A stretch of 64,000 bases of DNA from Planctomycetota bacterium (GTDB taxonomy: Bacteria; Planctomycetota; Planctomycetia; Planctomycetales; Planctomycetaceae). Location: positions 1 to 64,000 of the forward strand of contig JAQCEJ010000010.1 in the NCBI GenBank assembly GCA_027618475.1, in the 5' to 3' direction. The notes beneath the pieces are model-generated. The model did not search any database, had not been told where the DNA came from, and saw nothing but the letters and a program-made list of their open reading frames with translations. A program made the position numbers and the translations under genes. Positions 1 to 64,000 of this stretch are shown piece by piece (the stretch's first letter is position 1; every line of letters begins with the position of its first letter).

Positions 1-150
1 CCTCCCTCCCAAGGAAGGGGCGGGATCGTATCGCAATTTGTCAAATTTACACAAGAGCAATTCTGAGGCACGAGTGGGTAGTAACTCATCCGTCTTTTTA
101 GAATACCATGGCAACTTACCGAATAATGCGATCGGCTCCGACACCTTCTA

Positions 151-2010
151 TTATGCGGCGATCTCTCCCCGCCGTTCGACCGATCGCGTTGCTTCGTTCA
201 GCACGGCTTCGATGACGTCGACGGTTCGTTCCAATTGTTGCGGCGTAAGGGTCGGATGTACGAGAAACATCAAACTCGTGTTCCCCAGCATCTGAGCGAT
301 GCGCAGCGGATGTGCGGGTTGATAGTTCGTTGCATCAAACGCCTGCTCGCGATAAATCTCGGAACAGCTGCCGCTGCCGCACAGGATACCGCGGCTTTGA
401 ATTTCTTTGACAATGCGGTCTCGCGACCAGCCGGAATTCAGATACTCGGATCTCAAGAACGCATAATACTTATAATAACTGTGACCGCATTCCGCGGGAG
501 GGGGCGTTAAACGCAGCACCGGATTGCAGCTGAAACGTTCATTCAAATATGCGGCGTTACGTCGGCGGGCTTGGACCCAGTCATCGAGTTTTCGAAGTTG
601 TAACCGTCCGATCGCGGCCTGCATTTCGGTTAACCGCCAGTTGGTTCCGAAGCGATGATGTACCCATTTGAAAATGGCATCGCTCGGTTGATAAACGGCG
701 TCCCAGTCTTTTCCATGATCTTTAAAGCTCCAGGCGAACTTCCAGATCTCTTCGTCGTTCGTGGTGAGCATGCCCCCCTCGCCGCCGGTGGACATGATCT
801 TATCCTGGCAGAACGAAAACGCCGCCACATGCCCGAGCGAACCCACCGACCGTCCGCGGTACGTCGCTCCGTGTGCCTGAGCACAATCCTCGATGACTTT
901 GAACCGGCACTCGTCGGCGAGCGCCATAATCGCATCCATATCGCATGGCCAACCGGCGAGATGCACGACGATAACGGCTTTAGTTTTCGGAGTCAGTACC
1001 TGTCGAATCGACTCGGCTGTGATGTTCTGGCTTTGAGCGTCGACGTCGGCGAATACCGGGTTGGCTCCGCATTGCACGATCGAGCTTGCCGACGCCATAA
1101 AGCTCCGGCAGGGAACGATGACATCATCGCCGGGACCGATATCGAGCGACTTGAGAGCCAGTTCGAGGGCCACAGTACCATTAGCCAACGCGATTGCATA
1201 CTGACAGCCAACTGCTGTCGCGAACTCGTTTTCGAACAGGCGTGTCTCGTGTCCGGTCCAGTAATTCACTTTACCCGACCGCAATACGTTGACGACGGCC
1301 TGCACTTCGTCTTCTTCATAGTTTGGCCACGGAGCGAGTGTGGAAATTGTCGTCGTGGTGGGGGGCGGATTGATCGCGAGGGGTGATTGAGCCCATTCGT
1401 CGCCATGAGGAGGAAGTTGATCGGCACGCCCCGAAAGGATGAGTCCGATCGTTTTCCCGGCAATCGACAGGTCGAGTTTGCAACTGAGATGTTCGATGTA
1501 ACACAGGTCATACTCGATGCGGGCCGGCCAGGGAATCGACGCTCCGCCGTGGATCTGGGCCATGCCGGTAAGACCTGGTTTGACGAGTGCCCGTCGCCGC
1601 TGCGATTGGGTCATCCGCAGATAATCTTCCTCGACGGTCGGCCGGGGTCCGATCAGCGACATCGTACCGTTGAGGACGTTCCAGAGTTGCGGGAGTTCGT
1701 CGATTTTGAAAGTTCGCAGAAATTGTGCGCCGGGAAAAATGCGAGGATCGCCCGTGACCGTCGTGCTTCCGGTATGCGTCGCCGCCGTATTGAGATGCAT
1801 CGTGCGAAATTTGTAGAGCGTAAACGGCCGTTCGCCCCAGCCGATGCGCTGCTGCGAAAAAAAGACCGGCCCACGAGAGTTCCATTTGATGATAGCCGCC
1901 GCCAGCAGAAAGATCGGGCTGAGAATCACGAGTGCCAGTGCCGCGCCGACACGGTCTATGAGATCTTTCCAGATTGGCTGGCGAAGGTGAGTTTGAGGGA
2001 ATGGGACCAT
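151..2010 (-). CDS. Fused phosphoglycosyl transferase / DegT-family aminotransferase
   Basis: Two enzymes in one chain of 619 residues. Residues about 1-205 are a bacterial sugar transferase (PglC/WcaJ type): a single N-terminal hydrophobic segment (VGAALALVILSPIFLLAAAI), KFRTMH, the catalytic Asp-Glu pair in FKIDELPQLWNV (D104-E105) and SLIGPRP. It would move a phospho-sugar from UDP-sugar to undecaprenyl phosphate at the inner membrane. Residues about 225-619 are a PLP-dependent DegT/DnrJ/EryC1 aminotransferase, with the PLP lysine in FCQDKIMSTGGEGG (K404). The start at 2010 is preferred because GGAGA lies 7 bases upstream; an upstream ATG at 2070 would add 20 residues. It lies downstream of a sulfotransferase and a glycosyltransferase on the same strand. 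The fusion resembles the PglE and PglC steps of bacillosamine-type glycan assembly. Domain calls are firm; the substrate is inference. Confidence 0.9.
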   Translation of the reverse strand: MVPFPQTHLRQPIWKDLIDRVGAALALVILSPIFLLAAAIIKWNSRGPVFFSQQRIGWGERPFTLYKFRTMHLNTAATHTGSTTVTGDPRIFPGAQFLRTFKIDELPQLWNVLNGTMSLIGPRPTVEEDYLRMTQSQRRRALVKPGLTGMAQIHGGASIPWPARIEYDLCYIEHLSCKLDLSIAGKTIGLILSGRADQLPPHGDEWAQSPLAINPPPTTTTISTLAPWPNYEEDEVQAVVNVLRSGKVNYWTGHETRLFENEFATAVGCQYAIALANGTVALELALKSLDIGPGDDVIVPCRSFMASASSIVQCGANPVFADVDAQSQNITAESIRQVLTPKTKAVIVVHLAGWPCDMDAIMALADECRFKVIEDCAQAHGATYRGRSVGSLGHVAAFSFCQDKIMSTGGEGGMLTTNDEEIWKFAWSFKDHGKDWDAVYQPSDAIFKWVHHRFGTNWRLTEMQAAIGRLQLRKLDDWVQARRRNAAYLNERFSCNPVLRLTPPPAECGHSYYKYYAFLRSEYLNSGWSRDRIVKEIQSRGILCGSGSCSEIYREQAFDATNYQPAHPLRIAQMLGNTSLMFLVHPTLTPQQLERTVDVIEAVLNEATRSVERRGEIAA

Positions 2011-2128
2011 CAGGTGTTCTCCGGAATTTTTCCTCGTTTGCAAGCTCCGTGTGGGAACGTACGTCTTCATAACTTCGCTTCGTCAATTCGTAGATTGCGT
2101 TGTTTCCGATCCTCTTGTCGCTGCGCGA

Positions 2129-2150
2129 CCCGGACACAAAGCTGTCCGGG
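2129..2150. repeat. Perfect 8-bp stem hairpin between two glycan genes
   Basis: CCCGGACA and TGTCCGGG pair perfectly around a 6-base loop. It lies between the sulfotransferase stop and the start of the fusion gene. A short A-run follows on the plus strand, so read on the minus strand there is no U-run after the stem. It is more likely a dispersed palindromic repeat or an attenuating mRNA hairpin than a classical terminator. Confidence 0.45.
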
Positions 2151-2172
2151 CTACCCATCAAAAAATACTTTC

Positions 2173-3084
2173 TCACGCAGCGCGTGACTTAATGTGCGAT
2201 GTCTCACCGTATCCTGTTAATTCTTGTGCTCGTGCGATATGCGGGGAAATTTGGGCAAGAATCTCGGGAGCAAGCGATTTCTGCGCCTTGCCGACGCTTC
2301 CGACCGAAACTCCCTGGATGGCGGCACAGAGATGCGGGTCGTCGCCGGGGAGTTGAAAACGCTCGGTGATTCGTTGTAATTCGATGATGGGGTTGTGTAC
2401 GAAGTCTTCGTAATGCAGCGTCAACACGCGGCGGGGATCGAGTTGTGACAGATCGCGATGCGCGGCTTCAACGCATCGTGCCCATTGAATCGCACACAAT
2501 TCCGGGAGTGACACGTTCTTTGCCGTCTCTTTCCAATCCTGCCAGCGCGGTCCCCAGACGGCGAGACGTTTTTCGTGATGGAACAGGCGAATGCAACGGT
2601 TTTGCAGGTAGCGACAGGCGTAAAATGGCAGATCGAACGTCGGTACGTAACGTGCCTTTTTGAGCAGATAGGAAATATCCAGCGGAGCCGTCCAGCGTTT
2701 CATCGCCGAGGCGACGACGTCTCGTCCATCGCGTACCAGAAAGACGTACCTGGCATCGGGAATCACCGCATCAACAAATGGAACGCGAAGCGAATTCGCA
2801 CAGGTTTTTTCCACCAGGCACCGGCCGTGGTCTTGGTGTGCCATGCGGTCGAACGCCCTCCGGATGTATCGTGTCACGTTCGGTGTCGCGTGTGAGGCAT
2901 TGAACTCATCATGAGGGATATTGCGATGCCGGTAACGCCAGATGTAATTGATTTCATCGCATGGCCACGTCGTCACGCCGGGTAGCCGGCAAAGTACATC
3001 GCGGAGCATGTTGGTTCCGGTCCGCGGTGCGCCGATGATGATCAGCGGTTGATAGTGTCTTGCGTGTGAATGAGACAGCAACAT
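2173..3084 (-). CDS. Sulfotransferase family protein
   Basis: 303 residues. The N-terminus carries the PAPS 5'-phosphosulfate-binding loop GAPRTGTNML (residues 18-27), and FLVRDGRDVVASAMKRW near residue 115 matches the 3'-phosphate-binding strand and helix of sulfotransferases. It should transfer sulfate from PAPS to a hydroxyl or amine on a carbohydrate or other acceptor in the cytoplasm. It lies 18 bases downstream of a WbuB-like glycosyltransferase and upstream of the sugar-transferase/aminotransferase fusion, all on the minus strand, which suggests sulfation of a cell-surface glycan. No strong ribosome site is visible before the ATG. The acceptor cannot be read from sequence. Confidence 0.85.
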   Translation of the reverse strand: MLLSHSHARHYQPLIIIGAPRTGTNMLRDVLCRLPGVTTWPCDEINYIWRYRHRNIPHDEFNASHATPNVTRYIRRAFDRMAHQDHGRCLVEKTCANSLRVPFVDAVIPDARYVFLVRDGRDVVASAMKRWTAPLDISYLLKKARYVPTFDLPFYACRYLQNRCIRLFHHEKRLAVWGPRWQDWKETAKNVSLPELCAIQWARCVEAAHRDLSQLDPRRVLTLHYEDFVHNPIIELQRITERFQLPGDDPHLCAAIQGVSVGSVGKAQKSLAPEILAQISPHIARAQELTGYGETSHIKSRAA

Positions 3085-3102
3085 GAACGTAAAAACTTTC
3101 GA

Positions 3103-4371
3103 TTACGCGGCTCGACGTAAGGGTTCTAATTTTGAGAAAGCAGTCTTCGCCGTCAGTTGGTTCATTACATCTTCCAATTGACTGGCGAGGCTGACGAAAC
3201 TGTGATGCTGTTCGACATGCAGGCGACCGCGGCGGCCCATTGCTTGACGCTCCGACAACGGTAAAGCGGCGAGTTGTCTGATCGCGCCTGCCAGCGAACG
3301 AGGATCGCCGGGCGTAGCGGTGACACCGGCACGGGCGTCTTCAATCGGATTAAACGGCGTCGAGACACTAAAGATCACCGGCCGGGCACACGCCAGATAA
3401 TCCCACAATTTGTTCGGGCTGATTCCCCAGCGAAACACCGGAGAATTTTCGAGAACCATCAGAAACGCATCGGCCTCTTGCAGCGTGGCATAGACCTGAT
3501 GCTTGGGGACAGGGGGTGCGAATTCGACATTGTTCAATCCCAATTCTTGGGCCCGTTTCATCAGCCGCGTCTTTTCGCGACCATCCCCCACAAGTTTGAA
3601 ACGAATGCGACCGGCGACGGGGTCATCGGACGCTTTCTGCAAGACCTCCGCGGCAGAAAGAACGTCGTCGAGTCCGTTGGCGGCACCGTGCGCACCGGCA
3701 AACATCGCCGTAAATATGTCTCGATCTTCGAGCGGTTTCGGGTCGGGAATCCACTCGAGGTCGATGCCGTTCGGCAGCCAGACGGTTTTTTCGACCGTGC
3801 CGCCGTGTTCTGCAATGTATTGTGCTGCACCCGGGAGCAGCGACAATACCTGGTCGGCTCTACGATACAGTCGCCATTCGAGCTGACTCATCCACCACAC
3901 CAGCGGATGCCGCCGCGAGACGCTGCCTAAACTGACAAGCGTTTCGGGCCACAAGTCGCGAATTTCGAGAAGGAACGGTATTCCGAATCGCCGAGCGAGG
4001 CGTTCTCCGGCCCAGGCGGCCATCAAGTCGGGACTTGAACCGAGAATCACATCGGGCCTCGGTTCGTTTTTCAATCCTTGTTCGCGCCAGACGCGTCCGG
4101 CAAAGACCGCCATATTCCAAAGCCGGGCGATCGAATTTCCTTTGTAGGGAGGAGTACGCATCCAGTGGAACGGAACGCCGTCGATGATTTCACGCGCGTA
4201 GACTTCTCCGTCGGCCAACCGGGTCTCTTCGCAGGCTTTGTGAAAAAAGCTGGTGGAGATAACGGTGACGTCGTGCCCGCGACGGATCAGATGCCGGGCA
4301 AGGCTGTAATGCCTGGTCCCGGCAAAATGACTGGGGGCATAAGCGTAATGATTGACGATCCACAAGCGCAT
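3103..4371 (-). CDS. Family 4 glycosyltransferase (WbuB-like)
   Basis: 422 residues with a GT-B fold. The N-terminus MRLWIVNHYAYAPSHFAGTR and the RHDVTVIS-type strand are typical of WbuB-like GT4 enzymes. Other landmarks are PDVILGSSPDLMAAWAGERLARR, LEIRDLWPETLVSLG, WLPNGIDLEW, and the donor-site region SPNKLWDYLACARPVIFS, which holds an SPNKLWDY block in place of the usual E-x7-E signature. It probably transfers an N-acetylated or 6-deoxy sugar to a lipid-linked glycan at the cytoplasmic membrane face. GGAAGGG sits just before the ATG. It is the first gene of the minus-strand glycan run, 18 bases before the sulfotransferase. Sugar specificity is unknown. Confidence 0.88.
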   Translation of the reverse strand: MRLWIVNHYAYAPSHFAGTRHYSLARHLIRRGHDVTVISTSFFHKACEETRLADGEVYAREIIDGVPFHWMRTPPYKGNSIARLWNMAVFAGRVWREQGLKNEPRPDVILGSSPDLMAAWAGERLARRFGIPFLLEIRDLWPETLVSLGSVSRRHPLVWWMSQLEWRLYRRADQVLSLLPGAAQYIAEHGGTVEKTVWLPNGIDLEWIPDPKPLEDRDIFTAMFAGAHGAANGLDDVLSAAEVLQKASDDPVAGRIRFKLVGDGREKTRLMKRAQELGLNNVEFAPPVPKHQVYATLQEADAFLMVLENSPVFRWGISPNKLWDYLACARPVIFSVSTPFNPIEDARAGVTATPGDPRSLAGAIRQLAALPLSERQAMGRRGRLHVEQHHSFVSLASQLEDVMNQLTAKTAFSKLEPLRRAA

Positions 4372-4968
4372 GCCGGCCCTTCCCTGGTCGACAGCGGAGG
4401 TGTTGTTGTCCGACTTCAGAGACTCGGCACACGTTCTACGTGCATTGATACCGAGTTGAAGGCGAAAGCAAATTCACATCCTTGTTCACCGAATTGGACT
4501 GCAACTCACACGAAATCGCCGGCCGTTCTCACGATGGTTCATCAGAACTCACCACTGGATATTTCGCATGAAACAAACGATCTGTCAGCCGTTGCAAGAA
4601 CCATTCAGGCGAGCAAAGTGAAATCAAACCGACCGGCCTACGGGCCCCCCCCGCCGGTTGTTGCAACAGAGATAACCCGATCTCAGATTATCTATCGAAG
4701 GAAGTGTATCCAAATTCATCTCGCCGTGAAAAGAGCAGTTTCGATGGCTAAGTGGTTAAGTGTCATAAAGTTCATGAGAACTTAACGAACGCTGAACGCA
4801 ACAATTGAAAAAGAACGGAAGAGATGCCCATCCGTTTCGTTCGGCGTCTCTCCTTTTCGCATTCGGGTCACCCTTGCATCCTCACAGTGGCGATTTTGCG
4901 GCGGGACTGCTATTTTGAAACTCGTAGCTGAATTTCCCGAACTCCAATATCAGCGAGGAACCGATCTG
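4372..4968. other. 597-bp divergent intergenic region
   Basis: It separates the minus-strand glycan genes from the plus-strand PQQ gene, so it should hold promoters for both. Open frames crossing it have no family resemblance. A C-rich tract followed by CGCCGG lies near 4645-4660. I see no convincing -35/-10 pair, riboswitch or repeat. Confidence 0.4.
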
Positions 4969-7242
4969 ATGATGCGTCGTCCCTGCTTCCCTGTTGTGGC
5001 CGGTCTCTGTTCTTTGATGACGACTTTCGTTTTAGCCGATTCCTGGCCGCAGTTTCGCGGCGTCAACAGTTCGGGCATTGCCGTCGACGAAGCAGCGCTG
5101 CCGACCAACATCGGCCCCGACGAGCACGTCGTCTGGAAGATCGAAACTCCTCCTGGGCATTCGTCGCCGGTCGTTATCGAAGATCGTATCTTCCTCACGT
5201 CGTTCCGCGACGAAAAACTACTGACGCAATGTTTCAGTCGTGAGAACGGTGACTTGATGTGGGAACGCTCCGCCCCTTATGACGAACTCGAAACCGTTCA
5301 TCGCGTCGGCAGCAAGGTGCAATGTACACCGGCCAGCGACGGTGAGATCGTCGTCAGCTTCTTCGGTTCGTGCGGACTGTTCTGCTACTCGATCGAAGGC
5401 GATCCTTTGTGGAACGTACCGATGGGACCGTTCAAGAACGATTTCGGTGCGGGGAATTCTCCGTTCATCGTTGAAGACCGCGTGATATTGGGACAGGATC
5501 ACGACGAAGATTCTTTTCTGATGGCGATCAACAAGACGACCGGCGACGTGTTATGGCGCACCGATCGCAGCGAATTCGCCCGGAATTATTGCACACCGAT
5601 CTTGTGGAACGTCGACGGTCAAAAGCAACTGGTTGTCGCCGGATCGCTGCGCGTCGCCGGTTACGATTTTGAGAATGGCAAAGAATTGTGGACGGTTCGC
5701 GGACTGTCGCGCGTCGTCTGCATGACGCCGGTCGTATCGAATGAAGGAAACCTGATCGTCGCCGGCTGGTCGGCGGGTGTCGATGAAGGAACGCGGCTCG
5801 TACTCGAACCGTTCGATCAGGAAGTCGCACGGATCGACAAGAACAACAATGGTTCGGTTGAGTTGGACGAACTCGACGAACAAAAAGACGCAGCGATCTT
5901 TCATCGTTTCACGCAGGCCGACCGCAACAAAAATGCGTCGGTATCACGAGACGAATGGGAGCGCTTTCGCGAACTGTTCGACAAATCGCAGAACGTCATT
6001 CTCGCCGTCAGGCCGGGGGGAACGGGTGAGATCACCGATAGTCATGTCGTCTGGCAGAACACACGAAACGTGCCGTTCTGTTCGTCTCCTTTGTATTATC
6101 GGGATATCGTGTTCATGGTGAAAGATGGCGGGATTCTGACGACGCTTGATGCCAGGACCGGCGAGCTGATTCAGCAAGGACGGGTCTCCGGCACCGGCAG
6201 CTATTACAGTTCTCCCGTCGCCGGCGACGGGAAAGTGTACTTGCTCAACCAGCTCGGCCAACTGACCGTCGTGAGCGCCGAGGGGGAATACGAGACTCTG
6301 CACTCCGTCGATTTCGGTGAAGACGTCTATGGCACCCCGGCAATCGTCGACGGCCAGATCTTCCTTCGCACGAACGGCCATTTGTATTGTTTTGCACAAA
6401 ATACCGAAGAACTCTTCGTCGCCAGACCGCTGACGTCTGAGATGAGTTTCACGGAAGGGGTCGAAGGGCCGGCGTGCGACCGCGACGGCAATATCTACGC
6501 CGTCAATTTCGAAAAGCAGCAAACGATCGGCAAGACGTCTTCCGACGGCGCGACCGAGATTTTTGTCACGCTGCCGAACAGCAGCACCGGCAATGGGATT
6601 CGTTTCGACAAGCAGGGGAAGATGTATATCGCCGATTATGTCGAACATAACGTTCTGATGGTCGATCCTGCGACGAAGAAAATCTCGGTCTTCGCCCACG
6701 AACCGAAGATGAATCAGCCAAACGATCTCGCGATCTCACCCGACGGCACGCTCTGGGCGAGCGACCCGGCCTGGAGCGAAAGCACGGGACAGCTGTGGCG
6801 CATCGATCGCGACGGCAAAGTCACGAACGTCGCTCATAACATGGGGACGACAAACGGTATCGAAGTCAGTCCCGACGGAAAAACTCTCTATGTCAACGAA
6901 AGCGTTCAGCGCAACGTCTGGTCGTTCAGGATCGAAAAGAATGGTTCGCTCTCTCACAAAACGCTCATCCGCGAGTTCCCCGATCATGGGTTCGACGGCA
7001 TGCGCTGTGACGTCGACGGCAACCTTTACATCACGCGACACGGTAAGGGAACCGTCGTGAAGATGACCCCCGAGGGAGAAATCCTCCAGGAAGTCGATGT
7101 GCTCGGCAAGAGCCCGACCAATGTCTGCTTCGGGGGCAAAGATGGCCGCACCGTTTATGTTACCGAAGCTGAGAAACAACGGCTGGTTGAATTTCGCGTC
7201 GACAAGCCGGGGCAATCGTGGAAGTTGAATCAGCAGAAGTGA
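4969..7242 (+). CDS. Secreted PQQ-like beta-propeller / EF-hand / SMP-30 fusion
   Basis: 757 residues. The start at 4969 is chosen because GAGGAA lies just upstream and MMRRPCFPVVAGLC begins a standard signal peptide ending near VLADSWPQFRG; a longer frame begins at 4915. WPQFRG and repeated blade motifs (TGDVLWRTD, GKELWTVRG) mark a PQQ-like propeller. Two EF-hand loops interrupt it at about residues 288-332 (DKNNNGSVELDE and DRNKNASVSRDE). From about residue 490 a second propeller of SMP-30/gluconolactonase type follows (NGIRFDKQGKMYIADY, QPNDLAISPDGTLWASDP, TNGIEVSPDGKTLYVNES). The protein is presumably periplasmic or outside the cell and calcium-dependent. It may be a lactonase or sugar dehydrogenase, but the reaction is not determined. 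It is transcribed alone. Confidence 0.85.
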   Translation: MMRRPCFPVVAGLCSLMTTFVLADSWPQFRGVNSSGIAVDEAALPTNIGPDEHVVWKIETPPGHSSPVVIEDRIFLTSFRDEKLLTQCFSRENGDLMWERSAPYDELETVHRVGSKVQCTPASDGEIVVSFFGSCGLFCYSIEGDPLWNVPMGPFKNDFGAGNSPFIVEDRVILGQDHDEDSFLMAINKTTGDVLWRTDRSEFARNYCTPILWNVDGQKQLVVAGSLRVAGYDFENGKELWTVRGLSRVVCMTPVVSNEGNLIVAGWSAGVDEGTRLVLEPFDQEVARIDKNNNGSVELDELDEQKDAAIFHRFTQADRNKNASVSRDEWERFRELFDKSQNVILAVRPGGTGEITDSHVVWQNTRNVPFCSSPLYYRDIVFMVKDGGILTTLDARTGELIQQGRVSGTGSYYSSPVAGDGKVYLLNQLGQLTVVSAEGEYETLHSVDFGEDVYGTPAIVDGQIFLRTNGHLYCFAQNTEELFVARPLTSEMSFTEGVEGPACDRDGNIYAVNFEKQQTIGKTSSDGATEIFVTLPNSSTGNGIRFDKQGKMYIADYVEHNVLMVDPATKKISVFAHEPKMNQPNDLAISPDGTLWASDPAWSESTGQLWRIDRDGKVTNVAHNMGTTNGIEVSPDGKTLYVNESVQRNVWSFRIEKNGSLSHKTLIREFPDHGFDGMRCDVDGNLYITRHGKGTVVKMTPEGEILQEVDVLGKSPTNVCFGGKDGRTVYVTEAEKQRLVEFRVDKPGQSWKLNQQK

Positions 7243-7368
7243 GAGACGGATACGAAGACTCATTAACGCAGAGGGCTCAGAGATCGCGAAGAGATTCGAG
7301 ACCGTCATTGCCTGTACTCCTGCAATAAAACGTCATTTCATTGAATTATGAACCTGGCTGATCGTTGA

Positions 7369-8445
7369 ATGGATACGACTCGCATACCCGACCCGACATC
7401 CGCAGATGCCGGGCCGTTGAAAATTGGTTCGCGAGTGATTCCGTCTCGCTATAACCTTTCGCCGCTCGCCGGTTACACGCATCTGCCGTTTCGACGGGCG
7501 ATACGCGAACTCGGCGGTCTCGGACTCGCCACGACCGATCTCGTGCAGGCGACGTTTCTGCTCTCGGGGAACAAGCGGACTCAAGATCTTGTCGCAACCG
7601 TTCCCGCCGATCAGCCGATGTCGGTGCAAATCTACGGCGGGCAGAGAACGCAACTTCTCAAGGCGGCTCGCTGGCTCGAAGATCACGGCTATCAAGGGAT
7701 CGATCTCAACATGGGATGTCCGATGGCCAAAATCACCGGCCAGGGGGGAGGTGCCCGTTTGATGTGCGACGAATCCGGAGCGTGCAACCTCGTCGGCGAT
7801 CTGGTGAATACCGTCAACGTTCCGGTCACTGTCAAAATGAGACTCGGATGGGACCGCGATCAACTGACGGCACCGGCACTCGCGCATGAATTCGAGCAGC
7901 TCGGCGTCGCCGCGATCACCATTCATGGCCGCACGCGGCAACAGGGCTTTCACGGTTCGGTCGATCTTGACGGCATTCGTGCGGTGGTGGAAGCGGTCGA
8001 AAAAATCCCCGTCATTGGCAACGGCGATGTGCGGACCGTCGTCGATGCGTTTCACATGCGGCAGTACACCGGTTGTGCCGGCGTCGCCATCGGCCGCGGG
8101 GCGTTGCTCGATCCGTGGATTTTTCTCCGGATCGAGCGGGCAGAACAACAGATCGCCGACACCGATCCGACGCCCGACGAGCAGATTCATTTTCTCACGC
8201 GGCATTTCACGATGATGCACGAACAGCATGGCGAATACGGTTGTGTCATGTTCCGTAAATTCGCTGCGTGGTATGGAGACCGGCTGGGTATACCCGACGA
8301 TCTCGAAGACCGCCTTCGCCGTTGTTCGACGCTGGAAGAATTTCACACGCTTATCCCGGAAATCCGCGAGCGTCACGGACAGCGACAGCAACAGTTTGCG
8401 ACGGCACTGCTCAAGGTTCCCAACGGGCCGAATGCAAACTGGTGA
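7369..8445 (+). CDS. dus: tRNA-dihydrouridine synthase
   Basis: 358 residues, usual for Dus enzymes. It is an FMN-dependent TIM barrel that reduces specific uridines in the tRNA D-loop. NLSPLAGYTHLPFRRAIREL is the N-terminal FMN strand. DLNMGCPM carries the catalytic cysteine (C117), followed by the family stretch KITGQGGGARLM. VKMRLGWD, ITIHGRTRQQGF, VIGNGDVRT and GVAIGRGALLDPWIF are the later FMN and phosphate motifs. It looks closest to the DusB subgroup, but a subgroup call needs a tree. The ribosome site before the ATG is weak. An MFS transporter gene follows about 100 bases downstream with its own GAGGT site. Confidence 0.92.
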   Translation: MDTTRIPDPTSADAGPLKIGSRVIPSRYNLSPLAGYTHLPFRRAIRELGGLGLATTDLVQATFLLSGNKRTQDLVATVPADQPMSVQIYGGQRTQLLKAARWLEDHGYQGIDLNMGCPMAKITGQGGGARLMCDESGACNLVGDLVNTVNVPVTVKMRLGWDRDQLTAPALAHEFEQLGVAAITIHGRTRQQGFHGSVDLDGIRAVVEAVEKIPVIGNGDVRTVVDAFHMRQYTGCAGVAIGRGALLDPWIFLRIERAEQQIADTDPTPDEQIHFLTRHFTMMHEQHGEYGCVMFRKFAAWYGDRLGIPDDLEDRLRRCSTLEEFHTLIPEIRERHGQRQQQFATALLKVPNGPNANW

Positions 8446-8547
8446 ATGGGTTCTGAATCTCAGAGTACAGAGTCTCTTCACTGCGGGTGGCATAGTCAGA
8501 GATGAGCGGGTATCCTCGTTGATTCCCATCAACTCTGAGGTATCAGC

Positions 8548-9945
8548 ATGACCGAGACGAACGAACCGCTCTTATCACGCGAGGGAAATCCCCTCGATCG
8601 ACCGACGAATGTGCGATTTCTCATTCTCGTTCTTGGCTGTGTCACGTCGTTTCTGCTTTACGCTCACCGCGCCACGTGGAATTTCGTCGCTCCCGAACTC
8701 GAACAGACGTACGGTTACACGAAAACCGAAACGTCGCTGCTCTACAGCTGTTTCAGTTTCACCTACGGTACTCTTCCCATTCCGCTCGGTGTGCTTTGCG
8801 ACTCGGTCGGTCCTTATCTCTTTCTGGGGGCGATCATTTTTCTGTGGTCGATTGCGATGGCATTACAGGGATGGGTCACCGGAATCGCCGGCCTCGGAGC
8901 CGTGCGCGTGGCGTTCGGAGCGGCACAATCGGGGTGTTACCCGGCGCTCAGCAAGGTGACGTACTCGTGGTTTCCCCCCGGTTCGCGGACCGTGATGCAG
9001 GGATTGATCGCCTCATTTTCCGGACGCGTTGGTGGTGCGGTCTCGCCGATTCTCCTCGGCACGATTCTTATGGGTTATTGCGGGCTGACGTGGCAGTTGG
9101 CACTGTTGATGATGGCTGTCGTAGGAATCGCGTTCGGAGTCCTGTTCTTGTGGTTGTTTCGCGACAGCCCCGCGAGCGATTCTCGCGTCAATGACGCCGA
9201 ACGACATCTGATCGCTGAAGGACGCATACCGACGGCCTCATCGGCAGCGCGCGCCATCTTGCCGTGGAGCAAGGCCCTCAAGAACCGAAGTATGATTCTG
9301 TTTCTCACACAGCAGGCGCTGAACGCCGGCGTCGATACGTTTTACATGGCATTTCTCGGCGACTATTTTCTGAATGCAAAAGGATATGACATCAAATCGG
9401 CCGGGCTCTTGACGAGCATCCCTTTGTGGGGAGGGGCGATTGGCGGATTGATGGGAGGCTACTGCAACGACCTGCTGATCCGAAAAACGGGAAGCCGGCG
9501 CCTCGGCCGCAGCACGGTCGCTTTCGTTGGATTCTTCGTCGGCAGCCTGATGATTTTCCTTGTCTCCGAACTCGATAACGGCGTTGCCGCCGCGTGTGCC
9601 TTGTTCGGCGCCAAGCTGTTTATCGATACTTCGCAGCCGACGGTCTGGGGAACGTGCACCGATCTCGGTGGACGTTTCTCGGCAACGGTACTGGGAATCA
9701 TCAATACCGCCGGCATGGTGGGAGGATTGACCGTGCCCTTTCTCTTCGGCCTGATTCTCGATGCGAATATGCTCTCGAAGGTCGTCAACGGTGAAACGAT
9801 ACGCATCCCAAATTATCAGCCTGTGTTGATCGTGATCGCGGTTGCCTACGTCCTCAGTGCGTGCTGTTGGCTGTTTATCGATTGTTCGAAATCGCTCGAT
9901 CAAGACGATGCCAGCGATCAAAGTCATCCCACGACCGACGCATAA
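8548..9945 (+). CDS. MFS transporter, anion:cation-symporter-like
   Basis: 465 residues with about 12 hydrophobic segments. YAHRATWNFVAPELEQTYGYT and the loop GVLCDSVGPYLFLG correspond to the first-helix and loop-2/3 regions of ACS-type MFS carriers for organic anions and sugar acids. A central hydrophilic loop (about residues 205-245) separates the two six-helix halves. GAGGT lies 7 bases before the ATG. The nearest gene upstream codes for tRNA-dihydrouridine synthase, so context gives no clue to the substrate. A perfect hairpin overlaps the stop codon. Confidence 0.85.
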   Translation: MTETNEPLLSREGNPLDRPTNVRFLILVLGCVTSFLLYAHRATWNFVAPELEQTYGYTKTETSLLYSCFSFTYGTLPIPLGVLCDSVGPYLFLGAIIFLWSIAMALQGWVTGIAGLGAVRVAFGAAQSGCYPALSKVTYSWFPPGSRTVMQGLIASFSGRVGGAVSPILLGTILMGYCGLTWQLALLMMAVVGIAFGVLFLWLFRDSPASDSRVNDAERHLIAEGRIPTASSAARAILPWSKALKNRSMILFLTQQALNAGVDTFYMAFLGDYFLNAKGYDIKSAGLLTSIPLWGGAIGGLMGGYCNDLLIRKTGSRRLGRSTVAFVGFFVGSLMIFLVSELDNGVAAACALFGAKLFIDTSQPTVWGTCTDLGGRFSATVLGIINTAGMVGGLTVPFLFGLILDANMLSKVVNGETIRIPNYQPVLIVIAVAYVLSACCWLFIDCSKSLDQDDASDQSHPTTDA

Positions 9946-9956
9946 CAGTGCGTCGG
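9935..9956. terminator. Perfect hairpin across the MFS stop codon
   Basis: CCGACGCA and TGCGTCGG form an 8-bp perfect stem with a 6-base loop that contains the TAA stop. It lies between convergent genes (MFS plus strand, TPR lipoprotein minus strand), the expected place for a bidirectional terminator. There is no clear U-run, so termination is inferred. Confidence 0.4.
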
Positions 9957-9966
9957 GGAAAACCAT

Positions 9967-10004
9967 TTAGCCGCGACGTACAGGGGATCCTTAGCGGAGG
10001 GCTT
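9967..10004 (-). repeat. Dispersed palindromic repeat, reverse copy
   Basis: TTAGCCGCGAC, a 16-base centre, then GCGGAGGGCTT. This is the reverse complement of the arms of the two 27-base repeats at 20091-20117 and 22626-22652, with two mismatches in the second arm and a longer centre. It lies between convergent genes. Confidence 0.5.
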
Positions 10005-10035
10005 CCCCCCGTGGTCGGCGTTGACAACTCAACGT

Positions 10036-11883
10036 CTATCGTCGGTTGTACTGCGATTGTTCCTGCAGGGCACGCATCGAGGGAGAGGCTTCGTCCCAGG
10101 CGGAGGGGAGCCGTTCGCCGATTGCGTCTTCGTTCAGATTCTGATAGCGAGCCGACGTTGTTCGTTCGGGTTGTGTGTATTCGTAACCCATGCGGGTGAT
10201 CGGTTGCGAGGGTGAGACCGGGCGATTGGTTTCGTACGAATTCCGTGGATGGGACGGCCAATTCTCGATTTCCGTCTCGCCGGGCATCGAACGTGAAGGC
10301 TGAGAGAACTGCGAACCAAGCCGTGTTTCGGTCGCGGGGAATTCGTCGTAACCCGACGACTGAGAAGTCATCCCCGATTGCACCGGAAAGAGTTGTGACG
10401 GACCGGCATTCAGACCGGCGAGCATCGCCGCCTTGCGTGAGGCCTCGTCGGTCCCTGCATGTGCATTCTGAGAGGCATATCGCCTCGGATTGGACGACGA
10501 CGGATTGACGAATCCGGTCGATGCGCTGCTTTGTTCGCCAGTCTCCAGATAACCGTTAAACTGAGGCATCTGATCCTGGTTTTGATTGCCATACGGTTCA
10601 TGCGATTCGGCCGTTCGTCCGACCTGAACCACGTCTTCCCGATTTTCGTTGTAAGAGTCCTGTATTCCATACGCATTGACGTTTTGCGGATTCTGCTTTT
10701 GCGTTTGACTCGATCTTCTGTCGTATGATCCTGTATTCAACGAATTGTCTTCCGGGGGCCAATACGCATTCGGGTCGGTCTCTCCATATTCAGAATCGTA
10801 CATTTCTGCCGGGGGCATACGATTTTCTGAACGAGGATTGTTCGGGACGCCGTAATCGAGGTTCGACGAGGCCTCATAGCGATTATTGTCGAGGGCGTTT
10901 CCGTACTGTTGATATTCGTCAGACGCTTGAGTTTCGTCGTATGAGATCTCCGGGAATTCTTCAGCCGCCGGGTATCGCGGGTCGATATCGTATCCGTCGG
11001 GCCGGGGCAATGCCTGACGCGAGGAAGCCATGAGTTGTTCGTTCTGCCGACGTTTGAGAGTAGCGGCTTCGCGGGCTTCTCGCATCTGCTCGACGATGCG
11101 TTGATGTTCAACGCTCGTCCCTCCTCCATCGATGGCACCGTTTTGTGCAGCGGAAAACTCGGGATCGATCGTCAGCGGCGAACTGCGTGCCGGATTCTTC
11201 GGTTCGGCTTTCGGTGACGACGCAAACGTCGACGACGTATTCTGATTCATCACATACGCCAGTTTCGCTTGTGCTTCCTGTTCGGTTCCGCTGAGGCGAA
11301 ACATTTCGAGGGCCTGATCGCGATATCCTTCCTGCGCATAAATCGCTCCCAGATTGTTCGCTGCCTGAGGATGCTTGGGATTTCTGTCGAGGGCGTCGCT
11401 CAGAAACCGCTTGGCATTTTCATTTTTTCCTTGCAGCATGTACGAGTAGCCCATGTCGCTCAACAGATTGGCATCATGAGGATTACCCTGAAGCGCAACG
11501 AGGTAATGTTTTTCAGCCGTAAGATAGTCTTTTTGCTGGTCGGCGATCACTGCCAGCCGATGATGGGCCGTTGCATTCAGTGGGTCGCTTTTCAAAACGT
11601 CCTGAAACCGTTGTTCGGCCTGATCGAAATCTCCTGTCCGGAGCGCCAACTGTCCTTCCTGCAACAGCACACCCGCTGGTTTTCGTGATGCGGGAGGTAC
11701 GGGTGGTTTCGATTCGGCCGCGGTATTCGTCAAATTGCTGTCGCCGCCATTGGAAGTGATCTGTTCGTCGATTTCCGTCGACTTTGACGAGTTACGTCCC
11801 AAGCCAAATCGAGGTGCAGTAGAATGACAACCAGTCATTGCAAGGCAGACCAGTATTCCGATGAGGTGTCGTTTGTTTGTCAT
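10036..11883 (-). CDS. TPR-repeat lipoprotein with long low-complexity tail
   Basis: 615 residues. The start at 11883 is chosen because AAGGA lies about 10 bases upstream and the protein then opens with a lipoprotein signal (lipobox LAMTGC, Cys19); a longer frame begins at 11964. Tetratricopeptide repeats run from about residue 65 to 205 (GQLALRTGDFDQAEQRFQDV, AEKHYLVALQGNPHDANLLS, DALDRNPKHPQAANNLGAIY). The remaining two thirds are rich in Gln, Asn, Ser, Pro and Tyr and look disordered, with no domain I know. It is probably an envelope-anchored scaffold for protein complexes. Transcribed alone, convergent with the MFS gene. No specific partner can be named. Confidence 0.8.
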   Translation of the reverse strand: MTNKRHLIGILVCLAMTGCHSTAPRFGLGRNSSKSTEIDEQITSNGGDSNLTNTAAESKPPVPPASRKPAGVLLQEGQLALRTGDFDQAEQRFQDVLKSDPLNATAHHRLAVIADQQKDYLTAEKHYLVALQGNPHDANLLSDMGYSYMLQGKNENAKRFLSDALDRNPKHPQAANNLGAIYAQEGYRDQALEMFRLSGTEQEAQAKLAYVMNQNTSSTFASSPKAEPKNPARSSPLTIDPEFSAAQNGAIDGGGTSVEHQRIVEQMREAREAATLKRRQNEQLMASSRQALPRPDGYDIDPRYPAAEEFPEISYDETQASDEYQQYGNALDNNRYEASSNLDYGVPNNPRSENRMPPAEMYDSEYGETDPNAYWPPEDNSLNTGSYDRRSSQTQKQNPQNVNAYGIQDSYNENREDVVQVGRTAESHEPYGNQNQDQMPQFNGYLETGEQSSASTGFVNPSSSNPRRYASQNAHAGTDEASRKAAMLAGLNAGPSQLFPVQSGMTSQSSGYDEFPATETRLGSQFSQPSRSMPGETEIENWPSHPRNSYETNRPVSPSQPITRMGYEYTQPERTTSARYQNLNEDAIGERLPSAWDEASPSMRALQEQSQYNRR

Positions 11884-13937
<2,054 letters not shown>

Positions 13938-13971
13938 TCGAAACGCGGCATTTCACGAACGGATACAACGA

Positions 13972-14595
13972 GTGAAAATCATTCACGACAGCATACTGGA
14001 CGAGTATGATGAATCGCCGGCCAGCTGGTTGATTTCTCTTATTTTCTGGAGCTGTCTGATCGCGGCGGGGACTTTGTACGGTGCTGTCGCGATCGCTCCC
14101 AAGCTGCAGAAGTATCTCGAGGTGCGGCATCAGTTTCTCGCGAACCAGATGCACCTTGTGCAGATCGAGAAAGAGACGGCGTATTTGAAACGAGTGCGCG
14201 ATGCGTTAGAGAACGATCCCGAATTCGCAGCACAGATGGCGCAAGTCGATTTTCAGATCGGCCGGACCGACGCCGAGATGATTCCCGTCGATTCGGAACT
14301 AATGCGCGGTGCCCGCGATTTTTCGTCTGAATCGTCGCCGACGATTGCGCCCATCGAACCCTCTTATCCCTTTCTGCAAGTCCTCGCCGAGAGTCATTTC
14401 TGGCGGAGCTTTCTGATCACGATGTCGGCCGGACTGACGCTGACGGCGTTCACGTTTTTGCATCATCCGCAATTCAAACAGAAACGGTCGAAGGTTAAAA
14501 CACCGCGTCAGCAGTCATCGCATCCAAAACCACACCTCGGATTTTTCGCCCGATATCGCCTGCCGGACGAACGGCAGAAGGTGAGCGACGTGTGA
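13972..14595 (+). CDS. FtsB/DivIC-like membrane protein with coiled coil
   Basis: 207 residues from a GTG at 13972; the longer open frame overlaps enolase and is not credible. The layout is a short cytoplasmic N-terminus, a membrane helix at about 19-42, and a coiled coil at about 43-80 ending in LENDPEFAAQMAQVDF. That last stretch resembles the septum-formation-initiator motif NDPEY..xxAREEL found in FtsB/DivIC. A linker follows, then a second hydrophobic segment at about 146-163 and a basic tail. FtsB proteins usually have one helix and about 100 residues, so the second helix and tail are odd. Placement directly after eno supports the FtsB relation. Planctomycetes lack FtsZ, so any division role is inference. 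Confidence 0.6.
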   Translation: MKIIHDSILDEYDESPASWLISLIFWSCLIAAGTLYGAVAIAPKLQKYLEVRHQFLANQMHLVQIEKETAYLKRVRDALENDPEFAAQMAQVDFQIGRTDAEMIPVDSELMRGARDFSSESSPTIAPIEPSYPFLQVLAESHFWRSFLITMSAGLTLTAFTFLHHPQFKQKRSKVKTPRQQSSHPKPHLGFFARYRLPDERQKVSDV

Positions 14596-14611
14596 CTGCG
14601 ATCCCCGCCAA

Positions 14612-14893
14612 CTAATAAACGTCATCGTGTTTGCCAACAGTTAATAAGAGAATTGCTTCTTGCCCTTCATGCTTGATCAATTTGAAAATAATTCGCAGAT
14701 CATATCCGCCGCTGCATGCAAATCGGTCCTTCAATCGGCCTTTGAGTTTATGAGTCTTGAGTGATGGATGAGAAATATCATCTTCCAATGCACTCAGCGC
14801 TGACGCGATGGATGGTTTGACTGCTGGATATTTCTTAATCATCTGCCTGGCGGCACGCTTGAAAGCTGGAGAAAGAAGCAGCTTGCGTCTCAT
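14612..14893 (-). CDS. RelE/YafQ-like mRNA interferase toxin
   Basis: 93 residues, typical for RelE/ParE-superfamily toxins. The stretch LKTHKLKGRLKDRFACSGGY, then LRIIFKL and the ending VGKHDDVY (His89 at the place of the YafQ C-terminal catalytic His) fit the YafQ branch, which cuts mRNA on the ribosome. The gene overlaps the upstream antitoxin by 4 bases (ATGA), so the two are translationally coupled. It is encoded convergently with the eno/FtsB-like genes. The YafQ-like assignment is good; the mRNA cleavage site is unknown. Confidence 0.85.
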   Translation of the reverse strand: MRRKLLLSPAFKRAARQMIKKYPAVKPSIASALSALEDDISHPSLKTHKLKGRLKDRFACSGGYDLRIIFKLIKHEGQEAILLLTVGKHDDVY

Positions 14894-15105
14894 TTTGTGA
14901 TCTCACGCATGATCTCCTCAACCGATGCAGGTTTGCAGAGACCGTCGGCATACTCCCGCTCGGCCTGACGGACTTCCTCAATCAATCGCTGACGTGCTGC
15001 TTCTGCCACACGCCGATTGACGATGGCGATCAATTCCTCCTGTTCTTCGAGCGGGAGCCGATCAACGGCCTCAAGAATATCACCAAATGGCAACGCCTGA
15101 TTCAT
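14890..15105 (-). CDS. Antitoxin partner of the RelE/YafQ-like toxin
   Basis: 71 residues, acidic and helical. GGAGG lies 7 bases before the ATG, a stronger site than the toxin has, which fits the excess antitoxin needed. LPLEEQEELIAIVNRRVAEA predicts a long helix, and the C-terminal part should wrap the toxin. I do not see a clear ribbon-helix-helix or HTH domain, so it is not an obvious RelB or DinJ relative and may not bind DNA by itself. The call rests mainly on the overlap with the toxin gene. Confidence 0.75.
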   Translation of the reverse strand: MNQALPFGDILEAVDRLPLEEQEELIAIVNRRVAEAARQRLIEEVRQAEREYADGLCKPASVEEIMREITK

Positions 15106-15209
15106 GGGTCTACCTCCGGATATGGGATGCGGCTCCTTTGAATTGGGGACCGTCGATCATTATATCTCCGATGTCGATTGGTGTTAATCTCGAAATCTTG
15201 GACCATCAC

Positions 15210-16280
15210 TCATACCCACGGTATCTCCACCTTCAACTGTCGTGCACACGCCATGACCTGCTCGACGTGATCGCGATGAAAAGGTATGCCCGTTTTGATC
15301 CATTCCTGCGAGCGTTCCCATTCGCGTTCGCCCGGTAGACGGACGCGATCAAAACCCTCCGCAGGCATTAACTGACGAATCTCGTCGACCGTTTTTTGTA
15401 CCTCATCGAAGTAACGCTCTTCCTCGGTGAATTGACGCAGATCGATCGCCTGGAAGAAATGTTCCGAACCGCCGACGGCGATGCCCGGCGGCTTGTGCAG
15501 CGGCATTCTCGCACCCACCAGCGGGCTGCATAACACTCCGGCCATGAAGGCCAAACCATAGCCGCGTGCTCCGGCCGTCGGCGTAAGAACCTTCACCGCG
15601 TGCGGGTCGACGGTCGGCTCACCGTTGGTATCGAGCCCCCAGCCTTCAGGGACTTTGCCGTTATACATTTTGAGCGCCTCGATCTTGCCCCACGACGACT
15701 CGGCACACGCCATGTCGAGCACCACAGGCGCCCCGCTTTTTACCGGCACGCCCCAGGCCATCGCATGATTGGCATTCGCCGCTTGCCGGCTGCCGTATGC
15801 CGCCACAGTCGCGGCGCCGGTGCTCGTCGTTGTGTAACCGATCATTCCCGCTTTGACCGCCATCAGCACGTAAACCGAGCACGCCCCGTAATGCTGGCCG
15901 TTACGAATCGATACCGTCCCTGTGCCGACGTCACGCGCTTTTTCGATGGCCAGATTCATCGCTTTGGTCGCCGAGACCTGTCCCATCGCACGGCCGCCGT
16001 CAAGCACGGCGATCGCCGGCGTTTCCTTGATCGTCATCACGTTGCCGCGCGGGTCGATGTTGCCGTCATCCATTTCGTTCAAATAAACCGGTAGCGCCTT
16101 GCTGCCGTGGGAGTGAATGCCTCGCAGATCGGCTTCGATCATCCGTGCCGCCACAATTTCGGCGTCCGCTGCGTACATCCCCTTTTTGACGAGCACGCGC
16201 TCGATGAGTTGCCGCAAACCGTCGGCGGGAACGAACACTTCTTGAGCCGCATCGCGCGGGTAATCGGGCGTGAGTTGCAT
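15210..16280 (-). CDS. Ldh-family (malate/L-lactate/ureidoglycolate type) dehydrogenase
   Basis: 356 residues, the usual length for the NAD(P)-dependent Ldh_2 fold, which is unrelated to classical LDH/MDH. Landmarks are EADLRGIHSHGSKALPVYL near residue 50, with the family HSHG motif, then VSIRNGQHYGACSVYVLMAV, ANANHAMAWGVP and GARGYGLAFMAGVLCSPLVG. It reduces or oxidises a 2-hydroxy/2-keto acid in the cytoplasm. AGAGGC precedes the ATG. The SolA-like oxidase gene lies 39 bases upstream on the same strand, suggesting a small catabolic operon. The substrate cannot be chosen from sequence. Confidence 0.88.
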   Translation of the reverse strand: MQLTPDYPRDAAQEVFVPADGLRQLIERVLVKKGMYAADAEIVAARMIEADLRGIHSHGSKALPVYLNEMDDGNIDPRGNVMTIKETPAIAVLDGGRAMGQVSATKAMNLAIEKARDVGTGTVSIRNGQHYGACSVYVLMAVKAGMIGYTTTSTGAATVAAYGSRQAANANHAMAWGVPVKSGAPVVLDMACAESSWGKIEALKMYNGKVPEGWGLDTNGEPTVDPHAVKVLTPTAGARGYGLAFMAGVLCSPLVGARMPLHKPPGIAVGGSEHFFQAIDLRQFTEEERYFDEVQKTVDEIRQLMPAEGFDRVRLPGEREWERSQEWIKTGIPFHRDHVEQVMACARQLKVEIPWV

Positions 16281-16319
16281 GGCTTTGCCTCTTTAAAAAA
16301 TGCCGGATTTCGACATTCG

Positions 16320-17465
16320 TCATTCATTCGAACACAGCGCCGGTCGGTCGAGACTCAAAAAGCCGATGGGATGTTCGGTTCTGCCGTCCAGCGACAACTG
16401 CGCCAGCGCTTCGCCGATCACCGATGTGAATTTGAAACCGTGACCCGAAAAGCCGCAACCGATGACCACCTGCGGATGTTCCGGATGCCGGTCGACAACG
16501 AAATTGCCGTCCGGCGTGCGTGTATACATGCAGACGCTGCTCTTCACCGGCACCGGAGAGACATCGGGCATCGCGATCGCGAGAAACTTTTCGAAGCCGG
16601 CGTAGTCGCGCGGCGTAACGGTACGATCGACCGTCAGCGGGTCGACAACATCCTCGCCGCCGGCATGATCGGCCATCTTCAACGTGCGACCGTCGCGACA
16701 ATGAAATCCGTAAAACTCACCCCACGGCAGATCGTAAAAATAACATGTTCCCGGTGAAAACAGCGGGCTGTTCTCGTTACGAATCGGAAACCAGAACAAT
16801 GTCTTGCGCACCACTTTGAGCGGAATGTTGAGCGACGATAACACCTGCCCCGCCCACGGACCGGCCGTCATCACCAGCCGATCGGCCGTGTAGCGACCGC
16901 GATTTGTCTCAACCGCAACGCTGGCGCCCTCCGGCTTCCAGCTGATGACCGTTTCGTCGCCGTGCAGTTCGGCACCAAGCGAACGTGCGAGATCGAGATG
17001 CGCCCGTTGGCAGTCATCGATTAAAAGGTAACCCGCCTCGTGTTCCAGAAACACATCGAACCCTTCAGGGAGTTCAAAACCGGGAAACCGATCGCGAAAA
17101 TCTTCGCGCGGCACGATTTCATGCCGCAGATGATGCAAACGAGCCGCCAGTTTGGCCCCGGTGATCGTCGACCCTTCCGGCGGTGCCGCGAAGAACAGGC
17201 CGGTTTCGTAGTACAACTTTTGCGACGTTCGCTCTTCCAGCTCGTGCCACAACCGATAGGCATTCTGCACCAGCGGCACATAATCGACATGTTCGTGATA
17301 CGCCTTGCGGATCATTCGCGTCTCGCCGTGCGAACTCCCTTTATCGTGCGGCGGCTGAAACCGATCGATGCCGAGCACTTTCACGCCACGAGATGCGAGA
17401 TGAAAGAGCGCCGAACTTCCAAATCCGCCACAGCCGATGACGATGGCGTCGTAGTGTGAAGACAT
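16320..17465 (-). CDS. solA: SolA/monomeric sarcosine oxidase-like flavoenzyme
   Basis: 381 residues. The N-terminus has the FAD dinucleotide motif VIGCGGFGSSALFHLASRG, then SSHGETRMIRKAYHEH, typical of the MSOX/MTOX group. SSVCMYTRTPDGNFVVDRHP holds the cysteine (C312) that binds FAD covalently in monomeric sarcosine oxidase. It should oxidise an N-methyl amino acid to formaldehyde, amino acid and hydrogen peroxide. The Ldh-family gene follows in the same direction 39 bases downstream. No good ribosome site is visible before the ATG. solA is used in the broad family sense; sarcosine, N-methyltryptophan or pipecolate could be the substrate. Confidence 0.85.
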   Translation of the reverse strand: MSSHYDAIVIGCGGFGSSALFHLASRGVKVLGIDRFQPPHDKGSSHGETRMIRKAYHEHVDYVPLVQNAYRLWHELEERTSQKLYYETGLFFAAPPEGSTITGAKLAARLHHLRHEIVPREDFRDRFPGFELPEGFDVFLEHEAGYLLIDDCQRAHLDLARSLGAELHGDETVISWKPEGASVAVETNRGRYTADRLVMTAGPWAGQVLSSLNIPLKVVRKTLFWFPIRNENSPLFSPGTCYFYDLPWGEFYGFHCRDGRTLKMADHAGGEDVVDPLTVDRTVTPRDYAGFEKFLAIAMPDVSPVPVKSSVCMYTRTPDGNFVVDRHPEHPQVVIGCGFSGHGFKFTSVIGEALAQLSLDGRTEHPIGFLSLDRPALCSNE

Positions 17466-17599
17466 GGTGGGGGTCAGGGGTTGGAGGAGAGTTGTTCGGA
17501 ATGCCGAATGTCAAATTAAATCGGAATGCCGAATGACCGAGCATATACAGAGAACCGTTCGTCGTCGCCGCTTCGACATTCGGATCTCGACAATCGACA

Positions 17600-18913
17600 T
17601 TATTCCGCAGCGAGATTCACACGCACGATCTCTTCGTCGTTTCTGGCGAAGACGCTTTTCATCGCAAACGCGGGGTGCGACCAGATCGTCATGCGGCGTT
17701 GTACCTGTCGCGTCGGCTTCACCAGCAGCGCACGGCTGATTTCTTCATAACCTTTGGGAGACAAATTCGCGATGATCAGTTCGCCTTGTTCGTTATGAAT
17801 AAAATAGCGATCTTCGTGAGGAACGATAAATGCATTCCACCATCGTCCTTCGCCGGTCGCTTTGAACGTTTCCCAGATTCGTTTGCCGGTGTGCACATCG
17901 AGGCAGCGAAGCTGACCGTAACTGCAAACGCCGTAGATGTAATCTTCGTTCATCCACGGGATATTGATGATCGGATGCAGACCGTCGGTGTTTTGTTCGC
18001 TGTTGCTGTTTCCCGCCCAGACGACGTTCGCTTCATCGGGTGCGGTGATTTCTATCATCCGCGGGCCGTTGTAAAAACTCGCGACGAACAATTTGTTGCC
18101 GACCAGCCGTGGCGTTGCGATCGACAGTCCCGCCTTGACCGAGTACGGCACATCCCAACGCAGGTGCCCGTTATCGGGATTAAGCGATGTGACGGAACTG
18201 GGATGCCAGATGATCAAATGCCGCGTTCCGTCGATATCAAAAATCACCGGCGGGGCGTAACCGATCTCGGCGTCATCGAGCGACCGCCACAACTCTTCAC
18301 CGGTCTCTTTGTTGAAGCTGACGACCAAAGCTCCCGATCCGCCGACCAGTGTAATCAACTGGTCGCCGTCGACCAGAGGCGATGCGACCATCCCCCACGA
18401 AGGCAATTGCGTTTTGTATTCGCTACGAAAATCCTTTTTCCACAATACGTCACCGCTGATTTCGTCGTAGCAATACATGTCTCCCATCGCGCCGATCGTA
18501 TAGACGCGACCGTCTTCCACGACTGGCGTCGATCGCGGACCGGCGGGATAACTCACTTCATAAAGGCACGGATAAGCATGTTGCCAGATCACATCGCCAG
18601 TCTCGGCGTCGAGACAGAACACGCGCTCGACTTGCTTTTCGAGTACGCGATCGGTGATAAACACCCGTCCGTTCGCGACGGCGGGACCGGAGTACCCTTC
18701 GGACAACGGCGTCGACCACATCCGCGGTAACAACCCGTCGGTCTTGAATTCCTTGACGATCCCCTTTTCTCGCCACACCAGATCGCGCTGCGGCCCCCCC
18801 CACTGTGGCCAATCGTCGGCTTGCAATGAAGCAGAAAACGACAACAAACCGATCACCGCCGCAATGCCGCAAAAGGTTTGATGGAACTCCCGAAACGAAT
18901 TGCCATTTATCAT
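17600..18913 (-). CDS. Secreted PQQ-like beta-propeller protein
   Basis: 437 residues with an N-terminal signal peptide ending around LQADDWPQWGGPQRD. The WPQWGGP opening and repeated blade motifs (AETGDVIWQHAY, EISGDVLWKKDF, KETGEELWRSLD, HTGKRIWETFKATGEG) mark the PQQ-like (PQQ_2) propeller family that is abundant in planctomycetes. GGAGA lies about 7 bases before the ATG. Unlike the fusion protein at 4969 there is no EF-hand and no SMP-30 domain. I see no catalytic residues that prove quinoprotein dehydrogenase activity; many members are probably structural or binding proteins. Confidence 0.85.
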   Translation of the reverse strand: MINGNSFREFHQTFCGIAAVIGLLSFSASLQADDWPQWGGPQRDLVWREKGIVKEFKTDGLLPRMWSTPLSEGYSGPAVANGRVFITDRVLEKQVERVFCLDAETGDVIWQHAYPCLYEVSYPAGPRSTPVVEDGRVYTIGAMGDMYCYDEISGDVLWKKDFRSEYKTQLPSWGMVASPLVDGDQLITLVGGSGALVVSFNKETGEELWRSLDDAEIGYAPPVIFDIDGTRHLIIWHPSSVTSLNPDNGHLRWDVPYSVKAGLSIATPRLVGNKLFVASFYNGPRMIEITAPDEANVVWAGNSNSEQNTDGLHPIINIPWMNEDYIYGVCSYGQLRCLDVHTGKRIWETFKATGEGRWWNAFIVPHEDRYFIHNEQGELIIANLSPKGYEEISRALLVKPTRQVQRRMTIWSHPAFAMKSVFARNDEEIVRVNLAAE

Positions 18914-18970
18914 CAGAGGTCTCCGATCGTATTCTGTAGGAAGGCGGGCTTCAGTCTGCGCAAGACGTCG

Positions 18971-20008
18971 TCAGTAACAACAACGTCTCCGGGTTCGACT
19001 TCTCAACCGATGACGTATTCTAGTCAATCGTTCCGGCGGCGAACAGGTGCGGAAATCACTGTCGTTTTCATCTGTTGTCCGCTCAGACGTCGTCTCAGTC
19101 GGCGGAGGCGCATTCGCTTGTGCGATTTCGGCTTGCCTGTAGGTAATCACGGCCCACGGATCATTTGGATGCACGTCCGCATCGACATAGTTCGACAAAT
19201 CGCGAATGGCGATTACCGTAAATCCGTTAAGATGCAGATATCGCATATAAACTTCGAATAACTCTTCGGGCGTATGTACCCACGGGTGTTCTCCCTCGGG
19301 AACGCCATGAAATTGCAGCACGGCGATACGGCCGTCCTTCGCTTTATTGACCGCCTGTATGAAATTTCCCAATTGCCAATCGGGTCGGGCGTCGCCGGCA
19401 GAGGGAATCAACAGCGGATCGTCGAGCGTCGGTTGATAAGCGACCCCTTCGCCATAGTCGTACGGATATTCCGGCGCTCCTCCCCGCCGAGCGAAACGAA
19501 TGCCATGCTCGTGCAACACCGGCAGTGCTTCGAGTGCCAGACTGTTCCCCGGCCACGCAAACGACGTCGGTTTCGGGATACCGAACTCTTCGCACTTCGC
19601 ATCGATGCCGCCGAGTTGTTCTTCGAGCAATTGATAATTCCCCGGCGTCACGCTCATATGATCGCGTGTGTGATTGCCGATTTCGAAACCGTCATCGTGC
19701 AGTTCGCGGATTTCGTCCCACGTCATATAATCGGTCTTGTTGGTCGTAAAGGTAAATCCTTCGGTGATAAAAAACGTCGCGCCAAATCCATACTTTTTCA
19801 GAATCGGCCGTGCGATCGTGTAATGCGATTTGACCGAATCGTCAAACGTGAGCACGACAAGTTTATCGGGAATCGGTTCGAGAGCATGGGCAATGTTCGC
19901 GGTCAACAACGTCAACGCGAATGCAAACGTAAGAGCATTAACCCTCTCCCTCTGGGAGAGGGCAGGGTGAGGGTGTCTTTTGCCTTTTCTGTCATCGCGA
20001 TTCGTCAT
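18971..20008 (-). CDS. Secreted polysaccharide deacetylase
   Basis: 345 residues, NodB/CE4 fold. VVLTFDDSVKSHY is motif 1 with the catalytic and metal Asp pair. EIGNHTRDHMS is the metal-binding HxxxH motif 2. FAWPGNSLALEALPVL corresponds to motif 3, and VLQFHGVPEG to the late His motif. It should remove N- or O-acetyl groups from a glycan outside the cytoplasm. A hydrophobic export segment (LTFAFALTLLTANIAHA) is preceded by about 23 residues that are the translation of a palindromic repeat at 19941-19981. The C-terminal 40 residues are Arg/Thr-rich and unlike the family, so a late frameshift is possible. Confidence 0.82.
   Translation of the reverse strand: MTNRDDRKGKRHPHPALSQRERVNALTFAFALTLLTANIAHALEPIPDKLVVLTFDDSVKSHYTIARPILKKYGFGATFFITEGFTFTTNKTDYMTWDEIRELHDDGFEIGNHTRDHMSVTPGNYQLLEEQLGGIDAKCEEFGIPKPTSFAWPGNSLALEALPVLHEHGIRFARRGGAPEYPYDYGEGVAYQPTLDDPLLIPSAGDARPDWQLGNFIQAVNKAKDGRIAVLQFHGVPEGEHPWVHTPEELFEVYMRYLHLNGFTVIAIRDLSNYVDADVHPNDPWAVITYRQAEIAQANAPPPTETTSERTTDENDSDFRTCSPPERLTRIRHRLRSRTRRRCCY
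19941..19981. repeat. REP-like palindromic repeat inside a coding start
   Basis: CCCTCTCCC and GGGAGAGGG form a perfect 9-bp stem with a 3-base loop, followed by GCAGGGTGAGGGTGTCTTT. Translated on the minus strand it gives HPHPALSQRERV, residues about 12-23 of the deacetylase. An inverted relative lies at 20024-20073. Confidence 0.75.
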
Positions 20009-20023
20009 GTTCGATTCTCTTTG

Positions 20024-20073
20024 AAAGACACCCTCATCCGACCTGCGGCTGCTTTCTCTCGACGGGAGAAGAG
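20024..20073. repeat. Second, inverted REP-like repeat
   Basis: It starts AAAGACACCCTCATCC, the reverse complement (one mismatch) of the end of the repeat at 19941-19981, and ends with CTCTCGACGGGAGAAG, a degenerate stem. The two copies face each other around the deacetylase start codon. Such CACCCTCA..GGGAGAG elements are known as intergenic repeats in many bacterial genomes. Confidence 0.65.
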
Positions 20074-20090
20074 TTTCCTGTTCTCCGTGC

Positions 20091-20117
20091 TAGCGCTCCG
20101 CTTGCCGTCGCGGCTAA
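20091..20117 (+). repeat. 27-base dispersed palindromic repeat, copy 1
   Basis: TAGCGCTCCGC, five variable bases, GTCGCGGCTAA. The same 11-base arms and 27-base length recur at 22626-22652, and TGACAC follows at the same distance in both. Confidence 0.65.
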
Positions 20118-20196
20118 CCCCTGACACTTGACTCTCGTCTCTCGACTCTTGACTATAACGCTATTGTACCGCCAATCATAAAAAGGACCGCGCGAC

Positions 20197-21717
20197 ATGA
20201 GCGACATTAATGGACTGTATCAAGAACTGACCGAGAAATTAAAGCAAGTCTCGCTACTCGGCTCGTGTGCCGGCGTGCTCGGGTGGGACGAGCAGACCTG
20301 TCTGCCGCCGGGAGGCGTCGAACATCGGGCCAATCAGCTTTCGCTACTCGCCGGCATGGTCCACGAGCGGGCCACCTCACCGCGCATAGGCGAACTGCTC
20401 TCGTCGCTCGAAAAGTCGGGGCAAATCACTCCCGACGGCGACGACGATCGCTCGGCGAACGTTCGCGAAGCCCGGCGGAGTTACGACCGTTCGGTCAAAC
20501 TCCCTCGCCGACTCGTTGAAGAACTCTCGCGCGTGACGAGTCTTGGCCAACAGGCGTGGATCGAAGCCCGTAAGAAATCGAACTTCGCCGAATTTCTTCC
20601 CTGGCTCGAACAGATCGTCACCCTCAAACGCGAACAAGCGACCGTCCTCGCGACCGGCGACGGACCGGCATACGACGCCTTACTCGATGAATTCGAAACC
20701 GGTGCGACGACGGCAACGGTGAAAGCGGTGTTCGACCCGTTGCGCGTAGAACTCGTGCAGCTTGCCGCGGCGATTCGCGACTCGGGACGGACGCCGCGAA
20801 CCGACGTGCTGAAGCGCAGTTACCCCGTCGATCTGCAAAAAAGTTTTGCGATCGATGCCGCCAAAAAAATCGGTTTCAGTTTCGAGGACGGACGCCTCGA
20901 TGTCGCGGCTCATCCGTTTTGCAGCGGAATGGGGCCTGGCGACTGCCGATTGACCACGCGCTACGACGAACACGATTTTCCTCAGGCGTTCTTCGGCGTC
21001 ATGCATGAAGCGGGACACGGCATCTACGAACAAGGGCTCGACCGCACCGCTTACGGCATGCCGCTCGGTGAAACCGTCTCGCTCGGCATCCACGAATCGC
21101 AATCGCGCATGTGGGAAAATTTCGTCGGCCGCAGCTATGCCTTCTGGGAACATTTTTACGCTCCGCTACAAAAGACGTTTCCGAAGGCGTTAAAAGGTGT
21201 CTCGATCGACGAATTCTATGCAGCAATTAACACCGTCGGTTCGTCATTTATTCGCGTTGAGTCGGATGAAGTCACCTACAATCTGCACATCATGCTGCGG
21301 TTCGAGATGGAACAACAACTCATCTCGGGCAAGCTGAAATGTAAGGATGTTCCCGAAGCGTGGAACACGCAGTTCGAAAACGACTTCGGGTTGAAAGTCC
21401 CCAATGATTCGCTCGGTTGCATGCAAGATATTCACTGGAGTGGCGGGTTGATCGGCTACTTCCCCACCTACGCGCTCGGCAATATGTATGCCGCACAGTT
21501 CTTCGTACACGCCGAGAAAGAGCTTGGCGATCTCAACGCGATGTTTTGCCAGGGAAAATTCGAGCCGCTGAAGAAATGGCTCAACGAAAAAATTCACAAG
21601 CCTGGCAAGAGGTACACGCCGCAGGAACTGCTTTTCCACGTCACCGGCGAACGCCTCTCCCCTACACCGTTGATCCAGCACCTGACCAAAAAATTCTCGG
21701 CGTTGTATGGGCTGTAG
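20197..21717 (+). CDS. Carboxypeptidase, M32 family
   Basis: 506 residues, typical for the Taq carboxypeptidase family of zinc peptidases that trim C-terminal residues in the cytoplasm. HEAGHGIYEQG (residues 270-274 for HEAGH) is the zinc motif. LGIHESQSRMWENFVGRS provides the third zinc ligand (Glu) and the M32 signature, and GWDEQTCLPPGGVEHRANQL near the N-terminus is characteristic. The C-terminal TYALGNMYAAQFF is also conserved. AAGGA lies ahead of the ATG. It stands alone on the plus strand, divergent from the polysaccharide deacetylase across a repeat-rich spacer. Confidence 0.95.
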   Translation: MSDINGLYQELTEKLKQVSLLGSCAGVLGWDEQTCLPPGGVEHRANQLSLLAGMVHERATSPRIGELLSSLEKSGQITPDGDDDRSANVREARRSYDRSVKLPRRLVEELSRVTSLGQQAWIEARKKSNFAEFLPWLEQIVTLKREQATVLATGDGPAYDALLDEFETGATTATVKAVFDPLRVELVQLAAAIRDSGRTPRTDVLKRSYPVDLQKSFAIDAAKKIGFSFEDGRLDVAAHPFCSGMGPGDCRLTTRYDEHDFPQAFFGVMHEAGHGIYEQGLDRTAYGMPLGETVSLGIHESQSRMWENFVGRSYAFWEHFYAPLQKTFPKALKGVSIDEFYAAINTVGSSFIRVESDEVTYNLHIMLRFEMEQQLISGKLKCKDVPEAWNTQFENDFGLKVPNDSLGCMQDIHWSGGLIGYFPTYALGNMYAAQFFVHAEKELGDLNAMFCQGKFEPLKKWLNEKIHKPGKRYTPQELLFHVTGERLSPTPLIQHLTKKFSALYGL

Positions 21718-21739
21718 TTTTTTTGTTCGTGTTGTCATT

Positions 21740-21754
21740 AGCCCCTTCGGGGCT
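21740..21754. terminator. Small GC hairpin after the M32 gene
   Basis: AGCCCC and GGGGCT pair perfectly around a 3-base loop, 23 bases past the stop. A T-run precedes rather than follows it on the plus strand, so it is at best a weak terminator and may be a dispersed GCCCCTTCGGGGC-type repeat. Confidence 0.3.
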
Positions 21755-21806
21755 GAAATTCACCTGGTGTCGATAAACGCATTGCGATCGGCCGTTATTC
21801 ACTCTT

Positions 21807-22628
21807 ATGATCAATTCATCTTGTCATTTCCAATTCACGTTCATTGCTTTGCTTTGTACATTCACCATCGGTTGCGACAATGCGCCGGATGAATCGAACA
21901 GCCCAGCGCCTTCGTCGACCCCCTCCTCCAACATCACTCTCAATCTGCTCGCAGCGGCAAGCACGGTGAATGTTGCCGAAGCAATCGCGGCGGGGTTCGA
22001 GAAGAAGCACAGGGTAAATGTTAAAGTCGTCAGCGGCCCGTCGAATGCGCTTGCTCAACAGATCATCAACGGCGCCCCCGCCGATTTATTCCTCTCAGCG
22101 AGTACGAAATGGATCGAGCCGTTGCAGGAAAAAAAACTCATCGCCGAAACGCGGCCACTGTTGGGGAACACGCTGGTGATCGCGGTTCCGAAAAACAACC
22201 CTGCTGGTGTGACGTCGCCCGATGACCTCAAAAACGAACGGGTGCAGCGTATCGCCCTCGCCGGTGAAAATGTGCCCGCCGGCATGTACGCCGACGAGGC
22301 CCTCAAGACGCTAATGCTCTACGACGACCTGCTTGCCTCCGGAAAAATCGTCCGAGGGCACGACGTGCGGGTGACCCTCAGCTACATCGAGCGCGGCGAG
22401 GTCGAAGCGGGAATCGTCTATGTAACTGATGTCATCGGTTCGACGAAGGCCGAGGCCGTGTATTCTTTTCCCGAAGACGTCTCTCCCCTGATCGTGCTGC
22501 CGTTAACGCTGCTCAAGAATTCGCAACATCCGCAAGAAGCGAAACTCCTGTACGATCACATGAGTTCCCCCGATGCACAAACTGTTTACAAGCGACATGG
22601 TTTTTCGGCGCTGGCGAGCGAAGGCTAG
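21807..22628 (+). CDS. modA: Molybdate-type ABC transporter substrate-binding lipoprotein (ModA-like)
   Basis: 273 residues. A lipoprotein signal (IALLCTFTIGC, Cys23) and a Ser/Pro-rich spacer lead into the ModA fold: LNLLAAASTVNVAEAIAAGF, SGPSNALAQQIINGAPADLF, LLGNTLVIAVPKNN, then LSYIERGEVEAGIVYVTDVI. It should capture molybdate or tungstate outside the inner membrane. No permease (ModB) or ATPase (ModC) gene is adjacent, so its partners must be elsewhere. No ribosome site precedes the ATG. The stop codon is part of a 27-base palindromic repeat. Confidence 0.88.
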   Translation: MINSSCHFQFTFIALLCTFTIGCDNAPDESNSPAPSSTPSSNITLNLLAAASTVNVAEAIAAGFEKKHRVNVKVVSGPSNALAQQIINGAPADLFLSASTKWIEPLQEKKLIAETRPLLGNTLVIAVPKNNPAGVTSPDDLKNERVQRIALAGENVPAGMYADEALKTLMLYDDLLASGKIVRGHDVRVTLSYIERGEVEAGIVYVTDVIGSTKAEAVYSFPEDVSPLIVLPLTLLKNSQHPQEAKLLYDHMSSPDAQTVYKRHGFSALASEG

Positions 22629-22652
22629 CGCTCCGCGATGCGTCGCGGCTAA
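22626..22652 (+). repeat. 27-base dispersed palindromic repeat, copy 2
   Basis: TAGCGCTCCGC and GTCGCGGCTAA around GATGC. It contains a perfect 6-bp stem (CCGCGA/TCGCGG, 22633-22648) and supplies the TAG stop of the ModA-like gene. It lies between convergent genes and may act as a terminator. Confidence 0.65.
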
Positions 22653-22662
22653 ACGGTGACAC

Positions 22663-23331
22663 CTATTTGCTCCCCGCGATTGTCCAGTGCCGGTCGGACG
22701 TCATCGTCGCCCATTCTTCGGGAAGCGAAATAGTGCGCAACATCTCGCGGACATCATCGACCGTGAGAGCCGCGTGCAGCGAATCGCGAAACATCTGCTG
22801 TTGATGGGCGTTTTCCTCACCCGCGTACGTCTTGATGATCTCATCGACCCGTTCGAGCGAATCGGGCCGGCAGAGATCGCGGACGAAAAACACACCACCT
22901 GGTCTGAGCACCCGCTTAATTTCCGCGAGCGCTTTTAACGGTTCAGGGATGTGATGGATGATGCTGTTCGAAACGACGGCGTCGAATTGATCATCGGGGA
23001 ATGAGAAACGCTTGGCGTCTTCCTGCTGCAATATGATGCGGTCGGTCAGCCCGGCGGCGCCGACGTTGCGATGCCCGATCTTAAGCATCTCGATCGCCAG
23101 ATCGACCGCGCGAACAGAACAGCGGTCGAACCGCGAACAGAGTTCAATCGGAATTAGAGCAGTCCCGGTCCCGACGTCGAGCAGATAAAGTTCTTCGTCG
23201 CCGAGTCGTTCGAGCCAGGGAATGAGATCACTGACGAAGGCGCGATTGACGTGGGAGTGATCCATCGAATCGTAATCGAGCGCTTCAAGCTCGGTATCCA
23301 TCGCTTCGACTTCGAGAATTCGTTCGAGCAT
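22663..23331 (-). CDS. Class I SAM-dependent methyltransferase
   Basis: 222 residues. LLDVGTGTALIPIEL is motif I of the Rossmann-like SAM fold (about residues 51-65), with VRAVDLAIEMLKIG as the acidic motif II region. FDAVVSNSIIHHIPEPLKAL and RVLRPGGVFFVRDLCRPDS match the later motifs of the UbiE/COQ5-like Methyltransf_11/25 group. GGAAAG precedes the ATG. The substrate is unknown. A TIM-barrel isomerase gene lies 75 bases upstream on the same strand, but no pathway follows from that. Confidence 0.87.
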   Translation of the reverse strand: MLERILEVEAMDTELEALDYDSMDHSHVNRAFVSDLIPWLERLGDEELYLLDVGTGTALIPIELCSRFDRCSVRAVDLAIEMLKIGHRNVGAAGLTDRIILQQEDAKRFSFPDDQFDAVVSNSIIHHIPEPLKALAEIKRVLRPGGVFFVRDLCRPDSLERVDEIIKTYAGEENAHQQQMFRDSLHAALTVDDVREMLRTISLPEEWATMTSDRHWTIAGSK

Positions 23332-23406
23332 GGAAAGTCTTTCCGTAGATCAATTTCCTTCGGACAGGGATATTCCTCTATGTGCCGGGATGAGGAAACA
23401 ATCTCT

Positions 23407-24201
23407 TTATTCTTCGAAGATCATCGTCTTTGCGAATTGAACAGCCCGTGTGAGATCTCCCACGCGATCGTCACCCTGGGTACGATCAACGACGAGCCAG
23501 CCACTAAATTCGCTTTCATGAAACAGTGCGAAGAGTTCGTTCCAGTCGAGTTCCCCCCGACCCATCGGGACTTCGATTCCGAGTCCATCATAATCTTTCT
23601 GGCCGTCGCGCAGGCGGTATTGCACAATCCAGGGATGCAGCATGCGCAGCGTCTCAGTCGGACTCTGCCCGTTAAACAGAAAATTGACCGGATCATAATT
23701 AACACCGATCGGCCCCTGATTAATTTCCCTGAGTAATTGCGCGAGTCCCTGTGGGTTGTCTCCTGTCGGTAAGATCGCCGGTGTGATGCCGATGTGATTT
23801 CCGAACCTCACCAAATCGTTGAGGATGTTTCGCAAGAGTTCGTAATCGGCCGACGCCGGGTCGCTCGGGATTTTTCCGACGCGGATCGTCAGAATTCGGC
23901 AGCCGAGCTGAAATGCGAACTGCATCGCCTCGCGCGTCGCTTCGAGCCGGGCATCCATGCCGGCCTGTTCGATGTACGGATGTCTGGTGATAAAACTCAT
24001 CGCGGCGATTTGCAGATTGCGTGCTTTAAGTTCCTGCACAAATTGCCGCCGACCGGTGTCGGACAGCGAATGAGGCGGCAACTGCTTTCTCGCATCGAAC
24101 TGGAGACCCGTGACACCCAGCCTTCGTCCCAGGTCGAGGAGTTCGCGGAGAGGCCGTTCCAGTCCGTCGACGGCGAGTCCGATTTTCATGCGAGCCAACA
24201 T
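23407..24201 (-). CDS. Sugar phosphate isomerase/epimerase, AP-endonuclease-2 TIM barrel
   Basis: 264 residues. MKIGLAVDGLERPLRELLDL opens a xylose-isomerase-like TIM barrel; this inner ATG at 24189 is an equally good start. Conserved pieces are LQFDARKQLPPHS, LGCRILTIRVGKIP, GVNYDPVNFLFNGQSP with the metal-site Asp, and IEVPMGRGELDWNELFALF, the C-terminal GxGxxDW typical of the group. Likely role: metal-dependent isomerase, epimerase or dehydratase for a sugar or inositol derivative. It lies 75 bases upstream of a methyltransferase on the same strand. Confidence 0.83.
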   Translation of the reverse strand: MLARMKIGLAVDGLERPLRELLDLGRRLGVTGLQFDARKQLPPHSLSDTGRRQFVQELKARNLQIAAMSFITRHPYIEQAGMDARLEATREAMQFAFQLGCRILTIRVGKIPSDPASADYELLRNILNDLVRFGNHIGITPAILPTGDNPQGLAQLLREINQGPIGVNYDPVNFLFNGQSPTETLRMLHPWIVQYRLRDGQKDYDGLGIEVPMGRGELDWNELFALFHESEFSGWLVVDRTQGDDRVGDLTRAVQFAKTMIFEE

Positions 24202-24500
24202 ATCACTTTCAATCCTTGTTCTCGTCGAACGGTCGTATACGCATGTGGGCTTCCGAGTCGTTCGATCGAGTTATTGTGTTCTGTTTGTCAGATTCCGACT
24301 CGTCACATTCACTATCGCCGGAGTAATCGTCACAAGCGGCGGATCGGTTGAGATCCGCATTCCGGGGCGTCGATGACACGATATAACAGATTCTATCGCG
24401 GCAGGACCAGCGACATGTGTCAAGGGGACGCTTTCATTATATCAGATCCCGACATCGACATTCTTCACCGTCGAGATTTCTTTTCGGGTGATGCGGAACG
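24202..24500. other. 299-bp divergent intergenic region
   Basis: It lies between the isomerase (minus) and the 922-residue secreted protein (plus) and should hold both promoters. No repeat, RNA structure or small gene was recognised. Confidence 0.35.
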
Positions 24501-27269
24501 ATGAACACGATTGTATTCGTTTGTTGTACCTCCCTGTGTGGGTATGCGGAGTTCCAACCGAGTGATCCGTTTTACGGGGCCGTTTCGGTGGATGGAGGAG
24601 CGTTTTCGTTCGAATCGACGCAAGATCGTGACTTTGACAATATCCCCGACGACTGGGTCCGGCGAAAAGGAGAAGGTTTCCCCGCATACGTGTATGCACA
24701 AATCGACCGTCAACGTGGCTACGACGGGCGGCAGTCGCTTCGTTTCGACGTCAACGGCGGAAAAGCGGTCATGTATTCGAACGTGATCGACATCGATCCC
24801 GGGTTTTCGTATGTCTTTCACGGCGTCATCCGGACTCAGAGACTGAAGAACTCTGCTGCAGCGTATACCGTGTCGTTTCTGAACCATAAACGACAACGAG
24901 TGCAACGCTATGTCTCCCCTGTGGTGAGCGGGACCCATCAAGGTTGGGTCAACGTCCGAATCGACACGATGCTGCCGAAAGCCGATGTTCGTTTTGCTGT
25001 TATCGGGTGTCATTTGCTGCAGGGAGAGAAACTCGACATTCAGGGTTCGGTCTGGTTCGACGATATCTGGCTGGGACGGTTACCTCAACTCAAGCTCGAA
25101 AGCAATTTCTCGACACGGTTTCGTGAACGGGATGCCGATGTGAACATCACATCAATCGTCAGCGGTCTCGATACCGAGCGCCAGTACGAGCTTCAACTCA
25201 AGATGTTTAACAACGCCGACGTACTCTTGAAAGAAGAACGTCAACGGCTGGAAATGGACGAACCCGAGCCGGCCGTTATCGACGACGGTTCCACGCCGGC
25301 CATCAAAAAAATCGCGAGCGAGAAAACGAATCATTGGAAACTTGCTCCACAAGATTACGGGTTTTACCGCGTCGAATCGATACTGCTGCGCGACGGCGAT
25401 CCCATTCTGACGGAACAATCGACGTTCGCCGTTATTGACATGGTTCACGATACCAGCCCCGGTGAATTCGGCTGGACGATCGCTCAGGGTATCAACGAAC
25501 AACGACTCGAAGAACTCCCGGCGGCGGCGGCACAAGGGGGTATCAACTGGCTGAAATATCCCCTGTGGAAATCGGTATTCGACGCCGACCCGCTGCTGGC
25601 GACGAATCTATCGCAAAAATTCGAATCGCTGCAATACCAGGGCATATCGACGGTCGGCCTGCTCGACGATCCTCCCTCCGACATTCGCAACCAATTCGCC
25701 GAGAACTGGACAGGAATCGGCGAAGTTTTTTCGCTTCCCTCTTCGTTCTGGTCTCCGTCGCTGATTCAGGTGATGGCGCGATACTCATCGCAGGTGCATC
25801 ATTGGCAATTGGGGGGCGAGCACGATTACAGTTTTGTCGGCATCAGCCCGTTACCGTCGATCCTTGAAAACGTCAAACACGAACTCGATCGCGTGGGACG
25901 CGACACGCTGGTCGGGATGAGCTGGAACTGGCAGTCACCGTTGCCCGAACGAGGAACGATGCGCAACGGTTTTCTTTCCCTCAGCAGTTCGGCCGACGAG
26001 TCTCCTGAAGACTTGAAAACAAGACTCGATTCGACTGCGAAATCCGATATTCCCCGCTGGGTTCTTATTCGACCCGTCGATAAATCGACAACGCAGACCA
26101 AAGATGATCTTGCGACCCGAAACGGCGATCTCATCAAACGCATGCTGTATGCAAAAATCGGCGGAGCCGACGTCATCTTTGCCGACGATGTCTTCAATAA
26201 AGAACACGGGATGATGAATCCCGACGGTTCCCCCACGTTGCTGTTTCTCCCATGGCGGACCACATCGCTCGCCTTGAAGGGGGCGCAGTTCTTAGGATCG
26301 TTTGACCTACCGGGGGGTAGTACCAATTATGTCTTTGCACGAGACGATGAAGCCGTCGTCGCCATCTGGAACGACCGGCCAACGACCGAAGTCATCGCGC
26401 TGGGGAGCGCAGCCGAGGCTTACGACGTGTGGGGGATGAAGCAACCTCTCTCCACACTCGATGCGACACAGAATCAGGAGATCTCGGTGACTCCCTTGCC
26501 CCTCATCATTCGACATTGTTCCTCTCCGTTGGTTCGATGGATCATGGCGGCTCACCTCGAAAAGGGCCGGCTCGCCAGTCGTACCACCGAACAGGAAGAC
26601 GCTTTGATCGGCGTCAATACTTTCGATCTGGGGGTCAACGGTAAGATCCGATTCAATGTTCCACGGGAGATTAACGGTAAACCAAAAAACTGGGACATCA
26701 TCCCTCACGACGGATGGACGTTTCAAATCGCCCCCGGTGAAGAGTATCGACTGCCGTTGCGATTGACTCTTCCCCCGAACACCGGTCAGGGAATAGAAGA
26801 CGTGACTGTCGATTTCGATATCAACGCCGACGTACGATATGTCTTCCGCGTCTATTACCGCTATCAGGTTGGATTGGGAGACGTAACGATGCGCGTCGTC
26901 GAGCGGGTCAATACCGTCAAGAATCAGCTGGAAGTCGAACAAATCATCACCAACAATACCTCTCCCGCCGAAGTCCTGGATTTCAATTGCAGTTTGCACA
27001 TCCCCGGTGAACGACGTCAGAAAAAGCTTGTCACCAATCTCGGAAAAGGACAGGATCGAAAAACGTTTCTCCTCCCTCATGCCGACGCCCTCATGGGTAA
27101 GGAACTCTGGTTAAGGGCCGAGCAAATCGGCGGCAGCCGCATTCTCAACTATCGCTGGATGGTCGGTGACCATATCGAAATTCTCGAATCCGACCCTCGA
27201 AACGACGAGGAATTCACCAACAGGCCCGCCACTGTGAACAACACCGGCACGCGAACGCTAATGCCTTAA
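24501..27269 (+). CDS. Large secreted protein, carbohydrate-active-enzyme-like
   Basis: 922 residues. A stop codon at 24489 and this first ATG define the start; the N-terminus is a short hydrophobic leader ending near CGYAEF. Residues about 30-190 look like a jelly-roll carbohydrate-binding module (SFESTQDRDFDNIPDDWVRR, then WFDDIWLGRLP). The middle, about 330-600, has the rhythm of a TIM-barrel hydrolase (GINWLKYPLWKS, HHWQLGGEHDY, GADVIFADDVF), and the C-terminal third has beta-sandwich segments. I do not recognise a defined glycoside hydrolase family, and catalytic acids cannot be assigned. Transcribed alone, 77 bases before the Nif3-like gene. Confidence 0.7.
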   Translation: MNTIVFVCCTSLCGYAEFQPSDPFYGAVSVDGGAFSFESTQDRDFDNIPDDWVRRKGEGFPAYVYAQIDRQRGYDGRQSLRFDVNGGKAVMYSNVIDIDPGFSYVFHGVIRTQRLKNSAAAYTVSFLNHKRQRVQRYVSPVVSGTHQGWVNVRIDTMLPKADVRFAVIGCHLLQGEKLDIQGSVWFDDIWLGRLPQLKLESNFSTRFRERDADVNITSIVSGLDTERQYELQLKMFNNADVLLKEERQRLEMDEPEPAVIDDGSTPAIKKIASEKTNHWKLAPQDYGFYRVESILLRDGDPILTEQSTFAVIDMVHDTSPGEFGWTIAQGINEQRLEELPAAAAQGGINWLKYPLWKSVFDADPLLATNLSQKFESLQYQGISTVGLLDDPPSDIRNQFAENWTGIGEVFSLPSSFWSPSLIQVMARYSSQVHHWQLGGEHDYSFVGISPLPSILENVKHELDRVGRDTLVGMSWNWQSPLPERGTMRNGFLSLSSSADESPEDLKTRLDSTAKSDIPRWVLIRPVDKSTTQTKDDLATRNGDLIKRMLYAKIGGADVIFADDVFNKEHGMMNPDGSPTLLFLPWRTTSLALKGAQFLGSFDLPGGSTNYVFARDDEAVVAIWNDRPTTEVIALGSAAEAYDVWGMKQPLSTLDATQNQEISVTPLPLIIRHCSSPLVRWIMAAHLEKGRLASRTTEQEDALIGVNTFDLGVNGKIRFNVPREINGKPKNWDIIPHDGWTFQIAPGEEYRLPLRLTLPPNTGQGIEDVTVDFDINADVRYVFRVYYRYQVGLGDVTMRVVERVNTVKNQLEVEQIITNNTSPAEVLDFNCSLHIPGERRQKKLVTNLGKGQDRKTFLLPHADALMGKELWLRAEQIGGSRILNYRWMVGDHIEILESDPRNDEEFTNRPATVNNTGTRTLMP

Positions 27270-27346
27270 GGTGACTTGCCATCTGCGATGAGATTCGAGA
27301 CAGTGGAGCGCAGGAATCTCTTTCATTCTCGCCGACGGTAACTTTC

Positions 27347-28153
27347 ATGCTGCATATTAATGACGTCATCGATTATCTCTCGCGACTGGCACCCCTGTCA
27401 CTTGCCGAAACGTGGGACAACGTCGGACTGCTCATCGGCGATCGGTCTCGGCCGGTACAACGCGTGATGACCTGCCTGACAGTGACCGAAGATGTCGTGC
27501 GCGAAGCAGTCGAACGGGGCGTGCACCTGATTGTCTCGCATCATCCCGTTTTGTTCCGTCCCGTGCAAAAGCTGACCGCCGATGAACCGGAAGGGCGATT
27601 ACTGCTGATGATCTTGGAAGCAAAGATCGCCGTCTACAGCCCGCATACCGGATACGATAATGCGGAAGAGGGAATTAATCGTCAGCTTGCCGAACAACTC
27701 GAGCTCACCGGAATTCAGCCCCTTCGCCCTCTCTCCGATTCGCCTCCGCATACTGCAAACGATCTGTGCGGCGGTGGCCGATGCGGAACGTTGCCGCAAC
27801 CGCTGAAACTCTCCGAACTGCTCGACGTAGTCAAAGATCGACTTGCCATTAACCGTCTGCAATTCACGGGGAACTCCGACGATCGCATTGAACGGCTCGG
27901 CATTGCCTGCGGATCGGCGGCAGAATTCATTCGCGACGCCGTCTCTCAGCAATGCCAGGCTTTGTTGCTGGGAGAAGCGCGGTTTCATTCACTGCTCGAA
28001 GCCGAGTCGGCGGGACTGACCCTTATTCTTGTCGGTCACTATGCGTCGGAACGTCCCGCCGTCGAACGCCTCGCTGACACAATCGGCCGGGAGTTTGCGT
28101 CGCTCGAGGTCTGGGCGAGCGCAAATGAACGCGATCCGCTGCGCTGGACATGA
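27347..28153 (+). CDS. Nif3-like dinuclear metal centre protein
   Basis: 268 residues of the NIF3/YbgI (DUF34) family. PLSLAETWDNVGLLIGD is the N-terminal signature. LIVSHHPVLFRPVQKL carries the first metal His pair, YSPHTGYDNAEEGINRQLAE the second ligand set, and LVGHYASERPAVERLA the C-terminal His and Glu ligands. The family binds two metals; GTP cyclohydrolase-like annotations and roles in metal insertion have been proposed, and no firm reaction is established. A DUF983 gene follows 149 bases downstream. Confidence 0.93.
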   Translation: MLHINDVIDYLSRLAPLSLAETWDNVGLLIGDRSRPVQRVMTCLTVTEDVVREAVERGVHLIVSHHPVLFRPVQKLTADEPEGRLLLMILEAKIAVYSPHTGYDNAEEGINRQLAEQLELTGIQPLRPLSDSPPHTANDLCGGGRCGTLPQPLKLSELLDVVKDRLAINRLQFTGNSDDRIERLGIACGSAAEFIRDAVSQQCQALLLGEARFHSLLEAESAGLTLILVGHYASERPAVERLADTIGREFASLEVWASANERDPLRWT

Positions 28154-28301
28154 CGGCAACATCTGACGCATCAATAATGCGCAGTCACGTGCTATAATGT
28201 CGTGGCACATGGAACGACGCCTCGATTTGAAGATTTCGAGAATGGTTTCAAGACCCAAAGCTTAAGAAGTTATATCACTGCATTCGAAAGGATTACCGGC
28301 G

Positions 28302-28670
28302 ATGAATCGACCGACGCTGCTTACGTTGTGGACCCGTGCCATGAGGTTACGGTGTCCCCGCTGCGGCGAGGGGCGGATGTTCGCCAACTGGTTCAAGATG
28401 CATCCGGCATGCGATCACTGCCAGTTCCGATACGAGCGGGCGCCCGGATTTTTTCTCGGCTCGGCCTACATCAATTACGGGCTGACGGGCATGCTGGTGA
28501 CCATCACCTATATGATCCTCCATTTCGGTTTTCAGGTCGAGAATCCCGATTTAGCCATTCCGTTGGGAACATTTGCCGTCTTGTTCCCGCTCTTTTACTT
28601 TCGTTATGCACGGGCTCTCTGGCTGGCGATGGATTGTTTTATCGATGTCAACGTGCTGCGTGACGAATGA
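28302..28670 (+). CDS. DUF983 family membrane protein
   Basis: 122 residues. Two CxxC pairs (LRCPRCGEG and HPACDHCQF) form a zinc-ribbon-like N-terminus, followed by FRYERAPGFFLGSAYINYGL and two hydrophobic helices (about residues 59-78 and 86-108). This is the standard layout of DUF983, an inner-membrane protein often found near cytochrome oxidase genes in alphaproteobacteria; none is seen here. AAGGA precedes the ATG with good spacing. Function unknown. Confidence 0.85.
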   Translation: MNRPTLLTLWTRAMRLRCPRCGEGRMFANWFKMHPACDHCQFRYERAPGFFLGSAYINYGLTGMLVTITYMILHFGFQVENPDLAIPLGTFAVLFPLFYFRYARALWLAMDCFIDVNVLRDE

Positions 28671-28742
28671 AGGCGATCTGGCGAAACGACGACTCTTCGT
28701 TTAGGATGCGGCAAACCGATTCACGCCCCTTTCGACAGCTTC

Positions 28743-29195
28743 ATGATGACGACCGATGGTGACATGAACTCCAGCGATTACACAAATCGACCGATCGTTC
28801 GTCCCGCCGTGGGCAGCGATCTGCCGCAGTTACATGCGTTTCTGCAACCGTTTATCGAAGCCAAATGGCTGCTGCCACGCACTCAGGACGAACTCTCACA
28901 ACTGTTGGGTGGTGGTTTCGTCGCCGACGTTGCGGGAACAATTGTCGGGTTCGCCGCCCTTGAGATCTACAGTTCAAAACTTGCAGAACTCCGCAGCCTT
29001 GCCGTCGCCCCCGACTGGCAACGACATGGTGTCGGACGAATGCTTGTCAATGCCTGCATCGACCATGCGACAGCGCGCAATATTCTCGAGGTCATGGCGA
29101 TCACGTCATCCGAAGCGTTTTTTCGTTCGTGCGGTTTCGACTTTACGCTTCCAGGAGAGAAAAAAGCTCTATTTCTGCAAACCCGCCCCTTGTGA
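28743..29195 (+). CDS. GNAT-family N-acetyltransferase, ArgA-like
   Basis: 150 residues. IVRPAVGSDLPQLHAFLQPF followed by KWLLPRTQDELSQLL resembles the C-terminal acetyltransferase domain of N-acetylglutamate synthase. AELRSLAVAPDWQRHGVGRM is the acetyl-CoA-binding motif A (Q/RxxGxG), and SEAFFRSCGF the end motif. It may be a stand-alone, short-type glutamate acetyltransferase, but no other arg genes are present, so only the acetyltransferase fold is certain. An inner ATG at 28764 is possible. Confidence 0.82.
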   Translation: MMTTDGDMNSSDYTNRPIVRPAVGSDLPQLHAFLQPFIEAKWLLPRTQDELSQLLGGGFVADVAGTIVGFAALEIYSSKLAELRSLAVAPDWQRHGVGRMLVNACIDHATARNILEVMAITSSEAFFRSCGFDFTLPGEKKALFLQTRPL

Positions 29196-29237
29196 GAGCA
29201 GTGGTATCGATTTCTTATTATCGTGAAAAGAGATTCT

Positions 29238-29732
29238 TCACGGTTCTTCTTCCACCGGCACGATAATGAAGTCATTCGAGAGTTCTTGCGGAATGCGTGT
29301 CGGCAGACGTTTCGTAAGACTGATGTAAGCCCAGTTCGTCTCGGCTTTGGCGAGCGTCACGTCGTCACGCAGGCGTTTGATCTTGTACTTTCGCCGGCTG
29401 GTCACACGGGCGAAATCGGCGATCCAGGTGAGGACGATGATCTCATCTCCTACATAGGCCGATTGCAGGTATTCGATGGAATGCGACCTCGCAACAAAAC
29501 CTTCGTTGCGGTCGCGATAACGTTCTCCCGGCCAACCTTGCGCCGCCGAGTGCCCGAGTGCCGCCGTCTGCATCCAGCGGATGAACTCGAGATTATTGAC
29601 GTGCCCCTGCTCATCGATTTCGGTGGGAACGACCGTGTGAAGGTATTCGAAAATCGCGGGCATGGATATTGGGTCTTTCAACTCAACTAACGCTTCGTTC
29701 TGCAAAGTCTGCGTGCGTCGCGGCAAACTCAT
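29238..29732 (-). CDS. Acyl-CoA thioesterase, hot-dog fold
   Basis: 164 residues from the ATG at 29732, where AAGGAGG lies a rather long 18 bases upstream; an inner ATG at 29663 gives a more compact 141-residue enzyme. VVPTEIDEQGHVNNLEFIRWM is the 4-hydroxybenzoyl-CoA thioesterase signature with the catalytic-site Asp/Glu-x-x-GHVNN. SIEYLQSAYVGDEIIVLTW continues the fold. It hydrolyses an acyl-CoA or acyl-ACP in the cytoplasm. Convergent with the GNAT gene; a quinone reductase gene lies upstream on the same strand. Confidence 0.83.
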   Translation of the reverse strand: MSLPRRTQTLQNEALVELKDPISMPAIFEYLHTVVPTEIDEQGHVNNLEFIRWMQTAALGHSAAQGWPGERYRDRNEGFVARSHSIEYLQSAYVGDEIIVLTWIADFARVTSRRKYKIKRLRDDVTLAKAETNWAYISLTKRLPTRIPQELSNDFIIVPVEEEP

Positions 29733-29783
29733 GAAAAAAACTTTACTCCCCCTCCTTAACTCTCCCTCTCCCCCACTTCTTCT

Positions 29784-30785
29784 TTACCACGGATGCAACA
29801 CGATTTTTCCTTGCAGCGTTCCAGCTTTGTTAAGCGTGTTTTCTTCTTGTAATCGATGAGCTTCGGCAGCATGAGTCAATGGAAACGTCGCGCCGATCGG
29901 AAGCGTCCATTTCCCTTGATTGGCGAGTTCGTTCAAATCGTTCGCACAGGCACGCTGTTCGTCAGGGGTCGCATTAAACATCGCGAAGCCGCAAAGCTTG
30001 AGATCTTTCACATAGAACGGTCCGACAGGAAATTCAGGCCGCGCGGTGCGGCCCGCCATCAACACCATCCGTCCCCGTTTCGCCAGGAGTGACACCGTGC
30101 GGTCGAATGTCGGTTCACGCTGTGTTTCCCACCAGATATTGAGCCCGCCGTTGGCATCGGCGAATGACTTGATGTCGTCATCGAGCGAGGGCGAACGATA
30201 GTCGAGTACGCAATCGGCACCCCAATCTTCGCAGATTTTCTTTTTCTCGGCCGAGCCGACGGTCGCGATCACTTTCGCTCCTTTAGCTTTCGCGAGCTGT
30301 ACGACCGCCGAGCCGACGCCACCGGTACCGCCGTTGATGAACACCACTTCGCCCGGTTTTAGGTTCGCGTGCAAAAACAATCCGAGATGTGCGGTAATGC
30401 CGACCAACGCGGCAGCCGCAGCCTCGTCGAATGATTGCTTCTCGGGGATCGGGTAAAGCCAGTCTTCATCGACAGCGGCGAACTGCGAAAACGACCCCTT
30501 CCGCCCGAACAATCCCTGATTACTCCCCCACACACGATCGCCTGGCTCGAAACGTTTGACGTTCGCTCCGCACTTTTCAACGACGCCGGCAAGATCACAA
30601 CCGATTGTATAGGGAAATTCGATCGGCAGCGCAACGGCACCGCTGCGAATGTACGTGTCGATGGGATTGACGGCGACCGCATGAACTTTGATGAGTACCT
30701 GAGTCGCCGACGGTTCGGGCGACGGCTGCTCTCCGATTTGAATAACATTCGGTTCACCGGTTTGCGTGATGTAGGCGACTTGCAT
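29784..30785 (-). CDS. NADPH:quinone reductase-like MDR oxidoreductase
   Basis: 333 residues from the ATG at 30785, which has GGAG about 8 bases upstream; the frame could also open at a GTG 9 bases earlier. FPYTIGCDLAGVVEKCG and FEPGDRVWGSNQGLFGRKG belong to the GroES-like domain; the catalytic-zinc ligands of alcohol dehydrogenases are absent, as in zeta-crystallin-type quinone reductases. VFINGGTGGVGSAVVQLAKAK is the NADPH-binding loop. It reduces quinones or enones in the cytoplasm. It may be co-transcribed with the thioesterase 51 bases downstream. Confidence 0.88.
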   Translation of the reverse strand: MQVAYITQTGEPNVIQIGEQPSPEPSATQVLIKVHAVAVNPIDTYIRSGAVALPIEFPYTIGCDLAGVVEKCGANVKRFEPGDRVWGSNQGLFGRKGSFSQFAAVDEDWLYPIPEKQSFDEAAAAALVGITAHLGLFLHANLKPGEVVFINGGTGGVGSAVVQLAKAKGAKVIATVGSAEKKKICEDWGADCVLDYRSPSLDDDIKSFADANGGLNIWWETQREPTFDRTVSLLAKRGRMVLMAGRTARPEFPVGPFYVKDLKLCGFAMFNATPDEQRACANDLNELANQGKWTLPIGATFPLTHAAEAHRLQEENTLNKAGTLQGKIVLHPW

Positions 30786-30972
30786 GATGATCACTCCAGT
30801 CGATTTGCGGGCAGATTAATCTTATGTTGATATGCCATCATCGTAATCAATGCACCGCGATATGCCAGCCCTGGGCTCTGAACCCCTGTCGGTTGCATCT
30901 CGCGACTACTCCGGCGATAGTGAAGGAGACCGTTTCTCGATCATATCCCTGAATTCACACACGGAGAACACC

Positions 30973-32097
30973 ATGAGCACGCAGCATACTCACGACGATA
31001 ACGCTTCTCTCGCCTCACAGCTCGGGCGCAGGGCTTTTCTTGCACTTTCGGCAACGGCAGCAGCCTCGGCGACCGCGAAAGCATTCGGTCGCGATTACGG
31101 ACCCGATGCTCCCCCCGTGCGTTATCCCGAACCCGACGTGGTCGTGCTCGACGATCGCTTCAAGAAATACAAACTCGGTAACAGTCCCATTCTGCGACTG
31201 TATCACAGCCAGGATATGCTTTGGGCCGAAGGACCGGCGTGGAATGCCGTCGGTAAATATCTTTTGTGGAGCGATATTCCCAACAACATTCAGCTTCGCT
31301 GGCTCGAAGATGATGGACACGTGAGTGTCTTTCGCAATCCCGCCGGCAACAGCAACGGCAATACATTCGATTTTCAGGGACGCCAAATTTCGTGTCAGCA
31401 TGGCCCGCGAAAAGTCGTTCGCTACGAACACGACGGCTCGGTCAGCGTGCTCGCCGAGAGTCATAACGGCACGACGCTAAACGGTCCGAACGATGCCGTC
31501 GTTCATCCCAACGGCGATATTTTCTTCACCGACCCCGGCTATGGCGGGCTGATGAACTACGAAGGAACCCGCGCCGACACAGACTCGGTGCAACCGTATC
31601 AGAAAGAAGCGATTTATCGTATCGACGCTAAGACCGGCAAAGTGGTTCAAGTCGCCGACGATATCTACAAGCCGAACGGTTTGTGTTTTTCGCCCGATTA
31701 TAAATTGCTGTACGTCGCCGACACCGGAGCATCTCATTACCCTGATGCTCCGAAGAACATCAAAGTCTGGGACGTCGTTGGCGAGAAAAAACTCGAAAAC
31801 GGTCGTGAGTTCACGTCGATGGAAATGGAAGTCAACGGCAAAAACGTCGCCGGGCTCGCCGACGGCATTCGCGCCGATGCCGACGGTAATGTCTGGGCGA
31901 GCGCCGGCTGGGTCGGTGACGGCTACGACGGCGTACACATCTTTGCGCCCGACGGCACGCGTATCGGACAGATCATCCTCCCCGAAATATGCAGCAACGT
32001 CTGCTTCGGCGGCTCGAAACGTAACCGCCTTTTCATGACCGGCAGCACGTCGCTCTACGCCGTGTACGTGGAGACGACCGGGGGACATATTACGTAA
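30973..32097 (+). CDS. Tat-exported SMP-30/gluconolactonase family protein
   Basis: 374 residues from the ATG at 30973, preceded by GGAGAA; an open frame extends back to 30850 but lacks a ribosome site. The N-terminus QLGRRAFLALSATAAASATA is a twin-arginine signal. The six-blade propeller shows MLWAEGPAWNAVGKYLLWSD, TLNGPNDAVVHPNGDIFFTD and YKPNGLCFSPDYKLLYVADT, where Glu, Asn and Asp are the metal ligands of the SMP-30 lactonase site. It probably hydrolyses a sugar lactone outside the cytoplasm. A sulfatase gene follows after an inverted repeat. Confidence 0.9.
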   Translation: MSTQHTHDDNASLASQLGRRAFLALSATAAASATAKAFGRDYGPDAPPVRYPEPDVVVLDDRFKKYKLGNSPILRLYHSQDMLWAEGPAWNAVGKYLLWSDIPNNIQLRWLEDDGHVSVFRNPAGNSNGNTFDFQGRQISCQHGPRKVVRYEHDGSVSVLAESHNGTTLNGPNDAVVHPNGDIFFTDPGYGGLMNYEGTRADTDSVQPYQKEAIYRIDAKTGKVVQVADDIYKPNGLCFSPDYKLLYVADTGASHYPDAPKNIKVWDVVGEKKLENGREFTSMEMEVNGKNVAGLADGIRADADGNVWASAGWVGDGYDGVHIFAPDGTRIGQIILPEICSNVCFGGSKRNRLFMTGSTSLYAVYVETTGGHIT

Positions 32098-32115
32098 ATC
32101 GAATGGTAGAATGTA

Positions 32116-32193
32116 CGCAGATTTTCGCAGATGATAACATGTAGAAATAATTAGATTCTTCTTCGAATCTGTGCATATCTGCGTCAATCTGCG
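32116..32193. repeat. Imperfect inverted-repeat element with inner hairpin
   Basis: Outer arms CGCAGATTTTCGCAGAT (32116-32132) and ATCTGCGTCAATCTGCG (32177-32193) match at 15 of 17 positions when paired. Between them AGATTC/GAATCT forms a perfect 6-bp hairpin. Elements of this CGCAGAT..ATCTGCG type occur between genes in many genomes. It separates the gluconolactonase and sulfatase genes and may be a MITE-like remnant or a terminator. Confidence 0.6.
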
Positions 32194-32221
32194 GACGATG
32201 AATTAAGAGAGGTTCGAGACG

Positions 32222-33604
32222 ATGCGTGGTCTCCTCTTGGCGCTCGGCGTTCTCTGTTCGGTTGTTATGTCTGCGGAGACACTCTCCGCCGCCGATTCGC
32301 CTCCGAATGTCGTCTTCATCATCTCCGACGACCAAGGCTATACCGATTACGGGTTTCTCGGCAACAACGATGTTGCGACGCCTAACATCGATAAGTTAGC
32401 CGCGCAATCGCTCGTCTATCGCAGAGGATTTGTGACGACGAGTTTGTGCTGTCCTTCGCTGGCAACGATTATTAGTGGGCGGTATCCGCATCAGCACAAG
32501 ATCACAGGGAACGATCCTCCTGTCCCGCGAGGAAGCGATGTCTCGGTGGAAGTAAAGCGGGCAGCCTTCCTCGCCGGACGCGAAGTGATGAACGGCTATA
32601 TGGAAGCCGTGCCGACGATTCCCCGAGTGCTCGGCAAGAAAGGATACTTGAGTTTCCAGACCGGCAAATGGTGGCAGGGGAATTTTCGTCGTGGCGGTTT
32701 TACGCACGGTATGACGCGCGGCGAGCGTCACGGCGACGAAGGGCTCGACATCGGCCGCAAAGGGATGCAGCCGATTTTCGACTTCATTGCCATGACGCAG
32801 AAAGAACAAAAACCGTTTTTTCTCTGGTATGCGCCAATCATGCCGCACACACCGCATACTCCGCCGCAGCGTCTGCTCGACAAGTACATCGACAAGACCG
32901 ATTCGATTCACATCGCCCGCTACTGGGCCATGATCGAGTGGTTTGACGAAACGTGCGGCGAGTTGCTCGATCATCTCGACGAACAGGGGCTCGCCGATAA
33001 CACAATCGTCGTCTACCTCGCCGACAACGGCTGGATTCAAAGCCCTGATGTGGCGGCGTTCGCTCCGAAGAACAAGACGACACCCTACAATTATGGAACG
33101 CAGACCCCGATCATGATCCGCTGGCCGGGGCATGTCTCACCGCGGATGTCGGACGAATCCGCCTCGTCGATCGACCTGATGCCGACGATCTTGGACGCTC
33201 TGGGCATTGTACGCCCCGAAGGCTTACCCGGTCTCAATCTGCTCGATCACGAAGCGGTTGCCGATAGGAAAACGATCTTCGGCGAGTCGTTTTTGCATAC
33301 GGGAGTCGACTTAGTAAACCCCGCTGAAAATTTGCTCTGGCGCTGGGTGATCGACGGCGAATGGCGGTTGATCGTGCCACGAACATACCGCGCGACCGGA
33401 CGGATGGCCGAAGTCCCCATCGATCGTTGGGTCACGCCCGATCTGGAGGCGAATCTGAAAACCGCGAAACCCGAGTTGTACCGCATCGCCGCCGACCCAT
33501 TCGAAGAGCACAATCTCGCCGCAGATCATCCCGCTGTTGTTGCCGAATTACTGTCCAAACTGGACGACATGTGGCGGCCCGAAATCGCAAGTTCACGTGA
33601 ATAA
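32222..33604 (+). CDS. Secreted sulfatase with variant modification motif
   Basis: 460 residues. A signal peptide ends near AETLSAADSP. NVVFIISDDQGYTDYGFLGN holds the N-terminal calcium-site Asp pair and TPNIDKLAAQS is typical of the S1 sulfatase fold. The formylglycine motif C-x-P-S-R appears as C76-C-P-S-L80: the modified Cys, Pro and Ser are kept but Arg is Leu. FQTGKWWQGNFRRGGFTHG, FLWYAPIMPHTPHTPP and YLADNGW follow with further active-site residues. It should cleave a sulfate ester outside the cytoplasm if formylglycine is made. GAGAGG precedes the ATG. The SMP-30 gene upstream suggests carbohydrate breakdown. Confidence 0.92.
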   Translation: MRGLLLALGVLCSVVMSAETLSAADSPPNVVFIISDDQGYTDYGFLGNNDVATPNIDKLAAQSLVYRRGFVTTSLCCPSLATIISGRYPHQHKITGNDPPVPRGSDVSVEVKRAAFLAGREVMNGYMEAVPTIPRVLGKKGYLSFQTGKWWQGNFRRGGFTHGMTRGERHGDEGLDIGRKGMQPIFDFIAMTQKEQKPFFLWYAPIMPHTPHTPPQRLLDKYIDKTDSIHIARYWAMIEWFDETCGELLDHLDEQGLADNTIVVYLADNGWIQSPDVAAFAPKNKTTPYNYGTQTPIMIRWPGHVSPRMSDESASSIDLMPTILDALGIVRPEGLPGLNLLDHEAVADRKTIFGESFLHTGVDLVNPAENLLWRWVIDGEWRLIVPRTYRATGRMAEVPIDRWVTPDLEANLKTAKPELYRIAADPFEEHNLAADHPAVVAELLSKLDDMWRPEIASSRE

Positions 33605-34123
33605 GGCAACAGCTAACGTCTCCGGAGGAAAGTGACATTCGTTGTCGTACCGGCAGCTGAGTTTCTTCGACACGTTGCACGATTAGAGGACGAAAACACT
33701 TCATTTTAGAAAATCGGTCGACGTGGTTGACTTTTTGAGTCAATTCATGTGAGAATGATTTATAAGAAATACCGAACTTGAGTATTCATGTCCCAACTGG
33801 GAGGATGTCTTGAATGCTTATAGTCGGTGTTTCGGTGAGTGAGCGGCACATAAACATACATGTTGCCCCGCATGTTAAACCTTGCGGCATACAGCGAATA
33901 TAAACAATTTAATGTCGCGTATCCGATTATTCACCGTCAAGTACACGGCGTGCCCGAGACGATGAGTGAAACAATCCTTTGGCGGGCGATGCAATGTGAC
34001 GGTTGTCACGACTGTTTTCGGCCATACAATTGATGGGTTAGGCCCGTCGATACTTCACTCGATATTCAGCTCGACGTTTGTCTTTTCCTCACCGTAGATA
34101 ACCGGGCTGTAAGGTGTTTTCAT
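33605..34123. other. 519-bp AT-richer intergenic region
   Basis: It lies between two plus-strand genes and is visibly richer in A and T than its neighbours near 33700-33800 and 33890-33920. No credible open frame with a ribosome site, no tRNA and no clear repeat was found. It probably carries the promoter of the pyruvyl-transferase-like gene; it could also hold an unrecognised small RNA. Confidence 0.35.
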
Positions 34124-35428
34124 ATGAATTCCCACGCCCATCCAAAATCCTGTTTGCTGGTCGGTTATTGCGGCAATGGAAACATCGGCTCCGAAGTCCG
34201 GATGATCACCATTATCGACGATCTTCGCATCGCTTACGGGGACGATGTCAAACTGACCGTTGTCTCTCAAAATCGCAAGAAGACGTTGCAAATCATCTCC
34301 GAGACCGAGACGTTGCGGGTTGTTGAAATCCCCTTCCAGTTTCCTCTCTTTTTCGGTTGGAAAGTCGCAGGTGAAATTCGTCGTCACGATGCCACCCTGC
34401 TGATCGAAGGAAGTACCTTTAAAGATAACTGGAGCAGTTGGCTGCTCTATGCCTATTTGTGGACCGTGCTCGCCGCTCGCATGTTTCGCAAAACGTGCAT
34501 CGCCTATGCCGTCGACGTCGGCGACATGTCGCGGCTTAATCAGTGGCTCACGAAGTCGGCGTGCTCCAAGATCGATTTGATGATCACACGAACCGAAATC
34601 GCCCGACAGCGCCTGCTGAAGATGGGGATCACATCCCACGTGCATGCTTATACCGATACCGCCTTCAGTTATTTCCCAGATGAATCAAATGCCTTCGCCC
34701 CCACGACGATTCCACTTGCCGCCGATGAAAAGGCGACGATTGTCAAAAAGAAATCCGAAACAACGCGCAAGAAAATCGGGTTGGCAGCGGTGGAGTTTTA
34801 CCACTGGCCCGTCAAGTTGAAGCTGTTTGGTCCGAAGAAGGACTGCTACCGTTGGCCGTATTTCTTCACCTGGACCGACGAACGCCGCGCGAAGAGCCGT
34901 CAACTCGTCGAGACCTACGTGCGGTTCGTCACTGATTGCGTTATGCAGCGCAAAATGGACGTCACGCTGATTGCCATGGAAGAACTCGATCGCGGCATCT
35001 GCGAGCAGGTACTCGCCGGGCTACCGACCGAAGTGCGCGAGCACGTTGACACGGCATTTTCGGGGAACGTTTTGCCGGCACAAATGGTACCGTTGCTGCG
35101 GCGGCTCGATTACCTGGTGACTTCACGTTATCACGCTTGCGTGTTGTCGATGGCGGGATCGGTACCTCAGATGGCGATCTGTCACGACGAACGCCTCGAA
35201 TCGATCTACGAAGAACTCGGCATCGATGAAGATTATCTGATCGATTACCGCGATCCGCACCTCGAATCGAAACTGCACGAAACGTTCGCACGCCTCGTCG
35301 ACAACAGCGATACAATGCCGCGGACATTACGAAAGCGTCACGACGAATTCTTCGTCCCGCGCTGTGCGGCCAATCGTACAGCCCTCGTCGGCCTCGGCCA
35401 CATCGAAACTTCTCACAAAGCGGCGTAA
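34124..35428 (+). CDS. Polysaccharide pyruvyl transferase family protein
   Basis: 434 residues. CLLVGYCGNGNIGSEVRMIT is the N-terminal glycine-rich strand-loop, a variant of the family G-x-x-N-x-G-D/S-E. LLIEGSTFKDNWSSWLLYAY corresponds to the GGG..D region, and LDYLVTSRYHACVLSMAGSV with MAICHDERLESIYEELG near the C-terminus is the conserved R-x-H-A..SxG and Y-x-x-K/R region of the CsaB/WcaK family. It would attach pyruvate from phosphoenolpyruvate to a surface sugar. AAGGTG precedes the ATG. There are no other glycan genes next to it. Confidence 0.82.
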   Translation: MNSHAHPKSCLLVGYCGNGNIGSEVRMITIIDDLRIAYGDDVKLTVVSQNRKKTLQIISETETLRVVEIPFQFPLFFGWKVAGEIRRHDATLLIEGSTFKDNWSSWLLYAYLWTVLAARMFRKTCIAYAVDVGDMSRLNQWLTKSACSKIDLMITRTEIARQRLLKMGITSHVHAYTDTAFSYFPDESNAFAPTTIPLAADEKATIVKKKSETTRKKIGLAAVEFYHWPVKLKLFGPKKDCYRWPYFFTWTDERRAKSRQLVETYVRFVTDCVMQRKMDVTLIAMEELDRGICEQVLAGLPTEVREHVDTAFSGNVLPAQMVPLLRRLDYLVTSRYHACVLSMAGSVPQMAICHDERLESIYEELGIDEDYLIDYRDPHLESKLHETFARLVDNSDTMPRTLRKRHDEFFVPRCAANRTALVGLGHIETSHKAA

Positions 35429-35558
35429 CCATCCTGACAGATTTTGTGACGTAAATCGTGTCAGGCCGCAGGTTGCCGGTTGATACCCGGCTCCCATCGA
35501 TTAGACTGAATGAAGGTTTACACTTCTTCCAGCCTCGCGAATGGGAATCAGGTGCCGC

Positions 35559-37343
35559 ATGAGACTCAACATTGCGCCGCGCGTTCGAACGCTGACAGCT
35601 TTGGTATCGATCGTACTTACATTTGCTTCATCCGCATTCGCCGATGAATTCGAAATCCCCGAAACTCTCGACAACTGGCAACGCCTGTCCGCAGTCGACG
35701 AACGTGTTATCGATCCTTTCACCCAAACCGACATCGGTAAGACGAGAAAAGGTTGGTTGACGATCATCCCACAGTCGAACGCCTGGTATCAGGATTTTCG
35801 CGGTGGTTTTCTGTTCGGTGAAGTTGAGGGAAATTTCACCATCACCACGCGCGTTCGCGTCAGCAGTAAGAACGGCGAGGGCTTGCCTCGGTCGTCGTAT
35901 TCTCTCGCGGGATTATTGCTTTGCGTCCCTCGCGACATCACGCCGCAGACCTGGAAGCCGGGGGAAGAAAACGCTCTCTTCTACGCGTTCGGGACAACCG
36001 ACCGCCCCGGTAACGTGCAGTTTCAATCGATGAATACGGTCAGCAGCCAATCCGTAATCGAACGAAGCGATGCCCGCTCAAACGAAGCGATGTTAAGACT
36101 CGTCCGCATCGATTCGTCTCTGTTTCTGATGAGAAGCACAAGCGGAGACGATTGGGAGATATCATCGCGATATACGCGAACCGATTTTCCCGAACGGTTG
36201 CAGGTGGGACTGATCGCCACCTCCGACTGGCCCTCATGCGAAGCTGCCGGCATCGAACGCTACAATCGTCAGGGAGTTGAGCAAGGGAATGCCGATCTGA
36301 TGGCGCAGTTTGATTATGTACGTTGGCAGCCACTCGGTCTCGATGAGCCGGTTCGCAGCCGAATCAGCAGCGACCCCAGTGCCGTCGATAGCGGAGCATT
36401 GATATCGGTTCTCAAAAACGCGGCACCGATGAAGGTCGCGGGTTCGTTTCCCGACCCAGACAAGGCGAAGCGAAAATCGTCGACGACTCCGAATCCGACC
36501 CCAACGAAACCGAAAGAGAACGACCGTTCGCGCGATGATCTCGCCAAACTCAGCGATGAATTCGACGACCCCGAGACACTTAAGAATTGGCTCCGCGTGT
36601 ATCACGAAGAAAAATCAAATGCCGACCAGCTACAAAAGTTTGATATAAACGCCACGACGAAGGGTTGGATGACGCTCGTCCCTTTTACGAGTTCGTGGTA
36701 TCAGGATTATCGTGGCGTACTCGTGCATAAACGGGTGAAAGGAGATTTCATCGCAACGGCGAAACTGCACACCGCCGGGCGATCGGGGCAGAACGCACCC
36801 GACCGTCATTTTTCGCTCGCGGGGATCATGGTCCGCACGCCGCGAAACGTCACATCGCAAACCTGGCGGGCGGGGCAAGAGAATTACATTTTCCTCTCGC
36901 ACGGCAGCGCGAATCAGCCGGGGCGATATCAATTCGAGGTGAAGACGACGATCAACAGCGATTCGCAGCTTGAAATCAGCGATGCATCGTCGGCCGACGC
37001 CGAGATTCGCGTCGTTCGCATCGGCGCGCACTTCATCACGCTGCTGCGTGAACCCGAGCAGAACTGGAGAGTGCATCGCCGGTATCGTCGCCAGGACATG
37101 CCCGCCGAGCTGCAAGTCGGTATCACGGTCTACACCGACTGGCAAAATGTCGAACGCCTGCGCCCCGAGCAACACAACCGTACCGTCATCAAGAACGGCA
37201 ATCCCGATCTGGTGGCGTCGTTCGATTATTTTCGGTTCGCCCGGCCGAAGATTTCAGAAGAAGTTGCAAGGCGAAATTGGTCCAACACCAATGAGGTTTC
37301 TGACGTAGAGGTGCTAAGAGCGTTTGGGGATGCGGTCGAATGA
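35559..37343 (+). CDS. Secreted protein with two tandem lectin-like repeats
   Basis: 594 residues from the ATG at 35559; an ATG 18 bases earlier is possible. A signal peptide (LTALVSIVLTFASSAFA) is followed by two copies of a roughly 230-residue domain, at about 30-265 and 330-580. Shared landmarks are GWLTIIPQSNAWYQDFRGGF versus GWMTLVPFTSSWYQDYRGVL, then SLAGLLLCVPRDITPQTWKPG versus SLAGIMVRTPRNVTSQTWRAG, and LQVGLIATSDW versus LQVGITVYTDW. A Pro/Lys/Ser-rich linker joins them. The pattern fits a concanavalin-A-like jelly roll of the DUF1349 kind. No catalytic residues are assigned; glycan binding is inference. A membrane protein gene follows 48 bases downstream. Confidence 0.75.
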   Translation: MRLNIAPRVRTLTALVSIVLTFASSAFADEFEIPETLDNWQRLSAVDERVIDPFTQTDIGKTRKGWLTIIPQSNAWYQDFRGGFLFGEVEGNFTITTRVRVSSKNGEGLPRSSYSLAGLLLCVPRDITPQTWKPGEENALFYAFGTTDRPGNVQFQSMNTVSSQSVIERSDARSNEAMLRLVRIDSSLFLMRSTSGDDWEISSRYTRTDFPERLQVGLIATSDWPSCEAAGIERYNRQGVEQGNADLMAQFDYVRWQPLGLDEPVRSRISSDPSAVDSGALISVLKNAAPMKVAGSFPDPDKAKRKSSTTPNPTPTKPKENDRSRDDLAKLSDEFDDPETLKNWLRVYHEEKSNADQLQKFDINATTKGWMTLVPFTSSWYQDYRGVLVHKRVKGDFIATAKLHTAGRSGQNAPDRHFSLAGIMVRTPRNVTSQTWRAGQENYIFLSHGSANQPGRYQFEVKTTINSDSQLEISDASSADAEIRVVRIGAHFITLLREPEQNWRVHRRYRRQDMPAELQVGITVYTDWQNVERLRPEQHNRTVIKNGNPDLVASFDYFRFARPKISEEVARRNWSNTNEVSDVEVLRAFGDAVE

Positions 37344-37391
37344 TCGCGGTCTGAGCCTTGGGATAGATTTAGCGATGGAAGCCGAATCAAT

Positions 37392-38852
37392 ATGGAAGAA
37401 CACCTTTCCGCCGCCGAACAAGCCGAGCGGACGTTGAACCCACACAAGCCACTATTCATTCGCCTGCTGCAATGGAAGTTCGTCATCCCGTTCATGATTG
37501 TGCTAACGCTGGTCACCGGACCGCTCGTTTACCGCAGCTATGTGCTCAACGGCATTCCCGACATCGGCGACCCGTTCGACGTCGAGGCGTTTGGGACCGT
37601 GAATCTCCCCGATACCGAGAACGCGCGTGTCGAATACGAAGCGGCGATGGCCTTGATTGTGCAGTTGCCGACGGGTTCTGGTGTCGACACCGAGTTGAAT
37701 AGAGCACTGGACAATGGCTGGGACTACGCCAGTCCTGCGATCCGGAAATGGCTCGACGACAATCGCCCGGCAATGAAACAGTGGAAACGGGGTACCGCAA
37801 AGCCCGATTTTCTGTATGTGCAACCCAAAGATTTGAACATCGCCACGCTGCTGCCGCTCATTCAAGAAATGCGAACGTTCGCGCGACTCGCCCAGCTTGA
37901 AACATCGCGGCTGCTGGCGGAAGGCAAACCCGACGAAGCCTGGGACTGGGCGCGAGCCGTGTATCTATCAAGTCGTCATCTTGGTCAGCACGGCGTGGCG
38001 ATCGAACGGTTGGTGGGAATCGCCATTCATGCCATGTGCATCAACAACATGATGATGATCGCCCAACACCCGGCGACCACCGAAGCGCTGCTGCAAGACA
38101 TGCTACAGGAACTTCAGAATCAATACGCCAGCACAGCGGCGAATTCGACGATGATGAAGTGCGAATACATGATGATGATCAATACGATCCGCGATCCGAA
38201 AATGATGCAGGAGATGCTCACGCCGTTCGATTTTCGCTCTCCGGCGGATCGAGTGTACTATGAACTCGTGCGCGTCTTGCGGATCGAACCGATATTGTGC
38301 CGGTTAGTCGCTCAACAGTACTGGGCCAATGTCCTCGACCAGATCGACCTTCCGTTGCAGCAACAACAAGGCCGTACAGGCAGGCTTGATCTGTTCGAGC
38401 GCGATCCCGCGAAAAGCTATCCTGCCGATCGACTGACTCCCGCTGAGATCGATCACTATTTTATGAAATCATTCCTCGCCCGAAATTTCTTGCCGGCGAT
38501 AGCGCAACTCGACACCGCCTGCTTGCGCGAAACGAGCCGACAGCGCGCGTTTGAACTCTGTCTCGCCGCACGCATCTATTCTCTGCGAAACGGCGTTTAT
38601 CCTGCCGATGCCAACGACCTGGTCTCGGCGGGAATTCTCACCGACGTACCAATCGACCCGTATTCTCGCACAGGCGAAAAGATGCGGTATCGACATGACG
38701 GCGATGAAGTCTTCGCCTGGAGCATCGGCGAAGACGGCATCGACGAACTTGGCGTCTACGTTGATTCCGACAACGGCGCTCAAAGTCAGAACGACATCGG
38801 CCTCGTTCTCGGCCGGGAAAAAGACGTCAGCGTCGAGGCTCAAAAGCCGTAA
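37392..38852 (+). CDS. Membrane-anchored protein with pseudopilin-like C-terminus
   Basis: 486 residues. One N-terminal membrane helix (about residues 28-48, FVIPFMIVLTLVTGPLVY) is followed by a large helical domain, presumably outside the membrane. The C-terminal 80 residues, AARIYSLRNGVYPADANDLV then DPYSRTGEKMRYRHDGDEVF and AWSIGEDGIDELG, resemble the end of GspG-type pseudopilins, where a calcium site sits. Such tails occur on several planctomycete proteins of unknown role. It lies 48 bases after the tandem-repeat secreted protein, so the two may be co-transcribed. Function unknown. Confidence 0.65.
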   Translation: MEEHLSAAEQAERTLNPHKPLFIRLLQWKFVIPFMIVLTLVTGPLVYRSYVLNGIPDIGDPFDVEAFGTVNLPDTENARVEYEAAMALIVQLPTGSGVDTELNRALDNGWDYASPAIRKWLDDNRPAMKQWKRGTAKPDFLYVQPKDLNIATLLPLIQEMRTFARLAQLETSRLLAEGKPDEAWDWARAVYLSSRHLGQHGVAIERLVGIAIHAMCINNMMMIAQHPATTEALLQDMLQELQNQYASTAANSTMMKCEYMMMINTIRDPKMMQEMLTPFDFRSPADRVYYELVRVLRIEPILCRLVAQQYWANVLDQIDLPLQQQQGRTGRLDLFERDPAKSYPADRLTPAEIDHYFMKSFLARNFLPAIAQLDTACLRETSRQRAFELCLAARIYSLRNGVYPADANDLVSAGILTDVPIDPYSRTGEKMRYRHDGDEVFAWSIGEDGIDELGVYVDSDNGAQSQNDIGLVLGREKDVSVEAQKP

Positions 38853-38859
38853 AGCGAAA

Positions 38860-39060
38860 TCAACCTCCGCCGACGAGAGTAACAATTTCGATGTGGTCGC
38901 CCGGCTTTAGTAGGCACGCCGCGTGCTCTATGCGGGGGACGAGTTCGAAGTTTCGCTCGACCGCAAGATACTTCGGATTAAGTTTCAGTTCGGCCAATAA
39001 GTCGGCGATGTTCGCTCCGTCGGTGATGGTGCGGGGCTCGCCGTTAAGTTGGATTTCCAC
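38860..39060 (-). CDS. thiS: Sulfur carrier protein ThiS
   Basis: 66 residues from a GTG at 39060, the canonical ThiS length; ATG at 39111 would add 17 residues without a better ribosome site. VEIQLNGEPRTITDGANIAD begins the ubiquitin-like fold, LAVERNFELVPR is typical, and the chain ends in VTLVGGG, the Gly-Gly tail that is adenylated and thiocarboxylated. It donates sulfur for the thiazole of thiamine, normally with ThiF and ThiG, neither of which is seen here. It lies 158 bases downstream of AmmeMemoRadiSam protein A on the same strand and convergent with the membrane protein gene. Confidence 0.87.
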   Translation of the reverse strand: MEIQLNGEPRTITDGANIADLLAELKLNPKYLAVERNFELVPRIEHAACLLKPGDHIEIVTLVGGG

Positions 39061-39218
39061 TCGTGTTATCTCGTCTGTTGCGCCGGGATGATCTCGAAAC
39101 AATACGGACATTGTCGCAGATCGCGGAGAGCGCCGCCAGTTGTCTGAGCGTGGCGAGACCCTCAACTTTGAATCCGGGCTCACAGTGGTTCGTTACAATG
39201 GTATGTGGTTGTGGGGAG

Positions 39219-39824
39219 TCAGACTTTCGTAACGGTTCGCGACCAGCAGAACGTACGATAGCGTTCGATCTTGATGTCGTCGTCCCAGAACTCGACGGGT
39301 AACCCTGCCTTTTTCTTGAGGTGATTCATGAATTCCTGCTTATCGGGACACATTTTCCAGACCGAGGGGAGCAACGTTCCTCGGTGACGTCCCAACGTCA
39401 GCGTCAATCCATCGACGCCGGGTTGAATCAGTTCGAGCAGATGCGGCTCTGATGTAAAACGAATTGGCTCGGGAAGCGTGAGCAGCGAAATCTGTACGTT
39501 CAGCCCGGGGAGTTCGGCGACCTTCAAGGGTGAAAATCGAGGATCATACGCCGCTGCCGAGAACGCGTTGTGAGCCACGTCCTCGACCAGAGGAAACCGG
39601 GGCAACAAGCTCCCCATACAGCCGCGCAATTCCCCTTGACGTCGAAGCGTAACGAACGTGGCCCGCTGTTCGAGGAGATGGGGTGGGACATCATCTCGAT
39701 TCACCTCTCGTTCGCGCCCTGTGTTGACGAACTCGACGAGCGACGCTTCGGCGATGTCGAGCAATATTTCCCGATCTCGACTGTTCAGTTCAGTCGTTGG
39801 CGATGATGGTCCGTTCTGATACAT
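39219..39824 (-). CDS. amrA: AmmeMemoRadiSam system protein A (AMMECR1 domain)
   Basis: 201 residues. The AMMECR1 domain is shown by ATFVTLRRQGELRGCMGSLL (the family LRGCIG motif), VAHNAFSAAAYDPRFSPL and LNVQISLLTLPEPI. The C-terminal LLPSVWKMCPDKQEFMNHL and LKKKAGLP are the conserved LLPQV..FL..LC.KAGLP block. Biochemical function is not established; the conserved RGC(M/I)G motif may be a modification or catalytic site. It lies 23 bases downstream of the Memo-domain gene on the same strand and is one part of the three-gene set completed by the radical SAM enzyme at 40878. Confidence 0.92.
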   Translation of the reverse strand: MYQNGPSSPTTELNSRDREILLDIAEASLVEFVNTGREREVNRDDVPPHLLEQRATFVTLRRQGELRGCMGSLLPRFPLVEDVAHNAFSAAAYDPRFSPLKVAELPGLNVQISLLTLPEPIRFTSEPHLLELIQPGVDGLTLTLGRHRGTLLPSVWKMCPDKQEFMNHLKKKAGLPVEFWDDDIKIERYRTFCWSRTVTKV

Positions 39825-39847
39825 CCTTTATCCAATCTCTCGTCATT

Positions 39848-40657
39848 TCATCCCACGGCAAAGCTGCCATAGCCGACGACCTTGTCGTGTCCACCGGCGG
39901 TATCGCCTGAATTTCTTAAATCGAGAACGGTGACCGGGAGCTTGTGTTCGCGCGCGGCGAGTAACATGCCGCCGATCGCCAGATATCCACAGGCCCGCTG
40001 CGGTGTCAACGCTTCGACATTTTGTGAACAGATGAGATCCGCCGTGGTCTGGTCGATGCGTTTTGCGGCGTCGCGGTCGTGGAAGTGGCTCAAGTCGGAA
40101 CTGATCACAAACAGTGTCTCGTCGCCTCCCCAGAGTGTTTCGATCACCTCTTTGACGTCGTTCGGCTCCGCCCTACCGACAACGATCGGGACCAGTGCAA
40201 AATCGTCAAGCGTCACCTGTAAGAAGGGGAGATGAACTTCAAGGCTGTGTTCTTGCGCATGGGCTTCGTCGAATTCAATCACCTGGGGGAGTTGCAGGAT
40301 CCGTTCGATACCGAGACGGTCGACCGGAATTAATCCCAGCGGTGTGGCAAAGGCATCGGCATTGCTGACTGCGAGACCGTCGAACCCGACACGATGCGCG
40401 GGTCCGAGCAATACGACCCGTTTGATCGTCTGACGGAACGGTAATAGTTTTACATATCCGGTTCCGGCAACCGGACCGGAGTATCGATAGCCCGCATGTG
40501 GCACGATGATCGCCTTCGGGCAGCGATCGGCCGATTCCGAAGCCGTCAGGTCGCTTGCGATTTCGGCACGCAGCTCAGCGGCATTGTCCGGGTAGAATCG
40601 TCCTGCAACTGCCGCCGGACGAATGCGTTGTCGCGATGGATGTTCGGTTGAACTCAT
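39848..40657 (-). CDS. amrB: AmmeMemoRadiSam system protein B (Memo domain)
   Basis: 269 residues from the ATG at 40657, with GGGAG just upstream; a GTG 15 bases earlier is less likely. The Memo fold, related to non-heme iron dioxygenases, is shown by PHAGYRYSGPVAGTGY, VVLLGPAHRVGFDGLAVSNA, EHSLEVHLPFLQ, VISSDLSHFHD and ACGYLAIGGML. The His of PHAGY, the His of GPAHR and the Cys of ACGYL match the metal ligands described for human MEMO1. It is transcribed divergently from the radical SAM gene and 23 bases upstream of protein A. Confidence 0.93.
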   Translation of the reverse strand: MSSTEHPSRQRIRPAAVAGRFYPDNAAELRAEIASDLTASESADRCPKAIIVPHAGYRYSGPVAGTGYVKLLPFRQTIKRVVLLGPAHRVGFDGLAVSNADAFATPLGLIPVDRLGIERILQLPQVIEFDEAHAQEHSLEVHLPFLQVTLDDFALVPIVVGRAEPNDVKEVIETLWGGDETLFVISSDLSHFHDRDAAKRIDQTTADLICSQNVEALTPQRACGYLAIGGMLLAAREHKLPVTVLDLRNSGDTAGGHDKVVGYGSFAVG

Positions 40658-40877
40658 TTTGACTCCCGACACTCCACTGCGAATAGTTAAAGACGATTTA
40701 GATATGCCACATCGACGAATCGGAAAAGTGAAGTATTGACTCGCACAAAGAAAAGACGGCGAAGTTTGATAAGCACCGAATTTACGTGGATCTCGTAATT
40801 CTGTTTATACCTTTGTGTCTTCGCGTGATATCATTGGCTCCAGATCCTGAGTTGGAACTTTCTCCATTATCGCAACT

Positions 40878-41966
40878 ATGTCCACCGTATCAACCAAATA
40901 CTGGCATCGTCTTGAAGATGGTCGCATTCAATGCGATCTGTGCCCCTGGTTCTGCAAACTGCACGAAGGACAGCGCGGGTTCTGCTTCGTCCGCGCCCGC
41001 GAATGTGACGAAATTGTGATGACGACGTATGGCCGGTCGAGCGGTTATTGCATCGATCCGATCGAGAAGAAGCCGCTTAATCATTTTCTCCCCGGCACAC
41101 CTGTGCTGTCATTCGGCACAGCCGGGTGCAATCTCGGTTGCAAGTTTTGTCAGAACTGGGACATCAGCAAGTCGCGAGAGATCGATACACTCGCCGATGA
41201 AGCCTCACCTGAAAAGATCGCACATGCGGCAGAAACGCTGGGTTGCAAGAGTGTCGCCTTCACATACAACGACCCGGTGATTTTTCTGGAGTATGCAATC
41301 GATGTAGCGCAGGCGTGTCACGAACGGGGGATCAAAACGGTCGCCGTAACGGCGGGTGAGATCTGCCCCGAACCGCGAGTCGACTTTTTTCGAGACATGG
41401 ACGCAGCGAATGTCGATCTTAAGGGATTCACCGAGCGGTTTTATCGAGAAATCTGCGCTGCGGAACTGGCCCCAGTGCTCGATACCTTGAAGTACTTGAA
41501 GCACGAAACCGGCGTCTGGTTCGAAATCACAACACTGCTGATCCCCGGAGAGAACGATTCGCCCATAGAACTCGATGCAATGACGACGTGGGTCGTCGAC
41601 GAATTAGGTTCCGACGTGCCGATGCACTTTACTGCGTTTCATCCCGATTTCCGCATGTTGAATAAGCCGCATACGTCCGAGGCAACCTTGATGCTCGCCC
41701 GTGAGATCGCGACGAAAAACGGTGTCCGCTACGCCTATACCGGTAACGTTCATGACGGCACCGGCGGCAGCACGTATTGCCATGTGTGCGGTACACGGTT
41801 GATCGAACGGGACTGGTACATCCTCGGCGAATGGAATCTCACCGACACCGGACGTTGCACAGCGTGCAACACCCCCTGCGCCGGCGTATTCGACGGTCCG
41901 CCTGGATCGTGGGGAGCGAAGCGCCAGCCCGTGAATTTGTCGGCCTTCCCCGGGCCGATGAAATAA
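40878..41966 (+). CDS. amrS: AmmeMemoRadiSam system radical SAM enzyme
   Basis: 362 residues. An N-terminal cysteine cluster (C19, C22, C26, C36) precedes the radical SAM motif GCNLGCKFC (C84, C88, C91), which binds the SAM-cleaving 4Fe-4S cluster. DLKGFTERFYREICAAELAP and HFTAFHPDFRML are typical of the PflA-related branch. The C-terminus has two more Cys pairs (CHVCG and CTACNTPC), probably a zinc or auxiliary site. It is the third part of the AmmeMemoRadiSam set and faces away from proteins B and A across a shared 220-base promoter region. The substrate of the system is not known to me. Confidence 0.94.
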   Translation: MSTVSTKYWHRLEDGRIQCDLCPWFCKLHEGQRGFCFVRARECDEIVMTTYGRSSGYCIDPIEKKPLNHFLPGTPVLSFGTAGCNLGCKFCQNWDISKSREIDTLADEASPEKIAHAAETLGCKSVAFTYNDPVIFLEYAIDVAQACHERGIKTVAVTAGEICPEPRVDFFRDMDAANVDLKGFTERFYREICAAELAPVLDTLKYLKHETGVWFEITTLLIPGENDSPIELDAMTTWVVDELGSDVPMHFTAFHPDFRMLNKPHTSEATLMLAREIATKNGVRYAYTGNVHDGTGGSTYCHVCGTRLIERDWYILGEWNLTDTGRCTACNTPCAGVFDGPPGSWGAKRQPVNLSAFPGPMK

Positions 41967-42027
41967 CCAACTTCCTCGTGAACCGCGGCGACATCTCCTC
42001 CGTTCTTAAGTAAGAAGGAGGCCCCCA

Positions 42028-42516
42028 ATGAGAATTCGCATTGCTTACTCTCTGGCTCGAATGGGGTGTGTGTTGCTGTTCGTTCAATGGTTCGCGGTGA
42101 CATTGTGGTATCATCACAGCCAGAACCACCCGCTCGACGCAAACGACTACGAAGTTGAAGTTCTCTCGGTGGCGGATTTTGAACGGCTGGCCGATCGATC
42201 TCACGAAACCGTTACGCTCGATGACGGTCGACAACGGTCCAAAACGCCGGCATGGTATGACCTCACCCTGCCGAAGTATAAGGCGATCGACGGCGGCCAG
42301 AATTATATCCTCGTCACGGCCAAGGGGACGGCTCACTTTGCACAGCGCTGGCGGCGTGATATGCTTCCGATGGCACTGGTCTTCGTCTCGATTGCACTTC
42401 TGCTGAAACCACTCGCTCGTGATCAGCGGGCGAAAACAGGAGTATCTGAGAAGAATGTCGAATTGTTAAACGCTCCGATACCCAATCCGTCGCCGCTGAA
42501 CGCTGGTGTGGGATGA
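42028..42516 (+). CDS. Small membrane protein of unknown function
   Basis: 162 residues. It has membrane helices at about 8-27 and 111-128, with the stretch between them presumably outside the cytoplasm (hydrophilic, with no cysteine pairs). I do not recognise a family. A very good ribosome site (AAGGAGG) precedes the ATG by about 7 bases, supporting a real gene. It starts 61 bases after the radical SAM gene on the same strand, so co-transcription with it is possible, though no functional link is shown. Confidence 0.65.
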   Translation: MRIRIAYSLARMGCVLLFVQWFAVTLWYHHSQNHPLDANDYEVEVLSVADFERLADRSHETVTLDDGRQRSKTPAWYDLTLPKYKAIDGGQNYILVTAKGTAHFAQRWRRDMLPMALVFVSIALLLKPLARDQRAKTGVSEKNVELLNAPIPNPSPLNAGVG

Positions 42517-42606
42517 GTCTTTTATTCCAGCCATTCACCTCGTGCAACCACAATGCCAATCGCGTGAACAGAACAATGAGCATGACACTCGATACCTGAG
42601 ACACTT

Positions 42607-43083
42607 ATGACATCTGACATCGATCAACTCAAAGATAAAATTCGGCGCTGGACGCTGATTCTGGGAGTGTTGCAGATCACGGTTGGTTGTATCATCGGAT
42701 TTTTGCCACCTTCGGCGGTCGCCTGGTTTCGCGGTATCGTAATGGCCCATATCGAGTTCACCGCCAATGGTATCTTGATGGTGGCATTCGGCTTTCTGGT
42801 CCATGATCTTCGCCTCTCGCCGATGGCGTTGAAAGTCTGGTTTGCGATGTTACAACTGGGGACATGGACGAACGGCGCCGCAGGAGTGGCAGCCGGGTTC
42901 ATCGGTTCTTCATCGAAGCTCATGCCGACGCTCAACGAGAAATTCCCGCCTCCGCACGGCACCGATCATCCGCTTGTCTCCGGTTCGCTGCAGATATGCG
43001 GTGTGACGATCATGATCGCCTTGTTTCTCACCCTGTATGGTTTGCTGCGATCCCGGGTTTCGGAGAAAGTATCCGATCGTTAG
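42607..43083 (+). CDS. Four-helix membrane protein, hydroxylaminobenzene-mutase-like
   Basis: 158 residues with four hydrophobic helices (about 15-35, 48-65, 76-97 and 125-147). MAHIEFTANGILMVAFGFLV in helix 2 resembles the conserved HL-x-G-x-x-NG stretch of the hydroxylaminobenzene mutase/styrene oxide isomerase-like family. The fold relation is tentative and an enzymatic role is inference; it could equally be an uncharacterised integral membrane protein. It follows the preceding small membrane protein by 90 bases on the same strand and is convergent with the CRTAC1 lipoprotein. Confidence 0.6.
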   Translation: MTSDIDQLKDKIRRWTLILGVLQITVGCIIGFLPPSAVAWFRGIVMAHIEFTANGILMVAFGFLVHDLRLSPMALKVWFAMLQLGTWTNGAAGVAAGFIGSSSKLMPTLNEKFPPPHGTDHPLVSGSLQICGVTIMIALFLTLYGLLRSRVSEKVSDR

Positions 43084-43106
43084 CATTCATGAGAATCGAA
43101 GCCGTG

Positions 43107-45326
43107 TCATCGAATCTCTTTTTTGGCACCACCGGCCGGGGGACGATGAAACTCAAATTGCTTCAGCGGCACGACGCGATAATCTTTTATTCCTTCGGTG
43201 ATTTCCAAAAATTGATCGACGTCGATGTCGTTGAACACCTGAGTTTCTCCCGACGTCGGCCAGTCGATATTGATGGACTTGATCATCGTTGCCTGGCCGA
43301 CGCCGATCTCTTGCCGAAAGGGGTTTCCTCCGAAACTGCTGCCATTATCGATCCAGCGGTAGATCGAACGTTCTCCTGTGCCGTCGTCTATGGTGAGATG
43401 AATTCTTGCTCCGATGGCGCAGCGGTTCGATTTCGTACCAATGAGTCTCAGTTTGATGCCATGATGTCCGAATCCCGGATTCTCGAAAAGTGCATTGCGA
43501 AATCCGTCACCGGGATAGGCTCCCCCCATTTCGATAAAGATATCCTGATCTCCGTCGTGGTCAAAATCAGCGAATGCCACACCATGACCTTTCTGCAAAT
43601 GGCCGAGTCCTGCGGCGAAAGTGACGTCGGAGAAGCAACGTCCCTGTTGATTATGAAAAAATAGATTCGGCATCAGGTTTTCGTAATACGGATCGCCGGT
43701 CCCCAGATAAAAATCGAGAAATCCGTCGTTATCGACGTCACCGAAATTACATCCCATCGGTCTGGTTACGCGCGTGAATCCGAGCTCTTGCGTGGCGTCG
43801 GTAAAAACGCCATCGACACTTCCTCGATAAAAACAATCGAGAGAACTATTATGCGGCAAGCCGAGATACCCAGCGGCAACTTCCCGGGCGGCGGCCTCAT
43901 AACTCCCGACCCAGATGTCGAGCAGTCCGTCGTTGTTGTAATCCCAAAACCAGACCGGGAAGCTTCGCAGCGGAAGTTCGACTCCTGCTTCGGCCGCCAC
44001 GTCCAGGAATCGGCCATTCCCCTGGTTCTTATAGAGACGGTTCTTCTGATCGATGTTCGAAACATAGAGATCGGGCCATCCGTCCGCATTGTAGTCGCCC
44101 CATGCCGCTCCTTTGGAAATCCTTCCGTTGGTCACACCTGCCGTTTCAGCCACATCACGGAATCGGCCCTGTCCGTTGTTTTGGAATAGTTGACACGGAA
44201 ATCCTTCATTGCCGATGAAGAGATCGAGGTCGCCATCGTTATCGTAGTCGGCCCATGCCGCGGTGATCGTTGGAAAATGCTCGTCACCCAGTCCGGATTC
44301 GAATGTCACATCCTGAAAATGGCCCTGTCCATCGTTTTGCAATAACGAATTCGGATAACGTCCCGCTTCCCCCAGCCAGGCACCGCGGAGGACGAGGACA
44401 TCGAAATCGCCATCGTTGTCGTAATCGGCATGCACGAGATTCAATCCCCCGAACAGGCCGGTTAGCCCTGCAGATTCAGTAAGATCTTCGAATCCGCCGT
44501 CTCCTTTGTTCCTCAGGAATCGAATTTGACCGGAGGTGCTCCAGTCCGAAACGACAAGGTCGATGAATTTGTCCCCGTCAAAATCTTCTGCCGCCGTTCC
44601 CCCAGAGAGACTGAATGTATCGACTCCTGCTCCTGCAGCGATATTGTCAAATCGTGGAAACCCTTCTTCGGACGAAAACGTTTCAGCAGGTATCAGGTAT
44701 TTCGGAGGCACACGATTGGGATATTCCCCGATCGTCATGTACGCGATATTCAGCAACCAGCGCGAGGCGAGGTGATCGGGATTCGTTTCGAGAACTTCCT
44801 GGAAGAATTTAATCGCATTGCGGCTACCGGAAGGATGTTGATGAATTCCTTCGCCACGGATGGGAAGAATGCAACTTTCGCCGGTCTGACAGTGAATACA
44901 GTTTTCGGTTTCCCCCAGGCGGAGATAAGCGACAGACAGACCGAAAACGACGGATTCGGAAAACGTCTTCGAGACGTGATCGCTTACGGACGGGAGCAGT
45001 TCGTACGCCTGCTGCAGATGCTCGACGGCCTGCTTGTTTTTTCCCAACCGTAATTCGTGGACGCCAATTTTTGACAACGCACGCAATCGTCCCTCATCGT
45101 CATTTTGAGATTCCTTCATCGAGAGTTCGATTTGAGCATCAATTAATGGACGGTCTCCGAGGTACTCGTTTTCAGCAGGTGTTCGTCGACGGATGACGTC
45201 GAGTAAGTTGACCATTCGTTCGTGCCCGCTTTTCGTAACCTGTTCCTCTTTGGGGAGAGACGAATCACCAGAGCAACCCCCGAGGGTCATGGATGTCAGT
45301 GGAAAAAGGAAGATGAAAATTCGCAT
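43107..45326 (-). CDS. CRTAC1-type FG-GAP/UnbV lipoprotein with TPR N-terminus
   Basis: 739 residues. A lipoprotein signal (SMTLGGC, Cys18) is followed by TPR-like helices (about 60-190; LGKNKQAVEHLQQAYELLPS, FFQEVLETNPDHLASRWLLN). A seven-bladed FG-GAP/VCBS propeller comes next, with calcium loops DYDNDGDFDVLVLRG, DYDNDGDLDLFIGN, DYNADGWPDLYVSN, DYNNDGLLDIWVGS and DVDNDGFLDFYLGT. The end is an ASPIC/UnbV domain (RCAIGARIHLTIDDGTGERS, ending INIDWPTSGETQVF). Such proteins are frequent in planctomycetes and probably bind ligands at the cell surface. A single gene, about 95 bases downstream of the GT-C-like membrane protein. Confidence 0.9.
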   Translation of the reverse strand: MRIFIFLFPLTSMTLGGCSGDSSLPKEEQVTKSGHERMVNLLDVIRRRTPAENEYLGDRPLIDAQIELSMKESQNDDEGRLRALSKIGVHELRLGKNKQAVEHLQQAYELLPSVSDHVSKTFSESVVFGLSVAYLRLGETENCIHCQTGESCILPIRGEGIHQHPSGSRNAIKFFQEVLETNPDHLASRWLLNIAYMTIGEYPNRVPPKYLIPAETFSSEEGFPRFDNIAAGAGVDTFSLSGGTAAEDFDGDKFIDLVVSDWSTSGQIRFLRNKGDGGFEDLTESAGLTGLFGGLNLVHADYDNDGDFDVLVLRGAWLGEAGRYPNSLLQNDGQGHFQDVTFESGLGDEHFPTITAAWADYDNDGDLDLFIGNEGFPCQLFQNNGQGRFRDVAETAGVTNGRISKGAAWGDYNADGWPDLYVSNIDQKNRLYKNQGNGRFLDVAAEAGVELPLRSFPVWFWDYNNDGLLDIWVGSYEAAAREVAAGYLGLPHNSSLDCFYRGSVDGVFTDATQELGFTRVTRPMGCNFGDVDNDGFLDFYLGTGDPYYENLMPNLFFHNQQGRCFSDVTFAAGLGHLQKGHGVAFADFDHDGDQDIFIEMGGAYPGDGFRNALFENPGFGHHGIKLRLIGTKSNRCAIGARIHLTIDDGTGERSIYRWIDNGSSFGGNPFRQEIGVGQATMIKSINIDWPTSGETQVFNDIDVDQFLEITEGIKDYRVVPLKQFEFHRPPAGGAKKEIR

Positions 45327-45421
45327 GAAGTTCGATCAACAAATGTTGCGAAATTGGAACGGTTGTATTCGAATAACCTGAATTGTACGTAGGACGAAGC
45401 GGCACTGACAACGTCGATCTC

Positions 45422-46876
45422 TCACCCGCGCATATCACCACCTGCTTCGCATCGGTCTGTAACAGTCGGAATGAACCATTGTCCGGCGACCAGCAACCAC
45501 GCGACCGGCACCAGTTGCATGAGATATCGGTGCGTTGAACCACCGAGGTGTTCTTCCAACTCGGCCGGCGCGATCATGCCAGCGAGCAATAATGCTGCGA
45601 GAGTCCCCACCAGATTCCAAATCAAAAACTGCTGTGATGCCGTCGTCGCGCGCGAGGGAATCGTCATCAGCGCAGCGATTGCCAGCCACCAGTGCAAACC
45701 CCACGTCTGCCATTCTCCGAACATCCTGTCTAAAAGATGTGGCACACTCCAGAGGAGTGTCGGCAGCCGGTCGATCAACAGCGAGAACGATATCCTTCCG
45801 AAATAGTTCATTTCCGTCGTCGATGGCAAGCCACGGCGATGGATAAACCACGGCACAAGCAACACCACCGCGATCCCGACGAGCAATCCCCAGTCAACCG
45901 CACCAAACCGGTGACGTGCCACGTTCGATTCCGTTGCAGAATTCAATCGTCGACCAAAAATCAATGCCAACCCGCACGCTATAATATCGATCAGCAGGAA
46001 TGCGAGTCCTTCATCCTTGATAAACGCCGCAGTGGCCGCTGCCGTCGCGGAGATAACGATAAGCCGTCTTCGAAAACCACGATCGGTTTCTTGATGCGCA
46101 TCCCACAAAAACAGCACGGCGAGACCATGAAAACAGGCAACGGGAGCGTCAGCCTGTGCACACAAAAAACCGTATTCATATGGCATCAATACCGGGGTCG
46201 TCGCCAACATAAAACCGCAAAACCAGCCCGATTGGGGAGACAACCGGCGACTCGTGACCCCTGCAAATGTCAGCACCATTCCGGCATACATCAAGGGAAA
46301 CAGCACTTTCGGCCAGCGGTCATACACGCCGTCAAGCAGTCCGAAAAAATGTTGCTCGGCGAGCGGTAACATCAGTGGATATTTTGGATGATATTGCACG
46401 AAGTCAGGATCGTGCAGTATCGGCGCATTGACACTTTTTTCATGCCAGAGAACTTTTGCCTTGATGGCATAGATCGCTCGCTCATCCCAAAATCGCTGAG
46501 GCGTCAACCAGGCCTGAACAACGGCCGCAACGATCAACACACCGATCAGTCGTTGGCACACTCGTGTCATCGTCGATCCACGTCCCGAAGTTGAACGTGT
46601 ACGCATCGAGCGACGTGAGATAAATAGCGTAGACGCACCGCCGAGAAGTCCGCACACCATAAGTCCCCAGCTGAATCCCGAGCCGAGCGAACCTCCCATC
46701 AGACACCAGAAAAACGACACCCAGCCAACCCCAGCGATGCCCGCGCAGAGGCTGAGCCCCCAGTGTTCTGATCGAAAGATCGATACAAGAAACCGATCGC
46801 CGAGAATATGCGCAAGCGAATACCCCAGTCCAACAATTCCGAGAATTCCGATGAACACGATCAACAATGTGGTCAT
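45422..46876 (-). CDS. GT-C-type membrane glycosyltransferase-like protein
   Basis: 484 residues with about 10-12 membrane helices. The first extracytoplasmic loop has TPQRFWDERAIYAIKAKVLW, where the acidic WDE resembles the catalytic-loop Asp/Glu of GT39-like polyprenyl-phosphate-sugar transferases. HPKYPLMLPLAEQHFFGLLD and the later KDEGLAFLL are also typical of such proteins. It overlaps the next upstream gene by 4 bases, so the two are probably translationally coupled. The donor would be a polyprenyl-linked sugar and the acceptor an envelope lipid or protein, but this is inference. Confidence 0.7.
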   Translation of the reverse strand: MTTLLIVFIGILGIVGLGYSLAHILGDRFLVSIFRSEHWGLSLCAGIAGVGWVSFFWCLMGGSLGSGFSWGLMVCGLLGGASTLFISRRSMRTRSTSGRGSTMTRVCQRLIGVLIVAAVVQAWLTPQRFWDERAIYAIKAKVLWHEKSVNAPILHDPDFVQYHPKYPLMLPLAEQHFFGLLDGVYDRWPKVLFPLMYAGMVLTFAGVTSRRLSPQSGWFCGFMLATTPVLMPYEYGFLCAQADAPVACFHGLAVLFLWDAHQETDRGFRRRLIVISATAAATAAFIKDEGLAFLLIDIIACGLALIFGRRLNSATESNVARHRFGAVDWGLLVGIAVVLLVPWFIHRRGLPSTTEMNYFGRISFSLLIDRLPTLLWSVPHLLDRMFGEWQTWGLHWWLAIAALMTIPSRATTASQQFLIWNLVGTLAALLLAGMIAPAELEEHLGGSTHRYLMQLVPVAWLLVAGQWFIPTVTDRCEAGGDMRG

Positions 46877-47778
46877 GGCGAAAACGACTCCTCATACCTT
46901 CGCAAGACAACTGTGTAGGAAGGAATATAAGAGGGGTCGTTCAACCGCCGACGTTCAAAGAGAATCCATGCGACATCTGCGGCATTTCGTTCGGGGATCA
47001 CATAATCCTTCCCTTCGAAGTACTCGAGCACGTAATCGGGATTCGCATCGTTCAATACACCGGGCGGAAGTTCATCCAGCCGATATGCGGCGAGTTGCCG
47101 AGCTTGGTTTGCCCTTGGTATCAGATGCTCAGCATCGGGATGTATGCGATGATAAATTTTGCGAGGATACAAATAATATGACAGAAAAAAGAGCTTTTGA
47201 TCGCTGGCGACGAAAATCCGGCTGTCTTCCGGAGTCGCCGTACGGAGGTAGCGAATCACCTCTCGATTAGACTCACTGATGTTCGGCAGGACTTCGTTGC
47301 CGTCATCCAGCCGATAATATGGCCAGTCTTTAATGCGGTCCCAGGCGCCTCCGAAGAGATGAGAAACAGCAAGCACAAATGCCGCTCCGAATAGGACGCA
47401 CTTGATCCATCCTGTCAACGACCCCATCCACGACTTTGGCGCTGCATCCACCAACATCGCCCGGACTTCGGCGATTGATTGTCGAACGCCTTCGACGATA
47501 CGGTCGCGTTTCATCCAACTCCGAATTGAGGCAACCGATAACAAAGGCCCGGCATAGGCGAACAGCCACCAGATGGCCTCAATTCGTCCGAACACTTCGA
47601 ATCGTACATACACGTCGGTATCAGGAACGCGTTCAACAGCCCGGTTCTGAACGACTTCGACTGGAATAATCCACCCAGCGAGTGAAATGGCTGTACAGAG
47701 AAACGCTCCTGTCGCCAAGCCGATTGATACAACAATTGAACTCGTTGGGAGCGACGGTTTCAGGGGTTTCGAATTCAT
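46873..47778 (-). CDS. Membrane protein paired with the GT-C-like gene
   Basis: 301 residues from the ATG at 47778; the frame extends to 47856, but that part is Arg/Cys-rich and unlikely to be translated. Membrane helices lie at about 14-37, 66-85 and 135-155. A soluble C-terminal domain follows (DSRIFVASDQKLFFLSYYLY, YVLEYFEGKDYVIPERNAAD), of the sort seen as the periplasmic tail of GT-C transferases. The ATGA overlap with the following membrane protein suggests the two form a complex, possibly a split transferase. I do not recognise a family. Confidence 0.65.
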   Translation of the reverse strand: MNSKPLKPSLPTSSIVVSIGLATGAFLCTAISLAGWIIPVEVVQNRAVERVPDTDVYVRFEVFGRIEAIWWLFAYAGPLLSVASIRSWMKRDRIVEGVRQSIAEVRAMLVDAAPKSWMGSLTGWIKCVLFGAAFVLAVSHLFGGAWDRIKDWPYYRLDDGNEVLPNISESNREVIRYLRTATPEDSRIFVASDQKLFFLSYYLYPRKIYHRIHPDAEHLIPRANQARQLAAYRLDELPPGVLNDANPDYVLEYFEGKDYVIPERNAADVAWILFERRRLNDPSYIPSYTVVLRRYEESFSP

Positions 47779-48020
47779 GGAGCCATCATACCCACGCTGG
47801 CCGAAAACGCCGATTTGAAAAAAGACACTGTCTCTACAGCAGCGTAACCGCCTCATCAGCGATAATCAATTCGGTCTTAACGGCCCGATGCGGTGGACGA
47901 CAATCACGGTGAAACCATCATGGTTCACTCATGACATCAAACGCCGGTCACCATCAATAAACCGTGGTATTGATACCGCGTCACGATTGAGCTATTGTGA
48001 GTGAGATAGAGACGAAAATG

Positions 48021-48093
48021 GGGCCATTGACGCAATGGTTAGCGTGCTTCCCTTACAAGGAAGAAGTTGCAGGTTCGAGTCCTGCATGGCCCA
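48021..48093 (+). tRNA. tRNA-Val (anticodon UAC)
   Basis: A 73-base cloverleaf with all stems paired. Acceptor GGGCCAT/ATGGCCC; D stem ACGC/GCGT with loop AATGGTTA; anticodon stem CTTCC/GGAAG with loop CTTACAA giving anticodon TAC; five-base variable loop; T stem GCAGG/CCTGC with loop TTCGAGT; discriminator A. CCA is not encoded (CTG follows), so it is added after transcription. It stands alone between two minus-strand genes. Confidence 0.97.
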
Positions 48094-48269
48094 CTGTTTA
48101 TGCGAGGGATATTGTCAGGGCAATTCACTTATGATGTCGTGAGGCATCGACCGGTGAATACGGCAAGCAATACTCACCCTTCGCACATTTGAACAGAGAC
48201 AATCGTAAGTCCGAACTGAGTTCACCGACTAATATCTGAAAATTCTTGTCATCGCTACGCTGAATTAAC

Positions 48270-49388
48270 TTAACCAGCGTCCAGCGGATGTTTTCGTTCG
48301 GTTAAAGGGATTGACTGTCGCGCTCCCGCTGAGAAATGTGATGCGTAGGCACCTTGAATCATTTCTGAGATCAATAGGGCATGATCGAGCGATGAAAGGG
48401 GATCGCGATCTTGTTCGATGGCGTTCAACAGATCGGTGACGAGAATATGATTACCGCGGTCGATCCAGTTGCTTAAATCTTGCGGTTTGTGCTCCGGTGT
48501 GAAATGCCACTCGGGAATCCAGACTTTCTCCCACGAACGATTCTCTTCTTCCGGCAACACCTGTGGAGCGGGGTAGACAAAAACATCCCCCAACCGCCGA
48601 ATGTGTAACAGGGCGTTCTCACATTCGAGTAACAACCCGTAATACGACGGTCGATCGTCGCGATGTTGATTGGCGATCGACTCGAAGAACCCCGTCACGC
48701 CTTTGTCGAATCCAAATTGAACCGAGCATGCATCTCCGGCGATCGGGCCGACCGGTTCTGCTCCTGTACGCGCATCGCTCTTCGTCACATCCCGTTCGTT
48801 CATCGTTATACGTGCCGAGACCCACTTCGGTCGACCGGCTGCAGCGATCATCAGGTCGAACAGGTGCGTGCCGTGGACGATGAGTTCTTCTCCCCCACCC
48901 CGATGGTCATCCTTCGGTCGGGCATGCATCCGTAACAGTTTTCCGTATTTCCCTTCCTGAAGATCAGAGAGAGCTTTCACAACCGGCGGCATGGCGCGAA
49001 ACTGATGAGCCATTTGCAGTTTGACACCTGCTCGATGACACGCCGCCACGATAGTGTCGGCCTCTTCCAGTCGGTCGGTGAACGGTTTTTCGCAGTAGAT
49101 ATGGCATCCCGCTTCGGCCGCGGTACAAATCATGTCAACGCGGCCGGTGACCCAGCGAGGTCCGATGGCTACAAGATCGAGCTGTTCCTGCGCGAACATT
49201 TCTCGATAGTCGGCGTAGGTGTGCAAAACATCAAGTTTCACCGCGACACGATCGCGTCCTTGTGAATCGGCATCCGCTATTGCAACGAGCGTGATACGGG
49301 GGTTGTCGAGAAACGCCGTGTCGAGTCCGTGCCCGTAGTCCCCCTGTTTCGTCGCACCAATGACCGCAGCTCGGAAAGATTTTGCCAT
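48270..49388 (-). CDS. Gfo/Idh/MocA-family oxidoreductase
   Basis: 372 residues from the ATG at 49388 (a GTG 6 bases earlier is also open). FRAAVIGATKQGDYGHGLDT is a modified Rossmann NAD(P)-binding start, VAIADADSQGR the second strand, and AGCHIYCEKPFTDRLEEADT the family EKP motif with the catalytic-site Lys. FRAMPPVVKALSDLQEG and EELIVHGTHLFDLMIAAAG follow in the substrate domain. It probably oxidises or reduces a sugar or inositol derivative in the cytoplasm. Transcribed alone, divergent from the Nramp-like gene. The substrate is unknown. Confidence 0.9.
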   Translation of the reverse strand: MAKSFRAAVIGATKQGDYGHGLDTAFLDNPRITLVAIADADSQGRDRVAVKLDVLHTYADYREMFAQEQLDLVAIGPRWVTGRVDMICTAAEAGCHIYCEKPFTDRLEEADTIVAACHRAGVKLQMAHQFRAMPPVVKALSDLQEGKYGKLLRMHARPKDDHRGGGEELIVHGTHLFDLMIAAAGRPKWVSARITMNERDVTKSDARTGAEPVGPIAGDACSVQFGFDKGVTGFFESIANQHRDDRPSYYGLLLECENALLHIRRLGDVFVYPAPQVLPEEENRSWEKVWIPEWHFTPEHKPQDLSNWIDRGNHILVTDLLNAIEQDRDPLSSLDHALLISEMIQGAYASHFSAGARQSIPLTERKHPLDAG

Positions 49389-49597
49389 GTTCACCCCACG
49401 AGACCGTTTTTACACAACTCTTAAGCATTCGTCTCTGCACCGTCGACGCTCAACGCTTCCAACATATCACTTCCGAAACTGTCGTAACAATCCATAAACC
49501 GTCCGCCGGTTACAAATACGCCGCAAATCTGCTATTCTCGTCGGCACAAATCGGTGATCCGAATTTCTGTTATCGTGATCTTTAGGAACAACGACAG

Positions 49598-51157
49598 ATG
49601 AGTTCATCCCCCGTGGATATCGATACCCACGACCGACTGAAGCCGGGTCAGCTTCCCGACTGGGGTAAAGCCGATCTCCCCGCACCGCTGCCGTATTCCT
49701 TCCGAAATGTCATGCGGACGATCGGTCCGGGGGCCATCCTGCTGGCGGCATCAATCGGAGGAGGGGAATGGCTCGCCGGCCCCGCAGCGACGGTCAAGTT
49801 CGGGCTTGGTATTTTGTGGATCGCCACGGTCAGCATTTTCCTGCAACTCCTCTTCAATCTCGAAGTCATCCGTTACACGCTCTATACGGGCGAACCGATT
49901 ATCACCGGCATTATGCGTCTTAAGCCCGGCACACGATTCTGGGGTGGACTGTATACGTTTTTAACCATCGCTCAACTCGGTGCTCCGGCGTTGGCGTCAG
50001 CAGCTGCCACCGTGTTAATGGCGGGGTATCTTGGTGCGATTCCGGGTGTCGAACAGCAATTGAGCAAAGACATCATCGCCGTCCTGATTATCCTCGGCAC
50101 CGCCACGCTACTGATGTTCGGCGGAACGATCGAACGCATGCTCGAACGTATCTCGTGGGCCATGATCGCTTATATTTTTTCGTTTCTGTTCGTCGTCAAT
50201 ATCTTCATGATCCCGTTTGAAAATACCAAAGCGACGTTTCGCGGTTTTTTTCAGTTCGGCTATATTCCCGATACGATGGATCTCATGCTGCTGGTAACAT
50301 TCGCCGCTACCGCCGGTTCGGGAGGGATCGGCAATCTCACCATTTCGAATTGGATTCGCGATAAAGGGTTCGGGATGGGAGGAACCGTGGGAGGAATCCC
50401 CAGCGCCTTCGGAGGTGAACATGCCATGACGTCGCACATCGGCAATGTCTTCCCGATTACTGAAGAGAATCTGAGTCGCTGGAAGATATGGTGGAAGTAC
50501 GTCGTTGTCGATCAGGTCTGGTTGTGGGGGCTCGGTTGTTTTGTTGGCATGTTCCTCAACGTCAATCTGGCATCCGCAATTATGCCCGAGGGAAGCACGA
50601 TGGACGGTCTTGGTGCGGGTGCGTATCAGGCAAAATTTCTGGCTGAAAAATACTGGAGCGGACTCTGGTATCTCGGGTTGCTCAACGGATTCTGGATTCT
50701 CTTTTCGACTCACCTGGGCAATACCGACGTTCTCGTCCGCACCATGACGGATACCCTCTGGGTTGCCAGTCGCCGCGTTCGCAACTGGAAAACGGGACGA
50801 ATTCAAACGATCTACTACAGCCTGCTCGGTATCTGTACGGTGTGGGGATTATTCGTCTTTCGCCTCGGTACGGCGATGGATCTGTTTCAGGTTCTGGGGG
50901 TCATCGCCAACTTTATTCTGACGCTCGCCGCCATACAAGTTTATCGGATCAATACACGACTGCTACCGCCCGAATTACGACCGAATTGGTTTCGGCGCGG
51001 CGGGTTGATCGCATGTGCCGCATTCTACGGTCTCTTTTGCCTGGCAATTGTTGGAAACTTAACCGGAGTCAACGATTACGTAAAACACTGGTTGCCGAGT
51101 TCAACTGCACAGTCGCTCAACACCTCGCCTGAGAATGACACAACAATTGACAAATAA
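49598..51157 (+). CDS. Nramp-like transporter without the DPGN motif
   Basis: 519 residues, about 11-12 helices in a LeuT-type fold. TIGPGAILLAASIGGGEWLA is helix 1; true Nramp proteins have D-P-G-N there to bind Mn/Fe, but here it reads IGGGEW (residues about 53-58). Helix 6 has TAGSGGIGNLTISNWIRDKG, without the Nramp M-P-H stretch. WIRDKGFGMGGTVGGIPSAF is a distinctive insert. It belongs to the divergent Nramp-related group common in planctomycetes. The ion or solute carried cannot be inferred from the metal site. GGAACA precedes the ATG; the M3 peptidase gene follows 28 bases downstream. Confidence 0.83.
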   Translation: MSSSPVDIDTHDRLKPGQLPDWGKADLPAPLPYSFRNVMRTIGPGAILLAASIGGGEWLAGPAATVKFGLGILWIATVSIFLQLLFNLEVIRYTLYTGEPIITGIMRLKPGTRFWGGLYTFLTIAQLGAPALASAAATVLMAGYLGAIPGVEQQLSKDIIAVLIILGTATLLMFGGTIERMLERISWAMIAYIFSFLFVVNIFMIPFENTKATFRGFFQFGYIPDTMDLMLLVTFAATAGSGGIGNLTISNWIRDKGFGMGGTVGGIPSAFGGEHAMTSHIGNVFPITEENLSRWKIWWKYVVVDQVWLWGLGCFVGMFLNVNLASAIMPEGSTMDGLGAGAYQAKFLAEKYWSGLWYLGLLNGFWILFSTHLGNTDVLVRTMTDTLWVASRRVRNWKTGRIQTIYYSLLGICTVWGLFVFRLGTAMDLFQVLGVIANFILTLAAIQVYRINTRLLPPELRPNWFRRGGLIACAAFYGLFCLAIVGNLTGVNDYVKHWLPSSTAQSLNTSPENDTTIDK

Positions 51158-51185
51158 TATCGACGTTAAGAAATAAGGATAGACA

Positions 51186-53303
51186 ATGACAACAAACGGA
51201 CTTGCCGACAACCCCTTAATGGTACGCAGCGGACTGCCGCCATTTGACAAGATCAAACCGGAGCACGTCGTCCCCGCTGTAACACAGGTGCTTGCCGATG
51301 CCGAAAAACAACTCGCCGAAATCGAGCAGACCGCCGAACCAACGTGGGCCGGGTTGATCGATCGGTTGGAAGCGCTCGAATTGCCGTTCGAATATGCGTG
51401 GGGTCCGGTCGGCCACCTGTTTGGAGTGAAAAACTCAAACGAACTCCGGGAAGCATACGAAACGGTATTGTCCGACGTCGTTTCGTTTTGGCTCAAAGTG
51501 AAGCAGAACGAAAAACTGTATCACTGCCTGAAAGAACTTCGGGCTTCGAAAGAATGGGACACCCTCAATCCCACACGCAAGCGAATTATCGAGAAGCGTC
51601 TGCTCAATGCAAAACTCGCGGGTATCGGCCTCACCGGCGATAAACGCGAACGCTTCAATGCCATCGCCCAGGAACTCTCGAAACTGAGTACCAGCTTCTC
51701 CAATCACGTTCTCGACGCCACTAAATCGTTCGAACTCATACTCAACGACGTCAACGATGTCGAGGGAATGCCCGAGAGTTTGAGACAACTCGCTGCGCAA
51801 TCGTATAACGAAGCACAAAGTGAAGACACCGACGCTTCACCGACGCCGCGACAGAAAAAAAAGACCGAAGCGACCGCCGAAAAGGGTCCATGGCGATTCA
51901 CACTCGACAACCCCAGTTTTGGCCCGTTCATGCAACATTGCCGCCGGTCCGAACTTCGCGAAAAAATGTACCGTGCCTTCATCACGCGGGCATCGACCGG
52001 TGAACTCGACAATTCTCCGCTCATCACCAAAATTCTGACTCTTCGGCAGGAAGAAGCCGAGTTGCTCGGCTATCAGAATTACGCCGAAGTGAGTCTCGCC
52101 ACAAAAATGGCGGGAACCGTTGATAAAGTGCAGGAAATGTTCGAGACGTTACGCAAGGCGTCGTGGACGTCGGGACAAAAAGATCTCGAAGAAGTGACGG
52201 CGCTCGCGCGCGAAAACGGCGTGACCGAAAAACTGATGCACTGGGACGTCCCCTTCTGGGCCGAACGCCTGCGTGAATCGCGTTACGCCTACACCGACGA
52301 ACAACTCCGCCCTTATTTTCCGTTGCCTCGCGTGCTCGAAGGATTGTTCGGGCTCGTGCACAAAATTTTCGGCATCACCGTTACTGCTGCCGACGGCGAA
52401 GCGCCGATCTGGCAGAAAGATGTGCGATACTTCCGCATCGCAGACGAATCGGGAAAACCGATCGCGGCATTTTATCTCGACCCGTATTCGCGTCCCGCCG
52501 ACAAGCGAGGAGGAGCGTGGATGGACGATTGCCTCGGCCGTCGGCGAAACGAAGGCGACGTTCGCCTCCCTGTCGCCCATCTCGTCTGCAACTCGACGCC
52601 GCCGGTCGGCAAGAAACCGTCGTTAATGACCTTTCGTGAAGTCGAGACGCTCTTTCACGAATTCGGTCACGGCTTGCAACACATGCTGACGACCGTCGAC
52701 GAACCCGACGCTGCGGGGATCAACGGCGTCGAATGGGACGCAGTCGAACTCCCCAGCCAGTTTATGGAAAACTGGTGCTATCACCGCCCGACATTGATGG
52801 GGATGACGGCGCACGTCGACACGGGAGAACCGCTCCCCGACGAACTCTTCGAAAAGATCGTCGCCTCGCGCACGTATCGCGCGGGGACGATGATGCTGCG
52901 GCAACTGCTGTTCGGCATGACCGACATCGAACTGCACACGACGTATCAACCCGGCGGAAAAGAGAGTGTCTTCGACGTCGAGCGGCGCATCGCCGAGAAG
53001 ACATCGGTCTTGCCGGTGCTGGAAGAAGATCGGTTCTTGTGTTCCTTCCAGCACATTTTTTCCGGGGGATATTCGGCCGGTTATTACAGCTACAAATGGG
53101 CCGAGGTGCTGAGCGCCGATGCCTTTGAAGCCTTTGAAGAAGCGGGGCTCGACAACGAAGAGGCGGTGAAAGCGATGGGCCGCAAGTTTCGCGATTCGAT
53201 TCTCGCATCAGGAGGCAGCCGTCACCCGCTGGAATTGTTCCGAGAATTTCGAGGACGAGAACCACAACCGCAGGCGTTGTTGCGGCAGTATAATCTGTTG
53301 TGA
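51186..53303 (+). CDS. prlC: M3-family oligopeptidase (oligopeptidase A-like)
   Basis: 705 residues, full length for the thimet-type M3A family. [16 protein letters not shown] carries the zinc motif HEFGH (491-495), and [17 protein letters not shown] supplies the third zinc ligand Glu and the family signature. [19 protein letters not shown] and [20 protein letters not shown] are the substrate-binding loops, the latter with the conserved GYSAGYY. It degrades peptides of up to about 20 residues in the cytoplasm, including signal-peptide fragments. AAGGAT precedes the ATG, 28 bases after the Nramp-like gene; the pair may be an operon. Confidence 0.94.
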
Positions 53304-53368
53304 GTTCTTCCGACCTTTCGAACCAGAAAATGGTATCACTCAAGTGATCTCTAAGCCACGAAGAAGAA

Positions 53369-53482
53369 TGGCCACAAAAAAAGCAAGAATCGCAAAAAAG
53401 AAATAAAATGAGTACAAATAGAAAACATCCTCAGCGAAAGTAGGTCCCTCTTTTTTGCGTCCATTTGTGTTTTTTTGCGGCC
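53369..53482. repeat. Imperfect inverted-repeat element with A/T tracts
   Basis: The left arm GGCCACAAAAAAAGC..CGCAAAAAAG (53370-53400) and the right arm CTTTTTTGCG..TTTTTTTGCGGCC (53449-53482) are inverted relatives. They flank about 48 bases and lie between the convergent M3 peptidase and amidase genes. This GCCACAAAAA..TTTTTGCGGCC type resembles dispersed non-coding repeats rather than a classical terminator, though the T-tracts could end transcription on both strands. Confidence 0.55.
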
Positions 53483-53561
53483 AATTTGTCTTTCTCTGCG
53501 GTCTTGCCATTTGGCTAAAGAGTTACGAAAAATGAAGAGTTCTTGACTCCATTTATGCGCC

Positions 53562-54890
53562 TCACAACACCCCGCGTAATTGCTCCTCGCACCACGCCGC
53601 CGTGCGGATTACCTCTTCGTCTTTTCCGGACTGACCGATGATCTGTAATCCCATCGGAAGACCCTCGGGCGATAATCCCATCGGGATCGTCACCACGGGT
53701 TGACCCGTGTAACTGAACGGCGCGTTGAACGATGGGTCGCCTGTGGTTTCGGGGCTGGGAGCCGGGCCTCGCGCGGCGGGAGTGACGAGCACGTCGAAGT
53801 CGTCGAGGATTTCGTTCATGGCGGAGGTGAAGCGGCATTGATGTTCCAGGGCATGCAGGTAATCGACCGCTTTCAGAGTCAGCCCTTCCTGCAACAAACC
53901 ACGAATGCCGGGCTTGAAATCATCGGGATGTTTCGCGAGCGTCTGCCGGTGATACGCCGTCATGTCGGTGAGCATAATCACCCGGTGGCAATGCCATACC
54001 TCGGCGAACGTCGCTGGCCACGGGGCGTCGGAGACCGCCGCTCCCGCTTTCGTCAGATGGGTGAGCGCCCGATCAAAACATTCGCGCATCGCGGGCTCGG
54101 CCTTCTCATCGAAATCGTGACGCAACCGTCCCAGCTTAGGATGGGATATCGGCGATGTCGACGACAACGATTCGGTCGGTCCGAGTGGAGTGAGCGAATC
54201 GTTTAACACGGCAGCGACGCGGTAAACGTCGTCGACGGTTCGTGCCAGTGGGCCGATGTGATCGAGATAACCGGACACCGGGACCGCTCCCTCGGTACTG
54301 ATCGCCGCTCGTGTCGGTTTGTATCCGCACAATCCGCAGAATGATGCCGGACGGATCACCGAACCCCCGGTTTGCGACCCGAGGGCAGCGTAACACATCC
54401 CCGCAGCGACGGCGGCAGCCGATCCGCTCGACGAACCGCCGGGGGTGCGATCGCGATTCCAGGGATTTCGTGTGACCGGTGGATCGAAGCAGCCGAATTG
54501 TGTAGTGACCGTTTTACCGAGGATCACGGCTCCAGCGTTTCGAAGTCGAGCGACGACATCTGCATCACGATCGACGATCTGTTCGGCTCGCAGTGCTGAC
54601 CCCGCCCCCGTCGGATAGCCAGCGACGTCGATCAAATCCTTGATGCCGAAGGGAATTCCCTGCAGCGGGCCGGGGGCTTCGCCGTGGCTCAATCGAGCAT
54701 CTTGCGCATCGGCCTGGGCCAGTGCCGCTTCGCGATCGAGTTGCACCCATGCCATCAGATCGAATTCTTTGGTGTCGGCCTGTGCCAGACACCGTTCAAC
54801 CAGTTCCCGGCTGGAGAGACTCCGATCGAAAATCTTCGGCAGTACGCCGCTGATGGTTTGCATGCCATCGGGTGTTAACGTCGGCTTCAT
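53562..54890 (-). CDS. Amidase signature family hydrolase
   Basis: 442 residues from the ATG at 54890, with GAGAG upstream; the frame extends 39 bases further. The Ser-Ser-Lys triad is visible: K84 in PFGIKDLIDVAGYPTGAGS, the Ser-rich cis-Ser loop TPGGSSSGSAAAVAAGM (S153-S155), and the nucleophile S177 in LGSQTGGSVIRPASFCGLCG. The C-terminal PFSYTGQPVVTIPMGLSPEG is typical. It hydrolyses an amide in the cytoplasm. GatA of the glutamyl-tRNA amidotransferase belongs to this fold, but no gatB or gatC is present and the sequence reads as a stand-alone amidase. The substrate is unknown. Confidence 0.9.
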   Translation of the reverse strand: MKPTLTPDGMQTISGVLPKIFDRSLSSRELVERCLAQADTKEFDLMAWVQLDREAALAQADAQDARLSHGEAPGPLQGIPFGIKDLIDVAGYPTGAGSALRAEQIVDRDADVVARLRNAGAVILGKTVTTQFGCFDPPVTRNPWNRDRTPGGSSSGSAAAVAAGMCYAALGSQTGGSVIRPASFCGLCGYKPTRAAISTEGAVPVSGYLDHIGPLARTVDDVYRVAAVLNDSLTPLGPTESLSSTSPISHPKLGRLRHDFDEKAEPAMRECFDRALTHLTKAGAAVSDAPWPATFAEVWHCHRVIMLTDMTAYHRQTLAKHPDDFKPGIRGLLQEGLTLKAVDYLHALEHQCRFTSAMNEILDDFDVLVTPAARGPAPSPETTGDPSFNAPFSYTGQPVVTIPMGLSPEGLPMGLQIIGQSGKDEEVIRTAAWCEEQLRGVL

Positions 54891-55032
54891 GGTGACTCTC
54901 GTGTAAAGCGTGCCGGCAATCTGATGCAAGACGCCATCATCAATCGTCGGCGTCTGATTTGAAGATACTCTTCACACCGTCGAGAGTCGAGCGACAAATA
55001 GCTTTTCACCGGGTCGGAGGCCAACTCCGATA

Positions 55033-56043
55033 TCACGCCGGTTTTTCGAACAGTGCGTAGGTGCGTAGATGACGATCGGAATGAGCGACTGCGATTTGCG
55101 ACTTATCCGGCGAGATGCCCATACCCCGGCCGGCGGCCTTCAATTGGAATCTGAAGAATTCGTGCGGCTCGTCCCCTTTCCAGAAGAAGAACCAGCCACC
55201 CCCTCCACCGCCGGTCAATCCTACCCAGAAGCCATTGGGGTGATGAGAAAGCCCCCACGTTGCCCCTTTGGTCTTGTCTTTCGATTCGAGTTGAACTTCG
55301 ATCTTGCCGTCTGCGACGTTGACCACGGCAACAGCGACTTCTCCAACTCCTGCGAAAGCGTTGGTGACATTTGTGATTCCACCGAGTGCCAGTTGGGCAC
55401 CGTCGCTTCGCAGGGCAATGCTTCGTGCGCCGCCGATGTCGGCACGAAAGGTCGTGTCGTATTTATGCAGTGTTTCGACGGTTGCGAGATCGCGCGTTTC
55501 GCCGTTCTCGACTGTCCAGGCCTTAACAAAACCTTTCAAATCGCAGGAATACATCGTCGTCGAATCGGGTGAAAAAATAACGTTATAGACGTGAGACTGA
55601 TGACCCGCAAAATCGCGGACAAGCGCACCCGTCGCGGAATCCCACAATTTGACGAGCAAATCGTTGCCGCATGTGGCGATATACGATCCATTCGGACTGA
55701 CTGCCAGTGCACGAATCCATCCTTGATGGGCTTCAACGACACGAACCGGTTCGGGCTTCTCGGCAGCCGTGGGCCACCAGATCAACCGACCGTCGTAACC
55801 GCCGCTGTAAAGCAGTTCGCCGTCGAGCGACGAACCGAAGCTGCGAATCCAGCTGTCGTGACCCGCCAGCGGGGTGACCGCCTGACTCGCAAGGTCGTAA
55901 CGATGGATGAGATTGTCCTCGGCTCCAAAGAAGACATACCGCGATTGCGGTTCCCAATGACAAGCCGTCAACGGCCGCTCGTGCTTGTATTCGAGCAGCA
56001 GATGCAACTTGGCGGGATCGATTGTCGGTGCGGCTTGACTCAT
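55033..56043 (-). CDS. WD40-repeat protein
   Basis: 336 residues and no signal peptide. WD-type blades include LAGHDSWIRSFGSSLDGELL with YSGGYDGRLIWWPTA, VEAHQGWIRALAVSPNGSYI with CGNDLLVKLWDSATG, and FAGHQSHVYNVIFSPDSTTM. A glycine-rich turn (GGGGGGWFFFWKGD) sits near residue 277. It should be a seven-blade cytoplasmic scaffold. It overlaps the upstream DUF1501 gene by 4 bases, which implies translational coupling and a shared job. DUF1501 genes in planctomycetes usually sit beside DUF1549/DUF1553 or WD40 genes. Confidence 0.88.
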   Translation of the reverse strand: MSQAAPTIDPAKLHLLLEYKHERPLTACHWEPQSRYVFFGAEDNLIHRYDLASQAVTPLAGHDSWIRSFGSSLDGELLYSGGYDGRLIWWPTAAEKPEPVRVVEAHQGWIRALAVSPNGSYIATCGNDLLVKLWDSATGALVRDFAGHQSHVYNVIFSPDSTTMYSCDLKGFVKAWTVENGETRDLATVETLHKYDTTFRADIGGARSIALRSDGAQLALGGITNVTNAFAGVGEVAVAVVNVADGKIEVQLESKDKTKGATWGLSHHPNGFWVGLTGGGGGGWFFFWKGDEPHEFFRFQLKAAGRGMGISPDKSQIAVAHSDRHLRTYALFEKPA

Positions 56044-57341
56044 GCGAGGAGTTCTCCGATGGCGGATTTGGCGGGATCGGCGATCGGAAATTTGCGCCCA
56101 CCGATGTCGAAGTCACCGGTCGAATTGACGCCGACCGCCTGCATGATGGTATGAAACACATGCCCGTGGTCGACCGAACGTTCAATGACTTCGGTACCGT
56201 TGTCGTTGGTTTTGCCGATGACGCCTCCCGGTTGAATGCCCGTACCACCGAGTGCGACGCTCCAGGCGGTTCCCCAGTGGTCGCGACCGTAACGGTCGTT
56301 GATGCGCGGGGTCCGGCCGAATTCACTCATCACACAGACCAACGTCTCGGCGAGCAAACCGCGATCCGAGAGGTCGGCGATTAACTGAGAAAAGGGACGA
56401 TCGAATTCTCCCAGTTGTTCGATATGGAAATCGAAATTCTCGTGATGCGTGTCGTAATCGGCATGATTCACCTGCACATAAGGGATGCCACGTTCGAGCA
56501 ATCGTCGGGCGAGAAGGCAATGTTTACCGAATTCGCTCGTGCCGTAGCGTTCGCGGTCGGCTGCGGATTCTTGAGTGACATCGAAGACCTCTCGATGAGT
56601 CAGTAATTCTCGCGCCTGTTCGAACGAAAAATTGTAGGCTTCGGTATCGGCGGTTCGGCGACGTCCGGCAAAGCGATTGCTGATTTTTTCGCGAAGGGCA
56701 TTTCGACTGGCATCTGCTTCGCGGGTCAGCGTCTCGGCCCGTTCGGTGTTTTTCGGCGGATGGGCGTCGTACATCGTCATGTTGGCGTACTGCGCACCGA
56801 GATACGCCGCTTTATGAAATTCCGATTCGACATTTCGTTCGCCTGGCGAACTGCGGACAAGAATATGTCCCGGCAGCGTGAAATGATCGGGAGTCAACGC
56901 TTTAGCGGCGACCGCACCAAGGTGCGGATAGTCGATTCCGACAAGTTGCTTGCGCCCGGTCGTCATTTCGACGACTCCGCGCGCGTGATCGCTGTTGTGC
57001 GTATCGATGCTGCGGATGATCGACAATCGGTGCATCTGCTGTGCCGTGTAAGGAAGCAACTCGCAGACATGTATGCCGGGGACCGACGTCGGAATGGCCC
57101 GAAACGGTCCGCCGGTATCGGTGTTCGGTTTGGGATCCCATGTTTCGAGCTGGCTGACACCCCCATGCAGAAAAACGTTCAGAATTCGTTTGTGGCCAGA
57201 TTTGAACGGCTCAGCGAGGGCGGGCAACCCGGTCAGCACGTCCCCTAATCCCCACGTGGCGGTGCCAGCCGCCAATCCACCCAGAAACGCACGCCGGCTG
57301 AATTCATGTTCGATTGAATTGCAGGCGTAGGAGGATTTCAT
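56040..57341 (-). CDS. Tat-exported DUF1501 protein
   Basis: 433 residues from the ATG at 57341; the frame runs upstream to 57410 without a better site. The N-terminus HEFSRRAFLGGLAAGTATWG is a twin-arginine signal. ILNVFLHGGVSQLETWDPKP, HNSDHARGVVEMTTGRK, VMSEFGRTPRINDRYGRDHW and GGVIGKTNDNG are DUF1501 landmarks and place it in the alkaline-phosphatase/sulfatase-like superfamily. Location is presumably periplasmic. The reaction is not established. It overlaps the WD40 gene by 4 bases, although the WD40 protein itself shows no export signal. Divergent from the MFS gene at 57653. Confidence 0.92.
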   Translation of the reverse strand: MKSSYACNSIEHEFSRRAFLGGLAAGTATWGLGDVLTGLPALAEPFKSGHKRILNVFLHGGVSQLETWDPKPNTDTGGPFRAIPTSVPGIHVCELLPYTAQQMHRLSIIRSIDTHNSDHARGVVEMTTGRKQLVGIDYPHLGAVAAKALTPDHFTLPGHILVRSSPGERNVESEFHKAAYLGAQYANMTMYDAHPPKNTERAETLTREADASRNALREKISNRFAGRRRTADTEAYNFSFEQARELLTHREVFDVTQESAADRERYGTSEFGKHCLLARRLLERGIPYVQVNHADYDTHHENFDFHIEQLGEFDRPFSQLIADLSDRGLLAETLVCVMSEFGRTPRINDRYGRDHWGTAWSVALGGTGIQPGGVIGKTNDNGTEVIERSVDHGHVFHTIMQAVGVNSTGDFDIGGRKFPIADPAKSAIGELLA

Positions 57342-57652
57342 GGAAGGAGCCCTTAGGTGAGGATCATCAACGCCATGCCGACGTAGAACCCCTATCATAT
57401 ACAATTTCATGCATATGGGAAAGGGAATTCCATGTGAGGGGGTATCGATTAGAAGACAAATTGTTCGCGGAGAACGGTATTGTCGGTTGCCTTCTGTTCC
57501 CGTTTATTCTCCCGCGATTTGTGGAAAATCACTATTGTTCTCGGTACGATGCTACGGACATTGATTTTTGGTCGACACGCCGTCGATCGGTAATTCCTTG
57601 CGAATTCTTCGCATCCCGCTGTCACGAACACCCTCATGAGAAGGCACATCGA

Positions 57653-59110
57653 ATGAATAACAATCGGGCATTGTTTATCGCCAGCTTTATGACGCTGATC
57701 GCAGCTGGGGTCGGGTTTGCCGTGCGTGGGGCGATTCTCGGCGACTGGGCGGCGCAGTTTGGGTTCACTCAATCTGAACTCGGCACGATCACCGGCGGTG
57801 GTCTCGTCGGATTCGGTGTTGTGATTCTCGTTTCCAGTTTGTTCATCGACCGGCTTGGCTACAAACCAGTTTTAGTGTTGGCGTTTCTACTGCATGCCCT
57901 CTCGGCCGTCATCACACTGGCGGCGACACCAGTATTCGCATCCCAGGGAAAGGATGCCACATATTGGTGCTTGTACGTTGGTATGTTTATGTTTGCCGTC
58001 GGTAACGGACTATGCGAAGGAGTGATTAACCCGCTGGTAGCTACGCTCTATCCCAACAAGAAAACCCATTACCTGAATATTCTACACGCCGGTTGGCCGG
58101 GAGGGCTGATCGTGGGCGGCCTCCTGGCATATGCTTTTGCCGGACCGGGGGCGCAAGTGAAACATCTGCGGTGGGAAATTCCCATGATGTTCTTCGTGAT
58201 CCCTACCGTGTTGTATGGGTTGATCATCCTTAAAGAAAAGTTCCCTATGTCGGATGTCAAGGCCGCTGGTGTTTCGTTCAAGACCATGCTGCTCGAATTC
58301 GCCTCGCCTGTTCTGCTTCTACTGTTGATTCTGCACGCCATGGTCGGCTATGTCGAATTGGGGACCGACAGTTGGATCACCAATATTATGGAGAACGTTA
58401 TTCCAGGGAATGCGATCTTGCTGTTCGTCTATACGTCGGGGTTAATGTTCATCTTGCGATTCTTCGCCGGGCCGATCGTGGAAAAGATTAACCCGATTGG
58501 ATTGTTATTCGTATGTTCGATTTTGGGGGCCGTCGGTCTGACACTTCTTGGCAGCGCGACGACGGGGATGGCGGTACTCGCTGCTGCAACGATTTACGGC
58601 ATTGGCAAGACTTTTTTGTGGCCGACGATGCTCGGCGTGGTCGGCGAACGCTTTCCACGTGGCGGGGCGCTGACGATGGGGGCCATCGGCGGGGCCGGTG
58701 CTCTCTCCGCCGGACTGCTGGGGGGGCCGATGATCGGATACGAACAAGATTATTATGCTTCAACGAAACTCAATCAGCTCTCGCCAACCACCTACGAAAA
58801 ATATGCCGCTGAAGATAAGAAAAGCTTTCTCTTTCTGCCTGAAATCAACGGACTCGATGGTGGCAAGGTCGGCCAGGTGAAAGAGAAAAAAGCCGACGTA
58901 TTTACACTCGAAGACAAGCAGGTTGTTGAAGCGACGTTATACGGTGGGCGAATGGCACTCAAATGGACGGCGCTTGTTCCCGCCATCATGGCCATCGGGT
59001 ATCTCATTCTATTGCTGTACTTCAAAGCGCGCGGGGGTTATAAAGCGGAAGTCATCCAGGAACATCTGAATGAACTGGATCATCCCGAAGAGATGGAAAC
59101 TCCTCTCTGA
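57653..59110 (+). CDS. MFS sugar transporter-like protein
   Basis: 485 residues from the ATG at 57653, with GAGAAGG about 9 bases upstream; the open frame to 57314 is upstream sequence. About 12 helices. GAILGDWAAQFGFTQSELGT and VGNGLCEGVINPLVATLYPN with HAGWPGGLIVGGLLAYAFAG resemble the fucose/glucose-type (FHS) permeases. It has a long hydrophilic loop between the last helices (about residues 360-445). A ROK sugar kinase gene follows 53 bases downstream on the same strand, so uptake and phosphorylation of the same sugar is likely. Substrate not proven. Confidence 0.82.
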   Translation: MNNNRALFIASFMTLIAAGVGFAVRGAILGDWAAQFGFTQSELGTITGGGLVGFGVVILVSSLFIDRLGYKPVLVLAFLLHALSAVITLAATPVFASQGKDATYWCLYVGMFMFAVGNGLCEGVINPLVATLYPNKKTHYLNILHAGWPGGLIVGGLLAYAFAGPGAQVKHLRWEIPMMFFVIPTVLYGLIILKEKFPMSDVKAAGVSFKTMLLEFASPVLLLLLILHAMVGYVELGTDSWITNIMENVIPGNAILLFVYTSGLMFILRFFAGPIVEKINPIGLLFVCSILGAVGLTLLGSATTGMAVLAAATIYGIGKTFLWPTMLGVVGERFPRGGALTMGAIGGAGALSAGLLGGPMIGYEQDYYASTKLNQLSPTTYEKYAAEDKKSFLFLPEINGLDGGKVGQVKEKKADVFTLEDKQVVEATLYGGRMALKWTALVPAIMAIGYLILLLYFKARGGYKAEVIQEHLNELDHPEEMETPL

Positions 59111-59163
59111 TTGCGTTCGCCTGTTCAAACTCGATTCGCACTTAACATCAAGCGAGGGAACGC

Positions 59164-60198
59164 ATGGCTGATATTCCTGAAAATGAAAAGGACTGCTGGA
59201 TCGGATTCGACCTCGGTGGAACGAAAATGCTCGCCGTCGTCTACGATGCCGACTTCAAACCGCTCGGGAAAAAAAGAAAGCGATCCCGCGGTCATGAAGG
59301 TCAGGAGGCGGGACTCGAGCGCATCTGTAGTACGATTCATCAGGCGCTGCAGGAGGCCGAAGTTTCGGTCGACCGCATTTGTGGCATCGGCGTCGGTTGT
59401 CCCGGTCCGCTCGATCTCGGCAAGGGGGTCATTCATGAAGCCCCGAATCTCGGGTGGGCCAACGTACCTCTCAAGCAGATTCTCGAAAACGAATTTCACG
59501 CACCGGCGATTATTGCCAACGATGTCGATTGCGGCGTATTTGGCGAATACCGTTTCGGAGCCGCAAAATCGGCGCGCTGTGTTGTTGGCGTGTTTCCCGG
59601 AACCGGCATCGGAGGGGGTGCCGTCTACGAGGGACATATCGTTCGAGGAAAAAATACGACCTGCATGGAGATCGGTCATATCAACGTCATTCCGAACGGC
59701 CCGATCTGTGGTTGCGGTTTACGCGGCTGCCTCGAAGCCGTTGCCAGCCGACTGGCGATTTCCGCCGCTGCCGCCCAGGCGGCATATCGAGGACAGGCCC
59801 CACATCTGCACTCGCTCGTGGGGACCGAATTATCGAAAATCCGAAGCGGGGATATCGCGGCCTCGATTGATGGTGGAGACGAAGTCGTGCTGAAAATTGT
59901 CCGCGAGGCGGCACGCTATATCGGAGTAGCGGTTGCCAACGTGGTCCACCTGCTCGCTCCCGATCTCATCCTGTTAGGAGGCGGGCTCGTCGAAGCGATG
60001 CCCAAACTGTTCGTCGATCAGGTCAAAGAGTCGGCGAAAAAAAACGTGATGCCGTCGTATCAGAAGGTTTTCGATGTCGTTGCTGCCAAACTCGGCAACG
60101 ATGCAACGGTCATGGGAGCGGCATCCTGGGCGCGCGAATGTATTGAGGAGGGAGGCCTCGTTTCTGCCGGCACCAAGGTCAAAGTCAACGCGGAGTGA
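59164..60198 (+). CDS. ROK-family sugar kinase (glucokinase-like)
   Basis: 344 residues. WIGFDLGGTKMLAVVYDADF is the phosphate-1 loop of the ASKHA fold. GVGCPGPLDLGKG and HEAPNLGWANVPL are sugar-site landmarks. IIANDVDCGVFGEYRFGAAK has the catalytic Asp, though ND is followed by VDC rather than the usual ANA. FPGTGIGGGAV binds phosphate. EIGHINVIPNGPICGCGLRG holds the ROK zinc site. It phosphorylates glucose or a related hexose. GAGGGA precedes the ATG. Lying 7 bases upstream of Ppx/GppA and just before PPK1, it may use polyphosphate as donor, as some ROK glucokinases do; that is inference. Confidence 0.9.
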   Translation: MADIPENEKDCWIGFDLGGTKMLAVVYDADFKPLGKKRKRSRGHEGQEAGLERICSTIHQALQEAEVSVDRICGIGVGCPGPLDLGKGVIHEAPNLGWANVPLKQILENEFHAPAIIANDVDCGVFGEYRFGAAKSARCVVGVFPGTGIGGGAVYEGHIVRGKNTTCMEIGHINVIPNGPICGCGLRGCLEAVASRLAISAAAAQAAYRGQAPHLHSLVGTELSKIRSGDIAASIDGGDEVVLKIVREAARYIGVAVANVVHLLAPDLILLGGGLVEAMPKLFVDQVKESAKKNVMPSYQKVFDVVAAKLGNDATVMGAASWARECIEEGGLVSAGTKVKVNAE

Positions 60199-60205
60199 AA
60201 CGTAA

Positions 60206-61795
60206 ATGTCGGCAGACAGTCCCGCCAAACCCAAGACCGGTCCCACCGAAGCCAGAACAGCATCAGCCGCTGCCGTTATCGATATCGGGACGGCACAGAT
60301 TCGCATGGCGATCGCACAGATAGGCACCAGCGGCGAAATACAGATTCTCGAACGACTCTCGCAAGCCGTGAATTTGGGGAAAGACACGTTCGGCAAAGGC
60401 GTGCTCCGCAAAGCGACGATTGAAGAATGTGTTCAGGTGCTCAAGAGCTATCGTCAACTGCTCAACGAATACCAGATTGTGCAATCTCATCAGATTCGCG
60501 TGGTAGCAACGAGTGCCGTCCGCGAAGCCCTCAATCGCCTGGCGTTTATCGATCGGGTCTACATTGCCACCGGAATCGAGATCGAGTTGATCGACGAAGC
60601 CGAAGTGAACCGGATCACGTATCTGGGTATAAAGCCGTTTCTCGAATCGGAACCCGAACTGAGTTCGGGTTGCACTGTGGTCATCGAAGTTGGCGGCGGA
60701 AACACCGAACTCCTGCTCGTTGAAAACGGTGACGTCGTTTTCTCGCATACGTATCGACTCGGTTCGCTGCGCCTGCGAGAAATGTTGCAAGCCTATCATA
60801 CGCCGAAATCGCAGGCCCGAACGATTCTCGACAGCCAGGTGCAGCGCATTGTCGATCAGATGGTCACGCATATTTCGCAACAAGGTATCGTTAAGCTGAT
60901 GACACTCGGTGGGGACATGCGATTCGCCGCATCATGCCTGATTCCCGACTGGGATTCAAAGCACATGGGGCATATCCCAACGAAGAAACTCGAACACTTC
61001 ACCAACCACATCCTCGGTTGGACCGAAGATCAACTCATTCGGAAATACCATCTCACGTTTACCGATGCCGAAACGTTAGGACCGTCACTGTTGGCCTATC
61101 TGCTGTTGGCCAAGGCGCTGAACCTGGATGAAGTCCTTGTCACGAATGTGAATCTCCGCGACGGGCTTCTCAAGGAGATGGTGATCCGAGATACCTGGTC
61201 GGACGACTTCACCCGTCAGGTTTCGCGCTCGGCGATCGAACTGGGGAGAAAATTTACTTTTGATGAAACGCATGCCCGTCACGTCGCCGAACTCAGCGTG
61301 AAACTGTTTGACGCTTTGAAAAACGAACATCGACTCGAACCGCAATTTCGCCGTCTGTTGTACGTCGCGGCTCTGCTGCACGAAATCGGGCAGTTCGTCA
61401 GTAGTCGCAGCTACCATAAACATTCGATGTATCTGATTCGTAACAGTGAAGTCTTTGGTTTAAGTCAGCATCAGATTCTTCTGGTTGCGCTGGTGGCCCG
61501 CTATCATCGTCGCTCATCTCCCAAGCCGACTCACGAGGGATACCTTTCGCTCGATCGCGATTCTCGCGTGGCCATCGCAAAAATGGCGGCTATGCTGCGC
61601 GTGGCCGATGCACTGGATCGATCGTACAGTCAGCGCGTCAACGATTACCATTGCGTTCGCGAAGATTCCCGACTGGTCATTTCGGTCCCGCGCGTCGAAG
61701 ATTTGTCGCTGGAACAACTGGCGTTAAAGCAAAAAGGGGCATTGTTCGAGGAGACCTTCGGCATGACGGTGTTGCTACGAAAAAGCCGGCGATAG
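60206..61795 (+). CDS. ppx: Ppx/GppA phosphatase with HD domain
   Basis: 529 residues. The N-terminal ASKHA part has AAVIDIGTAQIRMAIAQIGT, a variant of the DxGSNSxR loop. It also has VVATSAVREALNRLAFIDRV and GIEIELIDEAEVNRITYLGI, then VVIEVGGGNTELLLVENGDV. The C-terminal half contains an HD-type domain, YVAALLHEIGQFVSSRSYHK with His-Asp replaced by His-Glu, and MLRVADALDRSYSQRV. It should shorten polyphosphate or hydrolyse pppGpp. GGAG precedes the ATG. Only 7 bases separate it from the ROK kinase; PPK1 follows about 160 bases downstream. Confidence 0.9.
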   Translation: MSADSPAKPKTGPTEARTASAAAVIDIGTAQIRMAIAQIGTSGEIQILERLSQAVNLGKDTFGKGVLRKATIEECVQVLKSYRQLLNEYQIVQSHQIRVVATSAVREALNRLAFIDRVYIATGIEIELIDEAEVNRITYLGIKPFLESEPELSSGCTVVIEVGGGNTELLLVENGDVVFSHTYRLGSLRLREMLQAYHTPKSQARTILDSQVQRIVDQMVTHISQQGIVKLMTLGGDMRFAASCLIPDWDSKHMGHIPTKKLEHFTNHILGWTEDQLIRKYHLTFTDAETLGPSLLAYLLLAKALNLDEVLVTNVNLRDGLLKEMVIRDTWSDDFTRQVSRSAIELGRKFTFDETHARHVAELSVKLFDALKNEHRLEPQFRRLLYVAALLHEIGQFVSSRSYHKHSMYLIRNSEVFGLSQHQILLVALVARYHRRSSPKPTHEGYLSLDRDSRVAIAKMAAMLRVADALDRSYSQRVNDYHCVREDSRLVISVPRVEDLSLEQLALKQKGALFEETFGMTVLLRKSRR

Positions 61796-61954
61796 TTCCA
61801 TCGTCGCGAGGCCAATTGAAATCGTTAGATTTTTGGCTTTTTACCGCTTACAACGTCTATCTCTCGACTCTTGTCTCCCGACTCGACAGCCGTTACGCTG
61901 TTGTTCCTGTCAATCGTCTGTTCCCGCTGCTGTTTCTCGTCGTGCCGGAAAACT

Positions 61955-64000
61955 ATGAATCCTTCTGTTTCTCGATTTATCAATCGCGAATTGAGCTGGT
62001 TGGAATTTAATCAGCGCGTACTGGACGAAGCGTGCGACGATAGCGTTCCGTTGCTCGAACGGCTCAATTTTCTCGCGATCACGGCGTCAAATCTCGACGA
62101 ATTTGCCATGGTTCGCGTCGGTAGCCTGAGGATGCTATCGCAGAAAGGAAGCAGCAATCCCGACCCGGCAGGCATGACCCCTGACCAACAACTCGCCGCC
62201 GTCAGTATACGTATGCACGAAATGGTGAAGAATCAATACTCCCATTACAACGACGTGCTTGCTCCGGCGCTTGCGATGGCCGGTATCAAACGGCTGCGTC
62301 CTTCCGAATTGAATGAGCGGCAACACAAAGTTGTGCTACATCAATTCGAGAACGAAATCTATACGGTACTGACGCCGATTGCCGTTACATCCGATGAAGA
62401 CTGTCCGTGGCTGCTGAATCAAACGCTGAACATGTCAGTGCGTCTGAGCCCTGCCTCGGAAGACGACGGTACAGACCGCTTTGCCATTATTCCATTCGCC
62501 CGGTTTGGTTATCGTTTTATGACTGTTCCTTCGGACGGAGGGTACGAATACATGCTGCTGGAAGACGTCGTTGAGATGTTCATCCAGCGGTTTTTTCCAG
62601 GTGAAAAAATTCTCGAAACGTCGATGTTCCGCATCACGCGGAACGCCGATCTCAGCATTCGCGACGATCTCGCCGGCGATCTTCTCGCCGAGATGGAAGA
62701 AATTCTCGATGCGCGTAAACAAGCCGATTGTGTGCGCCTCGAACTTGCCGAGAAAACCTCCGACAAACTGCTCGCGTTCCTGCAACAGTTGTTCACTGTG
62801 GCGCCGACCGAAATTTATCGCATCGACGGCCCACTCGATCTGTCGTCACAGCGTCGACTGAACGAATTACAGGGATTCGAACACCTGAAATACGAATCGT
62901 GGCCGCCGCGTCTCTCGACGCAGATCGACCCGACCATGAGCATGTTCGATATTCTTTCGCGTCAAGACGTACTTCTGTGCCATCCGTACGAAAGTTTCGA
63001 ACCGGTTGTACGCTTGATCGAAGAAGCCGCCGCCGATCCCGACGTGTTGTCGATCAAACAGATTTTATATCGCACGAGCAGTAATTCTCCGATTGTATCC
63101 GCCCTGATGCGTGCCGCCCAAAAGGGAAAATACGTGACGGCCATTGTTGAACTCAAGGCGCGATTCGACGAAGCTCGCAACATCGAATGGGCTCGCAATC
63201 TCGAACAGGCCGAGGTGCAGGTCATCTACGGCGTGAAGGGCCTAAAGACTCACGCAAAACTCTGCGTGATTGTGCGGCGGGAATCGCACGGCATTCAGCG
63301 ATACGTTCATTTCGGAACAGGAAATTACAACGAGAACACCGCACGATTATACAGCGATGTCTCGTATCTGACGTCCAACGAAGAACTCGCCTCCGATGCA
63401 ACCAGTTTCTTCAACGCCATTTCCGGATATTCTCAACCTCTCACATTTCGCCGCATCGAAGCCGCACCTCTCGGGCTCCGCGATAAACTCCTGGAAATGA
63501 TTCGTGGCGAAACCGAACGCAAACGCCATGGACAGAAGGGGGCGATTACAGCGAAATTTAATTCACTCTCCGATCCACAGATCATCGAAGCGCTGTACGA
63601 AGCTTCTCAACAGGGAGTGAAAATTCGCTTGAATGTCCGGGGCATCTGTTGTCTTCGACCGGGCGTTCCCGGTCTCAGCGAAAATATTAGCGTCGTCAGC
63701 ATTATTGACCGCTTCCTCGAACATGGCCGCGTGTTGTGGTTCTATCACGGTGGCGAAGATCGAGTCTTTATTTCCAGCGCCGACTGGATGTCGCGTAATC
63801 TTGACCGCAGGGTCGAGTTGCTGGTACCGATCGACGATCTCGTCTGTCGCGACCGTTTGATCCTGATTCTTGAAGACTATTTTCTCGATACCGTCAAATC
63901 CCATCGCCTGCTGCCCGACGGCCGATATGAGCCGGTCAAGCCTGTCGGTCGCCGAAAACGTCACCGTAGTCAAGAGTCGCTTTACCAGCAGATTTCTGAA
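61955..64000 (+). CDS. ppk1: Polyphosphate kinase 1, cut by the window end
   Basis: 682 residues are visible with no stop before the window ends, so the true C-terminus is outside. RFINRELSWLEFNQRVLDEA is the PPK1 start and GGAAAA precedes the ATG. The N domain continues with FLAITASNLDEFAMVRVGSL. GLKTHAKLCVIVRRE holds the phosphorylated His (H433, matching E. coli H435) and FLEHGRVLWFYHGG the second His (H590, matching H592). YVHFGTGNYNENTARLYSDV and SSADWMSRNLDRRVELLVP are also diagnostic. It makes polyphosphate from ATP. Its partner Ppx/GppA lies upstream on the same strand. Confidence 0.97.
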   Translation, partial: MNPSVSRFINRELSWLEFNQRVLDEACDDSVPLLERLNFLAITASNLDEFAMVRVGSLRMLSQKGSSNPDPAGMTPDQQLAAVSIRMHEMVKNQYSHYNDVLAPALAMAGIKRLRPSELNERQHKVVLHQFENEIYTVLTPIAVTSDEDCPWLLNQTLNMSVRLSPASEDDGTDRFAIIPFARFGYRFMTVPSDGGYEYMLLEDVVEMFIQRFFPGEKILETSMFRITRNADLSIRDDLAGDLLAEMEEILDARKQADCVRLELAEKTSDKLLAFLQQLFTVAPTEIYRIDGPLDLSSQRRLNELQGFEHLKYESWPPRLSTQIDPTMSMFDILSRQDVLLCHPYESFEPVVRLIEEAAADPDVLSIKQILYRTSSNSPIVSALMRAAQKGKYVTAIVELKARFDEARNIEWARNLEQAEVQVIYGVKGLKTHAKLCVIVRRESHGIQRYVHFGTGNYNENTARLYSDVSYLTSNEELASDATSFFNAISGYSQPLTFRRIEAAPLGLRDKLLEMIRGETERKRHGQKGAITAKFNSLSDPQIIEALYEASQQGVKIRLNVRGICCLRPGVPGLSENISVVSIIDRFLEHGRVLWFYHGGEDRVFISSADWMSRNLDRRVELLVPIDDLVCRDRLILILEDYFLDTVKSHRLLPDGRYEPVKPVGRRKRHRSQESLYQQISE

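Follow-up and report, generated by a model that had tools for sequence, protein, structure and literature searches.

The locus studied here raises the question of whether two enzymes of amino-sugar glycan initiation, a phosphoglycosyl transferase (PGT) and an aminotransferase (AT), are truly encoded as one polypeptide and, if so, which reactions that polypeptide would carry out. The window (the whole stretch of planctomycete DNA analysed, 64,000 nucleotides) starts at base 1 of its contig (C151). The fusion gene lies 150 bp from this contig end and so its downstream neighbours are out of view. Judged from sequence comparisons, the gene probably encodes a genuine bifunctional glycan-initiation enzyme that arose by fusion of a neighbouring gene pair within an operon for an amino-sugar glycan.

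Two enzyme domains in one reading frame

The features discussed below are as follows, with residues of both domains numbered on the 639-aa frame.

151..2070, minus strand: longest open frame of the fusion, 639 aa (P0001; open-frame reading)
151..2010, minus strand: PGT::aminotransferase fusion gene, preferred start M21, 619 aa (GGAGA motif and open frame to 151)
1435..1968, minus strand: monotopic PGT domain, residues 35-212, with D124-E125, GPRP 141-144 and KFRTM 87-91 (Pfam and alignment)
1330..1434, minus strand: PGT C-terminal tail (RAD..PP..DEW) and Thr/Pro-rich linker ending near residue 247 (lacks an in-frame start; modelled as disordered)
211..1320, minus strand: DegT/DnrJ/EryC1/StrS aminotransferase domain, residues 251-620, with K424, Q422, D395, S419 and N477 (Pfam and residue mapping)
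2173..3084, minus strand: sulfotransferase (PF13469; Pfam), upstream, 102 bp from the fusion frame
3103..4371, minus strand: GT4-family glycosyltransferase (WcaI/WbuB-like; Pfam), first gene of the likely operon

The open frame from 151 to 2070 comprises 639 codons with no internal stop. Because a GGAGA Shine-Dalgarno-like motif precedes the ATG at 2010 (codon 21) and none precedes the ATG at 2070, the true extent of the gene is probably 151-2010. This is exactly the span given in the initial annotation, which did not state the strand.

The N-terminal half has the conserved domain Bac_transf (PF02397; residues 35-212, profile positions 1-178 of 179, 193 bits against a cut-off of 27) and the C-terminal half has the conserved domain DegT_DnrJ_EryC1 (PF01041; residues 251-620, profile positions 3-359 of 360, 323 bits). 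Both scores are in the hundreds of bits, far above chance level. The initial annotation had described both domains as complete, with the catalytic Asp-Glu pair and the PLP lysine present, and the Pfam matches and residue mapping agree with this.

In the PGT half, the dyad is D124-E125, the uridine-binding PRP motif is P142-R143-P144 and the core residues K87, R89, R119 and R160 are retained. When aligned with the PGTs of related loci, it keeps every position that is at least 90% conserved except A115, I140 and C190, and the residue at 115 is alanine in the closest PGTs as well. The conserved P52 lies within a hydrophobic helix that is broken near residue 50 in the first AlphaFold model and unbroken in the second. 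In the PGT tree, the domain groups with those of L017, L016 and L146 (100/99) on a branch of 1.14, compared with 0.15-0.22 in its sisters, an effect that is only mild in the raw identities. The long branch could reflect altered specificity or relaxed constraint. It would also suit a protein with only one active half, in which the PGT had lost sugar transfer and served as a mere membrane anchor, the fusion being a tether. However, the catalytic positions and nearly all near-invariant ones are retained and the visible part of the cluster has no second PGT, such that this explanation is considered very improbable. As for the substrate of a PGT half that is active, as in the preferred reading, the closest PGTs (53-58% identical) adjoin a formyltransferase gene. 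The window domain lacks the RPLLMEY-type stretch that is usual in acetyltransferase-linked (bacillosamine-cluster) PGTs, which makes acetylated bacillosamine a slightly less likely substrate.

The AT half has K424 as its PLP lysine, and none of the positions that are at least 95% conserved in an alignment of its relatives differs in the window. Its best solved relative is Pcryo_0638 of Psychrobacter cryohalolentis (PDB 7L7X; E-value: 1.3e-143, Foldseek identity 52%). Pcryo_0638 aminates UDP-4-keto-6-deoxy-GlcNAc to UDP-2-acetamido-4-amino-2,4,6-trideoxy-D-glucose (PMC8040287). Its residues Q183, T60, D156, S180, K185 and N239 correspond to Q422, T299, D395, S419, K424 and N477, its cis W9-P10 pair corresponds to W248-P249, and K454 and G567 are further retained counterparts of its ligand residues. 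The uracil-sandwiching Y229 and F335 are both changed (to F467 and G565). Because glycine is also found at the F335 position in the stand-alone ATs of L037 and L019, this pair does not look family-defining. An N. gonorrhoeae record, which we take to be the neisserial PglC (the aminotransferase), is 57.7% identical to the AT half. In the AT tree, the window groups with L020, L016 and L017 (89/72, an open fork). The AT half can thus be placed in the Pcryo_0638/Neisseria PglC group of 4-aminotransferases, with amination as its predicted activity. The earlier assignment to the 4-amino-sugar kind holds, as Pcryo_0638 runs the same reaction as PglE. The PglE/PglC pair of Campylobacter, which had served as the template, is not the best one: the AT belongs with Pcryo_0638 and Neisseria PglC, and the PGT is of a type other than that of bacillosamine clusters.

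Codons 213-247 consist of the native PGT tail followed by the linker, which runs up to W248 (the equivalent of W9 in Pcryo_0638). The same RAD..PP..DEW tail is found in stand-alone PGTs of G009/G010 (P0006 and P0007). There is no in-frame ATG, GTG or TTG between codons 170 and 256 and so a separate start of the AT is impossible in the assembled frame. A C6 run sits at the junction, within the linker. If one linker base were wrong in the assembly or the reads, two overlapping PGT and AT genes could have been joined into one frame. The other two frames do offer start codons (M-G-S-I-T-P... and M-A-T-N-G-L...) and the halves are separate genes in all other genomes seen, except for a triple fusion in L177 (described below). 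However, the first stops in the shifted frames come as late as codons 251 and 268, which would require the PGT and AT to overlap by approximately 25-40 codons, whereas the overlaps in relatives are shorter (approximately 11 to 56 bases). Furthermore, both native ends are retained in the chain, the junction is more than 1 kb from the contig end and the related triple fusion exists. An indel error at the C6 run is considered an unlikely cause of the joined frame, as is an artefactual fusion as a whole. The direct fusion is known from one genome, and no genome of the same genus was among those searched. The initial annotation had proposed that the fusion would be refuted by separate genes in close relatives combined with a stop or frameshift between the domains: the former are indeed found, but nothing interrupts the frame here.

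Gene order in relatives and the search for further fusions

The glycosyltransferase, sulfotransferase and PGT::AT genes are likely to form a three-gene operon. The order of these genes matches that of L153, from a genome of another family of the phylum, in which a glycosyltransferase (55.6% identical to that of the window), sulfotransferase (48.6%), PGT (42%), AT (58.5%) and PglF-like dehydratase occur in a row, with 257 bp between the PGT and AT. The sulfotransferase and WbuB-like gene that had been noted near the fusion do lie beside it, and their order recurs in a distant planctomycete. The window sulfotransferase is also 49.6% identical to one upstream of the PGT in L017, another planctomycete locus, where the order is sulfotransferase, PGT, formyltransferase, PIG-L and AT (L017:5226-8981). 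The PGT-formyltransferase-PIG-L-AT module is found again in Ruegeria, at three loci (L092, L096 and L105). The presence of an N-formyltransferase and a PIG-L deacetylase in this module suggests a 4-formamido initiating sugar, perhaps one that is also 2-de-N-acetylated. Based on the gene orders in L153 and L017 and on the groupings in the PGT and AT trees, both halves of the window protein are probably derived from one such cluster. Fusion would have been enabled either by the loss of intervening genes or by direct neighbourhood of the two.

All 80 loci that were fetched from genome contigs with the protein as query have the PGT and AT as separate genes. In these and the planctomycete loci, automatic classification found 56 ATs with a same-strand PGT no more than 3 kb upstream. 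A PglD-like or hexapeptide gene lies between them in 29 cases, and seven cases have a PGT-PglD fusion; the two genes are direct neighbours in six and other arrangements make up the remaining 14. One of the six direct-neighbour cases is L033, in which a hexapeptide acyltransferase is fused to the N-terminus of the AT itself (L033:6593-8200, plus strand, 535 aa); this gene and the PGT gene upstream of it share 11 bp. A PGT directly next to an AT with no acyltransferase between them is found in L131/L153, L154, L060, L054 and L075.

The initial annotation had called for a search for other PGT-aminotransferase fusions in planctomycete genomes. No second direct fusion was found in the 80 genome loci, 59 relatives, 392 genomes of the phylum, 398 of the class and 170 of the order (the last searched with the PGT half). 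Because a fused relative might show an AT match alone, long open frames were read by hand. Joint matches over both halves that the 80-locus search gave in L037, L060, L070 and L075 proved to be separate genes. The 600-aa ORF of G026 (L019) has an upstream extension with no recognisable domain, the 638 frame of G145 consists of an AT plus an upstream open frame, and the 757-aa ORF of G614 (L178) extends into non-homologous sequence. In G292, approximately 240 hydrophobic N-terminal aa precede the AT in one frame (L151:3568-5481, minus strand), but translation might start internally at codon 205 or 235 and so this fusion is uncertain. This frame adjoins a 668-aa GT4-PGT fusion frame (L151:1542-3548, plus strand), and another GT4-PGT fusion followed by an aminotransferase is found at L180:7586-9505. 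Among the matches listed, those from plasmids were relatives of the AT and general PGTs, and two further records have one place covering at least 80% of the query.

The search did yield one PGT-acetyltransferase-AT chain. L177:5759-8275 (plus strand; G683:C2), from the class of the window but a different family, is a single 838-aa frame with a PGT (22-196), a PglD domain (218-290, plus hexapeptides) and an AT (451-816). The sole in-frame start near the AT boundary is a GTG at 458, inside the AT. Like the window protein, this chain has a PGT and an AT of the same subfamily in one frame and in equal order; unlike it, an acetyltransferase lies between them and the PGT is of the bacillosamine-cluster type (RPLLMEY). 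It is predicted to be a three-enzyme bacillosamine-type initiation chain and, by its sequence, is an independent joining of PGT and AT activities in one polypeptide. As this chain exists, the combination is not confined to the window.

Predicted reactions and the question of acylation

The proposed model for the fusion protein is as follows. A PglF-like dehydratase, the one close match in the window genome (encoded on contig C208, unlinked to the fusion), would convert UDP-GlcNAc to UDP-2-acetamido-2,6-dideoxy-4-keto-hexose. The C-terminal PLP enzyme, as a homodimer, would aminate C4 of this sugar. The N-terminal reentrant-helix PGT would then move the sugar-1-phosphate to polyprenol phosphate via a covalent intermediate on the Asp-Glu dyad, and the adjacent glycosyltransferase and sulfotransferase would extend and sulfate the glycan. 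The two activities, their substrate, the tethering to the membrane and the sulfation of the product are all inferred. In this reading, the chain would aminate the UDP-4-keto sugar and next load the sugar phosphate onto its lipid carrier, perhaps with no acetylation in between.

Pcryo_0638 is a dimer in which each active site is formed by both chains, and so the fusion is expected to be a dimer with two membrane PGT heads, probably on flexible linkers. The fusion would anchor the aminotransferase at the inner membrane and increase the local concentration of the pathway intermediate. Tethering of this kind is the modest claim for the fusion; channelling between the active sites, as put forward in the initial annotation, is a hypothesis. 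Two AlphaFold runs gave mean pLDDT values of 65 and 61 and pTM values of 0.40 and 0.37. They modelled the PGT domain well, left the linker (approximately 218-252) disordered and yielded no reliable domain arrangement; the AT was poorly modelled, as only a small number of AT rows could be placed in one alignment with PGT rows (alignments A1 and A4 were misaligned). Foldseek matched the first domain to PglC and the second to 7L7X by 3Di and sequence, with poor superposition of 7L7X.

The initial annotation held that a separate acetyltransferase would still be needed. This is not established, given the WcfR/WcfS pathway of Bacteroides fragilis (PMC13063421), the PGT-AT neighbours that have no acyltransferase between them and the lack of a PglD-family match above the cut-off in the genome. 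In B. fragilis, UngD2 (or PglF instead), WcfR and WcfS produce lipid-linked AATGal with the 4-amino group free (PMC13063421), and the small PGTs include a UDP-FucNAc4N group that WcfS represents (PMC12550135). The window genome (100%-complete) has neither a PglD_N (PF17836) match above the cut-off nor a close formyltransferase or PIG-L (best 27-30%). Other hexapeptide transferases are present, e.g. on C77, C131 and C203, some of them beside other aminotransferase clusters. The clusters on C77 and C203 (L031 and L032) each pair a DegT aminotransferase with hexapeptide transferases, and C203 also has a formyltransferase-like gene. These separate amino-sugar pathways might act in trans.

Acylation of the 4-amino sugar in trans before transfer is a sub-case of the bifunctional enzyme rather than an exclusive alternative: the fusion would concentrate the enzymes, and its two steps would not be consecutive. 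A PglD-type acetyltransferase is the working partner of Pcryo_0638, of Neisseria PglC and of most relatives (PMC8040287, PMC11130364), and a formyltransferase gene lies beside the close PGT relatives. The further hexapeptide transferases on C77, C131 and C203, and neighbours that lie beyond the contig end, could supply such an activity. On the other side are the complete genome with neither a PglD_N match nor a close formyltransferase or PIG-L, and the acyltransferase-free PGT-AT pairs of L131/L153, L154, L060, L054 and L075. Trans-acylation is regarded as a substantial possibility, if somewhat short of an even chance. In another reading, one membrane-bound enzyme may make a free 4-amino sugar nucleotide and load the unacylated sugar on the lipid carrier in consecutive steps, starting a sulfated glycan with both positive and negative charges, the fusion having arisen by loss of the acylating genes between the PGT and AT. 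This full scheme is put forward tentatively and is rather doubtful.

Comparison with known systems

PGT-partner fusions are natural clues to enzymes that cooperate at the membrane in glycan initiation. One AT subfamily occurs as a separate gene, adjacent to a PGT, fused to an acetyltransferase, fused to a PGT and an acetyltransferase and, in the window, fused directly to a PGT. This series offers test objects for true channelling as opposed to co-localisation only, and the direct fusion predicts glycan initiation with an unacylated amino sugar. No described PGT-aminotransferase fusion was found in the literature examined, outside of which lies the 2021 PNAS survey of the PGT network, and priority is not claimed.

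The Bi-PGT class was reportedly described by O'Toole et al. in 2021. It comprises PGTs fused to pathway enzymes (PMC10942596), and the window protein likewise combines a PGT catalytic domain and a pathway enzyme in one frame. Neisseria PglB is a PGT-acetyltransferase and PglB2 a PGT-ATP-grasp protein (PMC11130364). The window protein resembles these and other Bi-PGTs in that a small PGT shares its chain with another enzyme of one amino-sugar pathway (PMC11130364, PMC10942596). The partner of its PGT, however, is an aminotransferase, one step further upstream, and the chain has no acyltransferase domain. Campylobacter PglC (PDB 8G1N, 8E37) resembles its N-terminal domain (E-value: 3e-34, a Foldseek match, DE dyad and PRP motif), whereas the window PGT differs from such small monotopic PGTs in lacking the RPLLMEY-type stretch of bacillosamine-type clusters. 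Pcryo_0638 (7L7X) and Neisseria PglC are very close to its AT, in which the PLP lysine, the counterpart of Gln183 and other ligand residues are retained; they are stand-alone proteins, however, and two uracil-contacting residues are changed in the fused AT. In B. fragilis, WcfR and WcfS act in the proposed order, an aminotransferase (forming UDP-AATGal) and then a PGT (forming BPP-AATGal), without 4-N-acetylation (PMC13063421), although as two separate proteins and with a likeness that rests on the pathway, not on the sequence of WcfS. The window fusion is best regarded as a variant of the known bifunctional monoPGTs in which the partner is an aminotransferase.
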